From an uncultured Gammaproteobacteria bacterium (GTDB lineage: Bacteria; Pseudomonadota; Gammaproteobacteria; UBA6429; Thiohalophilaceae): a DNA stretch of 64,000 nucleotides. The notes beneath the pieces are model-generated. The model was not told the DNA's origin, searched no databases, and was given only the letters and a program-made list of their open reading frames with translations. Position 1 is the first letter of the stretch. Each line of letters opens with the position of its first letter. This document shows, piece by piece, positions 1 through 64,000 of the stretch. The translations under genes and the position numbers were made by a program. Location of the stretch: positions 1 through 64,000 of the forward strand of contig CAJYAN010000014.1 of the NCBI GenBank assembly GCA_913064945.1. The letters run 5' to 3'.

Positions 1-233
1 TCCTTGTTTGCTTTCGCTAAATCATCTTCGCTGATTAATGTTACCTGACAGGCATCAGTGGCCTGCCAGAATCCCTTAGCAATGCTGTAGCGATCACCCT
101 GCAGACCGCGTTGTTCAATCGCATCGATGCGTTGCACCGCGTGCATCTGATCACCGGCTGAGCCCGTAATAAAAATGGCCTTAAGTGTGGGTGTGGGGCG
201 GGTTTTGCAGAACCACTTTATAATCGATAACAC
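1..233 (-). CDS. MOSC-domain protein, N-terminal part (runs off window)
   Basis: Read on the minus strand from a GTG at 231-233, preceded by a CTGAGG-like ribosome site, an open frame continues to the window edge (77 codons). It contains GLQGDRY, GKGFW and CQVTLISEDDL, the pattern of small MOSC-domain proteins (a beta-strand fold related to the C-terminus of molybdenum cofactor sulfurase). Such proteins are thought to carry sulfur or bind a Mo cofactor, and most have no assigned substrate. The missing C-terminal half would carry the rest of the domain, so intactness cannot be judged. It lies at the trailer side of the CRISPR array with no operonic link to it. The family call rests on motif recognition only. 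Confidence 0.7.
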   Translation of the reverse strand, partial: MLSIIKWFCKTRPTPTLKAIFITGSAGDQMHAVQRIDAIEQRGLQGDRYSIAKGFWQATDACQVTLISEDDLAKANK

Positions 234-514
234 GATAGTGCCTCAGAAAATTATATTAAATTTGTCATCATAGCTGTCGCCTCAGTCCCCTCTCCCTCCG
301 GGAGAGAGTGGGGGTAAGGTGATCACGCTCGGACACGCCTTTTTATTACCCCACCTCCTAAGCTTATCCCGTAGTAAAAATAAATAAAAATGAATTATTT
401 GCCAGACAATATCATCGATGGTAGTCGGTTTCATTGCCTGAACACAAAGAATATTATCGTTTTAAACCACGCGCACACGATGAGCGTGGCCAAGCCTTTT
501 GGGATTTATTTTAA
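234..514. other. Intergenic stretch between MOSC gene and CRISPR trailer
   Basis: No coding frame is convincing here. It contains one small hairpin (CTCTCCC / GGGAGAG, 290-306, 3-nt loop) of the pyrimidine-rich kind often dispersed between genes. The part from about 370 to 514 is AT-rich. No degenerate CRISPR repeat is visible one period before the first recognised repeat. Confidence 0.5.
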
Positions 515-3500
515 TTTCTAAGCTGCCTGTGCGGCAGTGAACGTACAGCCCTGGGCATCTCCTCGCAATTTTCTTTTCTAAGCTGCCTGTGCGGCAGTGA
601 ACGACCGGCGGCAAACAGCATAATCTAGGGTCATTTTCTAAGCTGCCTGTGCGGCAGTGAACGCTCTTACCATCGCCAAACGTCCCCTGCATCATTTCTA
701 AGCTGCCTGTGCGGCAGTGAACGTGATAAGAAGGCCGAGGCCCTCCTGTGCGGTTTTCTAAGCTGCCTGTGCGGCAGTGAACTTTGCAAATACTTTTCCG
801 GACATATCCGTTTAATTTCTAAGCTGCCTGTGCGGCAGTGAACCGCATGACCAATTTCATACACGCTATAAGCCATTTCTAAGCTGCCTGTGCGGCAGTG
901 AACTATTGAAGCAATCCCACAGAGGGCGCAGTTGTTTTCTAAGCTGCCTGTGCGGCAGTGAACGACCAGAGACGCGACGGCAATCGCTGCTGTCTTTTCT
1001 AAGCTGCCTGTGCGGCAGTGAACAAAACCAAGCGTACCACATCACAAGCCGAGCTTTTCTAAGCTGCCTGTGCGGCAGTGAACAGCAACATCATTGCCAA
1101 CGGGATCACAGGCATTTTCTAAGCTGCCTGTGCGGCAGTGAACGGAATAGATTGCGACACGTTATCATCCACAAATTTCTAAGCTGCCTGTGCGGCAGTG
1201 AACGGACTGCAAACGATGTTGATGTAATCCCCACATTTCTAAGCTGCCTGTGCGGCAGTGAACGGTGACCAATATTCGACTCAATCCGGTAAAATTTTCT
1301 AAGCTGCCTGTGCGGCAGTGAACTAATAGCGAGCTGCCTACGCGCAACATTTTGATTTCTAAGCTGCCTGTGCGGCAGTGAACCCGGACGTGGTAAGGGT
1401 TCACCGTCCATTGTATTTCTAAGCTGCCTGTGCGGCAGTGAACATTGTGCTGCTCGTCGTGCGTCCGAGGCGTCATTTCTAAGCTGCCTGTGCGGCAGTG
1501 AACCAACAACGTTTACTGTCACAGGGGCATCGGTTTTTCTAAGCTGCCTGTGCGGCAGTGAACATAAGATGTTTTCAACAGCTGCTTTGATATGTTTTCT
1601 AAGCTGCCTGTGCGGCAGTGAACGCATCATCATCAATGCCCAGAGCGCCGTGATATTTCTAAGCTGCCTGTGCGGCAGTGAACATTACGGTAACGATGAT
1701 TTAGTTTTTTTAATCTTTCTAAGCTGCCTGTGCGGCAGTGAACTTCTAAGCGCGTACTAGATGCTGATTTACCTATTTCTAAGCTGCCTGTGCGGCAGTG
1801 AACTGTTGATTAATGCACCAGACTCTTAATCTCTTTTTCTAAGCTGCCTGTGCGGCAGTGAACCACATGGGCCATATGCACCACGTCGACATCAATTTCT
1901 AAGCTGCCTGTGCGGCAGTGAACAATAGGCCAGCTCCATTATGATCCACAGGTAGTTTCTAAGCTGCCTGTGCGGCAGTGAACTTTCCTAAAAAATCGAC
2001 GTGTAACGTAAAGATTTTCTAAGCTGCCTGTGCGGCAGTGAACGCGGTGTCGCTCCGTTTGGTGCTGACTTCAACTTTCTAAGCTGCCTGTGCGGCAGTG
2101 AACTACTCCGATGTCAATCATGCCGCCTTTATTTTTTTCTAAGCTGCCTGTGCGGCAGTGAACGCTTAAACGACTGCGGAAAGGCAATTAATTAATTTCT
2201 AAGCTGCCTGTGCGGCAGTGAACGACACGTTCTCTACAGAGTAGTGGTTCACAGTTTTCTAAGCTGCCTGTGCGGCAGTGAACGAGCGGGGGCGATAAAA
2301 TCACCATTTTTAAAATTTCTAAGCTGCCTGTGCGGCAGTGAACATGCTGTCTCCTTGGCAAGACAATTAGAGAAATTTCTAAGCTGCCTGTGCGGCAGTG
2401 AACAAAATTGAAGTTATCGCAAACGGGACGGACGTTTTCTAAGCTGCCTGTGCGGCAGTGAACTCGGTGGCAATTTCCGATATACCGTCACCTATTTTCT
2501 AAGCTGCCTGTGCGGCAGTGAACCGGGCAACATCGAAGCGGGCGCGGGCTTTGATTTTCTAAGCTGCCTGTGCGGCAGTGAACCAATGGATAACGTTTAT
2601 GTATGGGCGCGAAACTTTCTAAGCTGCCTGTGCGGCAGTGAACCGATGAACCCGACCTATCGGCGGGTTATCTTTTTTCTAAGCTGCCTGTGCGGCAGTG
2701 AACGAGACTTCTGAGTAATAAATAGCCCCATCTATTTTCTAAGCTGCCTGTGCGGCAGTGAACGAAGTAGGGCGGCTGACCATTAACCCGGAAATTTTCT
2801 AAGCTGCCTGTGCGGCAGTGAACCTCCCCCCGCATTATCTCAGCAAACCTTCACTTTTCTAAGCTGCCTGTGCGGCAGTGAACTCACGCCCAAGTGGGGG
2901 ATCTATAATGCAAACTTTCTAAGCTGCCTGTGCGGCAGTGAACATCATGCCCTCGCGGTATTGTTTCTCGATATTTTTCTAAGCTGCCTGTGCGGCAGTG
3001 AACGCAACATCAAAAAACCCGCGTTCGTTGTAATCTTTCTAAGCTGCCTGTGCGGCAGTGAACAATTGGCCCGTTTTTTGCCGACTTTAAAACTATTTCT
3101 AAGCTGCCTGTGCGGCAGTGAACGGTCGTCGGTTTGATAATCGGCTTGCCATTCATTTCTAAGCTGCCTGTGCGGCAGTGAACTGCAGCTGAGGTTGATA
3201 AGGCACAGGTGGATAATTTCTAAGCTGCCTGTGCGGCAGTGAACGCTGCACGCTGTCCTAGAGGGCCAAGGTTATTTTTCTAAGCTGCCTGTGCGGCAGT
3301 GAACTTCTAAACGCCTTGAAGTCGCCACGCTTTAGTTTTCTAAGCTGCCTGTGCGGCAGTGAACCAATTAGCCCAAGGTAATCCAGAGGTTTGGCATTTC
3401 TAAGCTGCCTGTGCGGCAGTGAACCCTTTAATGCTGCCACAGCCCTTCCAGTTATATTTCTAAGCTGCCTGTGCGGCAGTGAACCCATCTGCAAAGCATG

Positions 3501-6500
3501 GCTGGCAGCCTTTGGATTTCTAAGCTGCCTGTGCGGCAGTGAACTTAGGCTATCCAAAGGACGCCCCACTATCTAATTTCTAAGCTGCCTGTGCGGCAGT
3601 GAACCAAAGACCTCCTAAAGCGTGACGCATCGGACTTTTCTAAGCTGCCTGTGCGGCAGTGAACTTGACGTGCCCAGCGCAGTACCATTAGTCAATTTTC
3701 TAAGCTGCCTGTGCGGCAGTGAACTAATGCATTGGTAGCGGCTTGAGTGCCTTGGTTTTCTAAGCTGCCTGTGCGGCAGTGAACAATCAGCTGTTGCTTT
3801 TCTATTCTCCGAGGGCTTTCTAAGCTGCCTGTGCGGCAGTGAACTAATGTAGAGAGATTCGAGCGGGTGTTCTCAATTTCTAAGCTGCCTGTGCGGCAGT
3901 GAACCAACAGGGTCTTATCCCTGCCCTGTATGCAATTTTCTAAGCTGCCTGTGCGGCAGTGAACACAGATTCGGCCCTGGCAAAGAATTAGCAATCTTTC
4001 TAAGCTGCCTGTGCGGCAGTGAACCCGTGCGTCATGCCGTGGCCGCCGAAGATGCTTTTCTAAGCTGCCTGTGCGGCAGTGAACTATCACAATCAGGTGT
4101 GTGATTTAATGGGGTGTTTCTAAGCTGCCTGTGCGGCAGTGAACAATATTGGGAGTCCGGCCGCTCGCCGGTGCCTTTTCTAAGCTGCCTGTGCGGCAGT
4201 GAACAAAAAGCCAGGGACTTTGATTGCGACGCCTGTGTTTCTAAGCTGCCTGTGCGGCAGTGAACAAGAAAACGAAAGCAATTATCCGCACTTCGGCTTT
4301 CTAAGCTGCCTGTGCGGCAGTGAACATGAAAATAAATCTGCGGAAATGTTATATATATTTCTAAGCTGCCTGTGCGGCAGTGAACAATAGTTCGTTCGCG
4401 TCGGCGAGACTCTGAACTTTCTAAGCTGCCTGTGCGGCAGTGAACTCACCAGCCAGCGGGGTAGCTTATACCCTACTTTTCTAAGCTGCCTGTGCGGCAG
4501 TGAACGACGGCCTGACCAATCCGGCCAAGGGTGTCGATTTCTAAGCTGCCTGTGCGGCAGTGAACAAGAAGTCCAGCCTCTTATCGGTGAAGTCGTTTTT
4601 CTAAGCTGCCTGTGCGGCAGTGAACCCATAAACAACCAGCGAGCCTCGGCTTTCATATTTCTAAGCTGCCTGTGCGGCAGTGAACAATAACAAAGCCGAG
4701 GAGTTGTTCAAGTGAGCTTTCTAAGCTGCCTGTGCGGCAGTGAACCCAGTGCCAATCTGGCCGGTGCCAATCTGGCCTTTCTAAGCTGCCTGTGCGGCAG
4801 TGAACGGTGTGAATTGTCCGGTGAATTGTCCGGAGAATTTCTAAGCTGCCTGTGCGGCAGTGAACTATCACCAGTGCTAATCGAGCATGAAGTTGATTTT
4901 CTAAGCTGCCTGTGCGGCAGTGAACTTGTGACAAACACAAAGTAAAACTTAAATGCATTTCTAAGCTGCCTGTGCGGCAGTGAACATGGCGGCGTCGAAG
5001 TACCGGAGGAACTGGCATTTCTAAGCTGCCTGTGCGGCAGTGAACGGCAACGTATCGAATCGGACATGGCAATATTGTTTCTAAGCTGCCTGTGCGGCAG
5101 TGAACCTAAAGCGCCTGGGCGAGCGAAACCCAACAAATTTCTAAGCTGCCTGTGCGGCAGTGAACCGTGATATGTCGACGCCGCGCCACTTGGCATCTTT
5201 CTAAGCTGCCTGTGCGGCAGTGAACTTGGCATGCATAACACGCACATGAAATGGTTATTTCTAAGCTGCCTGTGCGGCAGTGAACTAGTACGGATTGACA
5301 GTCGCCTTGCTGATATTTTTCTAAGCTGCCTGTGCGGCAGTGAACGTAAAAATCCACCTTCGGCATTCCTTCCTCACTTTCTAAGCTGCCTGTGCGGCAG
5401 TGAACTTCTCCTAACAGTACGATGAACCCGACCTATCTTTCTAAGCTGCCTGTGCGGCAGTGAACTACGTTACCAGCTTTGTTCTCCACGGTTATTGTTT
5501 CTAAGCTGCCTGTGCGGCAGTGAACTTATCAAAACGGTGATGTCGCTATTTTTAAATTTTCTAAGCTGCCTGTGCGGCAGTGAACGGGCTATCTCGCCCG
5601 GTTCTCCATGTCGACAATTTCTAAGCTGCCTGTGCGGCAGTGAACTGACAGCTCGGCCGCTGATAGCCTGTGAGGTATTTCTAAGCTGCCTGTGCGGCAG
5701 TGAACTCGCGCGGCAGCCAGTCATAGGCATTTTCTTTTTTCTAAGCTGCCTGTGCGGCAGTGAACGGCGCGCCTTCCATTTGGCTGCACACCGTGATTTT
5801 CTAAGCTGCCTGTGCGGCAGTGAACGGGTACTTGTCCAACATGGAGCCGGAGCTTTGTTTCTAAGCTGCCTGTGCGGCAGTGAACGGATACCACGCCGCC
5901 GCCCGCGAATAATGCCATTTCTAAGCTGCCTGTGCGGCAGTGAACCATTGGTTCGTTGCGCGAAGCAATGGACAAGTTTTCTAAGCTGCCTGTGCGGCAG
6001 TGAACCAGCAAATGCCAGGCACGGGAAAAACAGCAGTTTTCTAAGCTGCCTGTGCGGCAGTGAACTCTTGTCTGCGAGTAGAGAACGACGGACCGGTTTT
6101 CTAAGCTGCCTGTGCGGCAGTGAACCTATGCACGTTACGTTAAACGCTTTGGGCTTTTTTCTAAGCTGCCTGTGCGGCAGTGAACCTTAAACAGACGAAT
6201 TATTTTTTCTTTTCGTCGTTTCTAAGCTGCCTGTGCGGCAGTGAACATGGACCAGAAGAACCGGCGTCTGGCCTTAGATTTCTAAGCTGCCTGTGCGGCA
6301 GTGAACTTAAGAATTATACCACGCCAGCAGGCAGAAAATTTCTAAGCTGCCTGTGCGGCAGTGAACACAGCTCCACTCTAAATCCTGCTACTGAAAATTT
6401 TTCTAAGCTGCCTGTGCGGCAGTGAACAAAATGTCTCTAGAATAATGACAAATATAGCATTTCTAAGCTGCCTGTGCGGCAGTGAACTTGTTTTCACGCA

Positions 6501-6908
6501 ATAGCGCCCAGGCGCTTGATTTCTAAGCTGCCTGTGCGGCAGTGAACACGCACATTGCGCTGCGTGACAACGCGCATAATTTTCTAAGCTGCCTGTGCGG
6601 CAGTGAACAGTAACTCAGTGGCCGTCATCATTGTTCCTTTTTTCTAAGCTGCCTGTGCGGCAGTGAACGGCAAGAACCCGGATGGCATGGATAAGCGCCA
6701 TTTCTAAGCTGCCTGTGCGGCAGTGAACCATGCCCGCCCTACCAGGCGATATGAAATCTTTTTCTAAGCTGCCTGTGCGGCAGTGAACAATGTCGGAGAT
6801 TTCTTCCATTCCGATACGATTTTCTAAGCTGCCTGTGCGGCAGTGAACTCTTTGACCCTTCTGTTATTGAAATAACAAATTTTCTAAGCTGCCTGTGCGG
6901 CAGTGAAC
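515..6908 (-). CRISPR. Type I-F CRISPR array, 107 repeats and 106 spacers
   Basis: On the plus strand a 28-nt unit beginning TTTCTAAGCTGCC and ending GCGGCAGTGAAC recurs every 60 bp. Its complement begins GTTCACTGCCGC and ends GGCAGCTTAGAAA, the classic I-F (Csy) repeat with a 5-bp stem GCTGCC/GGCAGC-type core cut by Cas6f. First repeat 515-542, last 6881-6908. Counting by period and phase gives 107 repeats: 100 spacers of 32 nt and six of 33 nt (ending before 816, 3217, 4238, 6219, 6400, 6581). I saw no base change in any repeat, including the trailer-end one. By repeat orientation the array is transcribed on the minus strand, so the leader is at 6909 onwards and spacers near 6880 are the newest. 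The many open frames across the array are artefacts of the 60-bp period. Confidence 0.98.
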
Positions 6909-6924
6909 AGCAGTATAAAACATA

Positions 6925-7007
6925 AAAAATCAGTTACAACAATAACTTAGTTCAGAATTAACCTGATAACCAATGTTTTTAGTGGTTGTTGTAACTAATT
7001 GATTTTT
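6925..7007. repeat. Interrupted inverted repeat in the CRISPR leader
   Basis: Left arm 6925-6942 (AAAAATCAGTTACAACAA) is matched by the right arm 6986-7007 read in complement, apart from a 4-nt insertion (TAAT, 6996-6999) in the right arm. A smaller pair AACCA/TGGTT (6968-6972, 6983-6987) lies inside. The right arm overlaps the IHF site: the four extra bases help create the IHF consensus, which the left arm lacks. Confidence 0.75.
6992..7004 (-). promoter_or_regulatory. IHF binding site in the CRISPR leader
   Basis: The minus strand reads AATCAATTAGTTA, a full match to the IHF consensus WATCAANNNNTTR. It lies about 84-96 bp from the first repeat. In type I-F systems IHF bends the leader so that Cas1-Cas2/3 integrates at the first repeat; the assignment here rests on that known mechanism plus the exact match. 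Confidence 0.7.
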
Positions 7008-7085
7008 AATCTAATTGTAAAAGAACGAAAAATATTGGTGTCAGATCAATATCTGTGCGCCGAATAGTATGTGACTCAGCTTGTG

Positions 7086-8480
7086 TCACATAGTTAAATA
7101 ACTGTGGTTTAAACGTTGGGTTTCTCCAACCATATACAGTGGCAATGACAGTAGGTCATAGTTTACGGTTGAACCGTCGGTCATTTTTTTTGTGTCGTTG
7201 AGCAGGCTGGGGACATCCGCGTTAAAACGCAGCGCAAAATGACGGTTTTTTTCTTTTATAAACTGGTGCAATGATTTAAGGCTGCCGGTGGTGCCTGCCT
7301 TGATTTCTACCGGTACGATATGCTGGCCACAGGTGAGTAGATAATCAACCTCCGCTGCGGCGCTTTTGGCTTCGCGTACCCAATAGTAAAGTTCTGGCGT
7401 TTCATAATACGGGCCACTGTACATTAGATGCTGCCCGATAAATTGTTCAGCCAGTGCGCCTTTGTTAACCAAACTCAAATCCTCTTTGTTGAGATCAAGC
7501 ACGTTGAGATTTAATGCGGCGGATTGTAAACCAATATCCAGATACAGGGTTTTAAAAAAACGCGGATTGATTTCAGCCGCAAGGGGGATGCCATTGGCCG
7601 ACGTGTGGAAAACTTTGGTGGCGATACGCGCTAAACACAAGTGTCTTAGTGCTGTATCCAGTTCGGCGGCGCGATGATCACGGCTGACTTGTGCGTATTT
7701 GAATTTTTGACCCACCATAACGGGCAATTGATCAAACACCATCTGCACCAGCCGCTTCAGGTTACCGTGGCTGTACTTATTAAAATCATCTCGATAGGTA
7801 ACCACGATATTCTGTTGCACCCTGGCCACATCATGAAAATCACTCGATGCAGCATATTGTGCTATCGCTTCCGGTAGGCCACCGGTAATCCAGTATTGCT
7901 TGAGAAGGTTCATACATTTTTCATGGACGACACGTTGCATGTTACCGCTACGAATGTCATCTAATGACAAATGGTGGAGATATCCGACTAATTCCTGCTG
8001 CCCCATCGCCACCATAAAATCCTCAAACTGCATGGGGCCGAGATGCAAGTATTCAATGCGACCCACCGGCATGGAAAACTGCGCATCCGCCAGGGTAAAT
8101 TCCAGCAGTGAACCGGCGGCCAGTATGTGCAAGGTCGGCATCTCTTCGTAAAAATAACGCAGCGCCGCTAGTGCTTCCGGTGCAGCTTGAATTTCATCCA
8201 GAAATAATAGGGTCTTGCCCGCCGTCATTTTTTTACCAGTAAGCAACTGCAAGGTGGCCTGAATTTGAATCGGATCCTTGCTGGCAAAGGCCTCCAGATA
8301 TTCAGGATTGCGCTCAAAATTGATCTCCAGCAAAACCAGCCCGCTGGCCTCGGCAAACTGGCGCACCAGCGTTGACTTGCCGACCTGCCGTGCGCCTCGG
8401 ATAACGAGGGGCTTGCGGTTCGATCTGCCTGACCAGTCCAGAAGGTAAGAAAGCTCTTTACGTAACAGCAGGCTGGCCAT
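7086..8480 (-). CDS. AAA-family ATPase with C-terminal DUF4143 (464 aa)
   Basis: Start chosen at the ATG ending at 8480, which follows AAAGGTGG with 5-nt spacing; an in-frame GTG three codons upstream lies inside that site. Residues 29-36 are a Walker A (GARQVGKS) and 91-98 a Walker B (LLFLDEIQ), followed by a sensor-like ILAAGSLLEF. Near residues 377-396 EVDYLL...PVEIKAG resembles the D...ExK core of the PD-(D/E)XK-like fold in DUF4143. This family is widespread, often mobile and of unknown function; it is not a standard cas gene. It lies in the same orientation between cas6f and the leader, with a 180-bp gap and its own repeated motif upstream, so it probably has a separate promoter. Role in CRISPR immunity is unproven. 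Confidence 0.85.
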   Translation of the reverse strand: MASLLLRKELSYLLDWSGRSNRKPLVIRGARQVGKSTLVRQFAEASGLVLLEINFERNPEYLEAFASKDPIQIQATLQLLTGKKMTAGKTLLFLDEIQAAPEALAALRYFYEEMPTLHILAAGSLLEFTLADAQFSMPVGRIEYLHLGPMQFEDFMVAMGQQELVGYLHHLSLDDIRSGNMQRVVHEKCMNLLKQYWITGGLPEAIAQYAASSDFHDVARVQQNIVVTYRDDFNKYSHGNLKRLVQMVFDQLPVMVGQKFKYAQVSRDHRAAELDTALRHLCLARIATKVFHTSANGIPLAAEINPRFFKTLYLDIGLQSAALNLNVLDLNKEDLSLVNKGALAEQFIGQHLMYSGPYYETPELYYWVREAKSAAAEVDYLLTCGQHIVPVEIKAGTTGSLKSLHQFIKEKNRHFALRFNADVPSLLNDTKKMTDGSTVNYDLLSLPLYMVGETQRLNHSYLTM

Positions 8481-8528
8481 GGTAACCACCTTTAACTTAT
8501 TGAAGTTGTATAGAGACTATCGTGAATG

Positions 8529-8580
8529 ATGATATTATACAACCATGTTTTATTGGTAAAAATGATATTTTACAACCATG
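8529..8580 (-). promoter_or_regulatory. Paired direct repeats upstream of the ATPase gene (candidate operator/promoter)
   Basis: Two 19-bp copies, ATGATATTATACAACCATG (8529-8547) and ATGATATTTTACAACCATG (8562-8580), differ at one base. Their starts are 33 bp apart, about three helical turns, so a bound protein would sit on one face of the DNA. On the minus strand the gene-proximal copy contains TATAAT, usable as a -10 box. This is typical of an autoregulated gene; no regulator is identified. Confidence 0.5.
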
Positions 8581-8609
8581 CTTTAGGACTGATGATGTCT
8601 TGAGCAAAT

Positions 8610-8639
8610 CCCAAACCCATCGAATTCGATGGGTTTGGG
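8610..8639 (-). terminator. Perfect 30-bp palindrome just after cas6f (candidate terminator)
   Basis: The segment is perfectly self-complementary around GAATTC: arms CCCAAACCCATCG... and ...CGATGGGTTTGGG, allowing a 13-bp stem with an AATT loop. It starts about 20 bp past the cas6f stop, where the cas operon should end. The run after the stem on the minus strand is ATTTGC, so a canonical U-tract is missing. A protein-binding dyad is the alternative. Confidence 0.5.
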
Positions 8640-8660
8640 TATCGCTAGCCAGGTAATGGA

Positions 8661-9311
8661 TTAGTCGAACCAGGGGACTGTGGCGGTTTTGGACAGGCCG
8701 TAACAATCAAACCTACCTTGTTGCGGCCCTGCCAATTTAGCCTTTTCAATAAACAGCTTAAATCTTGGCTTTCGATCATCGGTTGCGCTAGATTGACTCT
8801 CTACTTGTATATAGGGCATCTTTTCTTCATTGAATGCATATTTCTTATTTAACTCTTGCAGAGTGTCGTTAAAATCCAGGCCAAATTTATCCGAAATATG
8901 TTTGGCTTTTTTTTGAAGCGACTGCTCAAGCCTCTTTTCTCCTTTGACCCGCTTTTGTCTAAAGCCAGCGTAAGAGACCGAACTCGGTACCGCTTCTATC
9001 GAATCAATTTGCACATAATCCAGTAACCTGCTTAGCCATTTCTCTATACCTAGCCCCTCCAGAAATGCTTGCTCTTGAGCTAGTAAACGAAGTTTGTTTC
9101 CCAAAGGATAAGCGTTATCGCCATAGCATGGGAAAGACACCGCAATTTTAGAACCTCTCAGAGTTGTTTCTGTGCCATCATTTTCTTTCCGTACATATTC
9201 ATACCCTTTATCAACCAATGCGATATGCACTTGCTGAAACACTTTTTGCCAGATGTAGCCGAGGTTAATTTCAGCATTCGCTATAAGCGTTAAATCCTGG
9301 TAGTAATTCAT
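8661..9311 (-). CDS. cas6f: Cas6f (Csy4), CRISPR RNA endonuclease
   Basis: 216 residues. It cuts pre-crRNA at the base of the repeat hairpin and stays bound to the 3' handle of the crRNA in the Csy complex. The catalytic histidine is at residue 29 (QQVHIAL), the same position as in Pseudomonas Csy4. The SQSS segment near 172 and the C-terminal CYGLSKTATVPWF are also family hallmarks. It is about 30 residues longer than the Pseudomonas protein, with the extra length in the middle. It is the last gene of the cas operon, 3 bp after cas7f, and the perfect array repeats fit an active enzyme. Confidence 0.95.
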   Translation of the reverse strand: MNYYQDLTLIANAEINLGYIWQKVFQQVHIALVDKGYEYVRKENDGTETTLRGSKIAVSFPCYGDNAYPLGNKLRLLAQEQAFLEGLGIEKWLSRLLDYVQIDSIEAVPSSVSYAGFRQKRVKGEKRLEQSLQKKAKHISDKFGLDFNDTLQELNKKYAFNEEKMPYIQVESQSSATDDRKPRFKLFIEKAKLAGPQQGRFDCYGLSKTATVPWFD

Positions 9312-9314
9312 GGG

Positions 9315-10310
9315 CTACCCCTTTTTTTCGCTCTTTTTACTGAATACACCGCCACGAATCAGATTGGCAGTGACATAGGACTTTTGATCATCATTAATGT
9401 CATTATCTTTTTCCGAATTAACCCAATTAACCATGAGGGTGTACAAGTCTACGTCTTTTTTGCGATACGCTTCACCACGTTGTGTCACTGCCCCAAAAGG
9501 CTCAATGGCAATAGGTTGCTTTTCTTCGGTATAGCGGGGGTACCAGGTGTCTATGGTGCGAATGGCGTTGCCGATCTTGACATTATGCATAGCAGCGCAA
9601 CCATCTAATTGAAATAGTGTTTTACCCTTCTCATTCATATTCATTTCCTGCGAGGGAAAAACATGTTGAAGGACCCCGAGTTTGACATAGGCGTCAACAT
9701 TAACCAGCACAAAGCTTTCGCTATCACCTTTCAAACCTGCTTCAATGATTGCAGCAAGCTTATTAAGATCAGCATGTTCTTTATTTTCGTCAAAATTTAC
9801 CAACGAAAAATCATAAGCATTGAAGTCCAGAGCTGGGTCATTGCCTACTGTTACATGTATGGATATTTCATCCGCCCCTACACGATTGCGCCACAAAAAT
9901 CTGCCATTCGCGATATTGTAGGCATAGCGATAGGCCAATTCACTCACACCATTTGAATCTTTGAATTCGTTTACTTTAGCAACTATTGCAGATTCAAAAC
10001 CTGGATCATTGCAGCCAAAGGGTTTGCCCAGATTTCCAACCACTCGAAGGCTAAAGCTAACCTTCAACGTGTCTTTATTTAAAGGTAAATTAGCATCATC
10101 ACTATCAGATGCTTTAGGGTTTGGCTTTTTCATGTCTTCTACACTTGTACCATAGTTACTAATGGTTGAACGATTCAGTCTTTTTGTAACAGGTATTACC
10201 TCCCACTCACCCTGTCGTTCCTTTTCATTCCAATTTCCTGAAAACATTAATCCATCAGATGTTTCCAGTTTACGTTCAAATGCCAGCATGCTTGGTAAGT
10301 CTATAGTCAT
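9315..10310 (-). CDS. cas7f: Cas7f (Csy3), backbone subunit of the I-F Cascade
   Basis: 331 residues. Six copies polymerise along the crRNA spacer to form the surveillance-complex backbone. The N-terminus SMLAFERKLETSDGLMFSG, the internal LKVSFSLRVVG and YNIANGRFLWRNRVGA, and the late VFPSQEM are recognisable Csy3 blocks in the usual order. Length is as expected for the family. It is 29 bp downstream of cas5f and 3 bp upstream of cas6f in one transcription unit. Confidence 0.95.
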   Translation of the reverse strand: MTIDLPSMLAFERKLETSDGLMFSGNWNEKERQGEWEVIPVTKRLNRSTISNYGTSVEDMKKPNPKASDSDDANLPLNKDTLKVSFSLRVVGNLGKPFGCNDPGFESAIVAKVNEFKDSNGVSELAYRYAYNIANGRFLWRNRVGADEISIHVTVGNDPALDFNAYDFSLVNFDENKEHADLNKLAAIIEAGLKGDSESFVLVNVDAYVKLGVLQHVFPSQEMNMNEKGKTLFQLDGCAAMHNVKIGNAIRTIDTWYPRYTEEKQPIAIEPFGAVTQRGEAYRKKDVDLYTLMVNWVNSEKDNDINDDQKSYVTANLIRGGVFSKKSEKKG

Positions 10311-10339
10311 AGCTATTTTCCTCGTCAGTAAAATTAAAA

Positions 10340-11530
10340 TTAGTCGTAAATACTTGGTGTGCGTGTTGTGTCTTCAGTTTTATGGCGCTCAATTCCTTGT
10401 TTACATAGGTACCAGTGTGTTTCATAAGGAGCGTAATACCAAAGACTGTTTGCCAGTACCTCAGTGGTTTTAATGCGATGAATGCTTTGCCATTCACCAA
10501 TGGAGTGTACAGATTCGACGAAACAGACATCGGTTTCGCTATCCCGTGCGCCAGCCACGCTACCTTTTTCATACACTTGCGATATGGCCTTGTAGCCAGT
10601 CATGATTGGAACCAAATAGCCTTGTATTGGCTTCTTGACATATTCCCAGTCAGAATCGGTTTTGTCAGTTGGTTCACAATAAGCTTGCCATTGAGCATGC
10701 AGTTTGTGGTGCTCTTTTTCATCCAGAGATAAAGATGCGAAATAAGTTGTTAGCAACGATGGGATATTGCCCAGGTCATAAGGTTCTGCTTTATGGTCTT
10801 GCCAACAGGTTAATAATTGCTCTACTTCTTCGCTATTCGGATTTTCTTTCCATCGCTTCCGCAGATGCTTTTCAATCAGATCACTTTTGGGTCTGGCTTT
10901 TTGTTTCAAAGCCGAAAAATTAAGCCAGGCATCTATGAGTTCGGCATCAGGGTTTTGCTTTTGCAACTCTTCTTCAAAATAGACAGCTAGATCTTCAGAG
11001 CGATCCTGCAAAATAAAACCGGGCAGTAATTTTCGTTTCAATCTTCGCAAGCTGGATTCTTCGCTAAGATCAAGCAATTCGACGGCATCTATATCCAGCA
11101 CCGTTCCACCGGCCAGTCTTTGTATGCTGCTTATATTTGTGATCCATTGTTTAAAAGCATCTTCCTGATTACCTACATAACCATCGAAGCCGATAAGTAG
11201 CGACACTGTCATATTCATTTTCGCTTCTTCTATTACAGAAGGATCTTTTAAGCGGCCTTTATCAAACTTCAGCTCAAGATAATGTGCAGATTTGTTTTGC
11301 GAAAAGTTAATACCGCCCGATGTTCTATAGCAGTGAACCTGATGTTCATGCGCAATGACAGCACAGCCTTGCAGGCTGAAGTCATTAAAACGTGGGTGTT
11401 GTTTTAACTTTCGGTGTAAGTTATGGGTAAAGCCTAAAAAATGAGTGATCGCAGGAAACCCCCAGGTAAATCCTGAAACGGCATTGGCATTTTGCACACG
11501 CACTCGATTGAGTAATAAATACTGGCTCAT
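10340..11530 (-). CDS. cas5f: Cas5f (Csy2), 5'-handle subunit of the I-F Cascade
   Basis: 396 residues. The N-terminus YLLLNRVRVQNANAVSGFTWGFPAITHFLGF is the typical Csy2 opening with its RAMP-like strand. The protein pairs with Cas8f and holds the 5' end of the crRNA. It overlaps cas8f by 4 bp (ATGA), indicating translational coupling. It is some 70 residues longer than Pseudomonas Csy2, mostly in a charged central part (about 200-290) rich in Lys, Glu and Trp. Confidence 0.93.
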   Translation of the reverse strand: MSQYLLLNRVRVQNANAVSGFTWGFPAITHFLGFTHNLHRKLKQHPRFNDFSLQGCAVIAHEHQVHCYRTSGGINFSQNKSAHYLELKFDKGRLKDPSVIEEAKMNMTVSLLIGFDGYVGNQEDAFKQWITNISSIQRLAGGTVLDIDAVELLDLSEESSLRRLKRKLLPGFILQDRSEDLAVYFEEELQKQNPDAELIDAWLNFSALKQKARPKSDLIEKHLRKRWKENPNSEEVEQLLTCWQDHKAEPYDLGNIPSLLTTYFASLSLDEKEHHKLHAQWQAYCEPTDKTDSDWEYVKKPIQGYLVPIMTGYKAISQVYEKGSVAGARDSETDVCFVESVHSIGEWQSIHRIKTTEVLANSLWYYAPYETHWYLCKQGIERHKTEDTTRTPSIYD

Positions 11531-13080
11531 GCTTCCACCTCCATACTACGCTTGCGGTCGAATTCCATTGCTTGAGTTAACTCTCTTAATTCCGGTTCAA
11601 ACAGTTGATGCCAGAGGCGGGTATGTTGGACTTGAGGGGTGAACAGTTTATCCTTACCTGCCAACTTATTGTTAAGCCAGTCGGCGAAGTCTTTACAGAC
11701 CACTGATAGCCAGTCTGTGCTGACTCTAGCTGCCTGAAAATTGTCATCTTTACGATCAGGATCAAGCAAATGCTGATGTTCTAATTTGAGTTTGATATTG
11801 GAAGCGGCTGACCAACCTGCCTGAAGATTCTGGATGCTGCCAATGTAATACAATACCTCATCGATAATGTTACCAACCCACTTCTCAATCCATTTCATCC
11901 GCCTGGGGTCTTTGATGCTTAGCTCGATACGATCAAAACGGAGCAAAAAATCCCGTAAATAATCAATATCTTCTTTTGCCTGCCAGTAGATAGAAGAATC
12001 AAAAAACAGGGATTTTTTAAAAATGGGAGGCTTAAGTTGGGATTGCCATAATGGCGGCAGTGAACTTAACAATGTTAATTTTCCCCCTCTTTTTGTGTGC
12101 AATGGAGAAACATTCTTGGCATCACTGGCTGACGATATGGCTAATTTTGCGTTATTGGGAAACCAACTCAAATGTTCTTTATTGAACTTATGGTTATCAC
12201 GGAGCTTACCTATTTTTTTGCCATCCTCATCTCCTTTAACTGCTAGATAGATATGGTGAGCTAAAGATGACGCGTTAACGTTACATAATAAATGATACTT
12301 TAATTCAACTTCATTAGTGGGGAAATAAACCTGTTTTGCCAACGAATGGCTGGCCAGTCGCTCTGTTTGAAAAACGGATGAAAAATTTCTTGTCCAACTA
12401 TCGAGCTTATTTACATCGTTAGTCAGATATTTAAAGGGATTGAATTCAGAATCAATGAGAATACTCGCTATAGTTCTACCATTAACCTCTAGTTTTAATA
12501 GACTAGCTACAGGGGCGTAACTAGCATTATCAAGCGCATCATCCACTATTGGTTTAGCTATTGAGTCTGTAGTTAAATACCCATTAACTTGTTCAGAATC
12601 AGATCCATATCGAACATAAAACGAAGATGCACCATTTATGCTTGAATTTGTCAGTTTTGCCACATGCGTAGCAAAGCTGACACCGCTTGCATAACCCGCG
12701 TATTTATCTAGCCAAACTTCTGGTTTGTGCTCCTCGCTAATTTTTAGAACCGCGTCTTCATATTGCTTAATAATAACAGTAAGCTTCTCTCGCTCAGGAG
12801 CAAGGGCAATCAAAGCTTCAAACACTTGCTTAGCAAACTGTAGCGGTGGCAATTTGTTTTCACCCGTATTTTTGGCTGTAACCACACGATCAAGCCCTTC
12901 TCGATCGACCTTTGGCACTTTTCTAAGAAAAGATTCCAGCTGAATATTTATTGCTTGTTTTTCATGATCCATACTTTTTTTAGGATTTTTTTTAACAAGA
13001 AGATCTAATATTTTTTGCTCTTTTCTGGCCTTAATAAATTGGCAAATCTCTTCTTTACAATCCAATACAATTTGATCCAT
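11527..13080 (-). CDS. cas8f: Cas8f (Csy1), large subunit, PAM recognition
   Basis: Start set at the ATG ending at 13080 (MDQIVLDCKEE) because GGAGACC lies just upstream; an earlier in-frame ATG nine codons before lacks a good site. This gives 517 residues and a 26-bp overlap with the end of cas2-3. Csy1 reads the CC PAM and starts DNA unwinding. Evidence is operon position between cas2-3 and cas5f, size, and segments such as YFPTNEVELKYHLLCNV and the C-terminal RLWHQLFEPELREL typical of Csy1. It is longer than Pseudomonas Csy1 (about 430). Confidence 0.92.
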   Translation of the reverse strand: MDQIVLDCKEEICQFIKARKEQKILDLLVKKNPKKSMDHEKQAINIQLESFLRKVPKVDREGLDRVVTAKNTGENKLPPLQFAKQVFEALIALAPEREKLTVIIKQYEDAVLKISEEHKPEVWLDKYAGYASGVSFATHVAKLTNSSINGASSFYVRYGSDSEQVNGYLTTDSIAKPIVDDALDNASYAPVASLLKLEVNGRTIASILIDSEFNPFKYLTNDVNKLDSWTRNFSSVFQTERLASHSLAKQVYFPTNEVELKYHLLCNVNASSLAHHIYLAVKGDEDGKKIGKLRDNHKFNKEHLSWFPNNAKLAISSASDAKNVSPLHTKRGGKLTLLSSLPPLWQSQLKPPIFKKSLFFDSSIYWQAKEDIDYLRDFLLRFDRIELSIKDPRRMKWIEKWVGNIIDEVLYYIGSIQNLQAGWSAASNIKLKLEHQHLLDPDRKDDNFQAARVSTDWLSVVCKDFADWLNNKLAGKDKLFTPQVQHTRLWHQLFEPELRELTQAMEFDRKRSMEVEA

Positions 13081-16000
13081 CTTGGTCTCCAGATTTCTGA
13101 TACACACCTAAATTATAATCGTAACTATATTCTTCAATTTCTTTGTTGACATAGCTCACTAATCTTATCTCACCAAAATCCTTCCCCACAGTTTCAATAT
13201 CTATGTTCAAATCTTCAGCAAGTTTTTGATAAATGCTATGCGCCGTTAACTCAAACCAAAACCCGTTGCTATCCACTATTTCTATATTTTCGGATGATCT
13301 AATACTGAAACCAGATCCTGATATCTGATCTGTCCATCTAGCAGGATAGACATGCTCGTTTTTCCATTGCCATTTTGTCTCGTCGTTATCCAGCGTTAAA
13401 TACAATGCTTCATCTTTTTTGGAATCACGAAACCGTTGTTGCTTTTGCACTTCACCACACCAAAAAGGCCTTTTGTCCCACCACAACCTAGCAGCCTTCG
13501 GTGACGTCAGTAATGTTTCTCGAAGTGCTTTATGTTCGAGTGAAACCAGGTTTTGAGACGCGGTTTCGTCATATTTATCTGGCGCAGTTATTCGCTGAAT
13601 CGAGTTGATGGTTTGATACTGGTCTCTATACAAAACATGTGTTAAGTCATGCTGTACCATTGCTAGTTTTAGCTTTGCCAATTCAAAACCTGGCCTTTCA
13701 AAGCAAGGCTTAACACCCTTAAGGCATTTGATGTTCTTATCCAGCAGCAGAATATTGGCATGTTCTGGTTCTTTATCCCGGTGTCTCAATACTCTGCCGG
13801 CAATTTGAATAATGGAACGCATGGAGCTGGGTTCGATAATGGCCCAGTCATAGTCATGATCCCGGCCGACTTCAGCGACAGGTGAAGCAAGCACAATAAA
13901 AATCTGATGTTTTTCCGGGAAGGCGGCTACTTTGGCTTTTAGCTCTTGTGGTGGCCAATCATTCTGTTTCGAGTTTCGTTTGAGCATCAGATCCAGTTTG
14001 TTCTCAAGATAAGAACGAATCGCCAATGGAAAACGGCTGTGATAAACGCATAAGTGAATTCGGGTATCCTGCTGAGAAACCTTTAGCTTTAACATTTCTT
14101 TGGCAACCGCCACTAGTGGATTTATGTTGGCCATGCGCACCAAACCTATGGAAACATGCTTTTGCTCAATTTCCTGGCCATGACGTTGATGCAATTGCAA
14201 GGCACCTTGTTGTATGACTCTGGCAACTGTTTGATAAACCGTTTCCTGATCAACTTTCTCGATAGCTAGTATTTCGACTTTGTGTTTAACCTTTTCGTTT
14301 TTTTGCAGATAAGTTTTACGAGCATCGACAAATATTTTGTGTGCCTTTTTAAATGATCCAAAGTCACTCGTATTACAATCCTTATTATTTTTCTCGTCAA
14401 ACCAGGCGCAGGTAATCGCACCGTTCCAGTTTGCCAGATTGGCTTTGGCATATTGCGACCACCCTGCCTGATAAGCTTCAAATGCGGCATAGGCCAATGC
14501 CGGTGGCATGGTGGCGGTGGACAATAAAACCCGGCTACCCAACATGCCTGCCCAGTGTACTAAGCGACAAAGTGCTGGTAAATCATCGAGGCCAAAATCA
14601 TCCGGTTCGTCAATCACCAAATCCGATGTCAACAGCCTCAGCATGGGTGCGATTTGTTTTCCACCCCTGGTGCCTTCAGTGGCAGGTACTAAATGGTCAA
14701 TGGTGCAGACCAGTACAGGCGTCTGGATGAGCTTTTCAATACGCGGGTTATCTTTCGTCCATTTCGACAGGCTATGCTCTTGAAAACTCCCTTCGTAATC
14801 GACATACAAATCCGGATCGAGATAGTCATTCTGGGATTCGCTGCCGGTATCTATTTCCTGATCATTCTTGTTTTTATTTTGCTCGGCATTTTCAAATAAT
14901 TGCTTCACAGCAGATCCACCCACTGCAATTGCTAATTGTTCATCGCTTAACTCCAGTTCTGTTCGATATTCTCTGCCGGTTTGTAGCGTAAGTGTGCGCA
15001 AACCTAGTGCCACGCTAAAGCGCTGCCTGCCTGTCTTCTCGCCCAGGGCATACATGATTTTGGCATTGGCCAGTGTTTTTCCTTTGCCAGTGGATGCCAT
15101 ATTGATTCCAAAAAATCCTTGCTGCGTACATGATTCGCTCAACTTAAGCGCGAGTCTTTTAGCATCATCCTGCCAGCCGAATTGTTCCTTGAAAGCATTT
15201 AGCGTGTCACCTTCAAGAAAGGCATTTTCTGGGAGTGATCTTAACCTTTTACTGCTGCCATTCAGTTTTGGCAGGGCTTTGACAATAGCTTTGGCGTGAT
15301 AGGCGACACCGATCAGATGCTCATCCAGTTGCTGCTTTAGTGCTTTGTTTTTATCAGTATTGGCGTAAACCTTATAGTTCGGGTTTTGCCATTCCTCGGT
15401 TTTATCCTGTACCGAATAATAATGATCTGCCAGCATCAGACTTAAGCGTGCCAGGTGTGATGTGAAAATATTGTCACACAGAAATCTTGAGCCATTCAGA
15501 TGCTTAAGAACAGTTTTAGCCTCTGAGGCAATCACACAGGCATGTGAGCGCCATTTCATGCTTTGATAAGGCAGGCCGAAATCCGTGAACTTCCAGTTAT
15601 CACCTATCAGACTTTTAATGTCTACGTCTTTACAGTTGTATGAGTTCCAGATAGCGTCAAAGCCATTCGTAAACCAATGCTCAATATCTTTTAGTGGGGC
15701 ATTATTAATATCATCCTTCCAGCTGGGTGTTAAAGGTAACTTGTGATGCGTCAGAATTAACCAGGCAACCAACTGGGCAAAATGCGGCAAATTCTGTAAT
15801 GGATATTTGTCAAAATCACTTTTATATTGCGTATCAATTCCATCTCTGAAACATGCAGTGCTTTGATCTTTTTCAACCTGACTCAATGCCTCAAGCCACT
15901 CTTCATCTGATTTGCTACCAACAAATGCCTGAAAAAGGCGTAATGACACCCACTCATGACGATAGGGTTCGTAAGTTTTGGCTTGATCATCTTTCTTTTT

Positions 16001-16429
16001 ATTTTTTTTCTTTTTGGGATCAAGTTTTTGCTGAAATAAGATATTAGCCTTACCAAAATCATGAAACAGCCCTGCAATAGCGGCTGCGTATTTGATGACC
16101 TCCAGGGTTTGCCATTGACCACTATCCATGTATTGTTCTATGGCATTTTCAGTGAAATTCACCGGTACTACACCCTGCTCATTAAACTTTCTTTTATTCC
16201 CCACCACCCACACCAATTCAGTCCGTGATCGGCCCCGTATCCAATGACAACTCACCGCCGTATTTTTGCTCGCTGTTTTACGCAGCAGTTTTTTAACCGC
16301 TAACAGTCCTTCCTGGGTGATCACCGTTTGCCAGGTATTATCCCCAATGCGGTCAGCAAATGCATCCAGCACCCTGCGGGTGCGGTTGAGCGCTTTTTTC
16401 TCACACTGGGAGACAAAGGTGACCATCAT
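13055..16429 (-). CDS. cas3: Cas2-Cas3 fusion helicase-nuclease (type I-F Cas3)
   Basis: 1124 residues. Residues 1 to about 85 form the Cas2-like domain that makes the fusion diagnostic of I-F. The HD nuclease follows (AGLFHDFGK, H123-D124). Then the SF2 helicase: Walker A ASTGKGKT near 446, Walker B VIDEP near 606, LLSTATMPP near 640, and motif VI QIAGRVLRHR near 875. It degrades targets selected by the Csy complex and, with Cas1, captures spacers. A low-complexity KKKKNKKK stretch lies near residue 145. All catalytic motifs look intact. It overlaps cas1 by 4 bp. Confidence 0.96.
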   Translation of the reverse strand: MMVTFVSQCEKKALNRTRRVLDAFADRIGDNTWQTVITQEGLLAVKKLLRKTASKNTAVSCHWIRGRSRTELVWVVGNKRKFNEQGVVPVNFTENAIEQYMDSGQWQTLEVIKYAAAIAGLFHDFGKANILFQQKLDPKKKKNKKKDDQAKTYEPYRHEWVSLRLFQAFVGSKSDEEWLEALSQVEKDQSTACFRDGIDTQYKSDFDKYPLQNLPHFAQLVAWLILTHHKLPLTPSWKDDINNAPLKDIEHWFTNGFDAIWNSYNCKDVDIKSLIGDNWKFTDFGLPYQSMKWRSHACVIASEAKTVLKHLNGSRFLCDNIFTSHLARLSLMLADHYYSVQDKTEEWQNPNYKVYANTDKNKALKQQLDEHLIGVAYHAKAIVKALPKLNGSSKRLRSLPENAFLEGDTLNAFKEQFGWQDDAKRLALKLSESCTQQGFFGINMASTGKGKTLANAKIMYALGEKTGRQRFSVALGLRTLTLQTGREYRTELELSDEQLAIAVGGSAVKQLFENAEQNKNKNDQEIDTGSESQNDYLDPDLYVDYEGSFQEHSLSKWTKDNPRIEKLIQTPVLVCTIDHLVPATEGTRGGKQIAPMLRLLTSDLVIDEPDDFGLDDLPALCRLVHWAGMLGSRVLLSTATMPPALAYAAFEAYQAGWSQYAKANLANWNGAITCAWFDEKNNKDCNTSDFGSFKKAHKIFVDARKTYLQKNEKVKHKVEILAIEKVDQETVYQTVARVIQQGALQLHQRHGQEIEQKHVSIGLVRMANINPLVAVAKEMLKLKVSQQDTRIHLCVYHSRFPLAIRSYLENKLDLMLKRNSKQNDWPPQELKAKVAAFPEKHQIFIVLASPVAEVGRDHDYDWAIIEPSSMRSIIQIAGRVLRHRDKEPEHANILLLDKNIKCLKGVKPCFERPGFELAKLKLAMVQHDLTHVLYRDQYQTINSIQRITAPDKYDETASQNLVSLEHKALRETLLTSPKAARLWWDKRPFWCGEVQKQQRFRDSKKDEALYLTLDNDETKWQWKNEHVYPARWTDQISGSGFSIRSSENIEIVDSNGFWFELTAHSIYQKLAEDLNIDIETVGKDFGEIRLVSYVNKEIEEYSYDYNLGVYQKSGDQDGSNCIGL

Positions 16430-17472
16430 GAATCTTCACCCTCACCATGCCCTCTCGACTCGGGTTCAATACTTCGTTCTACCTCCTCCATCCCTGGAGT
16501 CGTCCCTGATGGAGATGGTTTCATAGATATTTCTCTGTGCTTTAGTGCAACATCCTTGACCTGGTCGAACATGAAGTCCAGCGCCTTGTGGTCGGTAAAT
16601 GCCTGCAGGCACTGCTGGCGGAATTCCTGTTCGGTAGCGTTTTCTTTGGCACAGATGAATGACCAGGGCAGTACCAGCGTGTCTTTTATTAAATCGGCCA
16701 CGTCAAACACCAGTGCACCGCGACGGGTTTTGCCGTGCATGACTGCGAAACCATGCGGGATACCCAGAACCCAAAGCGTTGTCGCCGCCAGACCATAGGC
16801 CAGATAATTGCCGTGATTGAGGAAGGCATTGGCGCTATCGACGGATTCTCTTTCGCGCACAAAATCGGTATGCTTGGTTCTGTTGGCGGCTATTTTATAG
16901 AGACGTTTGGTGAGCTCGGCCTCTATTTGCAGTAGCTTGCCAACCTTCTGTGCCTGTTCGATGTTGGCAAGGGTGTTGGCCAACGCTGATGTGACATCTT
17001 CATCATGCACACTAAACCCGGCGGCAATTAAATCCCGGTCTTTCGCCCAGACCGTTTGCATAAAGCGGATTCTTGCGATTTGAAACTGTTTTGCTGTATC
17101 AAGCCGTTTTTGTTCATCAAACCAGAAACTCATCCAGCCCTGAATATATTCAGTAGGCCGGTATTCACTCTGCGGTGTCATCCATTCCACTTCTGTCGCA
17201 GCTAATAAGGGTGTCCCTCCACCACCACAAAAACCGATCAACACCCCTGCAGACGCCAGCATTCTTACCGCTGCCTGGGTAAGTGAAGTGCCTGTACCCA
17301 GCAAAATGACCGTTGTATTTGCGATAGGGATATTCCAGTACTGATTTTCATCCTTTGCCTCGGTCAAATACAGTACCCGCCCGTCCTTCTGCATGACCCG
17401 GCACTTTTCGAGGTAATAAATATTGGCACGTTTTGAGTGCAATATTGCTTTCAGGTCAGTTAATTGTTCCAT
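16426..17472 (-). CDS. cas1: Cas1 integrase (type I-F)
   Basis: 348 residues from the ATG ending at 17472 (MEQLTDLKAIL), preceded by AGGGAAACG. An upstream TTG-type start would add 11 residues without a site. Cas1 joins Cas2-3 to insert spacers at the leader end. FCGGGGTPLL, HGNYLAYGLAATTLW and HGKTRRGALVFDVADLIKD (metal ligands H246, D257, D260) are canonical. The last 30 residues or so (MKPSPSG...GHGEGEDS) are a polar Pro/Glu/Gly tail beyond the usual end of the family. It is the first core cas gene of the operon and couples to cas2-3. Confidence 0.95.
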   Translation of the reverse strand: MEQLTDLKAILHSKRANIYYLEKCRVMQKDGRVLYLTEAKDENQYWNIPIANTTVILLGTGTSLTQAAVRMLASAGVLIGFCGGGGTPLLAATEVEWMTPQSEYRPTEYIQGWMSFWFDEQKRLDTAKQFQIARIRFMQTVWAKDRDLIAAGFSVHDEDVTSALANTLANIEQAQKVGKLLQIEAELTKRLYKIAANRTKHTDFVRERESVDSANAFLNHGNYLAYGLAATTLWVLGIPHGFAVMHGKTRRGALVFDVADLIKDTLVLPWSFICAKENATEQEFRQQCLQAFTDHKALDFMFDQVKDVALKHREISMKPSPSGTTPGMEEVERSIEPESRGHGEGEDS

Positions 17473-17505
17473 TCGTTTCCCTGCTTTTTTTGTTAGCCAT
17501 TGCAA

Positions 17506-17721
17506 TTATTCTTTCAGGTATACCGCCAGGCAGATCCTATCCCAGGCGCTGGTTCTGTCTTTTAGGCTTACGATTTGCACCGTGAGTTTTTCATTCCAAT
17601 CCAGAAACTGGCTGACGGCAGTGTTGTCATTGCCGTGCAATATAACCGAGGTTGTGGCCGCGTCAGTCACGCGCACAGCCTGCGGTTGATAATGATTTAT
17701 TGGCTCACGCACTATGTGCAT
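17506..17721 (-). CDS. Small protein of unknown function upstream of cas1 (71 aa)
   Basis: The ATG at 17721-17719 follows GGTGATGAA, a usable ribosome site, and overlaps the end of the preceding small ORF by 10 bp. The stop is 33 bp before the cas1 start. The product is soluble-looking, with VRVTDAATTSVILHG and LTVQIVSLKDR suggesting beta strands. There are no cysteines to bind zinc in pairs, no membrane segment and no motif I recognise. Position within the WYL-to-cas1 transcription unit suggests co-expression with the adaptation genes. It could alternatively be the second half of a frameshifted single gene with its neighbour. Confidence 0.5.
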   Translation of the reverse strand: MHIVREPINHYQPQAVRVTDAATTSVILHGNDNTAVSQFLDWNEKLTVQIVSLKDRTSAWDRICLAVYLKE

Positions 17722-17894
17722 TTCATCACCATTGTTTGCGGCCAGAGGTCTTCACCCACGTGATACTCGCAGCCAGCCAGGGGGGACTGCTGGATAAGCT
17801 GATTCGATGATGCGCGGCTAACGATAGGCCAAATATCAGTCGATGCCATATCGGACATGGCAAGTATTGCCTGCATCAATCCTTGATGCTTCAT
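17712..17894 (-). CDS. Small protein of unknown function between WYL regulator and cas1 (60 aa)
   Basis: The ATG ending at 17894 follows a strong GGGAGG ribosome site 6 nt upstream, the best translation signal in this part of the operon, so I accept the ORF despite its size. The product begins MKHQGLMQAILAMSDM and contains SPLAGCEYHVGEDLWPQ. I recognise no family. It lies 82 bp after the WYL gene and overlaps the next small ORF by 10 bp, a geometry that suits either coupling or a frameshifted single gene of about 125 residues. Confidence 0.5.
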   Translation of the reverse strand: MKHQGLMQAILAMSDMASTDIWPIVSRASSNQLIQQSPLAGCEYHVGEDLWPQTMVMKCT

Positions 17895-17976
17895 GGTGCA
17901 CCTCCCATGTTCCCATAACTTATTATGTCCAGATAACAGTATTTCACAGCCGGTATCTCGCAGCATGAGACTGTTA

Positions 17977-18945
17977 TTATTCTTTTTGATATTGCTTAAT
18001 GGCTTCCAAGAGCATTTCACGGACCCTGGCACGTAGATTTTTTGGTGCTAAAACCTCAACTTCCGGCCCGTACTTGAGAATATCCATGAGCAATTCCCTG
18101 TCATCAGCGTAGGGTATTTTCAGTACATAACTTCCGTCTTCCTGCCACTCACCTTGTTGTTCTGGATGCCACTGCTCTCTGGCGATCCAACGGGCGCGAA
18201 AGGCGGTGAATCGCAGCACCGCCAGATTGGTGGCTTGCCCGGCGAAAATGCCATAACTGCCGCCCAGTTTGCTATCCAGCCTCGATGCGCTGATATTGCG
18301 TGCGATGGTTGCCATGCCCCGGACGTCACGCATACCATCGAGCGAAAAGGTGCGTAGGTCGCTACGAAGGTGGTCATAGGCATCCAGGTACCAGTTATCA
18401 CGGTAATGCACCAGCCGCTGTGGCGATATCTCGCGTGTCGTGGTTTCGTCCCGTTCGCGGTTGTAAAAAACAATCGTCAGGCGCTTGCGGGTCAGTACGG
18501 CATGGCTAATCAGCTCGAAGTAATTGGCTTCGATGTCTCTATAACCCAGGGAGAGAATGCGGATTCGCCGCGCCACTTCATTCAGGCTGGCGTCGCCCTT
18601 GTCAAAGAGCCGTTCCAGTTTCTGATGCACGGGGTGAATAATGTGATTGAGCAGTCCCGGCTGCAACTCGGTGAGAAGTTGCTCGAACGTCAGCAGGGCA
18701 TGCGCCTCGCTTGCCGTAAACCAAAGACCCGGCAATTCAAAACGCTCGGCATCGGGACTGAAACGATAACCGTGAGTATGCCGATCATATTCAATCGGGG
18801 CATTGAACCGGTCCTTTAAATATTCAATATCACGATGATAGGTGGCCCGGGTAACTTCAAATTCGCGCAAAAACCGGGCCATTGGTACCGAACGCCCCGT
18901 TGCCAGTTCCTTGCAGATTTTATAAAAACGTTCTGTTCGTTCCAT
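17977..18945 (-). CDS. WYL-domain transcriptional regulator
   Basis: 322 residues. The first 60 form a winged helix-turn-helix (FLREFEVTRATYHRDIEYLKDRF followed by the wing IEYDRHTHGYRF). A linker leads to the WYL domain near 170-230 (ISPQRLVHYRDNWYLDAYDH ... LRTFSLDGM), and a C-terminal WCX region follows (LKIPYADDRELLMDILKYGPEVEVLAP). WYL proteins sense ligands, often nucleic acids or nucleotides, and frequently accompany phage-defence loci, where they mostly repress. As the first gene before the small ORFs and cas1 it is the likely regulator of the CRISPR operon, an inference from position. A palindromic FNR-type box lies just upstream. Confidence 0.88.
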   Translation of the reverse strand: MERTERFYKICKELATGRSVPMARFLREFEVTRATYHRDIEYLKDRFNAPIEYDRHTHGYRFSPDAERFELPGLWFTASEAHALLTFEQLLTELQPGLLNHIIHPVHQKLERLFDKGDASLNEVARRIRILSLGYRDIEANYFELISHAVLTRKRLTIVFYNRERDETTTREISPQRLVHYRDNWYLDAYDHLRSDLRTFSLDGMRDVRGMATIARNISASRLDSKLGGSYGIFAGQATNLAVLRFTAFRARWIAREQWHPEQQGEWQEDGSYVLKIPYADDRELLMDILKYGPEVEVLAPKNLRARVREMLLEAIKQYQKE

Positions 18946-18965
18946 TTATATTTTTCTTATAACGA

Positions 18966-18979
18966 TTGATTCAAATCAA
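18966..18979. promoter_or_regulatory. FNR/Anr-type box upstream of the WYL gene
   Basis: TTGATTCAAATCAA matches TTGATNNNNATCAA at all ten fixed positions. Its centre is only 27 bp from the WYL start codon, so if real it more likely blocks the promoter than activates it, unless the true start of the gene is further downstream. Chance occurrence in a window this size is low but not negligible (about 0.06 by base count alone). Confidence 0.45.
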
Positions 18980-19134
18980 TGAATGTTGTATTGACGATAC
19001 AGAGCTGATGCTCAATCAACACTCCCCTCGTACTCACTCGATGAATCTATGCTTGTGCTGCGGTTTTTTTTCAAATTAATACGCCTAGACTCCTGCTTCA
19101 GATCACCGCGATTTCCTAGACCGGTTACCAATCC

Positions 19135-19264
19135 TATACAGATCATACCCCGCATCAATAGTGTGTGTTGAACTATCCTATCACTGAGTTTTTTTTATAC
19201 AAGCAAAAACTACTGCTGTATTTACACTACTTTTACACGTAATTGAGTCGGTGTGATCTGTATA
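19135..19264. repeat. Inverted repeat flanking 100 bp of AT-rich DNA upstream of the WYL gene
   Basis: Arms TATACAGATCATACC (19135-19149) and GGTGTGATCTGTATA (19250-19264) are complementary at 14 of 15 positions. The interval between them has no gene. It could be a split operator or the ends of a small decayed element. Confidence 0.5.
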
Positions 19265-19304
19265 AAAATGTTTAAGATTAGAAAAATCTAATGTGGTTTT
19301 GTTG

Positions 19305-19440
19305 GCGAGGTTGCTTCATCACTTTGTTTCTCGCAATGACAAACGCACGTCATTACGAGCAATACGCAGTAATCTGGTCTTATACCTGAGATTGCTTCGG
19401 CAACCCCGTGCCTCCAATGACACGTATTGTTTTGTCATTA
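19305..19440. repeat. Dispersed palindromic repeat (GTCATTGCGAG type)
   Basis: Pieces GGTTGCTTCA, CGCAATGAC, GTCATTACGAGC, GATTGCTTCGGCAACC and CAATGAC...GTCATTACG occur in alternating orientation. CGCAATGAC (19332-19340) and GTCATTACG (19349-19357) pair at 8 of 9. This family of short intergenic repeats is common in many gammaproteobacterial and environmental genomes; a related copy lies at 57849-57955. Confidence 0.6.
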
Positions 19441-19575
19441 CGGGTATATAGCAAAAAGCCCGGAATCTAGTTCCTTGTCAATGTTCATTCTGGAAGACCC
19501 GGTCCAGCTTTTCGACCTTACGGTTTCACCTGCTTATCGATTTCTCGGGTATGACGGATGTTGTGGCTACGAACG

Positions 19576-19663
19576 TTAAAGAACTTTTTTCAGTGCCGCG
19601 AGAAAGGCAGCCTTTTCTTCCGGCTTGCCTACGGTGTCTCGCAGACAACCCTGCAAGTTACCG
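19576..19663 (-). pseudogene. Duplicated 3' end of hisC (fragment)
   Basis: On the minus strand this reads NLQGCLRDTVGKPEEKAAFL and then AALKKVL followed by a stop. The C-terminus of the intact hisC 1.4 kb away reads LTDCLRVTVGKPEENAAFL and then TALKKVL. Only the last 28 or so codons are present and no start exists. The nucleotide match is visibly imperfect (roughly three quarters), so it is either an old duplication or came from another strain's hisC. Confidence 0.85.
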
Positions 19664-19708
19664 CTGGTGATCTACATTCCTATTCTGTATGGTGCTGATT
19701 ACTAAAAA

Positions 19709-20829
19709 TTAGTAAATACTCCGCAAACCAGAATGTTCGATTACGCCTTTTACCGTCACTTCAGACAAGATGCCATACTTTACAAAATCATTTACCAATG
19801 CAGAGGCTGTATTTGTATTAATGCCTAAGAGCTTTGCAACGGCTTTTATATTCACCAGCGGTGTCTTATATAAATATTGCATCAGCGTCTGTGCATTCTC
19901 CTGTCGACGAGTGCTAAAGTGCGGCATGACCTCTCTCTCCAGGCGTTCTTTTAAGGCAATAATGTCCTTAAACACCTGGATAGAACTCTCTGCTGTTTCG
20001 CGCACACCATATAAAAAGAATACCAGCCACTCTTTTAATTTGTTGACCTCACGCACCGCCATCAGTCTGTCCACATACTCTGTCTTGTGCCGCTCAAAAT
20101 AGTCTGATAAATACAAAGCCGGTTTATGCAATAAACCTGTGCTGGCAAAATACAAGGAGATCATCAATCTCCCCAAACGACCATTACCATCTAAAAACGG
20201 ATGGACCGTTTCAAACTGATAATGCGCTATGGCAATTTGATCAAATGCGGTACATGTAATGTTTCATTGTGCAGGAATTTTTCCAGGTCACTCATCAACT
20301 CCGGTACTTCATCCTGATGTGGTGGAATAAATACAGCATTCTGCAGGCTTACTCCAATCCAGTTCTGGCTGCTACGAAATTCACCTGACTGCTTATGCTC
20401 ACCCCTTACCCCCTGCATCAAGGTCCGATGTGTTTCCTTCAACAAGCGGTTGGATAACGGCAAAACCTTTAATTGTTCAATAACGGAATTTATCGCCTGG
20501 ATATCGTTCCGTACTTCTTGCCAGTCGTCACGCTTTTCCGGCTCGATATCCTGTGCCTCCAGTAACGCTTCTTCCATATTGGTACGCGTGCCCTCGATTC
20601 GGCTGGATTGAGTCGCCTCCTTGGTAATATACAGCTGGATGAAAAAGTCCACATCCGGCACTAGCTGAGAAAAGGCATTTAGCTCCCCCAGCACCCGGTC
20701 TGCATCACTCAATAAGCGCTGGACTTCTCCATCCTAGATTTCCCAGGCGTGATTAATCGTCTCCGGAAGGAAGCTCTTATATTGGTATTGCTGGCAATAG
20801 GCACCTGCCTGATAGTCCTTTATATCCAC
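19709..20829 (-). pseudogene. Fic-domain protein, broken by a nonsense codon and a frameshift
   Basis: Starting from a GTG at 20827-20829 the frame reads VDIKDYQAG...FLPETINHAWEI, then hits TAG at 20734-20736. It resumes in frame with SDADRVLGELNAF and the Fic N-terminal SSRIEGTRTNMEEAL, whose (S/T)xxxE(G/N) resembles the inhibitory helix. At about 20235 one base is missing from ATCAAATTGCC, ending the frame just before the active-site loop, which continues in the next frame as HPFLDGNGRLGR. A C-terminal winged-helix part follows (LLGINTNTASALVNDF) and stops early at SIY. Fic enzymes add AMP to target proteins; the catalytic motif survives but is not connected to its N-terminus. Sequencing error could explain one lesion but hardly both. 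Confidence 0.85.
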
Positions 20830-20830
20830 T

Positions 20831-20931
20831 TATGTCGAATTCCTGCTAACTTTTCAAAATAACGAGTCTGATATGTCGAAATGTAGACTATATGACTTAC
20901 TATGTTAAATTCATGGCATGTTTTCGACATA
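20831..20931. promoter_or_regulatory. Three TATGTCGAA motifs upstream of the fic pseudogene
   Basis: TATGTCGAAT at 20831-20840 and TATGTCGAAA at 20872-20881 are direct copies; TTTCGACATA at 20922-20931 is the exact inverse of the second. The 10-bp perfect arms 40 bp apart, just ahead of the fic start, look like an operator for a dedicated regulator. Confidence 0.5.
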
Positions 20932-21040
20932 ATAAGATCCTAATATCGCTATCTGGCAACGTCAGGACGAGCTTGCGGGAACTGGACGGGACCTGGGATA
21001 CAGATATTTGTGAGGTCGCCACCAGGGTGGGAAAGCGAGA

Positions 21041-22114
21041 TTAGAGGACTTTTTTTAACGCTGTTAGGAAAGCCGCATTCTCTTCCGGCTTACCCACTGT
21101 CACCCGCAAACAATCTGTCAACGAGCCACCCGCTGGGCTCAAATTCTTAATCAACACCCCCTGCTCTTTCAAACTGGCAAAGATCTGATCGGCCTTGCCT
21201 TTGGGGGTACGGAATAAAATAAAATTGGCACTGCTGGGATACACTTGCAGGCCATCAATACGGCTTAGGGCATCCAACAACTCGATACGTTCTTTGCGAA
21301 TCTCGGCTGTTTGCTGATCAAAGATATCTTTATGCGCCAGGGCCAGCTCAGCGGTGGCCTGGGTCAGGACATTGATATTGTATGGCAGGCGGACCTTGTC
21401 GAATTCATTCAACCAGTCTTCACTGCCCGCCAGCAAACCTAATCGTAGACCGGCCAGGCCCAGCTTCGATACCGTACGCATGACGACGACATTGTCATAA
21501 TCCATCACCTTTGCCATATAACTCTGCTCCGCAAAGGCATGATAGGCCTCATCGATCACCACCAGACCGGGCGCGGCCGCGATCACTTTCTCGATCACTG
21601 TTTCATCGAACAGGTTGCCGGTGGGGTTGTTAGGATAGGCAATAAAAATAACAGCCGGTTGTTGCGTAGCGATAGCATCGAGCAGCGCCGTTTCGTTTAG
21701 ACTGAAGTCATCCTGCAGCGGCACACCGACATACTGCATATCCGTGTACGCCGCGATCATTTTGTACATGACAAAGCTGGGTTCAACCGACAGCACGACG
21801 CGGTCTTTCGCCACCACCGCCATTAAAATGATCTGAATCAGTTCATCCGAGCCATTACCTAGAATGATCTTCGCTGCGGCTGGTACGGCCATGGCGCTAC
21901 GCAGCTGTTCGGTTAAGGCTCGTGCCGCCGGATCAGGATAACGATTAAGCTCGACGTCCCGCAGTAAGGCAAGCCACTTATCCTTGAAATCATTCGGTAG
22001 TGAATAGGGATTTTCCATAGCATCCAGTTTAATCATTTTGCCGGGGTCAGGGACATGATATGCCGACAGGTCTTGAATGACCGGGCGAATCCATTGTTGG
22101 GATTTTTTATTCAC
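21041..22114 (-). CDS. hisC: Histidinol-phosphate aminotransferase
   Basis: 357 residues, GTG start at 22112-22114. PLP-dependent fold-type I enzyme that converts imidazole-acetol phosphate to histidinol phosphate using glutamate. Visible motifs: DAMENPYSLP near the start, GNGSDELIQ, the YPNNPTGNLFD substrate loop, VVIDEAYHAFAEQ, and TVSKLGLAGLRLG with the PLP lysine near 214. It is the most distal of the murA-hisG-hisD-hisC set, separated from hisD by 313 bp of repeat-rich DNA. Its last 28 codons are duplicated beyond the fic pseudogene. Confidence 0.95.
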   Translation of the reverse strand: MNKKSQQWIRPVIQDLSAYHVPDPGKMIKLDAMENPYSLPNDFKDKWLALLRDVELNRYPDPAARALTEQLRSAMAVPAAAKIILGNGSDELIQIILMAVVAKDRVVLSVEPSFVMYKMIAAYTDMQYVGVPLQDDFSLNETALLDAIATQQPAVIFIAYPNNPTGNLFDETVIEKVIAAAPGLVVIDEAYHAFAEQSYMAKVMDYDNVVVMRTVSKLGLAGLRLGLLAGSEDWLNEFDKVRLPYNINVLTQATAELALAHKDIFDQQTAEIRKERIELLDALSRIDGLQVYPSSANFILFRTPKGKADQIFASLKEQGVLIKNLSPAGGSLTDCLRVTVGKPEENAAFLTALKKVL

Positions 22115-22129
22115 AAACGCTACCGTAAT

Positions 22130-22427
22130 ATCTTATATTTTCAACGCAAAGGCGCTGAGTACGCAAAGTTAAAACACTATGTTAAGCACTATCTTTCCGG
22201 TGCTTGCCATAACGAAATTCATAAAACCAAAAATAGCGTTAAAAAGCCTCTGCATCTTAGCGCCTTTGCGTTAGTCTTTTTTAATCCCGTTTTCCATTAA
22301 ATGCATGGACACCCTGCTCACTCTCTGTATTCATTTCACCGCAAAGACATAGAGAATGCCAAGGAATAAAACCCGGTAAAACTGTGTTAAAAACCTCTGC
22401 GAACTTTGCGCCTCTGCGGTGAGATTT
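22130..22427. repeat. Repeat-rich hisD-hisC spacer with two nested inverted repeats
   Basis: AACGCAAAGGCGCTGAG near 22139 pairs with CTTAGCGCCTTTGCGTT near 22256, and CACCGCAAAG...AGAG near 22338 pairs with CTCTGCGGTGAG near 22412. CGCAAAGGCGC...GCAGAG units of this kind are widespread intergenic repeats in environmental proteobacteria. No gene is present. The first stem may also act as an attenuator between hisD and hisC. Confidence 0.65.
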
Positions 22428-23732
22428 TTATTTTTTAATCCGATATTCAGCCGAGCGGGCATGTGCCGTCAGGTATTCACCGCGCGCCAGTACCGAGGCG
22501 ACCTTGCCTAGCTCCGATGCCCCTTCGGCGGAACACATGATCAGGCTGGAGCGTTTCTGAAAATCGTACACCCCCAGCGGTGAACTAAAGCGCGCGGTAC
22601 GCGAGGTCGGCAGTACGTGATTCGGTCCAGCGCAGTAGTCTCCCACTGCTTCGGCGGTATAGCGTCCCATAAAAATGGCACCGGCGTGTTTGATCTTTTT
22701 TGCCATGGCCTGTGGGTCTTCAACTGACAACTCAAGATGTTCCGGCGAAATGAAATTCGATACTTTGATGGCCTCGGCTTCATCCTTCACCTGGATCAGG
22801 GCACCACGTTCTGTTAACGAGGTGTTGATAATATCTTTACGTTCCATGCCCGGTAACAACTTTTCGATACTGGCCTGGACCTGTTTTAAAAACGCCGCAT
22901 CCCAGGAGATCAGAATCGACTGGGCATCTTCATCATGCTCGGCCTGCGAGAACAGATCCATCGCAATCCAGTCCGGGTCAGTCTTGCCATCACAGATAAC
23001 GAGGATTTCTGATGGCCCGGCGATCATGTCGATACCCACAGCACCAAACACCATGGACTTGGCAGTGGCGACATAGATGTTGCCCGGGCCGACGATCTTG
23101 TCGACCTGCGGAACGCTCTCGGTACCATAGGCCAGGGCGGCGACAGCCTGTGCGCCGCCAATAGTGAAGACGGTATCGACACCGGCGATATGGGCCGCTG
23201 CCAGCACCAGTTCATTGACGATACCATCCGGTGTCGGCACCACCATGACGATTTTTTCAACGCCCGCAACCCTGGCTGGAATGGCATTCATTAATACCGA
23301 GGAGGGATAGGCTGCCTTGCCACCGGGCACATACAGACCGACCCGATCCAGCGGTGTGATCTGCTGGCCTAATAACGTGCCATCGTCTTCGGTATATGAC
23401 CACGACTTCATAGTCTGGTGTTCGTGGTAGGCACGCACGCGTGCCGCTGCCTTTTCTAGCGCGTCGCGGTGTTCTTTGGAAATCGCCTTAACGGCCTGCA
23501 CTAAACGTTCTTTGGGCAGTGTCAGTTCGGCCATGGAACTGACCGACAGGCGATCAAATTTATTCGAGAATTCGATCAACGCCTCATCACCACGAGTGCG
23601 TACCTGTTGCAATATGTCTTTGACGGTGGTGGCTACCTGTTCATCGGAGACACTATCCCACGCCAGCAGGGCATCCAGTTGTTGCTGGAAATCGGCTTGT
23701 TGAGTAGATAACTGTTTCATGCTGACGCTCAT
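22428..23732 (-). CDS. hisD: Histidinol dehydrogenase
   Basis: 434 residues. Zn- and NAD-dependent enzyme oxidising histidinol to histidine, the last two steps of the pathway. Motifs: [52 protein letters not shown] and [12 protein letters not shown] with the catalytic/zinc-binding Gln-His pair, and a C-terminal [19 protein letters not shown]. The start overlaps the hisG stop by 4 bp, so the two are translationally coupled. Confidence 0.97.
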
Positions 23733-24373
23733 GCGTTACGTTCTTTTACGGCCTGTTCGATTTCAACCATGAACGCCTTGATACGTTCATGTTTCATTTT
23801 CATGGCCGCCTTGTTGACGACCAGACGCGAACTGATATCGGCGATATGTTCCATCGGTTCGAGACCATTGGCCTTGAGGGTGTTGCCGGTGTCGACCAGA
23901 TCGACAATGCGATCCGCCAGGCCCACTAGTGGTGCCAGCTCCATGGAGCCGTAGAGTTTAATAATCTCGACCTGCTTACCCTGCTCTGCGTAGTAACGCC
24001 GCGCGCAATTGACAAACTTGGTGGCAATGATCAGACGCTTACTCTCATCGTGTACCGCATTGACCGGACCGGCGGTCATTAAACGGCATTTCGCAATTTG
24101 CAGGTCGACCGGTTCATACAGGCCTTCACCACCATGTTCCATTAACACGTCTTTACCAGCCACGCCGATATCGGCCGCGCCATACTGCACATACGTCGGT
24201 ACATCGGTGGCGCGTATGATGACCAGTTTCACATCATCCAGGTTGGTATCGAGGATCAACTTACGACTGGTCTCCGGGTCGTCTTTGGGCACGATACCGG
24301 CATGCGCCAGCAGTGGTAAGGTTTCTTTATAGATACGGCCTTTGGAGAGGGCGATGGTCAAACCAGTTGTCAT
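23729..24373 (-). CDS. hisG: ATP phosphoribosyltransferase, short form
   Basis: Starting at [22 protein letters not shown] (ATG ending 24373) gives 214 residues; the frame extends further upstream but that part is not HisG-like. It joins ATP and PRPP in the first, feedback-controlled step of histidine synthesis. [16 protein letters not shown] and the PRPP loop [16 protein letters not shown] are clear. At this length the regulatory ACT-like domain is missing, so the enzyme should need HisZ as a partner; hisZ is not in this window. Confidence 0.95.
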
Positions 24374-24404
24374 TGTGGGTCTCAATCGTCTGGGAAAAAA
24401 TTTT

Positions 24405-25676
<1,272 letters not shown>

Positions 25677-25718
25677 TTAGTTCTGATTTAGCGATTACGG
25701 GCCGGAGGCATTATGACA

Positions 25719-25976
25719 TCAGGAGGAGACACGCAGAAGTTGCGCCTTTTCCCACTCCGCCGGGGTATAGGTCTTGATCGACAGGGCATGGACCGCGCCA
25801 CTGGTGATGTGCTCATTGACCGTGGCGTAAACCGCCTGTTGTTTTTTGACGGGTGTCATCCCCGCAAACCGATCACCCACAACAATCGCCTCAAAGTGGC
25901 TGCCATCACCGGTAACCTGGACCTGGCAATCCGGCAGACCGGCGGCAATGAGTGCCTTAACATCATCTGGATTCAT
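25719..25976 (-). CDS. ibaG: IbaG/BolA-family protein
   Basis: 85 residues from the ATG ending at 25976, which follows GAGGAG; upstream in-frame codons are not BolA-like. BolA-family proteins cooperate with monothiol glutaredoxins in Fe-S handling, and IbaG is linked to acid stress. GDGSHFEAIVVGDRFAGMTPVKKQQAVYATV is the typical BolA core, with the conserved His of the FE strand. It lies between murA and mlaB as in E. coli. Confidence 0.92.
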   Translation of the reverse strand: MNPDDVKALIAAGLPDCQVQVTGDGSHFEAIVVGDRFAGMTPVKKQQAVYATVNEHITSGAVHALSIKTYTPAEWEKAQLLRVSS

Positions 25977-26079
25977 TCGATACTCCTCAGCGCTATACGC
26001 CATTATATCAAGCCTGATATTGTACCTTGCCGGACTAGCGACAACCACCGGAGAAACCGGGAAGTGTGGAGAAATTGGC

Positions 26080-26379
26080 CTATTCGGCGAGGGGTAAAAG
26101 GGTCTCGATGCCACTGACCCGGGCCATTTCCAGTAATTGTGCGGGCAGGCGATGAAAACTCAGTTCTCGTTGTTGCTGCCGGGCGGTCCGCATCCAGTCA
26201 AGCATCAGGGCCAGACCGCTGCTATCGGCGCGACTGACGTCCGCCAGGTCAATGCGAAGCTGATGTCCGCTCTGCTGAAAAAGCTCAACCGAGGCCGTCA
26301 GTAACCTCGGTACAGAGGCTGCATTCATTTCACCGCTGACGCGAATAATACCGTCGCTTAACTGGATGTTGGCTGGCAT
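26080..26379 (-). CDS. mlaB: MlaB, STAS-domain subunit of the lipid-asymmetry ABC transporter
   Basis: 99 residues. STAS-fold protein that binds MlaF on the cytoplasmic side and stabilises the complex. RIDLADVSRADSSGLALMLDWMRTARQQ is the conserved STAS helix with the Ser typical of the family. It follows mlaD by only 4 bp; the gene expected between them (mlaC) is absent. Confidence 0.9.
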   Translation of the reverse strand: MPANIQLSDGIIRVSGEMNAASVPRLLTASVELFQQSGHQLRIDLADVSRADSSGLALMLDWMRTARQQQRELSFHRLPAQLLEMARVSGIETLLPLAE

Positions 26380-26383
26380 CGGG

Positions 26384-26872
26384 TTATTTGCCGCTACTTT
26401 TATCTTTGCTGCTGTCGTTGTTCATCATGCGGGAAACAAACTGACCAATGAGTTTCTCCAGCACCATGGAATCCTGTGTCAGCTTAATTCGATCCCCCTG
26501 CTGCAGGCTTTTCTCATCGCCACCCGGTGATAGCCCCACATACTTCTCGCCCAAGAGACCGGCCGTGTAAATGCTGGCAGAGCTATCCTTGGGCAAGGTG
26601 TTGTATTGCGATTCGACCCGCATGGTGACGACCGCCTCAAAGGTATTTTTATCAAAGCCAATATTGGTCACCCGACCAATGGTCACGCCCGCCATGGTGA
26701 CCGGTGAGCGTACCTTGAGACCGCTGATATCTTCAAAACGCGCGGTGACTTCATAGCCTTTGTCTTGATTGTAGGTACTCAGGTTGCTCACCTTCATCGC
26801 CAGCATCAACAGAGCCGCCAGACCGGCGGCAATAAAAATTCCTACCCAAATTTCTGTCAGACGTATTGTCAT
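26384..26872 (-). CDS. mlaD: MlaD, MCE-domain periplasmic subunit
   Basis: 162 residues. One N-terminal membrane helix (EIWVGIFIAAGLAALLMLAMKV), then an MCE domain (YEVTARFEDISGLKVRSPVTMAGVTIGRV) and a hydrophobic C-terminal part with GEKYVGLSPGG. MlaD hexamers form the lipid channel on top of MlaE. The C-terminus is Ser/Lys/Asp-rich. The operon position between mlaE and mlaB supports the call. Confidence 0.95.
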   Translation of the reverse strand: MTIRLTEIWVGIFIAAGLAALLMLAMKVSNLSTYNQDKGYEVTARFEDISGLKVRSPVTMAGVTIGRVTNIGFDKNTFEAVVTMRVESQYNTLPKDSSASIYTAGLLGEKYVGLSPGGDEKSLQQGDRIKLTQDSMVLEKLIGQFVSRMMNNDSSKDKSSGK

Positions 26873-26874
26873 GA

Positions 26875-27666
26875 TCAGTGCTCCCCAAACATGAGTGCCG
26901 TTAAAATAAAATCCATTGCCAGAATCGCCAGTGATGAATGTACCACCGTGCGCGTCGTGGCGCGGCTCACCCCTTCCGAAGTCGGTGTGGCATCATAGCC
27001 TTCGAAGACGGCAATCCAGGTGACGATAATGCCAAAGACAAAACTCTTGATCACGCCATTAAGCAGGTCATCATACAGATCGACCTTGGCCTGCATTTGT
27101 GACCAGTAAGCGCCATCATCCACACCCAGCAGACCGACACCAACAAAGTAACCACCAATCACACCCACGGCGCTAAAAATAGCCGCCAGCAAAGGCATGG
27201 AAATCACCCCGGCCAGAAAACGCGGCGTCAATACACGGCGGATGGGATCGATGGCCATCATTTCCATGGCCGAGAGTTGTTCAGTGGCCTTCATTAAACC
27301 AATTTCTGCCGTTAGCGCCGAACCGGCGCGGCCGGCAAACAGTAAGGCGGTGACCACCGGACCCAGTTCGCGCACCAGGGATAACGAGACGACCACACCC
27401 AGCGATTCTTCGGCGCCAAAGTCGACCAGCGTATTATAGCCCTGCAGACCCAGCACCATACCGACGAACAGGCCGGAGACCAGAATGATCAACAACGACA
27501 GCACACCAACAGAATAAGTTTGCTGCACCACCAGGCTAAAGCGTAAAAACAGACTTGGCGCACCGCCGAGGATGCGCGCAAATAAAATGCTGGCCCGTCC
27601 CAGGCGCTCAAAAAAACCCGTGCCTTTCTGGCCCAGCGTCTGTAAATGATCCAACACACTCTTCAT
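26875..27666 (-). CDS. mlaE: MlaE permease of the lipid-asymmetry transporter
   Basis: 263 residues from [15 protein letters not shown] (ATG ending 27666), which overlaps the mlaF stop by one base; the longer reading runs inside mlaF. Several membrane helices are seen, with the conserved [44 protein letters not shown] of the MlaE/DUF140 family. MlaE forms the membrane core that moves phospholipids between inner membrane and MlaD. Confidence 0.95.
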
Positions 27667-28481
27667 CAGGCAAGTCCACCACTTAATAAGTCCTGCGCAT
27701 AATCTTCGGCCGGATAGTGAAACGGTACCGGGCCATCGGGTAGACCCTGAATAAATTGTCTGGCCCATTCCGATCCGGATTGTTTTAAGTCCTCGGCGGA
27801 GCCATGCGCCACCACCTTGCCGCCGGAGAGTAAATAAATGTCATCCGCGATGGCGGCGGTCTCGGCAATATCGTGCGAGACAATAATACTGGTCAGTCCC
27901 AGGGCATCATTGAGTAGACGGATCAAACGCACCAGCACACCCAATGATATCGGGTCCTGACCGGTAAAAGGTTCGTCATACATGATCATCATCGGGTCGA
28001 GGGCAATGGCGCGCGCCAACGCCACGCGTCGCGCCATCCCACCAGAGAGTTCGCTCGGCATCAGGCCACGGGCGCCACGCAGACCCACGGCATGGAGTTT
28101 CATCAACACCAGATTGCGGATCAGGCGCTCGGGTAAATCGGTATGTTCACGCAAAGGGAAAGCGACGTTGTCAAAAACATTCATATCGGTAAGCAGGGCA
28201 CCGTTCTGGAATAACATGCCCATGCGCTTACGCAACTGATACAACTGGCCACGGCGTAAGGCATGTACTGCTTCACCATCAACAGTCACCGTGCCACTGT
28301 CCGGCTGCAACTGTCCGCCGATCAGGCGCAGTAGTGTCGTCTTGCCGGTTCCACTGGGACCCATAATGGCCGTCACACTGCCGCGCTTGATATTAATATC
28401 AATGTCATTAAAAATTTGGCGGGAACCACGTGCAAAACTCAAACCGCGGGCAGAGACCAGAATGTCACTTGAATTACTCAT
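27666..28481 (-). CDS. mlaF: MlaF ATPase of the lipid-asymmetry transporter
   Basis: 271 residues if started at MSNSSDIL, which has AAGG a few bases upstream; an ATG four codons earlier is the alternative. ABC ATPase with Walker [10 protein letters not shown] (41-49), signature [15 protein letters not shown] and Walker [14 protein letters not shown], then the H-loop SHD. It powers the Mla complex at the inner membrane. First gene of the mlaF-E-D-B-ibaG-murA-his cluster. Confidence 0.96.
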
Positions 28482-28543
28482 ACTTGCCTTCATTCGCTAA
28501 GGTGTCGCTATTGTGCTTAATCACAGGATCGCTGGCAATGCCT

Positions 28544-29260
28544 TTACGCCAATAACTCCAGCATGACCATCGCCTCCTGGACTTTATTCAGCGACGGTGG
28601 CTGACCATCAAACAGCATCACCATAGCGTCATGAAACTGAATCTGGGCTGAACAGGTCTCCAGTACACGGCGAAGCTGCTGTGGGCTTATCGTCGGGTCG
28701 GTTATTTTGGTGACGGCCAACTTCGATGCCTGGAAGAACAACGCATTGGCCTCCTCACTTCCATGCCAGCAACAATTTGCCTTCGCGGCCAGCAGAAGCG
28801 CTTTTAGCTCCTCGTCGTCAACATCCACTGAACTAACCGGTCGTGTATAGTCCTCATTCATCAGTTCCAGACAGAGTGTGGTGCTGGCGGCGATCGCTGT
28901 CAGACTCGTCACGAGTTCATTCTGCTGAAGACGGCACGGCCAGGCGAGCTGTAGCTGGACACCCAATACACGCCCTTGCAACGGTAGCAGGCGTTGGCAA
29001 AATTCCCGTAGATCATCAGCATTAGTCCAGCGCCACTCGAAAATAAAGCGAAAGTGTTCATCTGAATTTTCCAGCCACTCGTCGACCTGTGAGGCCGGTT
29101 CATCGGACCAGAGCGACGCAGGGACACCGACGACCGGAAACTCATTACCATAGAAAGGTAACCACCAGTCCTCGGGTAATTCCTCCGGGTAATAGCCCTG
29201 TTGCCATGATGGATGTTGCCAGCCGACAGTACCGAACCGTATACGATAGTCATTTTTCAT
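28544..29260 (-). CDS. DUF72-like protein
   Basis: 238 residues from MKNDYRIRFGTVGWQHPSW (ATG ending 29260); upstream codons look non-coding. The opening FGTVGWQHPSWQQGYYPEEL followed by a short FYGNEFPVVGVPAS matches the start of DUF72/YecE TIM-barrel proteins. Later family motifs such as the NNH segment are not evident, and it is shorter than usual, so it is a divergent member. The function of the family is unknown. It is divergent from the zinc-ribbon gene at 29330 with about 70 bp between. Confidence 0.65.
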   Translation of the reverse strand: MKNDYRIRFGTVGWQHPSWQQGYYPEELPEDWWLPFYGNEFPVVGVPASLWSDEPASQVDEWLENSDEHFRFIFEWRWTNADDLREFCQRLLPLQGRVLGVQLQLAWPCRLQQNELVTSLTAIAASTTLCLELMNEDYTRPVSSVDVDDEELKALLLAAKANCCWHGSEEANALFFQASKLAVTKITDPTISPQQLRRVLETCSAQIQFHDAMVMLFDGQPPSLNKVQEAMVMLELLA

Positions 29261-29329
29261 GCCGGCATTTTGGGTACAATTGGCGTGACTGTCTATACTA
29301 ACCTGCATTGAGGTCGAGACCATTACCAC

Positions 29330-29515
29330 ATGGATAACATTCTTCCCTTCAAAAAACCTCGCCCGGGCGAAAAACACAAAGGCAAGACGCTGTGCAAAAG
29401 CGGCTTCCATAAATGGGAAGTGGTCAAGGGCAACCCCTTTGATAGTAAGCAGGGCAAAATGGTCACCCGCTATGAATGTCGACGTTGCGGGGCAACCCGA
29501 ATCGAGGCGCGTTAA
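29330..29515 (+). CDS. Small zinc-ribbon protein (61 aa)
   Basis: Basic protein with C22, H27 and the pair CRRCGATR near the C-terminus, a likely single zinc site of the form C-x4-H ... C-x2-C. Such small HKW...CxRCG proteins are frequent in gammaproteobacteria and phages and have no assigned function. It begins the plus-strand series that includes mlaA, without clear operon coupling (79 bp gap). Confidence 0.6.
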   Translation: MDNILPFKKPRPGEKHKGKTLCKSGFHKWEVVKGNPFDSKQGKMVTRYECRRCGATRIEAR

Positions 29516-29593
29516 AGCATTGCTTGATTTACACCATGGGCAATGGAATCATAGCGCTTGATCAATATAACGCTAAAGCATGATTGCCAATAA

Positions 29594-30394
29594 ATGAATT
29601 CGTCACCGCCATCTCCCCTTAGCTGTCTGCGGCACCTCACTCTGTTGTTCAGCCTCACCCTGCTCGTCGCCTGCGCGACGGTGAATGGTCCCGGTGACGA
29701 GCGTGATCCACTGGAATCCTTGAATCGCTCGGTGTTTAACTTTAACGAAGGCTTCTATCAGTATGTCCTCGACCCGGTGACCGAGACCTACCAGGACATC
29801 ACGCCGCGCCCGGTACAGAGCGGTGTCTCAAATTTTTTTAGCAATATCGGCGACCTGTTTGTACTGGTAAACGATGTGCTACAGTTCAAATTTGCCCAGG
29901 CCGCCTCGGACCTGAGCCGTTTTGCCTTTAATACCACCGCTGGGCTCTTTGGACTTATTGATGTTGCAAGCTACATGGGCTTGCCCAAGCACAATGAAGA
30001 TTTTGGCCAGACCCTTGCCACCTGGGGCGTTGGGGATGGTCCTTACCTGGTTCTCCCGTTTCTGGGTCCCAGCACCCTGCGCGATACCGGTGGCCTGCTG
30101 GCCGATAGCACTTATGACCCAATCTACGATATCCCGGACCGCGAGGCGCGCTGGGGTACAATCGGCCTGAAGGCCATTGATATCCGTGCATCGTTATTAT
30201 CCGCCGATCGAATGGCCGGAAAATCCGGCGTCGACAAGTACAACTTTATTCGTGATGCCTATCTGCAACACCGTCAAAACCTGATATACGACGGTAACCC
30301 GCCCAATCAGCTCAAGCCAGCACCCATGGATGACAAGGAATCCCAGGAACTGGAGCTGGAGCTGGAAAAGGCCCTGCAAGCCCCCGCCCAATAA
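29594..30394 (+). CDS. mlaA: MlaA (VacJ) outer-membrane lipoprotein
   Basis: 266 residues. N-terminal signal with lipobox LLVAC (Cys about 27) and the VacJ core DPLESLNRSVFNFNEGFYQYVLDPVTETY...ITPRPVQSGVSNFFSNIGD, later GPYLVLPFLGPSTLRDTGG. It extracts mislocalised phospholipids from the outer leaflet and passes them to the Mla system, whose transporter genes lie 1-3 kb away on the other strand. The C-terminal 40 residues are Glu/Leu/Gln-rich. Confidence 0.95.
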   Translation: MNSSPPSPLSCLRHLTLLFSLTLLVACATVNGPGDERDPLESLNRSVFNFNEGFYQYVLDPVTETYQDITPRPVQSGVSNFFSNIGDLFVLVNDVLQFKFAQAASDLSRFAFNTTAGLFGLIDVASYMGLPKHNEDFGQTLATWGVGDGPYLVLPFLGPSTLRDTGGLLADSTYDPIYDIPDREARWGTIGLKAIDIRASLLSADRMAGKSGVDKYNFIRDAYLQHRQNLIYDGNPPNQLKPAPMDDKESQELELELEKALQAPAQ

Positions 30395-30427
30395 GCGTCA
30401 TCGGTTAAACCATCAGGACTACGCAAT

Positions 30428-31405
30428 ATGTCGACCATCATAATTCTTTCAAGCCTGGCCATTCTAAGCGGATTTGTTGCCCTCGTCTGGGGTGCCGACC
30501 GTTTTGTCAGCGGCGCCTCGGCAACTGCCAGTAACTTTGGCATCTCGCCGCTGATTATCGGTCTCACTATCGTGGGTTTTGGCACCTCGGCGCCGGAGAT
30601 TTTTGTCTCACTTGTCGCCGCCCTGCAGGGCAGTCCCGAGCTCGCGGTCGGCAATGCCATCGGTTCAAATATTACTAATATCGGCCTGGTGCTGGGTTGC
30701 ACTGCCATCATGACCCCCCTGCTGGTGAAGTCCGAAATCCTGCGCCGCGAATATCCCATGATGTTTGCCATTATGCTGCTGGCCCTCATCCTCATTATCG
30801 ATGGTAATCTGGACTTCTGGGACGGCGTGATTCTGGTCTCGGGTTTACCATTATTAATAATCTGGATAGTCAGCCTCGGGCGGCGCAAAAACCGGCGTGA
30901 CCCACTGGAAAAAGAATTTGCCAGGGAAATTCCTCATGTCAGCACCGGCAAGGGTCTGCTCTGGCTGGCCATCGGCCTGATTATACTACTTATAAGTTCG
31001 CGCCTGCTGGTCTGGGGGGCCGTCAATATTGCCCATGTCCTGGGAGTCTCCGACCTGGTGATTGGCCTGACCGTGGTGGCTATTGGTACCAGCCTACCCG
31101 AGCTGGCGGCATCGCTCATTAGCGCCTATAAAGGCGAACCGGATATCGCCATTGGCAACGTGCTGGGCTCGAATATGTTTAACCTGCTCGCAGTCATGGG
31201 TCTGCCAGGGCTGATTGCCCCCCACGCCCTTGACCCCGCCGTCCTGACCCGCGACTACCCTTTTATGATAGGTTTAAGCGTCGCCCTGTTTGTCTTCGCC
31301 TATGGCTTTCGTGGCGACGGACGCATTAACCGATTTGAAGGCTTTTTGCTGCTGGCCAGCTATCTTGCCTATCTTGGCGTTTTATACTGGCAGACGAGTC
31401 ATTAA
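30428..31405 (+). CDS. Calcium/sodium antiporter (YrbG family)
   Basis: 325 residues, about ten membrane helices arranged as two inverted halves. Each half carries an alpha repeat: IVGFGTSAPEIFVSLVAALQG...VGNAIGSNITN and VAIGTSLPELAASLISAYKG...IGNVLGSNMFN. This is the signature of CaCA exchangers. In Enterobacteria yrbG is next to kdsD, as here (HMA gene between). Transported ion inferred from the family only. Confidence 0.93.
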   Translation: MSTIIILSSLAILSGFVALVWGADRFVSGASATASNFGISPLIIGLTIVGFGTSAPEIFVSLVAALQGSPELAVGNAIGSNITNIGLVLGCTAIMTPLLVKSEILRREYPMMFAIMLLALILIIDGNLDFWDGVILVSGLPLLIIWIVSLGRRKNRRDPLEKEFAREIPHVSTGKGLLWLAIGLIILLISSRLLVWGAVNIAHVLGVSDLVIGLTVVAIGTSLPELAASLISAYKGEPDIAIGNVLGSNMFNLLAVMGLPGLIAPHALDPAVLTRDYPFMIGLSVALFVFAYGFRGDGRINRFEGFLLLASYLAYLGVLYWQTSH

Positions 31406-31438
31406 CGATGACGTCACCAATTATTAAAGGAGTTGCCA

Positions 31439-31645
31439 ATGTCATCCCTGCAATTACATGCTCAGAATATTAAATGTGCCGGCTGTGTCGCCAATATCAA
31501 AAATGGCCTGGCGGAGCTCAGCGGCATCGACTCGGTGGAAGTCGATATTCCCTCCGGCAATGTCAGCATTCAGGGTGATGCCGTGGATGCAACGGCAATC
31601 ACCGCCAAACTGGCGGCGCTGGGATATCCTGTCGTCCAGGACTAG
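31439..31645 (+). CDS. Heavy-metal-associated (HMA) domain protein, copper-chaperone-like
   Basis: 68 residues starting at MSSLQLHAQNIKCAGC, after AAAGGAG. One ferredoxin-like HMA domain with CAGC in place of the usual CxxC (still Cys-x2-Cys), then VEVDIPSGNVSIQG. Proteins of this type carry Cu(I) or other soft metals. No P-type ATPase lies nearby, so the partner is unknown. It lies 5 bp before kdsD. Confidence 0.85.
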   Translation: MSSLQLHAQNIKCAGCVANIKNGLAELSGIDSVEVDIPSGNVSIQGDAVDATAITAKLAALGYPVVQD

Positions 31646-31650
31646 TATCC

Positions 31651-32625
31651 ATGGATAGAGACAAAATCATCCAGCTGGCACAAGGCGTCATCGACACCGA
31701 GTTGCAGGCCATCGAGGCCTTGCGGTCACGGATAGATGATGCCTTTGTCAAAGCCTGCGAGCACATGCTCCATTGCCGGGGGCGGATTGTCGTCACCGGC
31801 ATGGGCAAGTCCGGCCACATCGGCGGCAAGATTGCTGCGACTCTGGCCAGCACCGGCTCACCGGCCTTTTTTGTCCACCCCGGCGAGGCCAGTCACGGCG
31901 ACCTGGGTATGATCACCTCCCACGATGTCGTGCTCATCCTGTCCAATTCCGGTGAGACCGATGAATTATTAACCATCTTGCCGTTAATCAAACGTCTCGA
32001 TGTGCCCTTGATTGCCCTGACCGGTAATCCCGACTCACGCCTGGCAAAAGCGGCCGATGCCCATATCGATATTAGTGTCGCCAAAGAGGCCTGTCCCCTG
32101 GGGCTTGCGCCGACCGCCAGCACCACGGCCACCCTGGTAATGGGCGATGCCCTGGCGGTATCGTTGCTGGAAAGCCGGGGTTTTACCAAGGACGACTTTG
32201 CCCGTTCTCACCCGGCCGGCCGTCTCGGTAAACGTCTGTTATTGCGGATCAACGACATTATGCATAGTGGTGAGGCCCTGCCCGCTGTCTCGCAGGAGGC
32301 CATGCTCAGCGAGGCACTGGTCGAAATGACCCGCAAAGGTCTCGGTATGACCACCGTGGTCGATGCGCAGCAAAAACTCATTGGCATTTTTACCGACGGT
32401 GACCTGCGGCGCGTACTCAATCGAGGTAAAATCGATGTCAATCAACTGGCTATTCGTGAGTGCATGACGTCGCCCTGCCTCACCATCAGCGCAGACAAAC
32501 TGGCGGCGGAGGCTCTGACGATCATGGACCATAAAAAGGTCAACGCCCTGCCGGTTGTCGATGTGACGCAAACCGTCGTCGGCGCACTCAACATGCACGA
32601 CCTGCTCCGCGCAGGTGTGGTTTAA
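31651..32625 (+). CDS. kdsD: Arabinose-5-phosphate isomerase
   Basis: 324 residues: SIS domain (about 40-170, RIVVTGMGKSGHIGGKIAATLASTGSPAFFVHPGEASHGDLG) and two CBS domains from about 205. It converts ribulose 5-phosphate to arabinose 5-phosphate, the first step of Kdo synthesis for LPS. EACPLGLAPTASTTATLVMGDALA is characteristic of the family. kdsC follows immediately. Confidence 0.96.
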   Translation: MDRDKIIQLAQGVIDTELQAIEALRSRIDDAFVKACEHMLHCRGRIVVTGMGKSGHIGGKIAATLASTGSPAFFVHPGEASHGDLGMITSHDVVLILSNSGETDELLTILPLIKRLDVPLIALTGNPDSRLAKAADAHIDISVAKEACPLGLAPTASTTATLVMGDALAVSLLESRGFTKDDFARSHPAGRLGKRLLLRINDIMHSGEALPAVSQEAMLSEALVEMTRKGLGMTTVVDAQQKLIGIFTDGDLRRVLNRGKIDVNQLAIRECMTSPCLTISADKLAAEALTIMDHKKVNALPVVDVTQTVVGALNMHDLLRAGVV

Positions 32626-32638
32626 ACAGGGGACTTCA

Positions 32639-33157
32639 ATGCAGGATATTCTGGAAAAAGCCGCCCAAATCAAACTGGTCATTTTTGATGTCGATGGCGT
32701 CCTCACCGACGGCAGTCTGTTTATCGGTGACAAGGGAGAAGAGTACAAGGCCTTCTACTCACGCGACGGTCTGGGTATGAAAATGCTGCACGCGACCGGT
32801 GTTGAGATCGGTATTATTACCGCGCGCACCGCCAAAGTGGTCGAGCATCGTATGACGAGTCTTGGCATCAAGCATGTCCATCAGGGCCGTCTTGATAAAC
32901 TCACCGCCTGTGATGAAATGCTGGCCGAACTGAAAATCCCCTATGCACATACAGCCTACGTCGGCGATGATGCCGTTGACCTGCCGGTCATGAAAAAGGT
33001 TGGCCTTGCCATTGCGGTACAGGACGCCCATCCCATCGCCAAACAACATGCCCACTGGCAGACTGAACACCCCGGCGGGCGTGGCGCGGCGCGAGATGTC
33101 TGCGACCTCATCATGCAGGCTCAGGGAACGCTGGATACCCAGTTAAACAAATTCTGA
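32639..33157 (+). CDS. kdsC: Kdo-8-phosphate phosphatase
   Basis: 172 residues starting at MQDILEKAAQIKLVIFDVDGVLTDG, whose DVDGVLTDG is the HAD nucleophile loop. TARTAKVVEHRMTSLGIKHVHQG and YVGDDAVDLPVMKKVGLAIAV are the other HAD motifs. It has no cap domain, so it works as a tetramer. Dephosphorylates Kdo-8-phosphate. The start lies 13 bp after the kdsD stop. Confidence 0.96.
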   Translation: MQDILEKAAQIKLVIFDVDGVLTDGSLFIGDKGEEYKAFYSRDGLGMKMLHATGVEIGIITARTAKVVEHRMTSLGIKHVHQGRLDKLTACDEMLAELKIPYAHTAYVGDDAVDLPVMKKVGLAIAVQDAHPIAKQHAHWQTEHPGGRGAARDVCDLIMQAQGTLDTQLNKF

Positions 33158-33161
33158 GTCT

Positions 33162-33728
33162 ATGAACTCATTACGTTATATCACCATCACGGTTATTGTT
33201 TTGATTCTGGCGAGCCTCTCCAGCTGGTGGCTCTCCGAACTGCGCCAACCCGCCGAATCGACCGTCAGCGACGACGACAGTCATTATGATTATTACCTGA
33301 AAAATTTTACTACCACCGTACTCAATGACCAGGGCAAGGCCGCCTATCACCTCAAGGCCGCCTATATGGAACACTACCCACTCAATAATCGTGCCGTCCT
33401 CACGCGGCCGCATTTTACCCTGCTGGAGACCAGGACTACCTGGACGGTCGCGGCGCAAAAAGGCGTCGCCTTTGTAGACCGACAGACCCTCGACCTGAAG
33501 GGTGACGTGGTCATTCGGCAAATGGCAAAGAATACCGCCACCATTGTGCTGACAACGGATAAGCTACACATCGATGTCGGACAGAAGACCCTGGAAACCA
33601 CAAGCATGGTGAAAATGCATAGCGGAAAAGATACCATCACAGCAATCGGCCTGAAGGCCAATCTCGCCAATGGTCAGCTGGAATTACTCTCACGTGTTAA
33701 AGGTCAATACTATGTCCCACCGCGTTAG
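33162..33728 (+). CDS. lptC: LptC, LPS export protein
   Basis: 188 residues. One N-terminal membrane helix (YITITVIVLILASLSSWWLSEL), then a periplasmic jellyroll (DYYLKNFTTTVLNDQGKAAYHLKAAYMEHYP). It accepts LPS from LptBFG and hands it to LptA. It starts 4 bp after kdsC and overlaps lptA by 17 bp. Confidence 0.93.
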   Translation: MNSLRYITITVIVLILASLSSWWLSELRQPAESTVSDDDSHYDYYLKNFTTTVLNDQGKAAYHLKAAYMEHYPLNNRAVLTRPHFTLLETRTTWTVAAQKGVAFVDRQTLDLKGDVVIRQMAKNTATIVLTTDKLHIDVGQKTLETTSMVKMHSGKDTITAIGLKANLANGQLELLSRVKGQYYVPPR

Positions 33729-34218
33729 TCTGATGCTATTGTTATTGTCTGCCACCCCGCTGGCGCAGGCCCTGACCACTGATCGGGATCAGCCCATTCA
33801 TATCGAGGCCGATTATGTCCATATCGATAAAAAGGCTGGCACCAGTGAATACCGGGGCAATGTCCATCTGGTTCAAGGCAGCATGGAAATTACCGGCGAC
33901 CTGGTGACGGTGCATCAACCAAAAGGACAGCTCAGTACGATTATGGTCAAGGGTAAACCCGCTACCTTCAGGCAGCAGCCTGATGGCCAACAGGCCATTG
34001 TGCACTCACAGGCTCGACAGATGGAATATCAGGCCCGGGAAGAACGCATCCTGCTCTTTCAGGATGCCAGGGTCCAACAGGGGGGTCAGCAATTTGCTGG
34101 CAACCGCATCGTCTATAACACGAAAACCAGTACGGTGATCGCCCAGGGTGACGAACAGCAGCACCAGCGTGTCCGCGCCGTCATTGTCCCCAGGAAAAAT
34201 GAGTCGCCGAAACCATGA
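33712..34218 (+). CDS. lptA: LptA, periplasmic LPS bridge protein
   Basis: 168 residues from [20 protein letters not shown], a cleavable signal peptide, followed by [42 protein letters not shown], the OstA-type beta-jellyroll. LptA units build the filament across the periplasm. It overlaps lptC at its start and lptB by 4 bp at its end. Confidence 0.94.
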
Positions 34219-34940
34219 GTAAACTGGTCGCAACCGATCTGGCCAAACGCTATCGCGGTCGGCAGGTCGTTAAATCCGTGTCACTGGAAATTAACGGTGG
34301 CGAGGTAGTTGGTTTACTGGGCCCCAATGGTGCCGGCAAAACCACGACGTTTTATATGGTAGTGGGCCTGGTCCCTGCCGAACACGGCGAAATACATCTC
34401 GAAGACCTGGACCTGACCGTGATGCCCATGCACCAGCGTGCCCGCTGCGGTATCGGCTATCTACCACAAGAGGCCTCGGTGTTTCGCAAACTCAATGTCA
34501 CCGACAACATAATGGCCATCCTGGAGACGCGGACCGAACTTTCCGGTATTCAGCGGCAACAGGCCCTCGAAGACCTGCTCGAAGAGCTGCATATCGGCCA
34601 CATTCGCAACACCATGGGCATGAGCCTGTCCGGTGGTGAGCGACGCCGGGTAGAGATTGCCCGTGCCCTTGCCACCCAGCCACGCTTTATTTTACTGGAT
34701 GAGCCCTTTGCCGGTGTTGACCCTATCTCGGTGCTCGACATCCAGGGCATTATCAAGCACCTGAAAGAACGCGGTATTGGTGTGCTGATTACCGATCATA
34801 ACGTGCGGGAGACACTGGGCATCTGTGACCGGGCCTATATCATGAACGATGGCGAGGTCATCGCCCAGGGTGAACCAAGCATACTTCTCGAGGATCAACA
34901 AGTGCGAAAAGTTTATCTTGGTGAACACTTCCGTCTCTGA
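34215..34940 (+). CDS. lptB: LptB, ATPase of the LPS exporter
   Basis: 241 residues. Walker [10 protein letters not shown] (36-44), [14 protein letters not shown]-loop segment, signature [16 protein letters not shown], Walker [14 protein letters not shown] and H-loop TDHNVRETL. Partners LptF and LptG are not in the window, as is normal. The gene overlaps lptA, and rpoN follows 84 bp later. Confidence 0.97.
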
Positions 34941-35024
34941 TAACGCTGTAATCCTAATGGAAATACGCTAGAATTTACCTACCGGAAGCAAAAACCAGAC
35001 CATCCGGCTTATGATACTCACAAC

Positions 35025-36503
35025 ATGAAACAAGCCTTACATCTTCGTCTCGGACAGTCCCTCACGATGACCCCTCAATTGCAGCAGGCCATTCGGCTAC
35101 TGCAGTTGTCATCACTCGAATTACAGACCGAGATACAGGAAGCCCTCGACTCCAACCTGATGCTGGAAGCCGGTGAGGAAGGCGAAGACAATCGGGCGGC
35201 CGGTGAGCGCGAAAACCCGGAAGAGGGTGAGCCCTTTAACAACACCGACCAACAGGACAGTAGCCTGAGCATGGAGACCAATGCCATGCCCGATGAGCTG
35301 CCGGTCGACAGCAACTGGGATGATGTCTACGAAAGTGTCCAACCGCCTTCCTCCCAGGCGCCCTCCTCGGATTTTGATGACCGTGAATTTGATATTTCCG
35401 ATGAGACCGGCCAGAGTCTTCGCGAGCACCTGAGCTGGCAACTGGGCCTGACCCCCTTTAGCGATACGGATCGTATTATTGCCGAGGCGTTAATCGACTC
35501 GATTAATGAAGATGGTTACCTGAGTACCAGTCTGGAAGAGATATACCAAAGTCTGGCCAGCGATGAAGATAGTGAGCTGGAACTGGATGAGGTTGAAGCC
35601 GTTTTACACCGGATTCAAAACTTCGACCCGCCAGGGATTGCCGCACGCGACCTGCAGGAGTCTCTGCTCATCCAGCTACGCCAACTGGATGATGACAGTC
35701 CGCAGCGCCAGCTCGCCATGCAGCTGGTCGAACATTATTTTGCCTTGCTCGCCAACCGTGACTACAACCAGCTGTTACGCAAACTCAAAATCGATGAAGA
35801 AGAACTAAAAGACATTATTAGCTATATTCAGTCACTGAACCCCCGCCCCGGTGGTACGGTCAGTGACCAGAAACCGGAATACATCATCCCGGATGTCTTC
35901 GTCAAAAAAATTAAAAATAAATGGGTCGTTGAACTTAACCCGGATACCGCCCCCAAATTACGCATCAACAATCACTATGCCAGCCTGATCAAACAGGTCA
36001 ATAACACCGCCGACAATACCTACATGAAAAATCACCTGCAGGAGGCTCGTTGGTTCATCAAGAGCCTGACCTCCCGCAATGAGACACTCCTAAAGGTAGC
36101 GACCTGTATCGTCGAGCGTCAACGCGCCTTTCTGGAGCATGGTGAAGAGGCCATGAAGGCGCTGGTGCTGCATGATATCGCCGAGGCCGTCGAAATGCAT
36201 GAATCCACCATTTCACGCGTCACGACTAAAAAATACATGCATACGCCGCGCGGCATTTTTGAACTCAAGTATTTCTTTTCCAGTCATGTGGCTACCGCCA
36301 ATGGTGGCGAGTGTTCTGCGACCGCGATTCGTGCCCTGCTGAAGAAACTTATCGCTGCGGAAAACACCAATAAACCATTAAGCGATAGCAAACTCGCGGA
36401 CATTCTGTCTGACCAGGGCATTAATGTTGCGCGGCGAACTGTTGCAAAATACCGGGAGGCCATGAACATTCCTCCTTCCAACGAACGAAAGCGTCTCGCC
36501 TAA
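35025..36503 (+). CDS. rpoN: RNA polymerase sigma-54 factor
   Basis: 492 residues. Region I is the glutamine/leucine-rich [25 protein letters not shown]; an acidic region II spans about 45-120. Region III has the core-binding and HTH parts ([40 protein letters not shown]) and the RpoN box [10 protein letters not shown] is at 469-478. It directs enhancer-dependent transcription of nitrogen and other genes. The lptB-rpoN-hpf-ptsN order is conserved in gammaproteobacteria. Confidence 0.98.
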
Positions 36504-36524
36504 CCAAACCGAAAGGAGCCGAAC

Positions 36525-36854
36525 ATGCAGCTAAATGTTACAGGTCACCACATCGATCTGACGGATTCTCTGCACAACTACGTCGAAACCAAAATAGAAA
36601 AGCTCGAACGCCATTTCGACAACGTGACGAATGTGCACGTGATTCTGAGTGTTGAAAAACAACGCCACAAAGCAGAGGCGACCATACACGTGGCCGGTGG
36701 CAATATTTATGCAGACTCTGAAAATGATGATATGTACGTTGCAATTGATGCCTTGCTCGATAAACTTGATCGCCAGATTAAAAAACACAAGGAAAAAGTA
36801 ACCGACCATCATCGTGCAGAAGGCAGTATCAAAAAACAGATGCCCGAGGAATAA
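36525..36854 (+). CDS. hpf: Ribosome hibernation promoting factor
   Basis: 109 residues: MQLNVTGHHIDLTDSLHNYVETKIEKLERHF and VHVILSVEKQRHKAEATIHVAGGNIYADSENDDMYVAIDALLDKLDRQIKKHKEK are the S30AE/YfiA fold. It is the short form that dimerises ribosomes in stationary phase. It starts 21 bp after rpoN with a GAAAGGAG site. Confidence 0.95.
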   Translation: MQLNVTGHHIDLTDSLHNYVETKIEKLERHFDNVTNVHVILSVEKQRHKAEATIHVAGGNIYADSENDDMYVAIDALLDKLDRQIKKHKEKVTDHHRAEGSIKKQMPEE

Positions 36855-36861
36855 GTGCAAC

Positions 36862-37323
36862 ATGCAACTCTCTGAACTACTCAGCCCAGAACGCGTTGCT
36901 TGCGACGTCGAAGTCCCAAGTAAAAAGCGTGTTCTGGAACAGGTCAGTGACCTGCTCGCTCTGGACCAGTCCAGTACAAGCAGTATAGACATTTACAATA
37001 GTCTCCTCGCCAGGGAGCGGCTGGGGGGGACTGGTGTGGGCCATGGCATCGCCATCCCGCACGGGCGACTACAAAATACGCAGCAGACCCTGGGGGCCTT
37101 CATAAGATTGAAGCAGGGGATTGACTTTGATGCTATCGACCATCAACCAGTGGATCTCGTCTTTGCCCTCGTTGTCCCGGAAGAGGCCACTCAGGAACAT
37201 CTCCAGACCATTGCCCATCTGGCAAAGATCTTTAATGATGAACAGGTCAGGACAAAACTTCGTGCTGCCACCGATGCCGCTACCCTATACCAGGTACTAC
37301 TGGACGCGGCGGCAAGTCACTAA
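36862..37323 (+). CDS. ptsN: PTS-Ntr EIIA component
   Basis: 153 residues starting at MQLSELLSPERVACDVEVPSKKR; the upstream in-frame part overlaps hpf. The phosphorylated histidine is H67 in GIAIPHGRL. It belongs to the regulatory PTS and in other bacteria controls K+ uptake and sigma-54 related functions by its phosphorylation state. Placed 7 bp after hpf and 2 bp before hprK. Confidence 0.96.
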   Translation: MQLSELLSPERVACDVEVPSKKRVLEQVSDLLALDQSSTSSIDIYNSLLARERLGGTGVGHGIAIPHGRLQNTQQTLGAFIRLKQGIDFDAIDHQPVDLVFALVVPEEATQEHLQTIAHLAKIFNDEQVRTKLRAATDAATLYQVLLDAAASH

Positions 37324-37325
37324 TT

Positions 37326-38267
37326 ATGCCGATGCCACTGACCTGTCAGTCGCTGTTTGAACAATGTCGAGATCGCCTGCAGTTGAAGTGGGCCGCAGGT
37401 CAACGCGGCAGTTCACTCTTATTGCAGAGTCTGACGGATACGAATAAGGGCCTGATTGGCTTTCTCAACCTCATCCGTCCCAACATGATCCAGCTCATCG
37501 GCAGTGCCGAGATGGAGTATCTAAAGGCGCTTGGAAAAAACTCGCTTCAGGACACGCTGGAATTAATCCTCGAGAAACAACCGCGCCTCATCATTCTCAG
37601 TGATGACCTTCCCCCAACAGAAGAATTTATTCACCTCGCCAACCACAATGACATACCACTGTGGTGTACACCGCGGCAGAGTTCAGCAGTATTACACTAT
37701 CTGCAGCAACAATTGGAACCCCTGATGACGCCATCGACCGTTCAACACGGCGTATTTATGGAGGTTATGGGGATTGGTGTGCTCCTTAGCGGTAGTAGCG
37801 GGATCGGTAAAAGTGAACTGGCACTTGAACTGGTTAACCGTGGACATCGACTCATTGCCGATGATGCCCCTGAGTTTTTTCTTTCCTCAAACGGCATCAT
37901 CCTGGGTCGCAGCCCCGGTATGCTACGGGATTTTCTTGAGGTCCGTGGTCTCGGTATACTTAATATTCGTGCCATGTTTGGTGATAATGCGGTGATGGAA
38001 GAAAAACCCCTGCAACTCATCTTGCATCTATCTCCGCTCAGTGATAATAAGAGCAAGACCATCGATCGCTTGGCGCAACAACAATCAACCCGTAACATCT
38101 ATGAACAGAAGATCCCTGAGGTCCCCCTGTTGGTAGCGGCAGGAAGAAATCTTGGGGTCATCGTAGAGGCCGCCGTCAGAGATTATGTGCTGCGCTTAAA
38201 TGGCTATTTTGCTGTCCAGGATTTTATTACAAAACAACAACAGTTCATGGCGGATAATAAACAATGA
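37326..38267 (+). CDS. hprK: HPr kinase/phosphorylase
   Basis: 313 residues. N-terminal substrate-like domain, then the kinase P-loop GSSGIGKSELALELVNRGHRLIADDAPEF (P-loop about 155-162) and the signature LEVRGLGILNIRAMFG. It phosphorylates or dephosphorylates Ser46 of HPr. Common in Firmicutes, it occurs in only part of the Gammaproteobacteria. The matching HPr with Ser46 is encoded 1.2 kb downstream, so the pair should be functional. Confidence 0.96.
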   Translation: MPMPLTCQSLFEQCRDRLQLKWAAGQRGSSLLLQSLTDTNKGLIGFLNLIRPNMIQLIGSAEMEYLKALGKNSLQDTLELILEKQPRLIILSDDLPPTEEFIHLANHNDIPLWCTPRQSSAVLHYLQQQLEPLMTPSTVQHGVFMEVMGIGVLLSGSSGIGKSELALELVNRGHRLIADDAPEFFLSSNGIILGRSPGMLRDFLEVRGLGILNIRAMFGDNAVMEEKPLQLILHLSPLSDNKSKTIDRLAQQQSTRNIYEQKIPEVPLLVAAGRNLGVIVEAAVRDYVLRLNGYFAVQDFITKQQQFMADNKQ

Positions 38268-39121
38268 AACTGATGATCATCAGTGGTCTGTCCGGCTCAG
38301 GCAAGAGTATCGCCCTGCATGTACTTGAAGACCTGGATTATTACTGCATTGACAACCTGCCCGTCGGCATGCTGCCTGCACTGGCCGAACAGGTAATTCT
38401 CTCCGAGACGCATCAGTACGATAACTACGCCGTAGGTATTGACGCCCGCACCATCGCCCAGGACCTGGGCCACTTTCCACAAATTCTAAAAGGTCTGCGC
38501 GACCAGGATATCCAGTGTGAGGTTATTTTTCTTGAAGCCAACAATGAAACCCTGATCAAACGATTTAGTGAGACGCGACGCAAACACCCGCTCACCGACA
38601 CCGACGTGCCGCTAAAAGAAGCCATTCTCAAAGAGCGTAGTCTGCTGGAACCTGTATCGGCCAGTGCCGATCTACGCATTGATACCAGCCTCACGACCAT
38701 TCACCAGCTACGTGATCTGGTACATGAACGCATTAACGAGAATAGCTCCAAACATCTCTCACTTCTGTTTGAATCCTTCGGTTTTAAGCATGGTATTCCG
38801 GTTGATGCCGATTTTGTCTTTGATGTACGCTGCCTGCCCAATCCGCACTGGCAGCCGCAATTACGCAGCCTGACCGGCAAAGATAAGGCCATCGCTGAAT
38901 ACCTTGAGACCCACGCCGATGTACACGATATGTTTAATGACATTGTCCGATTTCTCGATCGGTGGATCCCCGGTTTTGAGGCAGACAATCGCAGTTATAT
39001 GACAATTGCAATCGGTTGTACCGGGGGCCAGCATCGGTCCGTTTATTTTGCGACGCGGCTGCAGAACCATTTTAAATCACTCCGCGGCAATACACTGGTC
39101 AGACACCGGGAGCTATCATGA
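38264..39121 (+). CDS. rapZ: RapZ, RNase adapter / nucleotide-binding protein
   Basis: 285 residues. Walker A GLSGSGKS at 8-15, DLDYYCIDNLPVGMLPAL, and the C-terminal RNA/ligand domain CLPNPHWQPQLRSLTGKD...CTGGQHRSVYFATRL. In E. coli RapZ guides RNase E to the small RNA GlmZ and so controls GlmS and amino-sugar supply. The start overlaps the hprK stop by 4 bp. Confidence 0.96.
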   Translation: MKLMIISGLSGSGKSIALHVLEDLDYYCIDNLPVGMLPALAEQVILSETHQYDNYAVGIDARTIAQDLGHFPQILKGLRDQDIQCEVIFLEANNETLIKRFSETRRKHPLTDTDVPLKEAILKERSLLEPVSASADLRIDTSLTTIHQLRDLVHERINENSSKHLSLLFESFGFKHGIPVDADFVFDVRCLPNPHWQPQLRSLTGKDKAIAEYLETHADVHDMFNDIVRFLDRWIPGFEADNRSYMTIAIGCTGGQHRSVYFATRLQNHFKSLRGNTLVRHRELS

Positions 39122-39510
39122 AGGTCGGTCTATTATTAATAACGCATGGCAGTATCGGGCAATCACTCTATGATGCCGTTGTCTCGATGCTCGGCAATTG
39201 CCCGTTAAACACCCGCGTCCTGTCGATTACTCAGGATCATGATCCGGAAGAGCAAATTCAACAGGCTAAAGATATTATAAGAAGTCTTAATCATGGTGGC
39301 GGTGTCTTAGTCCTGACGGATATGTATGGTTCGACACCCAGCAATATTGCCTGCGCCCTGCGTGATGAGAAGGAGGTGTCCATTGTTACTGGTGTCAATC
39401 TGCCCATGCTGGTCCGAATTCTAAACTACCCCAAACTGCGCCTTGAACAACTGGTACAGAAAGCGCTGAGCGCCGGTAGTGAAGGTGTCATGTCATGTCA
39501 AAAGAAGTAA
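39118..39510 (+). CDS. PTS EIIA component, mannose/fructose family
   Basis: 130 residues. H10 in LLLITHGSIG is the expected phosphorylated histidine, and GGVLVLTDMYGSTPSNIA is the family core. No EIIB, EIIC or EIID gene accompanies it, so its role is likely regulatory, as a phosphate sink for the HPr/EI pair. It overlaps rapZ by 4 bp. Confidence 0.92.
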   Translation: MKVGLLLITHGSIGQSLYDAVVSMLGNCPLNTRVLSITQDHDPEEQIQQAKDIIRSLNHGGGVLVLTDMYGSTPSNIACALRDEKEVSIVTGVNLPMLVRILNYPKLRLEQLVQKALSAGSEGVMSCQKK

Positions 39511-39515
39511 GCCAA

Positions 39516-39785
39516 ATGCAACACAAAACAATCACCATAATTAATAAGCTGGGACTACACGCCCGCGCAGCGGCCAAGCTCGTTACGACGGCCTCCCGTT
39601 ACGCCGCCGAAATTAATATTAGTCACAACGGACAAACCGTCAATGGTAAAAGTATTATGGGTGTTATGATGCTGGCTGCCTCTAAAGGCACGGAGATCAT
39701 AATCGCGGCCTCGGGAGAGGATGAGGACGAAGCGCTGCAAGCCATTTGCCAGCTAGTCGAAAATCGATTCGGCGAGGAGCAATAG
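39516..39785 (+). CDS. ptsH: HPr, phosphocarrier protein
   Basis: 89 residues from MQHKTITIINKLGLHARAAAKL. Numbered from this start the active histidine is H15 and the regulatory serine S46 (NGKSIMGVMML), both at canonical positions. An ATG seven codons upstream (39495), with AAGGTG before it and overlapping the EIIA stop, is an alternative start. Carries phosphate from EI to EIIA proteins; S46 is the HprK target. Confidence 0.93.
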   Translation: MQHKTITIINKLGLHARAAAKLVTTASRYAAEINISHNGQTVNGKSIMGVMMLAASKGTEIIIAASGEDEDEALQAICQLVENRFGEEQ

Positions 39786-39805
39786 CCCGCCGAAAGGAGA
39801 ACTGC

Positions 39806-41542
39806 ATGAGTCTGGCGATACAGGGTAGTGGTGTTTCAAGTGGTATTGCCATTGGACCGGTTCACATTCTGCAGCGCAATACCCTGGAAATTCTTGAGTA
39901 TACTATTCCAGCTGAACTCATTGACGAAGAGATCAAACGTTACCAATATGCACTCGAAGTGGCGAAGCAACAACTACGAGACCTCCGCAACAGTATCCCC
40001 TCATCGACACCGCCTGACATTACGGAATTTATCGATACACATTTATTAATGTTGCAGGACTCTACCCTGACATCCGCCCCGGTGGACATTATTCGTCAGC
40101 AATATTGCAATGCTGAGTGGGCACTGAAACAACAACGGGATGCGCTGGTCCATGTTTTTGAACAAATGGACAATGACTATTTGCGTACACGCCGCGATGA
40201 TATTGACCATGTCGTCAATGGCATTCAGTATCTACTGCTCGCCAATCCTGTATTACAGGAGTCGACAGGGTCAACGGCATCACGATTTAAAGGCCATATT
40301 TTAATTGCCGACGATCTCTCCCCCGCCGATACGGTATTGATGCAACACCAGGGCATCGCGGCATTTATTACCGAAGGCGGCGGACCCACCTCACATACGG
40401 CCATCCTCGCCCGCAGCCTGCGTATCCCTGCCATCGTCGGTATGCATCATATACGCCATTATCTAAAAGATGATGAGACCGTTGTTATTGATGGCTCACG
40501 GGGCTGGTTACTGGCCGATGTCGATGACAGCAGTTTGCACTTTTACCAGCGGCGTCAACGGGAGGAAGACCAGCGGATTACTGCCTACCTGCAGACACGC
40601 GATGAACCCGCCGTTACCGTCGATAACACCACCATTACGCTTAATGCCAATATTGAGCTACCTGACGATGTCTCTGCCGTCCACGAGATGGGCGCGCACG
40701 GTGTTGGCCTGTATCGAACCGAGTTTCTGTTTATGAATCGTGTCCAGCCACCGGATGAACAGGAACAATATGAAGTCTATCGTCATATCCTCGACAATCT
40801 CGCCGGCAAACCTCTGACCATTCGTACCCTGGACCTCGGTGCTGACAAGCAGGTTGACGGCGGCCGCGAAGATATAAACATCGTAACCAACCCCGCGCTG
40901 GGTTTGCGTGCGATTCGCCTTTGTCTGAAAGAACCGGAATTATTTCTACCCCAGCTGCGCGCCATTCTACGCGCCTCCGCCTGCGGACCGGTACGCATTA
41001 TGCTGCCGATGTTATCGACCATCCAGGAATTGCAGCAGGTCTTACGCCTGATCAAACATACACAGGAACAGCTACGGCTCTATAAGTTAGACTTCAATCC
41101 CAATATTCCCATCGGCGTCATGATTGAAGTCCCGTCAGCCGCCATCATGGCGCACATGTTCACACCGCATGTCGATTTTTTATCGATTGGCACAAATGAC
41201 CTGATTCAATACACCCTGGCAATCGACCGGATCGATGATGAAGTCAATTATTTGTACGACCCGCTCAATCCGGCAGTCATTCAGTTGCTGGCAACAATCC
41301 TGCGTGCCGGAAAACGTCATCATACCCCCGTCACCATGTGTGGTGAAATGGCGGGTGACCCCAGCTATACAAAATTATTACTGGGTATGGGGCTAACGGA
41401 GTTCAGCATGCACCCCAATTCGCTGCCGCAGGTAAAGCACTTAATCGCCACCAGTCATATTCCCAGCTTACAGGCAACGGTGAACCAATTACTGCAGTGC
41501 GATGATTATGAAAATTACAATCAGGTACTCGAACAGCTCTGA
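39806..41542 (+). CDS. ptsI: PTS enzyme I
   Basis: 578 residues from MSLAIQGSGVSSGIAIGPVHILQ after AAAGGAGA; the earlier in-frame ATG lies inside ptsH. The catalytic histidine is H197 in GGGPTSHTAILARS. C-terminal PEP-binding motifs: LYRTEFLFM, IRTLDLGADKQ, GVMIEVPSAA, SIGTNDLIQYTLAIDR and VTMCGEMAGDP. There is no N-terminal GAF domain, so it is the EI type rather than PtsP. It feeds phosphate from PEP to HPr. Confidence 0.96.
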   Translation: MSLAIQGSGVSSGIAIGPVHILQRNTLEILEYTIPAELIDEEIKRYQYALEVAKQQLRDLRNSIPSSTPPDITEFIDTHLLMLQDSTLTSAPVDIIRQQYCNAEWALKQQRDALVHVFEQMDNDYLRTRRDDIDHVVNGIQYLLLANPVLQESTGSTASRFKGHILIADDLSPADTVLMQHQGIAAFITEGGGPTSHTAILARSLRIPAIVGMHHIRHYLKDDETVVIDGSRGWLLADVDDSSLHFYQRRQREEDQRITAYLQTRDEPAVTVDNTTITLNANIELPDDVSAVHEMGAHGVGLYRTEFLFMNRVQPPDEQEQYEVYRHILDNLAGKPLTIRTLDLGADKQVDGGREDINIVTNPALGLRAIRLCLKEPELFLPQLRAILRASACGPVRIMLPMLSTIQELQQVLRLIKHTQEQLRLYKLDFNPNIPIGVMIEVPSAAIMAHMFTPHVDFLSIGTNDLIQYTLAIDRIDDEVNYLYDPLNPAVIQLLATILRAGKRHHTPVTMCGEMAGDPSYTKLLLGMGLTEFSMHPNSLPQVKHLIATSHIPSLQATVNQLLQCDDYENYNQVLEQL

Positions 41543-41631
41543 ATTTTATTTAGCCGCCTGCCCATGCATCGCTTATCCCATTTCGTTTCTGTCCCTGTTA
41601 CACTGAGACTAAACAATTCAGGTGTAAAGTC

Positions 41632-43023
41632 ATGAACGCCGAAAATACTGAAGCCGATAATACCGAAACCGGAAAAGCCGAACCTGAAAAAACGGCATTA
41701 CAGTCCATCATTGAACTATTACGTCAGGATATGACTGAGCAGATCGATGTACTGTTGCAGGATATGCACCCGGCCGACATCGCCCATTTACTGGAGTCAC
41801 TGCCGGGTTCAGATCGCCAGGTCGTCTGGCAGCATGTCCCCGATGACGTGCACGGTGAAACGCTGATTCACATGAATGAAGAGGCCCGTGCCCAACTTAT
41901 GCGGGGCATGGAGGCGGGGCAACTGGTCGCCGCGACGGAGACACTGGATACCGACGACCTCGCCGACATCCTCGCGGAAATGCCACAGGCGGTTATTCAG
42001 GAACTCCTGCTGACCATGGAGCAGCAGGATCGCGAGCGTCTGCGTTCAGTCCTGTCCTATCCCGAGGACTCGGCCGGTGGCCTGATGGATCTTGAAACGG
42101 TCATGGTCCGTGCCGATGTCAGTCTGGATGTGGTACTGCGCTACCTGCGTCGTCGCGGCAATATTCCCGCCGCCACCGATACCCTGTTTGTCGTCGATCG
42201 CGAGACAAAATTTCTCGGCCTGTTGCCACTGACACGCCTGCTGACCGAGGAGCCTTCTCAACTGGTCAGCAAGGTCATGCAGGCGGATGTCTCCGCCATT
42301 CCTGCAGAGACTAACGCCACCGAGGTCGCCAACCTGTTCGAACGCCGCGACTTAATCACCGCCCCGGTGGTCGATGACAATAATCATCTGCTTGGTCGTA
42401 TCACCATCGACGACGTGGTAGACGTTATTCGCGACGAGGCCGACCATTCCCTCCTCAGTATGGCGGGTCTGAATGAAGAGGACGATATGTTTGCCCCGGT
42501 CATTAGCAGTGCCCGCCGTCGCGCTGTATGGCTGGGCATTAATCTACTCACCGCCTTCCTGGCCTCCTGGGTTATTGGGCGTTTTGATGCCACCATTCAA
42601 CATCTGGTGGCGCTGGCCGTCCTGATGCCGATTGTTGCCAGCATGGGCGGCATTGCCGGCAGCCAGACGCTGACCCTGGTGATTCGCGGCATGGCCCTCG
42701 GCCAGGTCACTGAGAGTAACGCCCATCGACTTTTTCTGAAGGAACTCAGTATCGGCATCTGGAATGGCCTGATCTGGGCCATCATTATCGCGTTAATCGC
42801 GGGCCTGTGGTTTCAAAATCTCGGTATCGGAATCGTCATGGGCAGCGCCATTATTATAAATCTGATCGCCGCCGCCGCCGCCGGGGCCACTATCCCCTTG
42901 TTACTCCGCCGTTTTGGTGCCGACCCGGCACTCTCAGGAACGGTCATTCTGACGACCGTTACCGATGTTGTCGGCTTCTTTTCTTTCCTGGGACTTGCGA
43001 CATTATTTCTTATAAAACAATAA
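41632..43023 (+). CDS. mgtE: MgtE magnesium transporter
   Basis: 463 residues. Cytosolic N domain (helical, 20-140, DMHPADIAHLLESLP), two CBS domains (about 140-265), then five membrane helices from about 290. The conserved LMPIVASMGGIAGSQTLTLVIRGMALG and VLTTVTDVVGFFSFLGLA-type motif (here ILTTVTDVVGFFSF) are the MgtE pore parts. Gated by cytosolic Mg2+. It is 89 bp after ptsI, probably with its own promoter. Confidence 0.95.
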   Translation: MNAENTEADNTETGKAEPEKTALQSIIELLRQDMTEQIDVLLQDMHPADIAHLLESLPGSDRQVVWQHVPDDVHGETLIHMNEEARAQLMRGMEAGQLVAATETLDTDDLADILAEMPQAVIQELLLTMEQQDRERLRSVLSYPEDSAGGLMDLETVMVRADVSLDVVLRYLRRRGNIPAATDTLFVVDRETKFLGLLPLTRLLTEEPSQLVSKVMQADVSAIPAETNATEVANLFERRDLITAPVVDDNNHLLGRITIDDVVDVIRDEADHSLLSMAGLNEEDDMFAPVISSARRRAVWLGINLLTAFLASWVIGRFDATIQHLVALAVLMPIVASMGGIAGSQTLTLVIRGMALGQVTESNAHRLFLKELSIGIWNGLIWAIIIALIAGLWFQNLGIGIVMGSAIIINLIAAAAAGATIPLLLRRFGADPALSGTVILTTVTDVVGFFSFLGLATLFLIKQ

Positions 43024-43091
43024 GTTGTTATATTTTTGTATTATTTTGATTAACTAATATATACAAATACATAATATTTAAAGAAATTTTC

Positions 43092-43120
43092 TTGAAGACT
43101 CCCGTACCATAGGCTATAAA
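43092..43120 (+). promoter_or_regulatory. Sigma-70 promoter ahead of the DUF2007 gene
   Basis: TTGAAG, 17 bp, TATAAA, 33 bp before the gene's ATG at 43153, with AAGGGG as ribosome site. About 60 bp of very AT-rich DNA lie upstream of it and could act as an UP element. Confidence 0.55.
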
Positions 43121-43152
43121 TAAACGAACAATAGTTTATAAGGGGTTGGAAA

Positions 43153-43386
43153 ATGAGTCAGACAACACGTACACGCTGGGCCGACGTCTATCGCACCGAG
43201 ACACCCATGCACGCCAAACTGATCGCCAGTGTCCTGGGCGCGCAGGGCCTGAATACCCGGGTGCAACGAAAAAAACTCAAAGATGCCGTCACGAGTATGC
43301 CTTTCGTACGCGTCGAGGCCTCACAGGAACAGGCGGCCCGGGATATCCTCGCCAGCTACCATTTACAATTGAGTGAAGTCGCCTAG
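43153..43386 (+). CDS. DUF2007-like small protein (77 aa)
   Basis: The pattern DVYRTETPMHAKLIASVLGAQGLNTRVQ...PFVRVEASQEQAARDILASY resembles the DUF2007 (putative signal-transducing, PII-like fold) family. The stop codon overlaps that of the convergent pmbA gene. Function unknown. Confidence 0.7.
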   Translation: MSQTTRTRWADVYRTETPMHAKLIASVLGAQGLNTRVQRKKLKDAVTSMPFVRVEASQEQAARDILASYHLQLSEVA

Positions 43387-44741
43387 TTTCCGGCGATCGT
43401 CAGGCCGTTCACCCACCAGGAACCGGTCCTTAGATTGCCACGGGTATCCAGGTCAGTAGCTACGGCCTGGAGCCCGCGGAACATTTCAGATAAGTGACCC
43501 GCCAGGGTAATTTCCTCAACCGGATACTGAATCTCACCGTTTTCCACCCAGAAGCCACTGGCACCGCGCGAGTAATCGCCCGTGACAATATTCACTCCCT
43601 GCCCCATGACTTCCGTGACCAGCAACCCCCTGCCCATGGCCTTCAGCATGCTCGGCAGATCCATTTCTCCCGCGGCAATCTCCAGATTATGTACCCCTCC
43701 GGCATTGCCCGTGGTCTGCAGACCCAGGCGGCGCGCCGCGTAGCTATCGAGGACATACCCCTGCAGGATGCCGCCGCTGACCAGGGTCCGATCCTGAGTC
43801 GCAACCCCCTCGCTATCAAAGGGCGCACTGCCGAGGGCTCGAGGAATATGTGGGCGTTCGCTGATCTCAACAAAATCCGGGAACAGGGGTTTGCCCAGAC
43901 TATCAATCAAGAACGAGGCCTGACGATAGAGACTACCGCCACTAATGGCGCGTATCAGATGGCCCAGCAGCCCCCGCGCCACCTCGGCGGCAAACACCAC
44001 CGGGACCTTGCGTGTTGATAACTTGCGACCATCCAGACGCTGCACGGTCCGCGCCGCCGCCTTTTTACCGATCGCCTCTGCCGCCTCCAGGTCACCGGCA
44101 CAACGACTAATACTATACCAGTGGTCTCGCTGCATGCCGCCCTGACTCTGAGCGATCATGGTACAACCCAGACTATGTCGGCTGCTGGCGTAATCACCAA
44201 GGAAGCCATTGCTATTGCCATAGACGCGCAGACCGGCGTGGGTGCTGAGATAGGCACCCTCGGAATTGATAATACGTTGATCGGCCGTCCGTGCCGCCCG
44301 TTCACAGTCAAGGGCAAGGGCTATGGCTTCCTCCGTGGTCGGCGTCCAGGGATGATAGAGATCCAGATCGGGGAACACTTTGGCCATCAGACTCGGCTCG
44401 GCCAGTCCTGCATAGGGGTCTTCAGTAATGTGACGCGCTATATCACAGGCCGCCTTGACCGTGTCGCTCACCGCCTCGGCATGAAAATCAGTGGTGCTGG
44501 CGTTACCCTTGCGTTGACCAAAATAGACGGTCACGCCCAGCCCCTTGTCACGATGATGTTCTACCGTCTCAACTTCATCATTGCGAACATTCACCGACAG
44601 TCCGGCATCGGCACTCACCGCGGCCTCGACCCCACTGGCACCCAGCGCCCTGGCCTCACGAATTACGCTGTCAATAATTTCACGCAAACGTGCCGCTGAG
44701 GGCAACTCATCCGCTTGTGAAACAGGGGCTTTCTCTGCCAT
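43383..44741 (-). CDS. pmbA: PmbA/TldE metalloprotease subunit
   Basis: 452 residues from MAEKAPVSQADELP (ATG ending 44741). Partner of TldD in the heterodimeric protease that processes microcin B17 and the CcdA antitoxin in E. coli. GLSVNVRNDEVETVEHHRDKGLGVTVYFGQRKG and GASGFWVENGEIQYPVEEITLAGHLSEMF are conserved; as usual TldE lacks the zinc motif. tldD is nearby on the same strand with darP on the other strand between. Confidence 0.95.
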   Translation of the reverse strand: MAEKAPVSQADELPSAARLREIIDSVIREARALGASGVEAAVSADAGLSVNVRNDEVETVEHHRDKGLGVTVYFGQRKGNASTTDFHAEAVSDTVKAACDIARHITEDPYAGLAEPSLMAKVFPDLDLYHPWTPTTEEAIALALDCERAARTADQRIINSEGAYLSTHAGLRVYGNSNGFLGDYASSRHSLGCTMIAQSQGGMQRDHWYSISRCAGDLEAAEAIGKKAAARTVQRLDGRKLSTRKVPVVFAAEVARGLLGHLIRAISGGSLYRQASFLIDSLGKPLFPDFVEISERPHIPRALGSAPFDSEGVATQDRTLVSGGILQGYVLDSYAARRLGLQTTGNAGGVHNLEIAAGEMDLPSMLKAMGRGLLVTEVMGQGVNIVTGDYSRGASGFWVENGEIQYPVEEITLAGHLSEMFRGLQAVATDLDTRGNLRTGSWWVNGLTIAGN

Positions 44742-44778
44742 AGTGTCCAACCTATTTTTAATTAAGCATTACATATTG

Positions 44779-45303
44779 ATGTCTGACGCCAACAACGACG
44801 AAACTGACTTAGCCCCCAGCCGATCCCAACGCAAGCGTGACGCCCATGCCATCAGGGACCTCGGTGAGAGTCTGGTCAACCTGGAAGCCGGTCAGCTTGC
44901 CCGGTTTGAGCTGCCCGAATTTATTCTTAACGTCATTAATGAGACGCGACGGATCCGGCAACACGGTGCACGCAAACGCCAGTTACAATATCTGGCCAAA
45001 CAATTGCGCCAGATCGATACCGATATCCTGCTTCAACATTTGCAACAATTACAACGTCCACACCAGGAGGATGTTGCCCTGTTGCACCAGATAGAACGCT
45101 GGCGCGATCGCCTGCTGCAGGAGGGTCAGGACGCACTGACTGACTTCATCGATCATCACCCGCTGGCGGACCGGCAGCTGCTGCGACAACTGATCCGTAA
45201 TGCGCAACATCAGGCAGAAAAACAAACCGCGCCAAAGGCCGCCCGCCAGCTCTTTAAATATATACGCGAACTATTAAGCGGGCCGCAGGACGATCAGGCC
45301 TGA
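44779..45303 (+). CDS. darP: DarP (YjgA), ribosome-associated protein
   Basis: 174 residues from [44 protein letters not shown] and [17 protein letters not shown] are family hallmarks. The product associates with late 50S precursors. It is divergent from pmbA with only 37 bp between the starts and convergent with tldD, overlapping it by 10 bp. darP next to pmbA is a typical gammaproteobacterial arrangement. Confidence 0.93.
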
Positions 45304-46736
45304 GTGCCGCCCACGGTTAACTCATCGATACGCAACGTCGGCTGACCTACCCCCACCGGCACACTCTGACCTTCCTTGCCACAAACACCGACCCCCAAGT
45401 CTAATTGCAGGTCATTCCCGACCATGCTGATTTTTTGCATGACTTCGGGGCCATTGCCGATCAGTGTCGCGCCTTTGACCGGCGCCGTGACCTTACCATT
45501 TTCAATTAAATACGCTTCACTGGCGGAGAAGACAAACTTGCCCGAGGTGATATCCACCTGACCGCCACCAAAATTCACCGCGTAAATCCCCTTGTCGACC
45601 GAGGCAATAATTTCCTGTGGGTCGTACTCGCCGGCCAGCATATAGGTATTGGTCATACGCGGCATGGGTAGATGTGCGTAGGACTCGCGTCGACCATTGC
45701 CGGTCGGCTTGACCCCCATGAGGTGTGCATTATGCTTGTCCTGCATATAACCCTTGAGGATGCCATTTTCGATCAGGATGTTTTCCTGGGTCGCGACACC
45801 TTCATCATCGACATTGAGCGAACCGCGGCGACCCGGCATAGTGCCGTTATCAACCACGGTACAGCCTTTGGCGGCGACCTGCTCACCAATACGATTACTA
45901 AAGACCGAAGAGGCCTTACGGTTAAAGTCGCCTTCCAGGCCGTGGCCAACGGCTTCATGTAATAACACACCCGGCCAACCCGGCCCCAGAATCACAGGCA
46001 TACCACCGGCCGGCGCGTCCACTGCTTCGAGATTGACCAGCGCCTGTCGTACAGCCTCCTGCACATAGTGATCGGTACGCCCGTCATGCATGAAGTAATC
46101 ATAACTAACACGACCACCACCACCGCAACTCCCCTGCTCACGTCGACCGTTATGCTCGGCAATCACGCTCACATTTAAACGCACCATGGGACGGACATCT
46201 GCGGCCAGTGTGCCATCGGTGGCCGCGACCAGCATTACTTCATAGGAACCGGACAGACTGACAAAGACCTGTTTGACCCGTGGATCAATTTTTCGTGCCT
46301 GACTGTCGAGCTGTTGCAGCAACTGAACCTTATCCTGTGCGGTAAGTGACGCCAGCGGATCATCGGCACTATAGAGGCGTGGTACACCACCACGCTGCCA
46401 GGCCTGTACCTGTTGCTGCTGTCCCTGACGGGCAATGGCCCTGGCGGTTACCGCCGCCTGTGTCAGCGCGGGCAGAATAATCTCATCGGAATAGGCAAAG
46501 CCGGTTTTTTCACCACTAATGGCCCGCACCCCCACACCCTGTTCAATGTGGTAGTGGCCTTCTTTGACAATGGCGTCTTCCAGCGACCAGGATTCCTGGC
46601 GCACAGATTGAAAATATAAATCGGCACTATCAATAGAATGACTGGAGAGTTTATCCAGCACCGTGTGCAGGTCATTTTCGGTCAGCCCGGTAGGTGACAA
46701 CAAAGCCTGCTTGGCAATTTCCAGTGACTGATTCAT
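45294..46736 (-). CDS. tldD: TldD metalloprotease, catalytic subunit
   Basis: 480 residues. [15 protein letters not shown] near 254 provides the HExxxH zinc motif. RVTYTLAGEYDP-type loop is present as [15 protein letters not shown], and [26 protein letters not shown] closes the protein. Forms the active pair with PmbA. It starts inside the nitrilase stop (4-bp overlap). Confidence 0.96.
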
Positions 46737-47569
46737 ACCGAGGGTAAGTCGCAGGGAAGTTTGCGGTGTTCAAGCACCGGAAAATTTCGCCGTGTTGTGT
46801 TGAGTTGTTGCATATCGATTTTCGCCATGACATAACCGGAGCCGCTAGGCAGGCAATCCAGCACCCGCCCCCAGGGATCAATCATCATACTGTGTCCAAA
46901 GGTTTCTCTACCGTTAACGTGATACCCACCCTGCGCCGAGGCCACAACATAGGCAAGATTCTCAATCGCCCGCGCCCGCAATAATACTTCCCAGTGGGCC
47001 TTACCGGTAATGGCGGTAAAGGCCGAAGGGATGGCGATGATTTCGACGCCTTCCGTTGCCATGCGCCGAAACAGTTCCGGAAAACGCAGGTCATAGCAGA
47101 CAGCCAAACCCAGGCGACCGAACGGTGTGTCGACCACCATGACGCGTTTGCCAGCCGTCGTCGTTTGTGACTCGTGATAGGTTTCCTTACTCTCTTCTAG
47201 TCTGACATCAAACAAATGGACTTTATCATAACGCGCCACCTGATCCCCATGGTCGTTATATAACAGACAGGCGGCAGCGACGCGTTGTTTATCCTCGCTC
47301 TGTAAAGGAATGGTGCCACCAACAAGCCAGACGCGGTGTTTGTCAGCCTGAGCCGCCATAAAATCCTGAATCGGGCCGTTGGCCTCCTGCTCGCTAATAC
47401 CAAGCTTGTCTTTTTCCTGCATACCCATATAGGCGAAGTTTTCCGGCAGGACGACCAGCTCGGCCCCGGCATCCACCGACCGGCTAATCAGACGACCCGC
47501 CTCGGTCAGGTTGGCAGGGACGTTAGGCCCGGAGGCCATTTGTATTGCGGCAAGACGACTCACATACAC
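46733..47569 (-). CDS. Carbon-nitrogen hydrolase (Nit1-like nitrilase family)
   Basis: 278 residues from GTG at 47569 (a second GTG two codons later, with TGGAG before it, is equally possible). Catalytic triad visible: E43 in VLPENF, K near 116 in RYDKVHLFD and C near 157 in [15 protein letters not shown]. Its place before tldD and after yhdP is typical for the NIT1-like subfamily, which in other organisms hydrolyses deaminated glutathione. Substrate here is inferred only. Confidence 0.88.
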
Positions 47570-47601
47570 TCCAGTATTAATAACAGACGCTATCGCACCG
47601 G

Positions 47602-47931
47602 TTATTCTTCAATTTGTAATTGCAGGCGATCCGGATACTGGCTGCCTGAAATCAGTTTTATTCTAGAGGCCTCCAGCCCCAAAGACACCAGCCAGCCGCG
47701 CAATTCTATCGCCCATAATGAACCTTCATCGCCACCAGGGAAATAGACGGTTAAACGTGCCTTTGCGGAATCCTGCAGGCGATGCATAACCGCCTGTAAT
47801 ACCGGCATCGCCAGCACGACCTGGGCCGTCTTGGGTACAGACCACGCCGCCCGCTCAATAAACATTTCCTGTCCGGCCCGGGCGATAGACAGCCCGAAAA
47901 ACAACAGGAGCAATATTAATGGTAAGCGCAT
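47602..47931 (-). CDS. Secreted protein of unknown function (109 aa)
   Basis: N-terminal signal peptide (MRLPLILLLLFFGLSIARA) then an 90-residue soluble domain with VVLAMPVLQAVMHRLQDSAKARLTVYFPGGDEG and LRGWLVSLGLEASRIKLI. The pattern suggests a small alpha/beta domain related to OmpA-like or similar periplasmic folds, but I recognise no family. It lies between yhdP and the nitrilase gene. Confidence 0.65.
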   Translation of the reverse strand: MRLPLILLLLFFGLSIARAGQEMFIERAAWSVPKTAQVVLAMPVLQAVMHRLQDSAKARLTVYFPGGDEGSLWAIELRGWLVSLGLEASRIKLISGSQYPDRLQLQIEE

Positions 47932-48007
47932 GCGTCTAGCATACCATATCTGGAGATGGGGCTAATGTGTATTATGGTCACGACCAGATTCCCTGCGCCC
48001 TCAACAA

Positions 48008-51000
48008 TTATTTTGTGGCCGGGGCAGGTGAATTAAGCTTTTCAATGTTCGGCTTTTCCCAGCTACCGGTAATCTGGTAGGCGCTGGCAACACTCTTGTC
48101 GAAGGCCGAGCCGAAAATTTGTTTCAGAAACAGGAGTACCGCACCGACCTGCGGGCCCCAGACCAGATAACCCGGTAACGGGGCCGTGCCGGAAATATTC
48201 GGAATCACCAGCACATTCAGGTCGTAATCCTGCTGCGCCAGGCCGGTACGTCCATCCACAATCACTTTGGCCAGGGTACTATCCACAGTAAGATTTTTCG
48301 TTGTCGCATTACCCTGACTAATATCAAAACTACCCTCTACGGTATCGAACGAAAAACCACTCTTCATGTCAGTGAAATCCAGAAACAATCGCCTTGGCAA
48401 CGCGGCCAGGCTGAGCAGGCCAAACAGGCGTCCGGCACCGGGGTCCACTTCAACAATATTGCCCTTTTCAATACGGGCATTGAAACGACCATTGAGCCCG
48501 GCAAATGAAAAACCAAAGGGACTCGCGGGCCAGTTCACTTCTGCGTGTGTATTACGAACCTTACCCGCCTTGATAATCGCGGCAAAGCCCCATTGAGATA
48601 ATTGCGAACCAAGATCATTACTTGTCATATCAATCTTTAAGGAGGTTTTCTCTTTTTGACGAAACTGCCAGCTGCCTCTCGATGTTATCGTTGAATAAGG
48701 TGTCGATAGATTCAGCTGATTTATCCTAAAACCGTCAGTGACGCGATCGATATCCATGACGACCTTGCCAATCTCAGTATTATTTACCATCAGCTTATTA
48801 ATATAGCCATTGACGAGTGGCCATTGTTGCGGGCGGATGTCACCACCACCCTTGCTCAGAGGTGTATTGTGTTCGTCGGCGTTCAGCATCAATTGCAAAC
48901 GATTCATGGCCAGTTCGACGGGCATCGCCTGCCAGTCATGTGCCGTTGCCGTTTTATGCCTGCCTTTTGCAGAAAAATATTCCAGCCAGTCCTGTACGGG
49001 AAGCTGCGTAGCGTTACCCTCCAGGCGGAGAATCTTGCGGCGCGGCAGGACCGGCATTTTCTTACCAAAATTAACCGTTGCCTTACTAACGCCGATACTG
49101 CCCTGTTTGCGGCTTAGACCCAGCGCTGCCTGCAAGCGATGGTCATATTGAACCTGCACCTGTGTCATACCCTTTGCCGGCAGGACGACTGTCATTGAAA
49201 ACGGCGTTTTATCTCCAGCCTTTTTATTCAATGGGGCCGGTAAGTCCATCGTCACGCCCTGCAGGTCGGAAGAGAGACTAAGCCTGGCTGGAATCTCACG
49301 ACCTGCCTGTACATAAGGCAAAGTAAAAACGCCCTGCCAGCCGGCCTGGCCAGAGAGTTTTTCCAGGCCGGGAATTGCAAAGTGTGAATGCAACGTTGCC
49401 GCATCAAATGCACCACGACCAACGATCTGTACCGGACGCGCCTCTTTAAAATCCTGTGTATAGACATCCAGACTCGCCGGCTCACCCATAATCGATGCCT
49501 TTAATGCCTGGCCACTTAGACCTCTTTCATCAAACTTGAGCTTGCCATTTAACGCCCGGATATCGACGGCCCTGTCGAGTAAGGCAAAACTCATGTTCGT
49601 TAAGTCAACGTCACCACGATAGTGCAATGGATTTAGTTTTGCCATTTGATTATTTAGTGGAATGTATAAATCCAGATTCAGTTCACTCTTGCCGCTCATG
49701 GCAACACTTTGAACAAAATGCTTACTCTCCGGCGCTATCGGGCTGTTCACCAGAAAGTCAAAGACTTCTTTCACGGGCCCGGAGGCTTTTGCCTGCACCT
49801 GCAATTCTGGATGCAGGAAATCCTTGATATCTACATCAACCTGACGTGATAGTGTCTGTTGTAATAACTGCGCCTGAATGCCGTGTATATGCATGCTCTG
49901 TCCGCTAAAACTGGCATCGACGCGGGCATTGGTCAAAGGCGGCCAATGTTTCTGATAATTCAATTCGACCTGGTCCGCATAAAACTGGACCTGAAAGTTA
50001 CCCTGTTGCTGTCGAAACGGGAAATCATTCAGCCTGCCACTAAAGACGGCTCCACCGAAACCAACCTTTCCTGCCACGATCGCCTGATCCAGCCAGTGCA
50101 CCAGGTCTTTATCCATAATGCCAACGGGATAATACGTACTTGCATTGCTGGCATCACCATCCCAGAACTGCACTTGCATATCCAGATAGGGTGAAGCCTT
50201 GTTTGCCGGCACCTGTAAATAGACACTGGCATTTGCCTTAACCTCGGTGGTCTGCGTTGCCACGTCACCCGCGGACACAGTCCAGCCATATCGGTCTTTT
50301 GACCAGCTGATCTGAGTCTTCAGCTCATTTAAGGAAAAGGCGTGGCGAAACATTTTTGGAAAATAAATCGTTGAGTAGCTGTTGTCGATCTTGAGCTGAC
50401 CGTAATTCAGGGTACTGACAAGTGAGCCACGAAAACCCTGTATCGCAGGATAGTGTCGCCAGGCGGACGTATGTAAATGACTAAACGCGGCGTGGACCGC
50501 GACATCGCGCAGCTTATGATCCCTGACAAAAGCTTTTGCTGCCAGGTTACGAAGATCTCCCGAGGGATTAAGCCCATTCACGGCCTGACGCAAATCTTCC
50601 GGTCCTTCATCCAGTGTATCCAGAATAGTCCGCAGGTCTTCAATTCGTAGATAACCGGCGTTGAGCTGAAAAACATCTTCCACGCCAGGCTGATAGGCAA
50701 GCGTGATATCGGTTTTTGGCCAGACACTGCCGCCATGTATCAGTTGAAAGTCTTTCACCTTCATTGACCAGCCCTGTTCCCCGCGTTGCCAGTCGAAAAT
50801 GCCTGCGAGTAATTGTAAATTAAGCGGGCCTGCCTTCTTTTCCTGTAGCGTCACATCGTATGCGCTAAGGTCACCGGACAGGCCGAGCAGCTTGCTCTGT
50901 CCCCACTTCCCCCAGAGACGAACATCCAGCTGACCATTCTTCAGCTGGGCATTATTCCAGCGTGGCTGGAATTGCTCCCATTGCTGAATATCCACGGCAA

Positions 51001-51721
51001 AGGCCTGCAAATAAAATGTGCCCTGCCAGTCCTGCGGATTCAGACTATCGCCATTGACGTCCGCAGAGAACTTGACGTTACGCCCTAACGTTTTTGGAAC
51101 TTCTACCTGCCCGGCCAGGACATGACGCTGACCTCGATTAGTCAGATGTAAATTCACATCGTTGAACTGGTAGTGTTTTGTTTTTAGATTGTCCTGCCAG
51201 ACAATGGTACTGTTTTCAAGACTCAGGTCGCTATAAGTAAATAGCCATTGCGCTAACTGGTTATCCGTCTTTGACGGCTCATTGCCGGTACGTCTGTTCA
51301 CCTTTAACCCCTGGACACTCAGACTGCCGTTTTTATGTCGGGTAAGAATGATATGGATCCCGTTAATGGTAATTTCACCAGGGACAAATTGCCGTTCTCG
51401 AATAGAGGCCAGTACCGCCAGACCAATACGCGCTTCGGAAAAACGCGCCAGTTCCCTTTTGGTTTTGCTATTGAGAAGTTGTACGTCTTTAAAGATCAGT
51501 ACTGGAGTCATGCCTTCGAGGCGCGCGTCAAATCCCTGAATATGAACATTTTGATCCAGTAATTTTGAGACCTCCTGTTCAATCACGCCACGGTATTTAC
51601 CCAGGTCATTCAGCAGGACCCGCGCAACGGAAAAAAAGATCGCCAGCAGAACGAGGACCACCGCCGCGACATAAATTGCGCCGCGGTAGATTTTTGTGCT
51701 GAGTGGTTGTCCGTTAGACAT
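48008..51721 (-). CDS. yhdP: YhdP, AsmA-like inter-membrane lipid transport protein
   Basis: 1237 residues. One N-terminal membrane helix (AIYVAAVVLVLLAIFFSVARVLL), then a very long periplasmic beta-rich region with the YhdP/DUF3971 and AsmA-type C-terminus (GRLFGLLSLAALPRRLFLDFTDM...VDGRTGLAQQDYDLNVLVIPNISGTAPLPGYLVWGP). YhdP proteins bridge the membranes and carry phospholipids outward. It follows rng in the same operon-like run. Confidence 0.95.
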   Translation of the reverse strand: MSNGQPLSTKIYRGAIYVAAVVLVLLAIFFSVARVLLNDLGKYRGVIEQEVSKLLDQNVHIQGFDARLEGMTPVLIFKDVQLLNSKTKRELARFSEARIGLAVLASIRERQFVPGEITINGIHIILTRHKNGSLSVQGLKVNRRTGNEPSKTDNQLAQWLFTYSDLSLENSTIVWQDNLKTKHYQFNDVNLHLTNRGQRHVLAGQVEVPKTLGRNVKFSADVNGDSLNPQDWQGTFYLQAFAVDIQQWEQFQPRWNNAQLKNGQLDVRLWGKWGQSKLLGLSGDLSAYDVTLQEKKAGPLNLQLLAGIFDWQRGEQGWSMKVKDFQLIHGGSVWPKTDITLAYQPGVEDVFQLNAGYLRIEDLRTILDTLDEGPEDLRQAVNGLNPSGDLRNLAAKAFVRDHKLRDVAVHAAFSHLHTSAWRHYPAIQGFRGSLVSTLNYGQLKIDNSYSTIYFPKMFRHAFSLNELKTQISWSKDRYGWTVSAGDVATQTTEVKANASVYLQVPANKASPYLDMQVQFWDGDASNASTYYPVGIMDKDLVHWLDQAIVAGKVGFGGAVFSGRLNDFPFRQQQGNFQVQFYADQVELNYQKHWPPLTNARVDASFSGQSMHIHGIQAQLLQQTLSRQVDVDIKDFLHPELQVQAKASGPVKEVFDFLVNSPIAPESKHFVQSVAMSGKSELNLDLYIPLNNQMAKLNPLHYRGDVDLTNMSFALLDRAVDIRALNGKLKFDERGLSGQALKASIMGEPASLDVYTQDFKEARPVQIVGRGAFDAATLHSHFAIPGLEKLSGQAGWQGVFTLPYVQAGREIPARLSLSSDLQGVTMDLPAPLNKKAGDKTPFSMTVVLPAKGMTQVQVQYDHRLQAALGLSRKQGSIGVSKATVNFGKKMPVLPRRKILRLEGNATQLPVQDWLEYFSAKGRHKTATAHDWQAMPVELAMNRLQLMLNADEHNTPLSKGGGDIRPQQWPLVNGYINKLMVNNTEIGKVVMDIDRVTDGFRINQLNLSTPYSTITSRGSWQFRQKEKTSLKIDMTSNDLGSQLSQWGFAAIIKAGKVRNTHAEVNWPASPFGFSFAGLNGRFNARIEKGNIVEVDPGAGRLFGLLSLAALPRRLFLDFTDMKSGFSFDTVEGSFDISQGNATTKNLTVDSTLAKVIVDGRTGLAQQDYDLNVLVIPNISGTAPLPGYLVWGPQVGAVLLFLKQIFGSAFDKSVASAYQITGSWEKPNIEKLNSPAPATK

Positions 51722-51757
51722 GCTCTGTATGGGATACCTTCACTAACCTGCTAGTGC

Positions 51758-53230
51758 TTACATCAGGACAATATCAAACTGCTCCTGAGAATACTCTGAC
51801 TCCACCTGTAATTTGATGGGTTTACCAACAAACTCTTCCAGCTCTGCCAGGCTGGTCGATTCCTCGTCCAGTAACAGGTCGATCACCACCTGTGACGCCA
51901 GTACCAGCAACTGTTGTGCATCAAATTGACGTGCTTCACGAATGATCTCGCGGAAGACTTCATAACAGACCGTCTCGGCGGTCATCAGTGAACCCCGCCC
52001 CTGACAGCAGGGACAGGGTTCGCAGAGAATATGCTCCAGACTTTCGCGGGTTCGTTTGCGGGTCATCTCGACCAGGCCCAGAGAGGAGACCTCACTGATA
52101 TGAGTCTTGGCGTGATCCTTTTCCAGATTTTTTTCCAGGGCGCGAATCACCTGGCGACGATGTTCCGTGTCCTGCATATCGATAAAATCAAGAATGATAA
52201 TGCCGCCAAGATTCCGCAGCCGTAATTGACGCACAATTGCCTGAGTCGCCTCCAGGTTGGTCTTGAAAATGGTCTCTTCCAGGTTACGATGGCCGACAAA
52301 GGCACCCGTGTTGACATCGATGGTGGTCATGGCCTCGGTTTGATCGATAATCAGATAGCCACCGGACTTCAGCTGTACCTTGCGTTGTAAGGACTTGTGG
52401 ATCTCGTCTTCCACACCATAGATATCAAAAATAGGGCGTTCACCGGGATAGTATTCAATACTGTCTTTTAGCTCGGGGATAAATTTGCCGGCAAAGCGTG
52501 ACACCTTGTCGTACGTCTCCCGAGAGTCGATACGGATCTTTTCCAGGCTGGTATCGCCCAGGTCGCGCATGGTACGCATCACCAGGGGCAAGTCTTCATG
52601 CACCAGCATACCGGCCGCTTCCGAAGATGCCTTTTCCTTAATGGCCGACCAGAGTTTCTGTAAAAACACCATGTCCTTATAGATGGCGTCGTCACTCGCG
52701 CCATCACCCACAGTCCGTACAATATATCCCCCCTGATCAAATTCGGCCTGATAGCGGGCAATAATATCCTTGAGTCGCTGTCGCTCATCCGGATTTTCAA
52801 TCTTTTGCGAGACGCCAATATGGTTTGAGCTCGGCATATAAACCAGATACCGCGAGGGTATGGATATTTGTGTGGTCAGACGCGCACCCTTGGTGCCCAT
52901 CGGGTCCTTGACCACCTGCACCACCACCTCCTGTCCCTCACGCAAGAGATTGAAGATCTGCGGTTCGGGCAATCTTTCCTCACTACTGACCCGCTCATTA
53001 CCTTCCACGATAACGTCCGAGGCATGCAAAAAGGCAGTACGATCCAGACCAACCTCGACAAAGGCCGCCTGCATCCCCGGCAGGACGCGACAGACCTTAC
53101 CTTTATATACATTACCAACCAGGCCACGACGACGGGTTCGTTCAATATGCACTTCCTGGAGCACACCATTCTCCACATAGGCGACGCGCGTCTCCTGCGG
53201 TGTTACATTAATCAGCAGTTCTTCACTCAA
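51758..53230 (-). CDS. rng: Ribonuclease G
   Basis: 490 residues. S1 domain at the N-terminus (GNVYKGKVCRVLPGMQAAFVEVGLDRTAFLHASDV), catalytic domain with AMTTIDVNTGAFVGHRNLEETIFKTNLEA, the DxxD metal site ILDFIDMQD, and the zinc-link CEPCPCCQGRG. Lacks the long C-terminal scaffold of RNase E. It matures 16S rRNA 5' ends. Confidence 0.97.
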   Translation of the reverse strand: MSEELLINVTPQETRVAYVENGVLQEVHIERTRRRGLVGNVYKGKVCRVLPGMQAAFVEVGLDRTAFLHASDVIVEGNERVSSEERLPEPQIFNLLREGQEVVVQVVKDPMGTKGARLTTQISIPSRYLVYMPSSNHIGVSQKIENPDERQRLKDIIARYQAEFDQGGYIVRTVGDGASDDAIYKDMVFLQKLWSAIKEKASSEAAGMLVHEDLPLVMRTMRDLGDTSLEKIRIDSRETYDKVSRFAGKFIPELKDSIEYYPGERPIFDIYGVEDEIHKSLQRKVQLKSGGYLIIDQTEAMTTIDVNTGAFVGHRNLEETIFKTNLEATQAIVRQLRLRNLGGIIILDFIDMQDTEHRRQVIRALEKNLEKDHAKTHISEVSSLGLVEMTRKRTRESLEHILCEPCPCCQGRGSLMTAETVCYEVFREIIREARQFDAQQLLVLASQVVIDLLLDEESTSLAELEEFVGKPIKLQVESEYSQEQFDIVLM

Positions 53231-53250
53231 CCGTACGGTTCCTTTTTATT

Positions 53251-53853
53251 TTATCGCTTTTGTACATCCAACATATCGATTCCCTCGCCCAAGAGCAATG
53301 ACTGGGTCTCAAAAAGCGGCAACCCCATCACGCCGGAATAGCTACCCTCCAGACGTTCAATAAACAGTGCCCCCAGGCCCTGGATGGCATAACCGCCTGC
53401 CTTGTCCGCCGGTTCACCCGTGGCCCAATATTGCTCCCTTTCCACTGCGCTCAGCGGCCGGAAATAAACGCGGCTAATGCTACAGCACACCCGGCTATAC
53501 TGACCAAGCATGGCCACGGCGCTATAGACATAATGCAAGCCTCCGGATAACTGCGCCAGCATAGCGAGGCCATCGTCACGGTCACGCGGTTTACCAAGGA
53601 TCCGATCATCGATAACGACCGCCGTATCGGCACCGAGCACCGGGTGGCCGTCGGCCGCGGTTAAGCTCGCCCGAGCGGTCCGGGCCTTGGCCAGTGCCAG
53701 ACGCTCCACATAGGCCTGGGCCGTTTCATTGGATAACGGCGTTTCATCAATATCACTTGAGAGTTGACGGTAACGAACACCGATCTGTTCCAGTAGCTCT
53801 GCCCGCCGTGGTGAGGCAGAGGCAAGATACAGATGAATATCGGGCGGGGACAT
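53251..53853 (-). CDS. Maf-family nucleotide pyrophosphatase
   Basis: 200 residues. [19 protein letters not shown] is the nucleotide-binding SASPRR motif, and [23 protein letters not shown] plus [31 protein letters not shown] follow. It corresponds by position (next to rng) to YhdE, which hydrolyses dTTP/UTP and modified nucleotides. It begins 5 bp before the rlmH stop. Confidence 0.94.
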
Positions 53854-53857
53854 GGAC

Positions 53858-54325
53858 TTATTTATGATAGGGGTGGTTGCGAAGAATCATCATGGCACGA
53901 TAGAGCTGCTCGGCCAGCACGACTCGCACCAGGGGATGTGGCAGCGTCAGCGGCGAGAGTGACCAGACTTGATTGGCGCGTTGGCGGACCGCCTCACTGA
54001 GACCATCGGGGCCGCCGACCAACAGGGCAATATCCTGTCCCAGAGTCATCCATTGCTGAATTTGTAGCGCCAGCGCTTCGGTACTCCATGACTTGCCATG
54101 CTGATCGAGGGCCACGACATGGGCCTGTGCCGGGATGGCCGTCAACAGACGCTCGGCCTCTTCATCCTGCCACTGCCGGATATTCACCTGCTTGCCTCTT
54201 TTGGCAGCAGGAATTTCTTTTAATTGCAGCGGGCACTCAGGTGGCATGCGCTTTTCATATTCGGCATAACCCTCGCTCACCCAGTGCGGCATTTTCTGAC
54301 CGACAGCAAGCAACTGAAAGCGCAT
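53858..54325 (-). CDS. rlmH: 23S rRNA pseudouridine-1915 N3-methyltransferase
   Basis: 155 residues, SPOUT fold. [54 protein letters not shown] gives the SAM-binding trefoil knot and the conserved C-terminal Tyr-His. It follows rsfS, as is standard. Confidence 0.96.
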
Positions 54326-54336
54326 GGCCGCGTTGC

Positions 54337-54687
54337 CTAATCTGCAGCTTCGGCAGCGGGGCTTTCATCGCCCCACAGTTTTTCCAGATTATAAAAATCG
54401 CGCACCGAAGGCAGCATGACATGAACCACGACATCCCCCAGGTCCACCAATACCCATTCGCCATGCAGTTCGCCCTCGACGCCACGCGGCATTTGATTGG
54501 CCTCCTTGGCCTTTTCCACCACATTACTGGCCAGTGATTTGACTTGCCGTGCCGTGTTACCGGTAGCGATGATCATCATGTCGGTCATATCTGAGCGACC
54601 ACGTAAATCCAGGACCTTGATCTCCGTGGCCTTAATATCTTCCAGGGCGTTAACTGCCAGCGCGCACAGTGCTTCCGTATTCATCAT
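54337..54687 (-). CDS. rsfS: Ribosomal silencing factor
   Basis: 116 residues. [46 protein letters not shown] is the RsfS core; [30 protein letters not shown] closes it. It binds L14 to stop subunit joining in starvation. It is between nadD and rlmH, the usual order. Confidence 0.96.
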
Positions 54688-54698
54688 TGCTTCAAACC

Positions 54699-55331
54699 TT
54701 ATCCGTAAAAATGTCGTTGTTTCATATAATCGTAGACGGCGTCGGGTACCAGGTAACGTACCGATTCACCACGTTGCACGGCCTGCCGAATCGCCGTGGC
54801 CGAGATATCCAGTGCCGTGACCGCCTGAGAATAGACCTGACCCGCCGTCGCAGCGAACAATGCCTGCGGTGTCTCAACCAGGCGCTGCTGTAGAAGTGGG
54901 CGTAATTGATCGTTCTGGTACAACTTCTCGTGCGTCATCCCCGGCCTTTGCATGACCACAATGTGTGCCAGCGACAGGATCTCCTGCCAGCGATGCCAGC
55001 TCGTCAGGCTGGCAAAAGCATCCAGCCCCAGCAACAGGCACAGTGGCGCGTCGGTCTCCTGCCTGAGACTCTCCAGTGTATCCACCATATAGGAGGGACC
55101 GTCGCGCCGCAGTTCACGATCATCGACCTTGAAGCCTGGCTGCCCTTGCACAGCAAGCCGTAGCATGGCGAGCCGATCCCGGCCATCGGCACATGGCGGG
55201 GTCCGATGTGCTGGCTGACCACAGGGAATAAAACGCACCTCTGTCAGGGCCAGCGCGGCGTAGACTTCCAGTGCCGGACGTAAGTGACCCAGGTGAATCG
55301 GGTCGAAAGTACCGCCGAAAATTCCAATCAT
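54699..55331 (-). CDS. nadD: Nicotinate-nucleotide adenylyltransferase
   Basis: 210 residues. [11 protein letters not shown] (residues 5-15) is the nucleotidyltransferase HxGH-type motif, and [28 protein letters not shown] the C-terminal ISxTxIR motif. It makes NaAD from NaMN in NAD synthesis. It is separated from proA by 126 bp of repetitive DNA. Confidence 0.95.
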
Positions 55332-55339
55332 GAAAAATA

Positions 55340-55440
55340 GGGACGAGGTTCGAGGGACGAGGAACGAGGAAAAATCATTGTATCGTCACTACTGAATAGC
55401 TTCTCTATTACTGAAAATATACATAAAGCCTTGTCCCTCG
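55340..55440. repeat. GGGACGAGG repeats forming an inverted pair between proA and nadD
   Basis: GGGACGAGG occurs twice, with a GGAACGAGG variant, at 55340-55369. CGAGGGACGAGG (55351-55362) pairs with CCTTGTCCCTCG (55429-55440) at 11 of 12. It is a common type of intergenic low-complexity repeat; it may act as an mRNA stem between the genes. Confidence 0.55.
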
Positions 55441-55457
55441 ACACCCGCCGTTCGTCC

Positions 55458-56726
55458 CTATGTCCGTATATGTCCATCGCCGACGACGATGTATTTCTGT
55501 GAAGTCAGACCTTCGAGACCGACCGGGCCACGGGCGTGTATCTTGTCGGTGCTGATACCGATCTCGGCACCCAGACCATACTCAAAGCCATCGGCAAAAC
55601 GACTGGAGGCATTCAACATGACCGAGCTGGAATCGACCTCGGCCAGAAAACGCCGCGCCCTGCCAACATCTTCGGTAATGATGGCCTCGGTATGACCGGA
55701 ACTGTGCTCATGAATATGGTCCATGGCCATGTCGAGGCCATCGACAATGCGAATCGACAGGATCGGTGCCAGATATTCGGTATCCCAGTCCTCCGCCGTC
55801 GCCGCCTGGATACCGGACAGGATTTTTTGCGTCGCCGCGCAACCACGTAACTCGACACCCTCTGCCTGATAGAGCTTACCCAGTTTGGGTAACACCACGG
55901 CGGCAATGTCTTTATGGACCAGCAGTGTTTCCATGGTATTGCAGGTGCCATAACGTTGTGTCTTGGCATTAAAAGCCACTTTAATGGCCTTGTCCTTGTC
56001 CGCCTTGTCATCAATATAAGTGTGACATACCCCATGCAGGTGCTTGATCACCGGTACCCGCGCCTCGGCCGAGATGCGTTCGATCAGACCCTTACCGCCG
56101 CGCGGGACGATCACGTCCACATATTCCGACATGGTGATTAACTCACCCACCGCCGCACGGTCGGTGGTCTCTATCACCTGCACCACGGCCTCGGGTAATC
56201 CCACCTGTTGCAGGCCGGTACGAATACACTCGGCAATAGCCTGATTGGAGTGTGCCGCCTCGGAACCACCACGCAGGATGGCGGCATTGCCGGATTTCAG
56301 GCACAGGGCCGCGGCATCGGCGGTGACGTTGGGACGCGACTCATAAATAATGCCGATCACACCTAGCGGCACACGCATTTTACCGACCTGGATACCGGAG
56401 GGGCGAAATTTCATGTCGGAGATTTCCCCGACCGGCTCAGGCAACGCGGCCACCTGCTCTATCCCGACGGCCATGGCCTCAATCCGCTGCGGGCTTAATT
56501 CCAGCCGATCCAGCAGGGCGTCATCCAGGCCATTTTGTTTACCGGCCGCCATATCCTGTTGATTGGCTTTAAGCAGACTATCCGCCTGACGGCGAAGGGT
56601 ATCCGCGATAGCCTGCAGGGCGGCATTCTTCTCGCCGCTATTGGCACGCGCCAGGATGCGCGAGGCGGCACGCGCCTGTTGTCCCAGTTGCTGCATGTAT
56701 TCTTTGATAGTCACTTTTGCGTCCAT
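55458..56726 (-). CDS. proA: Gamma-glutamyl phosphate reductase
   Basis: 422 residues. NADPH-dependent second step of proline synthesis. [40 protein letters not shown] is the nucleotide-binding region and the nucleophilic cysteine is in [15 protein letters not shown], near residue 260. [36 protein letters not shown] closes the protein. proB is not nearby. Confidence 0.97.
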
Positions 56727-56738
56727 AAAAAACTTAAT

Positions 56739-57776
56739 TTACCTGAGGTCGACCCTTGCCGGTGGGAACAGCTCAGTACCGGCAATGCTTACGAGTAATT
56801 GTACCAATTCATCCCACGCTCTGCCCGGTCTAAATCCCTTACTGATACGGTCAATCTCTGCCAGACGGGCATGCAGGGCCTGCCACTGTGGTGCCGAATA
56901 ACGCTGTAGTGCCGCTTTCATGGGCGGCTGCTTCTTGGGCCAGACGCGAAACTGGGAAAAGACCTGTTCGAGACGCTGCCCGGCGGCCATTGCCTGTGCC
57001 AGCTGGCAGAGTTGCCGTGTCTGATATGCCAGTGCGCCGACCACTGCGGGCAGTTCTACGCCCTCGGCACGCAGGCCATAGGCCATGCGCGTCGCCCGCT
57101 GCGCCTGACCACTCAGGGCCGCGTCGATCATGGCAAAGGCATCAAAGCGGGCACTGTCCGAGACCGCCGCGATCACATCGTCGGCATCGACATCGCCAGG
57201 ACCGTGCAGCAAAAGCAGTTTCTCCATTTCCTGGTCAGCGGCCAGCAGGTTACCCTCAATACGGTCGGCCAGTAGTTGCACCGCCTCGACGCTTGGCGTC
57301 AGGCCACGGACCTGCATTCGCTGTCGTATCCAGCCGGGTAATTGATTTAGCTCGATGGGCCAAATCTGCACAAAGGCACCGACCTGTTCCAGCGCGGTCA
57401 ACCACTTGCTACGCAGTTGTGCGGCATCCAGCTTACCGAGGATTAGTAACAGGATATTATCTTCGACAGGTTTCTCGGCATAGGCGCGTAAAAACTTGGC
57501 ACCCGCATCACCGGGCTTGGCCGATGGCAATCTGACTTCTAACAGACGACGCTCGGCAAACAGCGACATCGCCGAGGCCGAGGCCAGTACCTGCTGCCAG
57601 TCAAAATCCTTGCCGGCATCCCAGACCTGACGATCGCTATATCCCTGTTGCTGCGCCACCTGGCGAATTTGTTGCACCGCCTGGTCGACTTGAAACGGTT
57701 CCTCACCACTAACGACATAAATCGGCAACAGGGGTTTTGCCAGCTGGGCAGTAAGTTGTTCGAACCGCATTTTCAT
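56739..57776 (-). CDS. holA: DNA polymerase III delta subunit
   Basis: 345 residues. PIYVVSGEEPFQVDQAVQQIRQVAQQQG is the N-terminal AAA-like start, and the later LNQLPGWIRQRMQVRGLTPSVEAVQLLADRIEGNLLAADQEMEKLLLL is the delta-specific block. It opens the beta clamp within the clamp loader. Directly upstream of proA here and downstream of the lptE-leuS block. Confidence 0.93.
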   Translation of the reverse strand: MKMRFEQLTAQLAKPLLPIYVVSGEEPFQVDQAVQQIRQVAQQQGYSDRQVWDAGKDFDWQQVLASASAMSLFAERRLLEVRLPSAKPGDAGAKFLRAYAEKPVEDNILLLILGKLDAAQLRSKWLTALEQVGAFVQIWPIELNQLPGWIRQRMQVRGLTPSVEAVQLLADRIEGNLLAADQEMEKLLLLHGPGDVDADDVIAAVSDSARFDAFAMIDAALSGQAQRATRMAYGLRAEGVELPAVVGALAYQTRQLCQLAQAMAAGQRLEQVFSQFRVWPKKQPPMKAALQRYSAPQWQALHARLAEIDRISKGFRPGRAWDELVQLLVSIAGTELFPPARVDLR

Positions 57777-57848
57777 TTCGTACCGGGTATTGTCGGGGCG
57801 GGCGCTGAGGGCCGCCCATAAAATTTTGGTAACTGCTCATCGCGAGGC

Positions 57849-57955
57849 AACACTGAAGAGTGATTATATTTCAGTGTTGTCGTGGCAATCTCCAGAAGAT
57901 ACCGTGCGCCACGAGATTGCATCAGTCGTCTCACTCCTTCGCAATGACAGGCTTC
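57849..57955. repeat. Structured intergenic repeat between lptE and holA (GCAATCTC type)
   Basis: Two nested stems: AACACTGAA (57849-57857) with TTCAGTGTT (57870-57878), and GCAATCTC (57885-57892) with GAGATTGC (57913-57920), followed by CGTCTCACTCCTTCGCAATGAC. It resembles the repeat at 19305-19440. A short open frame over it is not a gene. Confidence 0.65.
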
Positions 57956-57987
57956 TTTCATTGTGTTGAAGTCGATATTTAAGTAAC

Positions 57988-58626
57988 TCACTTTTTTTGA
58001 TTGCCATTTTGAGGGGATACCACAGGGGCGGGTGTGTCCGTTGTGCCGGCAGGTTTATCACTCTTAACCTGTTGTCGGGTTTCATGACGCATGGCCGCCG
58101 ACAACTGACGCAACAGCTGTTGCGCCGAGCTGACAATAATCGACTTACGCAGTTTTTGCTCCTCATCACCCGTGGCGAGCAGATTATTCGGGTCAAAGGT
58201 ATAGGCGCGGGTAGTGGAAATATCCTGCACCGGTACAACGAAAACACCCTCTCGATCACTTACTGAATAGCGCAACTGATGTTTTAGTTCATACTCATTG
58301 GCCTTGCCGCTGGCATTCACCGACAGCACACGACGCTGCACCTCATCACGTAAAATTTGAATATGCAGGGCGGCTTCCTCTTTGGCGACAATCGCGACCC
58401 CGCCACGGCGGAGCGAGCCATAGAGCGCCCGTCCCAGCTCAGAATATTCTGTTGTGCCTGCAATCGAGACACTCGACAGTGACTCCGGCAGGGCAATCGC
58501 ACCGCGCAAATGAAATCCACAACCACTTAAAAGTAGCAAGGTAGCTGTGACAAAGGCCAGATAAAGAAACCATGCGCCACGACAATCTTTCGTCAACACC
58601 TTCACCATCACATCCCCGTCACTCAT
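57988..58626 (-). CDS. lptE: LptE, outer-membrane LPS-assembly lipoprotein
   Basis: 212 residues as read from the first ATG (an ATG six codons in is also possible). A hydrophobic segment ends in the lipobox LLSGC, then GFHLRGAIALPESLSSVSIAG, the conserved LptE opening. It plugs LptD and helps insert LPS in the outer membrane. The Pro/Thr/Lys-rich C-terminal tail is disordered-looking. It lies 13 bp from the leuS stop. Confidence 0.93.
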   Translation of the reverse strand: MSDGDVMVKVLTKDCRGAWFLYLAFVTATLLLLSGCGFHLRGAIALPESLSSVSIAGTTEYSELGRALYGSLRRGGVAIVAKEEAALHIQILRDEVQRRVLSVNASGKANEYELKHQLRYSVSDREGVFVVPVQDISTTRAYTFDPNNLLATGDEEQKLRKSIIVSSAQQLLRQLSAAMRHETRQQVKSDKPAGTTDTPAPVVSPQNGNQKK

Positions 58627-58639
58627 CCCTCAAGACTCG

Positions 58640-61096
58640 CTACTGTTCTTTAACAACCACATTCACCAGTTTACCCGGTACCACAATGACCCGGGCGACG
58701 GCCTTGCCTTCAATAAAGCGCTGAACGTTCTCATCGGCCATGGCCAGTTTTTCCACCAGATTGCGATCGGCATCGGCCGGTACGTTGACCCGCCCGCGTA
58801 GTTTGCCATTCACCTGCACCACAATGTCGATGCTCTCGCGCACCAGTGCGGCGGCATCGACCTGTGGCCACGGTGCGTTCAGGACATCATCCCCATAGCC
58901 TGATTGCTTCCACAGGCTATGACTAACATGCGGTGCAATCGGTGCCAGCAGGCGTAACAGGATACCCAGACCTTCGTGGTAAATCGCCGGGTTCGTTAAC
59001 GACTCATCGTACAGGCTGTTCATAATTTTCATACAGGCGGCCACTACAGTATTAAACTGGTACTTGTCAAAGTCCATCAGTGCCTGTTGCAGATATTCAT
59101 GTATCTCGCGGCGCACGGTTTTTTCTTTATCACTAAGGCGGCTCCAATCAGACGCTGCGGTGTGTCGACCCTGAATAGCCTGCTGGTTGGTCGCCGCAAA
59201 CGTCCAGACACGTTTGAGAAAACGAAACGCGCCTTCCACGCCCGAGTCCGACCACTCCAGAGATTGCTCCGGCGGCGCGGCGAACATCATGAACAGACGC
59301 GCCGTATCGGCACCGTATTCTTCGATCAGTGACTGCGGGTCCACCGTATTGCCCTTGGACTTGGACATCTTGGCGCCATCTTTTAATACCATGCCCTGCG
59401 TCAGCAGTTTCTTGAACGGCTCATCGGTTTTAATCAAACCGGCATCGCGCATCAGTTTGTTATAAAAACGCGCGTACAATAAATGCAGGATGGCGTGCTC
59501 GATACCACCGACATATTGATCGACCGGTAACCAGTAATTGGCGCGTTCATCCAGCATGGCCCTGTCATTATGCGGAGAGGCATAGCGGGCGTAATACCAG
59601 GAAGACTCCATGAAGGTATCGAAGGTATCGGTCTCACGCTCGGCCTTGCCACCACATTTCGGGCAGCTGGTTTTATAAAACGACGGCATTTTTTTAAGCG
59701 GCGAACCAACACCATCAAACTTGACGTCCTCCGGCAGTTTGACCGGCAGGTCTTTGGCGGGCACTGGCACCTCGCCACACTTGCTGCAGTGAATGATCGG
59801 TATGGGCGCGCCCCAGTAGCGTTGTCGGGAGACACCCCAGTCACGCAGACGATAGGTAGTACGCTTCTTACCTTGTTTATGCTTTTCCAGATGGGCCGCA
59901 ATTTTATCGAAGGCCTCATCCGAGCTCAGGCCATCAAACTGGCCTGAATTGACGAGACGGCCTTTACTGGTAAAGGCCTGTTGCCGCAGATTGACACCCT
60001 CATCATTCGTGGCCTCGATGACCTGTTGCATCGGCAGGCCATACTTGGTGGCGAATTCATAATCGCGCTGGTCGTGCGCCGGTACGGCCATGACCGCCCC
60101 CTCGCCATACCCCATCAAGACAAAATTGGCGATAAAGACCGGCACGCGATCACCACTCAGCGGGTGTACCGCCTTCAGGCCGGTATCAATCCCGTTCTTC
60201 TCCATGGTCTCCAGCGCTGCCTCGGCAGTGCCGGTCCGGGCACACTCTTTTATAAAAGCGGCGACTTTCGGATAACGCGCGCCAGCCTCGATGGCCAAAG
60301 GGTGTTCGGCGGCGACGGCGACATAGGTCACGCCCATCAGCGTATCCGGTCGGGTAGTAAATACTTTCAGGCTTTGCTTGCGGCCTTCAATCGCGAAGGT
60401 GATCTCAAGTCCCTGCGAACGACCAATCCAGTTACGCTGCATGGTGCGGACCTGCTCCGGCCAATCGTCGAGCGTATCCAGCTCGTCCAGCAGTTCATCG
60501 GCATAGTCAGTAATCTTCATAAACCACTGCGGGATGTCCTTGCGCTCGACACTGGTGTCACAGCGCCAGCACCTGCCATCGATCACCTGTTCATTCGCCA
60601 GGACGGTCAGGTCATTGGGACACCAGTTGACGGCCGCCGTCTTTTTATATACCAGACCTTTTTTATACAGGCGGGTAAACAACCACTGCTCCCAGTGATA
60701 ATAGTCGACATTACAGGTAGCCAGTTCACGATCCCAGTCATAACCCAGTCCCAGACGCTTGAGCTGGGCACGCATGTAGTCGATATTCTCGCGGGTCCAT
60801 TGCGCCGGTGGCACATTATTCTTAATGGCGGCATTCTCTGCCGGTAGCCCAAAGGCATCCCAGCCCATAGGCTGCATGACATTTTTACCCAGCATACGCT
60901 GGTAACGGCTGATCACGTCACCAATGGTGTAATTGCGTACATGACCCATGTGCAGGCGGCCACTGGGATAGGGGAACATAGAGAGGCAGTAGAATTTCTC
61001 TTTATTCGGGTCTTCCGTCACCTTGAATGACTGCTCGGACTCCCAATACTGCTGGGCCTGTGCTTCGACGTGCTTGGGGGAATACTGTTCTTCCAT
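58640..61096 (-). CDS. leuS: Leucyl-tRNA synthetase
   Basis: 818 residues, class I. HIGH-like HMGH at 49-52, the CP1 editing domain ([22 protein letters not shown] with the threonine-rich peptide), two zinc-type clusters ([22 protein letters not shown] and [11 protein letters not shown]...[28 protein letters not shown]), and [12 protein letters not shown] near 576. Length is a little below E. coli's 860. It is the first gene of leuS-lptE-holA-proA-nadD. Confidence 0.98.
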
Positions 61097-61273
61097 TGGA
61101 GACGATCAACCTCATTGACAACATATTAATAAGAGTACGAAGCATACCGCAGGCCCCAAAGCAGCTACAACAGCAGGCTGACGAAATGTTGGCCTGATCC
61201 CCCGCAGCAACGATGCGTCCGCTGCCAACACGCGTTATAGTAGTGTTCAGTTTAAACATCAGAGGATCGCGCC

Positions 61274-61798
61274 ATGAACCAGTCAACCCCGCCCAATGAC
61301 AAGCTTACTCAGGCCTATGACAAGTTACTGGAAATCATGAAAAAGGCCTGGCACGACACCGAGGCACAGGCCCTGCCTCCACTCAAGGAGCGACTCGAAC
61401 AGGCGGCTGAGAAGCTCAGCACCCTGGGTGAGTTCACCCGGGAAGAGGCCGACCGTGTCGCCGATTATGTGCGCCGCGACCTGCAGGAGGCGGGCGAGTT
61501 TTTGAGTGCCTCCGGTAAAAGTCTGAAAGACCTGATTAGCTTTGACCTTGAGTTTGTCGAGAGCAAGGTAGCGGAAATGTTTGCCCAGATGGCAGATACC
61601 ACGCGTATCGAACTGGACAAGTTAGCCGAACGTGCCCGTCGGGTTGGTGAATGGCACACCGGTGAGATTACTGGCATCGGTACCCTGGAGTGCAAGCAGT
61701 GTGGTGAACGGCTACATTTTGAAAAGACAGGTCATATCCCCCCCTGCCCCAAGTGCCATAGCAGCGTATTTAAAAAGGTATTTGGTGCCGGCAAATAG
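61274..61798 (+). CDS. ybeL: YbeL-like zinc-ribbon protein (DUF1451)
   Basis: 174 residues. The first 120 are amphipathic helix with periodic charges (likely coiled coil, YDKLLEIMKKAWHDTEAQALPPLKERLEQAAEKLSTLGEFTREEADRVADYVRRDL). The C-terminus is a zinc ribbon CKQC...PCPKCHSSVF. ybeL is divergent from and next to leuS in E. coli; here it is likewise divergent, 177 bp away. Function unknown. Confidence 0.85.
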   Translation: MNQSTPPNDKLTQAYDKLLEIMKKAWHDTEAQALPPLKERLEQAAEKLSTLGEFTREEADRVADYVRRDLQEAGEFLSASGKSLKDLISFDLEFVESKVAEMFAQMADTTRIELDKLAERARRVGEWHTGEITGIGTLECKQCGERLHFEKTGHIPPCPKCHSSVFKKVFGAGK

Positions 61799-62320
61799 CC
61801 CCGCCGCGAGTCTCACTGCCTTGCCGTCGACCCATGGCGAGCATGAGGCAGCGCCGTCTTTTGGTAGACCTGACGTAAGCGCTGAAGTAATGAGGCTTTG
61901 CTGAACAACTGTGTACAAACACTCACCATGGCCTCGTGCATTAACTGCCTGTTATTAAGGACACAACGACCCTGTTGACTGGCAAGCCGCACTCCAGAAG
62001 CATACAGCCCCCTCAGATTCTTCTACCTGCATAATCAGCTCAAGACAGACGCCAGGGTCATCCTTCGATAGCGGCCTCATCGTCGTCATCAGGCAAAGAC
62101 AGGGCAGGAGCCGGTTTTGTTTTACCATGACGATATTATGTTCAACGTGATCCTGTCGGTTACCCGTAGCCTTCCACCCGGTCTGGCGTGGCACACTTCT
62201 CAGATCGAAGTTTCTTTGCTAGTATTTTCACATGATTTTTGTGGTAATCGTCAGTTAATACCTCGATAATCTGACAATTGCGGTACCGGTATCGCCGAAA
62301 GTGACGAAGGAAGGCATTAG
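61799..62320. other. Gap without a convincing gene between ybeL and the binding-protein gene
   Basis: 520 bp hold only short frames broken by stops. On the minus strand fragments such as RPGGRLRVTDRITLNI and PAPALSLPDDDDEAAIEG are coding-like in changing frames, which may be a decayed gene, but I cannot assign a family. The final part (62210-62320) is noncoding and should contain the promoter of the next gene. Confidence 0.35.
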
Positions 62321-63079
62321 GTGACAACCAGCATGCAGGATCTGATCCGTCAATTTAATACAGTCCTGCTGCTGCTAATGTGTTCCATTCCTGTGCAGGC
62401 CGATATTTCTGCAGCGGCGTTGCCATTGACACTCAGACTCAATGATACCAATGAGCCCCCCCTGACCACGGCCCAGCACGACGGCTTCCTGGACATTATC
62501 GCCACCGAGACCTTTGCCCGTGTCGGTATCAAATTAAAGCTTATCAAATTACCCGCGGAACGGGCCCTGCTCAACGCCAATGCCGGGATTGATGACGGCG
62601 AGCTGACGCGCATCGCCGGTCTGGAAAAACTCTACCCCAATCTGGTACGCGTCCCGGAAAAACTCATTGACTGGGAGTTTACCGCCTTTGCCAAAACAAC
62701 GGCGATACCAGCGAACTGGCAGGACATTCGTCGTCATGTCGTCGGCCACATTACCGGCTGGAAAATATACGAGCAACAGCTAGGCGGTGATAGCCACGTC
62801 GTATCCACCGCAAATCCGGCTCAGCTGTTCCAGTTGCTCGATCGCAACCACATCGAAGTAGCTTTGTACGCTCGCTGGATGGGACAGGCCTTTATCCAGA
62901 AGATGGGATTAAAGGGTATCCATCGACTCTCTCCCAACCTAAGCCGTCGTCAAATGTATATTTATTTAAATAAACGTTATACCCGGGTAATTCCCAAAAT
63001 CACTGCGTCGCTACAGGCCTTGAAACGAGAAGGCTTTTACGAACGAATACGCCAAGAAAAACTAGCACAATACCAATAG
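62321..63079 (+). CDS. Periplasmic substrate-binding protein, type-3 family (transporter-like)
   Basis: 252 residues, GTG start at 62321 with AAGGAAGG six bases upstream; an ATG at 62333 is too far from that site. N-terminal signal peptide ([14 protein letters not shown]), then the amino-acid/solute-binding fold: [44 protein letters not shown]. No transport genes follow. It lies 13 bp before a membrane sensor gene, so it may act as the ligand-binding partner of that sensor rather than of a transporter. Confidence 0.8.
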
Positions 63080-63092
63080 AAATCAGTATAAA

Positions 63093-64000
63093 ATGAAAAA
63101 CCCAATAGCCCAGCGCGATATGCTGCGTTCACCGCTTGCACGCCGACTCACCATTTCCATTATTTTAATCAGCTCAGTCATTACGCTCCTCCTTACCAGC
63201 GTACAACTCTATTGGTTATATAAGACCGAAGTGAAGGGTATTGAATCTCAACTACTGCAAATTGAACAGGTCCATCTCAAGGCCGTCTCGCAATCACTAT
63301 GGGCGGCCAATAAAAAAGAATTGTCACTGCAGCTGGAAGGCATTGTCCAGATCCCAAATATCACTTACGCCCTGATTCAGGACAACGATAAGGTCTGGGG
63401 ACGAGCAGGTCATATCAAGGCAAAGAATATTATTGAACGTCACTATCCATTGTCCTACCGATACCGAAATTCGACTCAACAAATCGGTTCACTAACAGTC
63501 ATCGCCTCGCTCGATAATATCCGCCAGCACATCGTCACGCAGGCCATTATTATTCTTGCCAGTAATGCCTTTAAGACTTTTCTGGTCGCGGCCTTTATGC
63601 TGTTATTCTTTCATAAACAGGTCAATCGCTTCCTTAGCCTTATTACAAATTATCTCCATAGACTCGACATCCAGGCGTTCTCATCGCCGCTCAGTCTGCC
63701 TCGTTCATCAAATCATTCACCCGATGAGTTTGACCTGCTGGTTGATGTCATTAATGACATGCACGACAAGACCTACCAAACGCATGCCGAGTTAATCAAA
63801 AGTAAAGAACAGTTTCACGCCATTGCGGATTTTACGATTGACTGGGAAAGCTGGATCAACGCCGAGGGCCAACTCGTATGGGTTAACCCGTCGGTAACAC
63901 GCATGACTGGCTACACTCAGGAAGAATGCTATGCCATGGCCGAATTTCCGTTGCCCCTCATCGCCAATGTCGTGGAACAACAACAGATGCGCGAGACCCT
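63093..64000 (+). CDS. Membrane sensor with PAS domain, C-terminal part missing
   Basis: ATG at 63093, reads [20 protein letters not shown] and is open to the window end (302 codons). A first membrane helix ([23 protein letters not shown]) and a second one near 160-180 ([23 protein letters not shown]) bound a periplasmic domain ([39 protein letters not shown], the CHASE-like or Cache-like type). A PAS domain begins near 250 ([42 protein letters not shown]). The output module, histidine kinase or GGDEF/EAL, is outside the window. Downstream of the binding-protein gene by 13 bp. Confidence 0.8.

Follow-up and report, generated by a model that had tools for sequence, protein, structure and literature searches.

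Overlapping spacers that record repeated sampling of one invader have been described in the type I-C array of Legionella pneumophila Toronto-2005, where two spacers of the same array, one older and one newer, overlap on one target, the element LME-1, and where re-sampling and priming were proposed (Rao et al. 2016, PMC5071653). Both pairs described there have a known target element, which the older spacers match imperfectly in PAM or seed. For type I-F, the system of Pectobacterium atrosepticum is characterized by 32-nt spacers, a GG/CC PAM, with CC (in crRNA sense) directly 5' of the protospacer, and the pair Cas1 and Cas2-3 (PMC5059440, PMC4117759); Staals 2016 reported an A/T-rich spacer 5' end as a signature of I-F (PMC5059440). 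New protospacers were found near the primed one (PMC4117759), and in an experiment with a known plasmid the opposite strand was favoured, 60-65% of first captures falling on the non-primed strand (PMC5059440). Likewise, in I-F arrays of Legionella pneumophila, laboratory acquisition against a known target was primed near the priming site, with ~75% of the new protospacers on the non-primed strand (PMC7056967). The locus described here is of type I-F like these last two systems, has the 32-nt spacers, the A/T-rich spacer 5' ends and the Cas1 and Cas2-3 of the first of them together with one CC at the PAM position, and contains an older and a newer spacer that overlap like those against LME-1; differently from the LME-1 pairs it is of type I-F and its target was not found, and differently from the I-F experiments its pair is on the same strand.

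The window, that is the whole stretch of 64,000 nt that was analysed, from an uncultured gammaproteobacterium of the Thiohalophilaceae, carries a complete type I-F (I-F1) CRISPR-Cas locus, composed of the following features:

515-6908, minus strand: type I-F CRISPR array, 107 identical 28-nt repeats and 106 spacers
6909-7040, minus strand: leader (approximate extent), conserved preceding an array or a single repeat in three relatives
8661-9311, minus strand: cas6f/csy4, TIGR02563, above cut-off
9315-10310, minus strand: csy3/cas7f, TIGR02566, above cut-off
10340-11530, minus strand: csy2/cas5f, TIGR02565, above cut-off
11527-13107, minus strand: csy1/cas8f, TIGR02564, above cut-off
13055-16429, minus strand: cas2-3 (Cas3f), TIGR02562, 1110 of 1110 profile positions
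16426-17505, minus strand: cas1f, TIGR03637, above cut-off

All six Cas proteins pass the curated NCBIfam cut-offs and their genes are consecutive on the minus strand, in agreement with the type I-F assignment of an earlier note made from the letters alone. The 28-nt repeat is palindromic and identical in 107/107 copies, which is also the total found in the organism's own genome when up to 3 mismatches are allowed; the spacers measure 32 nt in 100 cases and 33 nt in the remaining 6 of the array count, and crRNA sense corresponds to the minus strand. The leader shows 73 to 77% identity with the three relatives across 145-162 nt, the 28-nt repeat counted in, and this homology places it at the high-coordinate end of the array. 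The system is presumably active.

Two spacers of this array overlap:

2644-2675, minus strand: older spacer, no. 71 from the leader; shared block at 2644-2661, GG at 2662-2663
5406-5437, minus strand: younger spacer, no. 25 from the leader; shared block at 5420-5437

The start of spacer 71 reads CGATGAACCCGACCTATC, and the same 18 nt close spacer 25. The earlier note had described the overlap, the common strand, the 14-nt offset, the GG that follows the shared block in the older spacer and the deeper position of the latter; each of these holds, the match being exact, both spacers having one orientation and no other such pair being present. Given this position of the leader, the spacer at 5406-5437 is the younger one by array order, and 45 spacers separate it from spacer 71. 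In the window the shared 18-mer occurs in just these two places, even at 3 mismatches, with a mean of 0.03 matches in shuffled windows (n=100). When all pairs of the 106 spacers were compared on both strands, these 18 nt were the longest common word and the runner-up had 13 nt; the chance expectation, assuming equal base frequencies, is 3.6e-5 and 0.066, respectively. With mismatches tolerated and overlaps of at least 14 nt scored, the pair reaches 33.3 bits, compared with 16.4 for the runner-up among the real pairs and 15.3 for the top pair of six shuffled sets. Identity by chance between unrelated spacers, in favour of which nothing could be counted, is thus nearly excluded, both by the expectation and by the lack of a similar pair in the shuffled sets.

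These data support a shared origin of the two spacers, and to this extent the claim of a single target stands; that the target was one lineage is what we infer from it. Indeed, an 18-nt overlap of entries recorded at different times implies that the same kind of invader was probably met twice, and repeated capture from one lineage is well supported. Joined, the two spacers give a contig of 46 nt that has CC (crRNA sense) adjoining the newer protospacer. The earlier note regarded this join as 46 nt of reconstructed invader; the spacers do join in this way, but the contiguity is hypothetical, because the outer 14-nt ends are each present in one spacer only.

The CC lies directly before the newer protospacer, in the register of the published I-F PAM, as had been noted. 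The further statement that the array verifies a PAM was too strong, since CC fills 5.6% of the dinucleotide positions in the array's spacers, so that a single CC, expected by chance in ~6% of cases, cannot verify a PAM; for the older protospacer, the array does not reveal the PAM. Two further observations bear on the PAM, both of them indirectly. Across the array, the spacer 5' base (crRNA sense) is A/T in 85/106 spacers and C in 7/106 (binomial p 2e-9 and 8e-6), as in I-F1 systems, and the last base at the 3' end has no A/T bias (p 0.92). One further spacer has a recognisable kind of target:

5286-5317, minus strand: spacer 27, directed at a phage gene recognisable as DUF2213

No exact protospacer was found, and the following CC counts come from inexact relatives. 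Beside relatives of spacer 27's target, CC is present in 8/9 loci at up to 4 mismatches (6/7 distinct sequences), in 14/26 at up to 5 mismatches and in 32/64 overall; Orimi01 has CA at the PAM position. For spacer 48, CC stands upstream in 3/9 possible relatives of its target.

The search of phage and plasmid records with the 46-nt contig, which the earlier note had recommended, matched no invader: blastn returned five phage records (best E 0.8) and five plasmid records (best E 3), none with 80% coverage. The shared 18-mer is found exactly in three IMG/VR stretches and 16 GTDB species contigs; all 19 have 19-26 mismatches over the 46 nt and are probably chance matches. Among 95 relatives and the own genome, three of 96 genomes, own included, contain the 18-mer at up to 1 mismatch, and the other two have 22 and 24 mismatches over the 46 nt. 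In IMG/VR, the left 16-mer gave 20 stretches with 17-24 mismatches across the 46 nt, and zero matches were obtained either with the right 17-mer or with back-translated patterns of the two open frames; five stretches retrieved with a looser back-translated pattern were rejected, having 21-23 mismatches and open frames of merely 11-30 codons. With the invader not found, escape mutations are not visible, so that both these and the single lineage can only be deduced from the pair.

Six of the 20 left-16-mer stretches bear one same phage gene in frame, DUF2213 according to Pfam in the one of the six that was tested, and differ from spacer 71 at 6-9 of 32 positions. DUF2213 was rejected as the target of the pair, as spacer 25 puts a stop codon in that frame and the PAM position reads GC in the three loci with up to 7 mismatches. 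When the 46 nt were placed in the 64 phage loci, the best five placements, with 18 or 19/46 mismatches, all fell within one gene, a terminase large subunit according to the Terminase_3 match of the two copies examined (L146 and Orimi01), where the placement in an open frame aligns SPNSTMNPTYRRVIF with NPKNILDPTYQRFVV. In the nucleotide controls on the 64 loci and Orimi01, up to 18 mismatches were obtained with 41/300 shuffles and 28/100 spacer chimeras, and at the peptide level 27/80 shuffles attain the score of the terminase placement. A control with a terminase profile gave 3/500 shuffles and 1/104 chimeras; this profile was built once the placement was known, from 34 aligned rows of which 8 had been removed by hand for being fragments, misaligned or distant, while thinning at 90% identity left 12 of the remaining 26. 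The contig reads SP where all 26 rows have NP, and the terminase search in 40 family genomes, own included, gave one match, which is poorly aligned at the site and is among the eight removed rows. As the target of the pair, terminase is retained as no more than a lead. A wider reading, in which the 46 nt belong to the gene for the large terminase subunit in a tailed phage akin to the DUF2213 phages of the nearby spacer 27, and the array re-sampled the packaging/head module of that lineage with 14-nt shifts of PAM and seed that evade escape mutants, appears improbable.

Concerning the other spacers, no. 48 resembles a second gene of spacer 27's phages with 6 or 7 mismatches in nine loci (three shuffled sets give 0, 0 and 1 match at up to 8 mismatches) and also a Gordonia phage endolysin; a match of spacer 36 to a repetitive phage gene was rejected for low complexity. 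The whole array gave 81 plasmid records and, among the 60 listed, long array-like or multi-piece matches dominate. In 40 family genomes, own included, array and spacers gave repeats or weak matches among the 3 to 9 candidates scored per genome, the best whole-spacer match in the family loci retrieved having 7 mismatches. As for self-targets, the whole array gave nothing outside itself in the own genome at E < 1, and two spacer-only searches, in which 9 out of 13 and 8 out of 15 candidates were scored, hit the array itself and, weakly, a single 20-nt stretch (E 0.65).

The best explanation of the pair, to which we assign a probability of roughly 85%, is a double capture from the same lineage, each piece being cut beside GG and inserted at the leader. 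From what is known of I-F biology, Cas1:Cas2-3 would have cut each piece beside GG (CC in crRNA sense) and each would then have been inserted at the leader end. The second piece would derive from the same strand, 14 nt farther from the PAM of the first, and its PAM and seed would fall within or beside what had been PAM-distal in the first target; consequently, an invader with changes in the PAM or the first 12 positions of the first target would still be exposed to the second crRNA. The complete cas set, the identical repeats, the leader side, the 18-nt identity, the CC and the A/T bias of the spacer 5' ends speak for this explanation, as do the clustering of I-F captures near a primed site (PMC4117759) and the overlapping Legionella pairs (PMC5071653). 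Against it, no invader sequence matched the pair, one CC is weak, the same-strand geometry is not the class favoured in I-F priming, and the 45 intervening spacers make a single burst an unlikely source. The alternative that two different elements share a conserved stretch, making the 46-nt contig chimeric, agrees with the presence of only the 18 nt in both spacers and of each outer end once, and phage genes may be conserved over many phages, as for the target of spacer 27; substitution-free identity over 18 nt would rather point to close relatives, and we consider this alternative unlikely.

For the second capture to have been primed by the older spacer, the odds are about even. In this case the older crRNA would have imperfectly bound an escape mutant and recruited Cas1:Cas2-3, which took the overlapping piece. 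In I-F, priming exceeds naive capture in efficiency by more than 500-fold (PMC5059440), I-F captures cluster near the primed site (PMC4117759), and priming was proposed for the overlapping Legionella I-C pairs, whose older member mismatches its target (PMC5071653); moreover, the 14-nt shift takes PAM and seed off their old positions, and the newer spacer is leader-proximal and close to the older protospacer, on an element that would be the same judging from the 18 nt only. Conversely, a mismatch of the older spacer is not seen without the target, and both spacers share the primed strand, whereas first primed captures are expected mostly on the opposite one, 5' to the primed site; the share on that opposite strand was 60-65% or ~75% in the experiments cited above (PMC5059440, PMC7056967). 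Since this is a majority tendency, one pair is compatible with priming, and neutral sampling explains it about equally. Independent captures from a shared invader, made either without priming or with priming by a different spacer, may in fact overlap by chance: in a simulation of 106 random spacers, with overlaps on either strand and assumed invader numbers, the probability of at least one overlap of at least 14 nt was 0.63 for 5 invaders of 40 kb, 0.39 for 10, 0.21 for 20 and 0.13 for 40, and with invaders of 100 kb it ranged from 0.33 to 0.05. Such captures require several spacers per invader, and the simulated class is wider than an 18-nt same-strand pair; we give this origin somewhat less than an even chance. 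Of the re-sampling by primed acquisition originally proposed, re-sampling is therefore retained and priming kept as a hypothesis at about even odds, because neutral sampling can yield such a pair and I-F experiments favour the other strand.

An overlapping pair is an ordinary event, and overlapping re-sampled spacers have already been published for Legionella (PMC5071653); alone, the pair is one anecdote in line with well known I-F biology. Within one array, it documents on a small scale that an invader lineage was encountered repeatedly, and the 46 nt serve as a probe for this lineage; with the invader in hand, the pair would directly reveal whether, in nature, the old PAM or seed had mutated to escape before the new capture took place.

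The overlapping spacers lie in a CRISPR-Cas locus with the following components:

515-6908, minus strand: type I-F CRISPR array; its 107 repeats are identical, and of its 106 spacers 100 measure 32 nt and six 33 nt
minus strand: cas1, cas2-3, csy1, csy2, csy3 and csy4, each exceeding its own NCBIfam cut-off

The genome (3.2 Mb, 22 contigs) contains 107 repeat copies at up to three mismatches, the array's own count, and thus none beyond it. In csy1 (11527-13107, minus strand) the Csy1 profile match starts at residue 126 of 526, leaving a long N-terminal portion beyond what the family model covers. A gene at 7086-8489, minus strand, located between cas6f and the leader, matches the PADLOC candidate defence family PDC-S01 and no NCBIfam profile; we take it to be ATPase-like from its appearance.

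The high-coordinate flank of the array resembles the sequence preceding an array in the related genome G013 (77% over 159 nt); in G018 and G035 its counterpart stands ahead of a repeat, with 75% over 162 nt and 73% over 145 nt, respectively. All three figures count in the 28-nt repeat itself. The leader is therefore placed at ~6909-7040 and higher coordinates correspond to younger spacers, so that 5406-5437 is indeed the newer spacer of the pair, as the earlier note had it. In G018 (stretch L061) the conserved I-F leader is followed by a single perfect repeat (1505-1532) and in G035 (L064/L067) by a single repeat with one mismatch; no second repeat at array spacing was present within the stretches examined, and both arrays are apparently empty or collapsed. 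Two further degenerate repeat-like copies (three and seven mismatches) lie close by in G035. G025 (L062) and G015 (L063) carry a lone perfect I-F repeat without the leader, close to repetitive reading frames that resemble CRISPR arrays of other types, presumably I-C and I-E.

Spacers 25 (5406-5437) and 71 (2644-2675), numbered from the leader, are on the same strand, separated by 45 spacers, and share the 18 nt previously noticed, against a chance expectation of 3.6e-5 for 106 spacers on both strands. With mismatches allowed, the pair scores 33.3 bits; the runner-up among the real pairs reaches 16.4, the top score in six shuffled spacer sets is 15.3, and no other pair of spacers clearly exceeds the shuffles. 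Spacers 7 (~6488-6519) and 30 (~5106-5137) have 13 nt in common on opposite strands, probably by chance (0.066 expected; the flanks disagree). A direct repeat lies inside spacer 36 (4746-4777) and another inside spacer 35 (4806-4837), which would fit capture from genes with short tandem repeats.

In the older spacer 71 the common block is directly followed 3' by GG on the plus-strand reading, as the earlier note also described. The I-F PAM is given as protospacer-GG-3' on the target strand in the published accounts cited (PMC4117759, PMC5059440), that is, CC ahead of the crRNA-sense protospacer, and the GG of the pair is therefore in the right register. CC occupies 183 of 3292 dinucleotide positions in the spacers, so agreement by chance had odds of ~6%; the CC beside the newer protospacer is a consistency check and falls short of the PAM verification that had been claimed. 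Read in crRNA sense, 47 of the 106 spacers start with A, 38 with T, 14 with G and 7 with C (p 2e-9 for A/T, 8e-6 for C), while the last base is evenly distributed. A like bias at the 5' end, including a marked shortage of C, is described for I-F systems (PMC5059440), which backs the assignment of the PAM-proximal end independently of any target.

Spacer 27 (5286-5317) is older than spacer 25 by two positions in the array. It has blast matches in Pseudomonas phage Orimi01 and three sister phages, the aligned stretch spanning the spacer plus one extra base (E 2). The Orimi01 site agrees at 28 of 32 bases, in frame, within a DUF2213 gene; the best among 10 shuffled spacer sets had nine mismatches. 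A degenerate pattern from the spacer 27 peptide retrieved 64 IMG/VR stretches, whose likeness to the spacer is partly by construction; the two bases ahead of the site lay outside the pattern. Two of the closest three stretches are identical at the site, three bases off the spacer, all synonymous. CC precedes the site in 3/3 stretches at three mismatches, eight of nine loci at up to four (6/7 distinct), 14/26 at up to five and 32/64 overall; Orimi01 has CA. Since the preceding codon constrains these bases, the counts may be taken as support for a CC PAM, short of proof.

Neither full spacer of the pair was found beyond the array in phages, plasmids, IMG/VR, GTDB or relatives, and searches with the joined 46 nt, as had been proposed, or with pieces of it did not yield the invader; the searches were mostly exact-pattern, so a diverged invader could escape them. 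The sole lead, a likeness of the 46 nt to a phage terminase large subunit gene, is not significant in tests independent of that gene.

Whether spacer 71 primed the capture of spacer 25, as the earlier note proposed, stands at about even odds. I-F priming is reported as very efficient (PMC5059440) and clustered near the primed site (PMC4117759), and a 14-nt shift would sidestep old PAM or seed mutations. On the opposing or neutral side, simulated random capture can give such a pair: the probability of at least one overlap of at least 14 nt was 0.63-0.13 for 5-40 invaders of 40 kb and 0.33-0.05 for 100-kb invaders. Moreover, 45 spacers intervene, and the pair lies on one strand, whereas 60-65% of first primed I-F captures (PMC5059440), and about 75% of primed captures in Legionella pneumophila I-F (PMC7056967), are reported on the other.

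A precedent comes from Legionella: Rao et al. 2016 (PMC5071653) report a single array with two pairs in which an older and a newer spacer overlap, the older ones being mismatched, and propose natural priming. Those pairs are of type I-C, whereas the present one is of type I-F; the literature covered being openly licensed papers, an I-F pair may already be in print. The overlap of spacers 25 and 71 is a fresh instance of an already described event.
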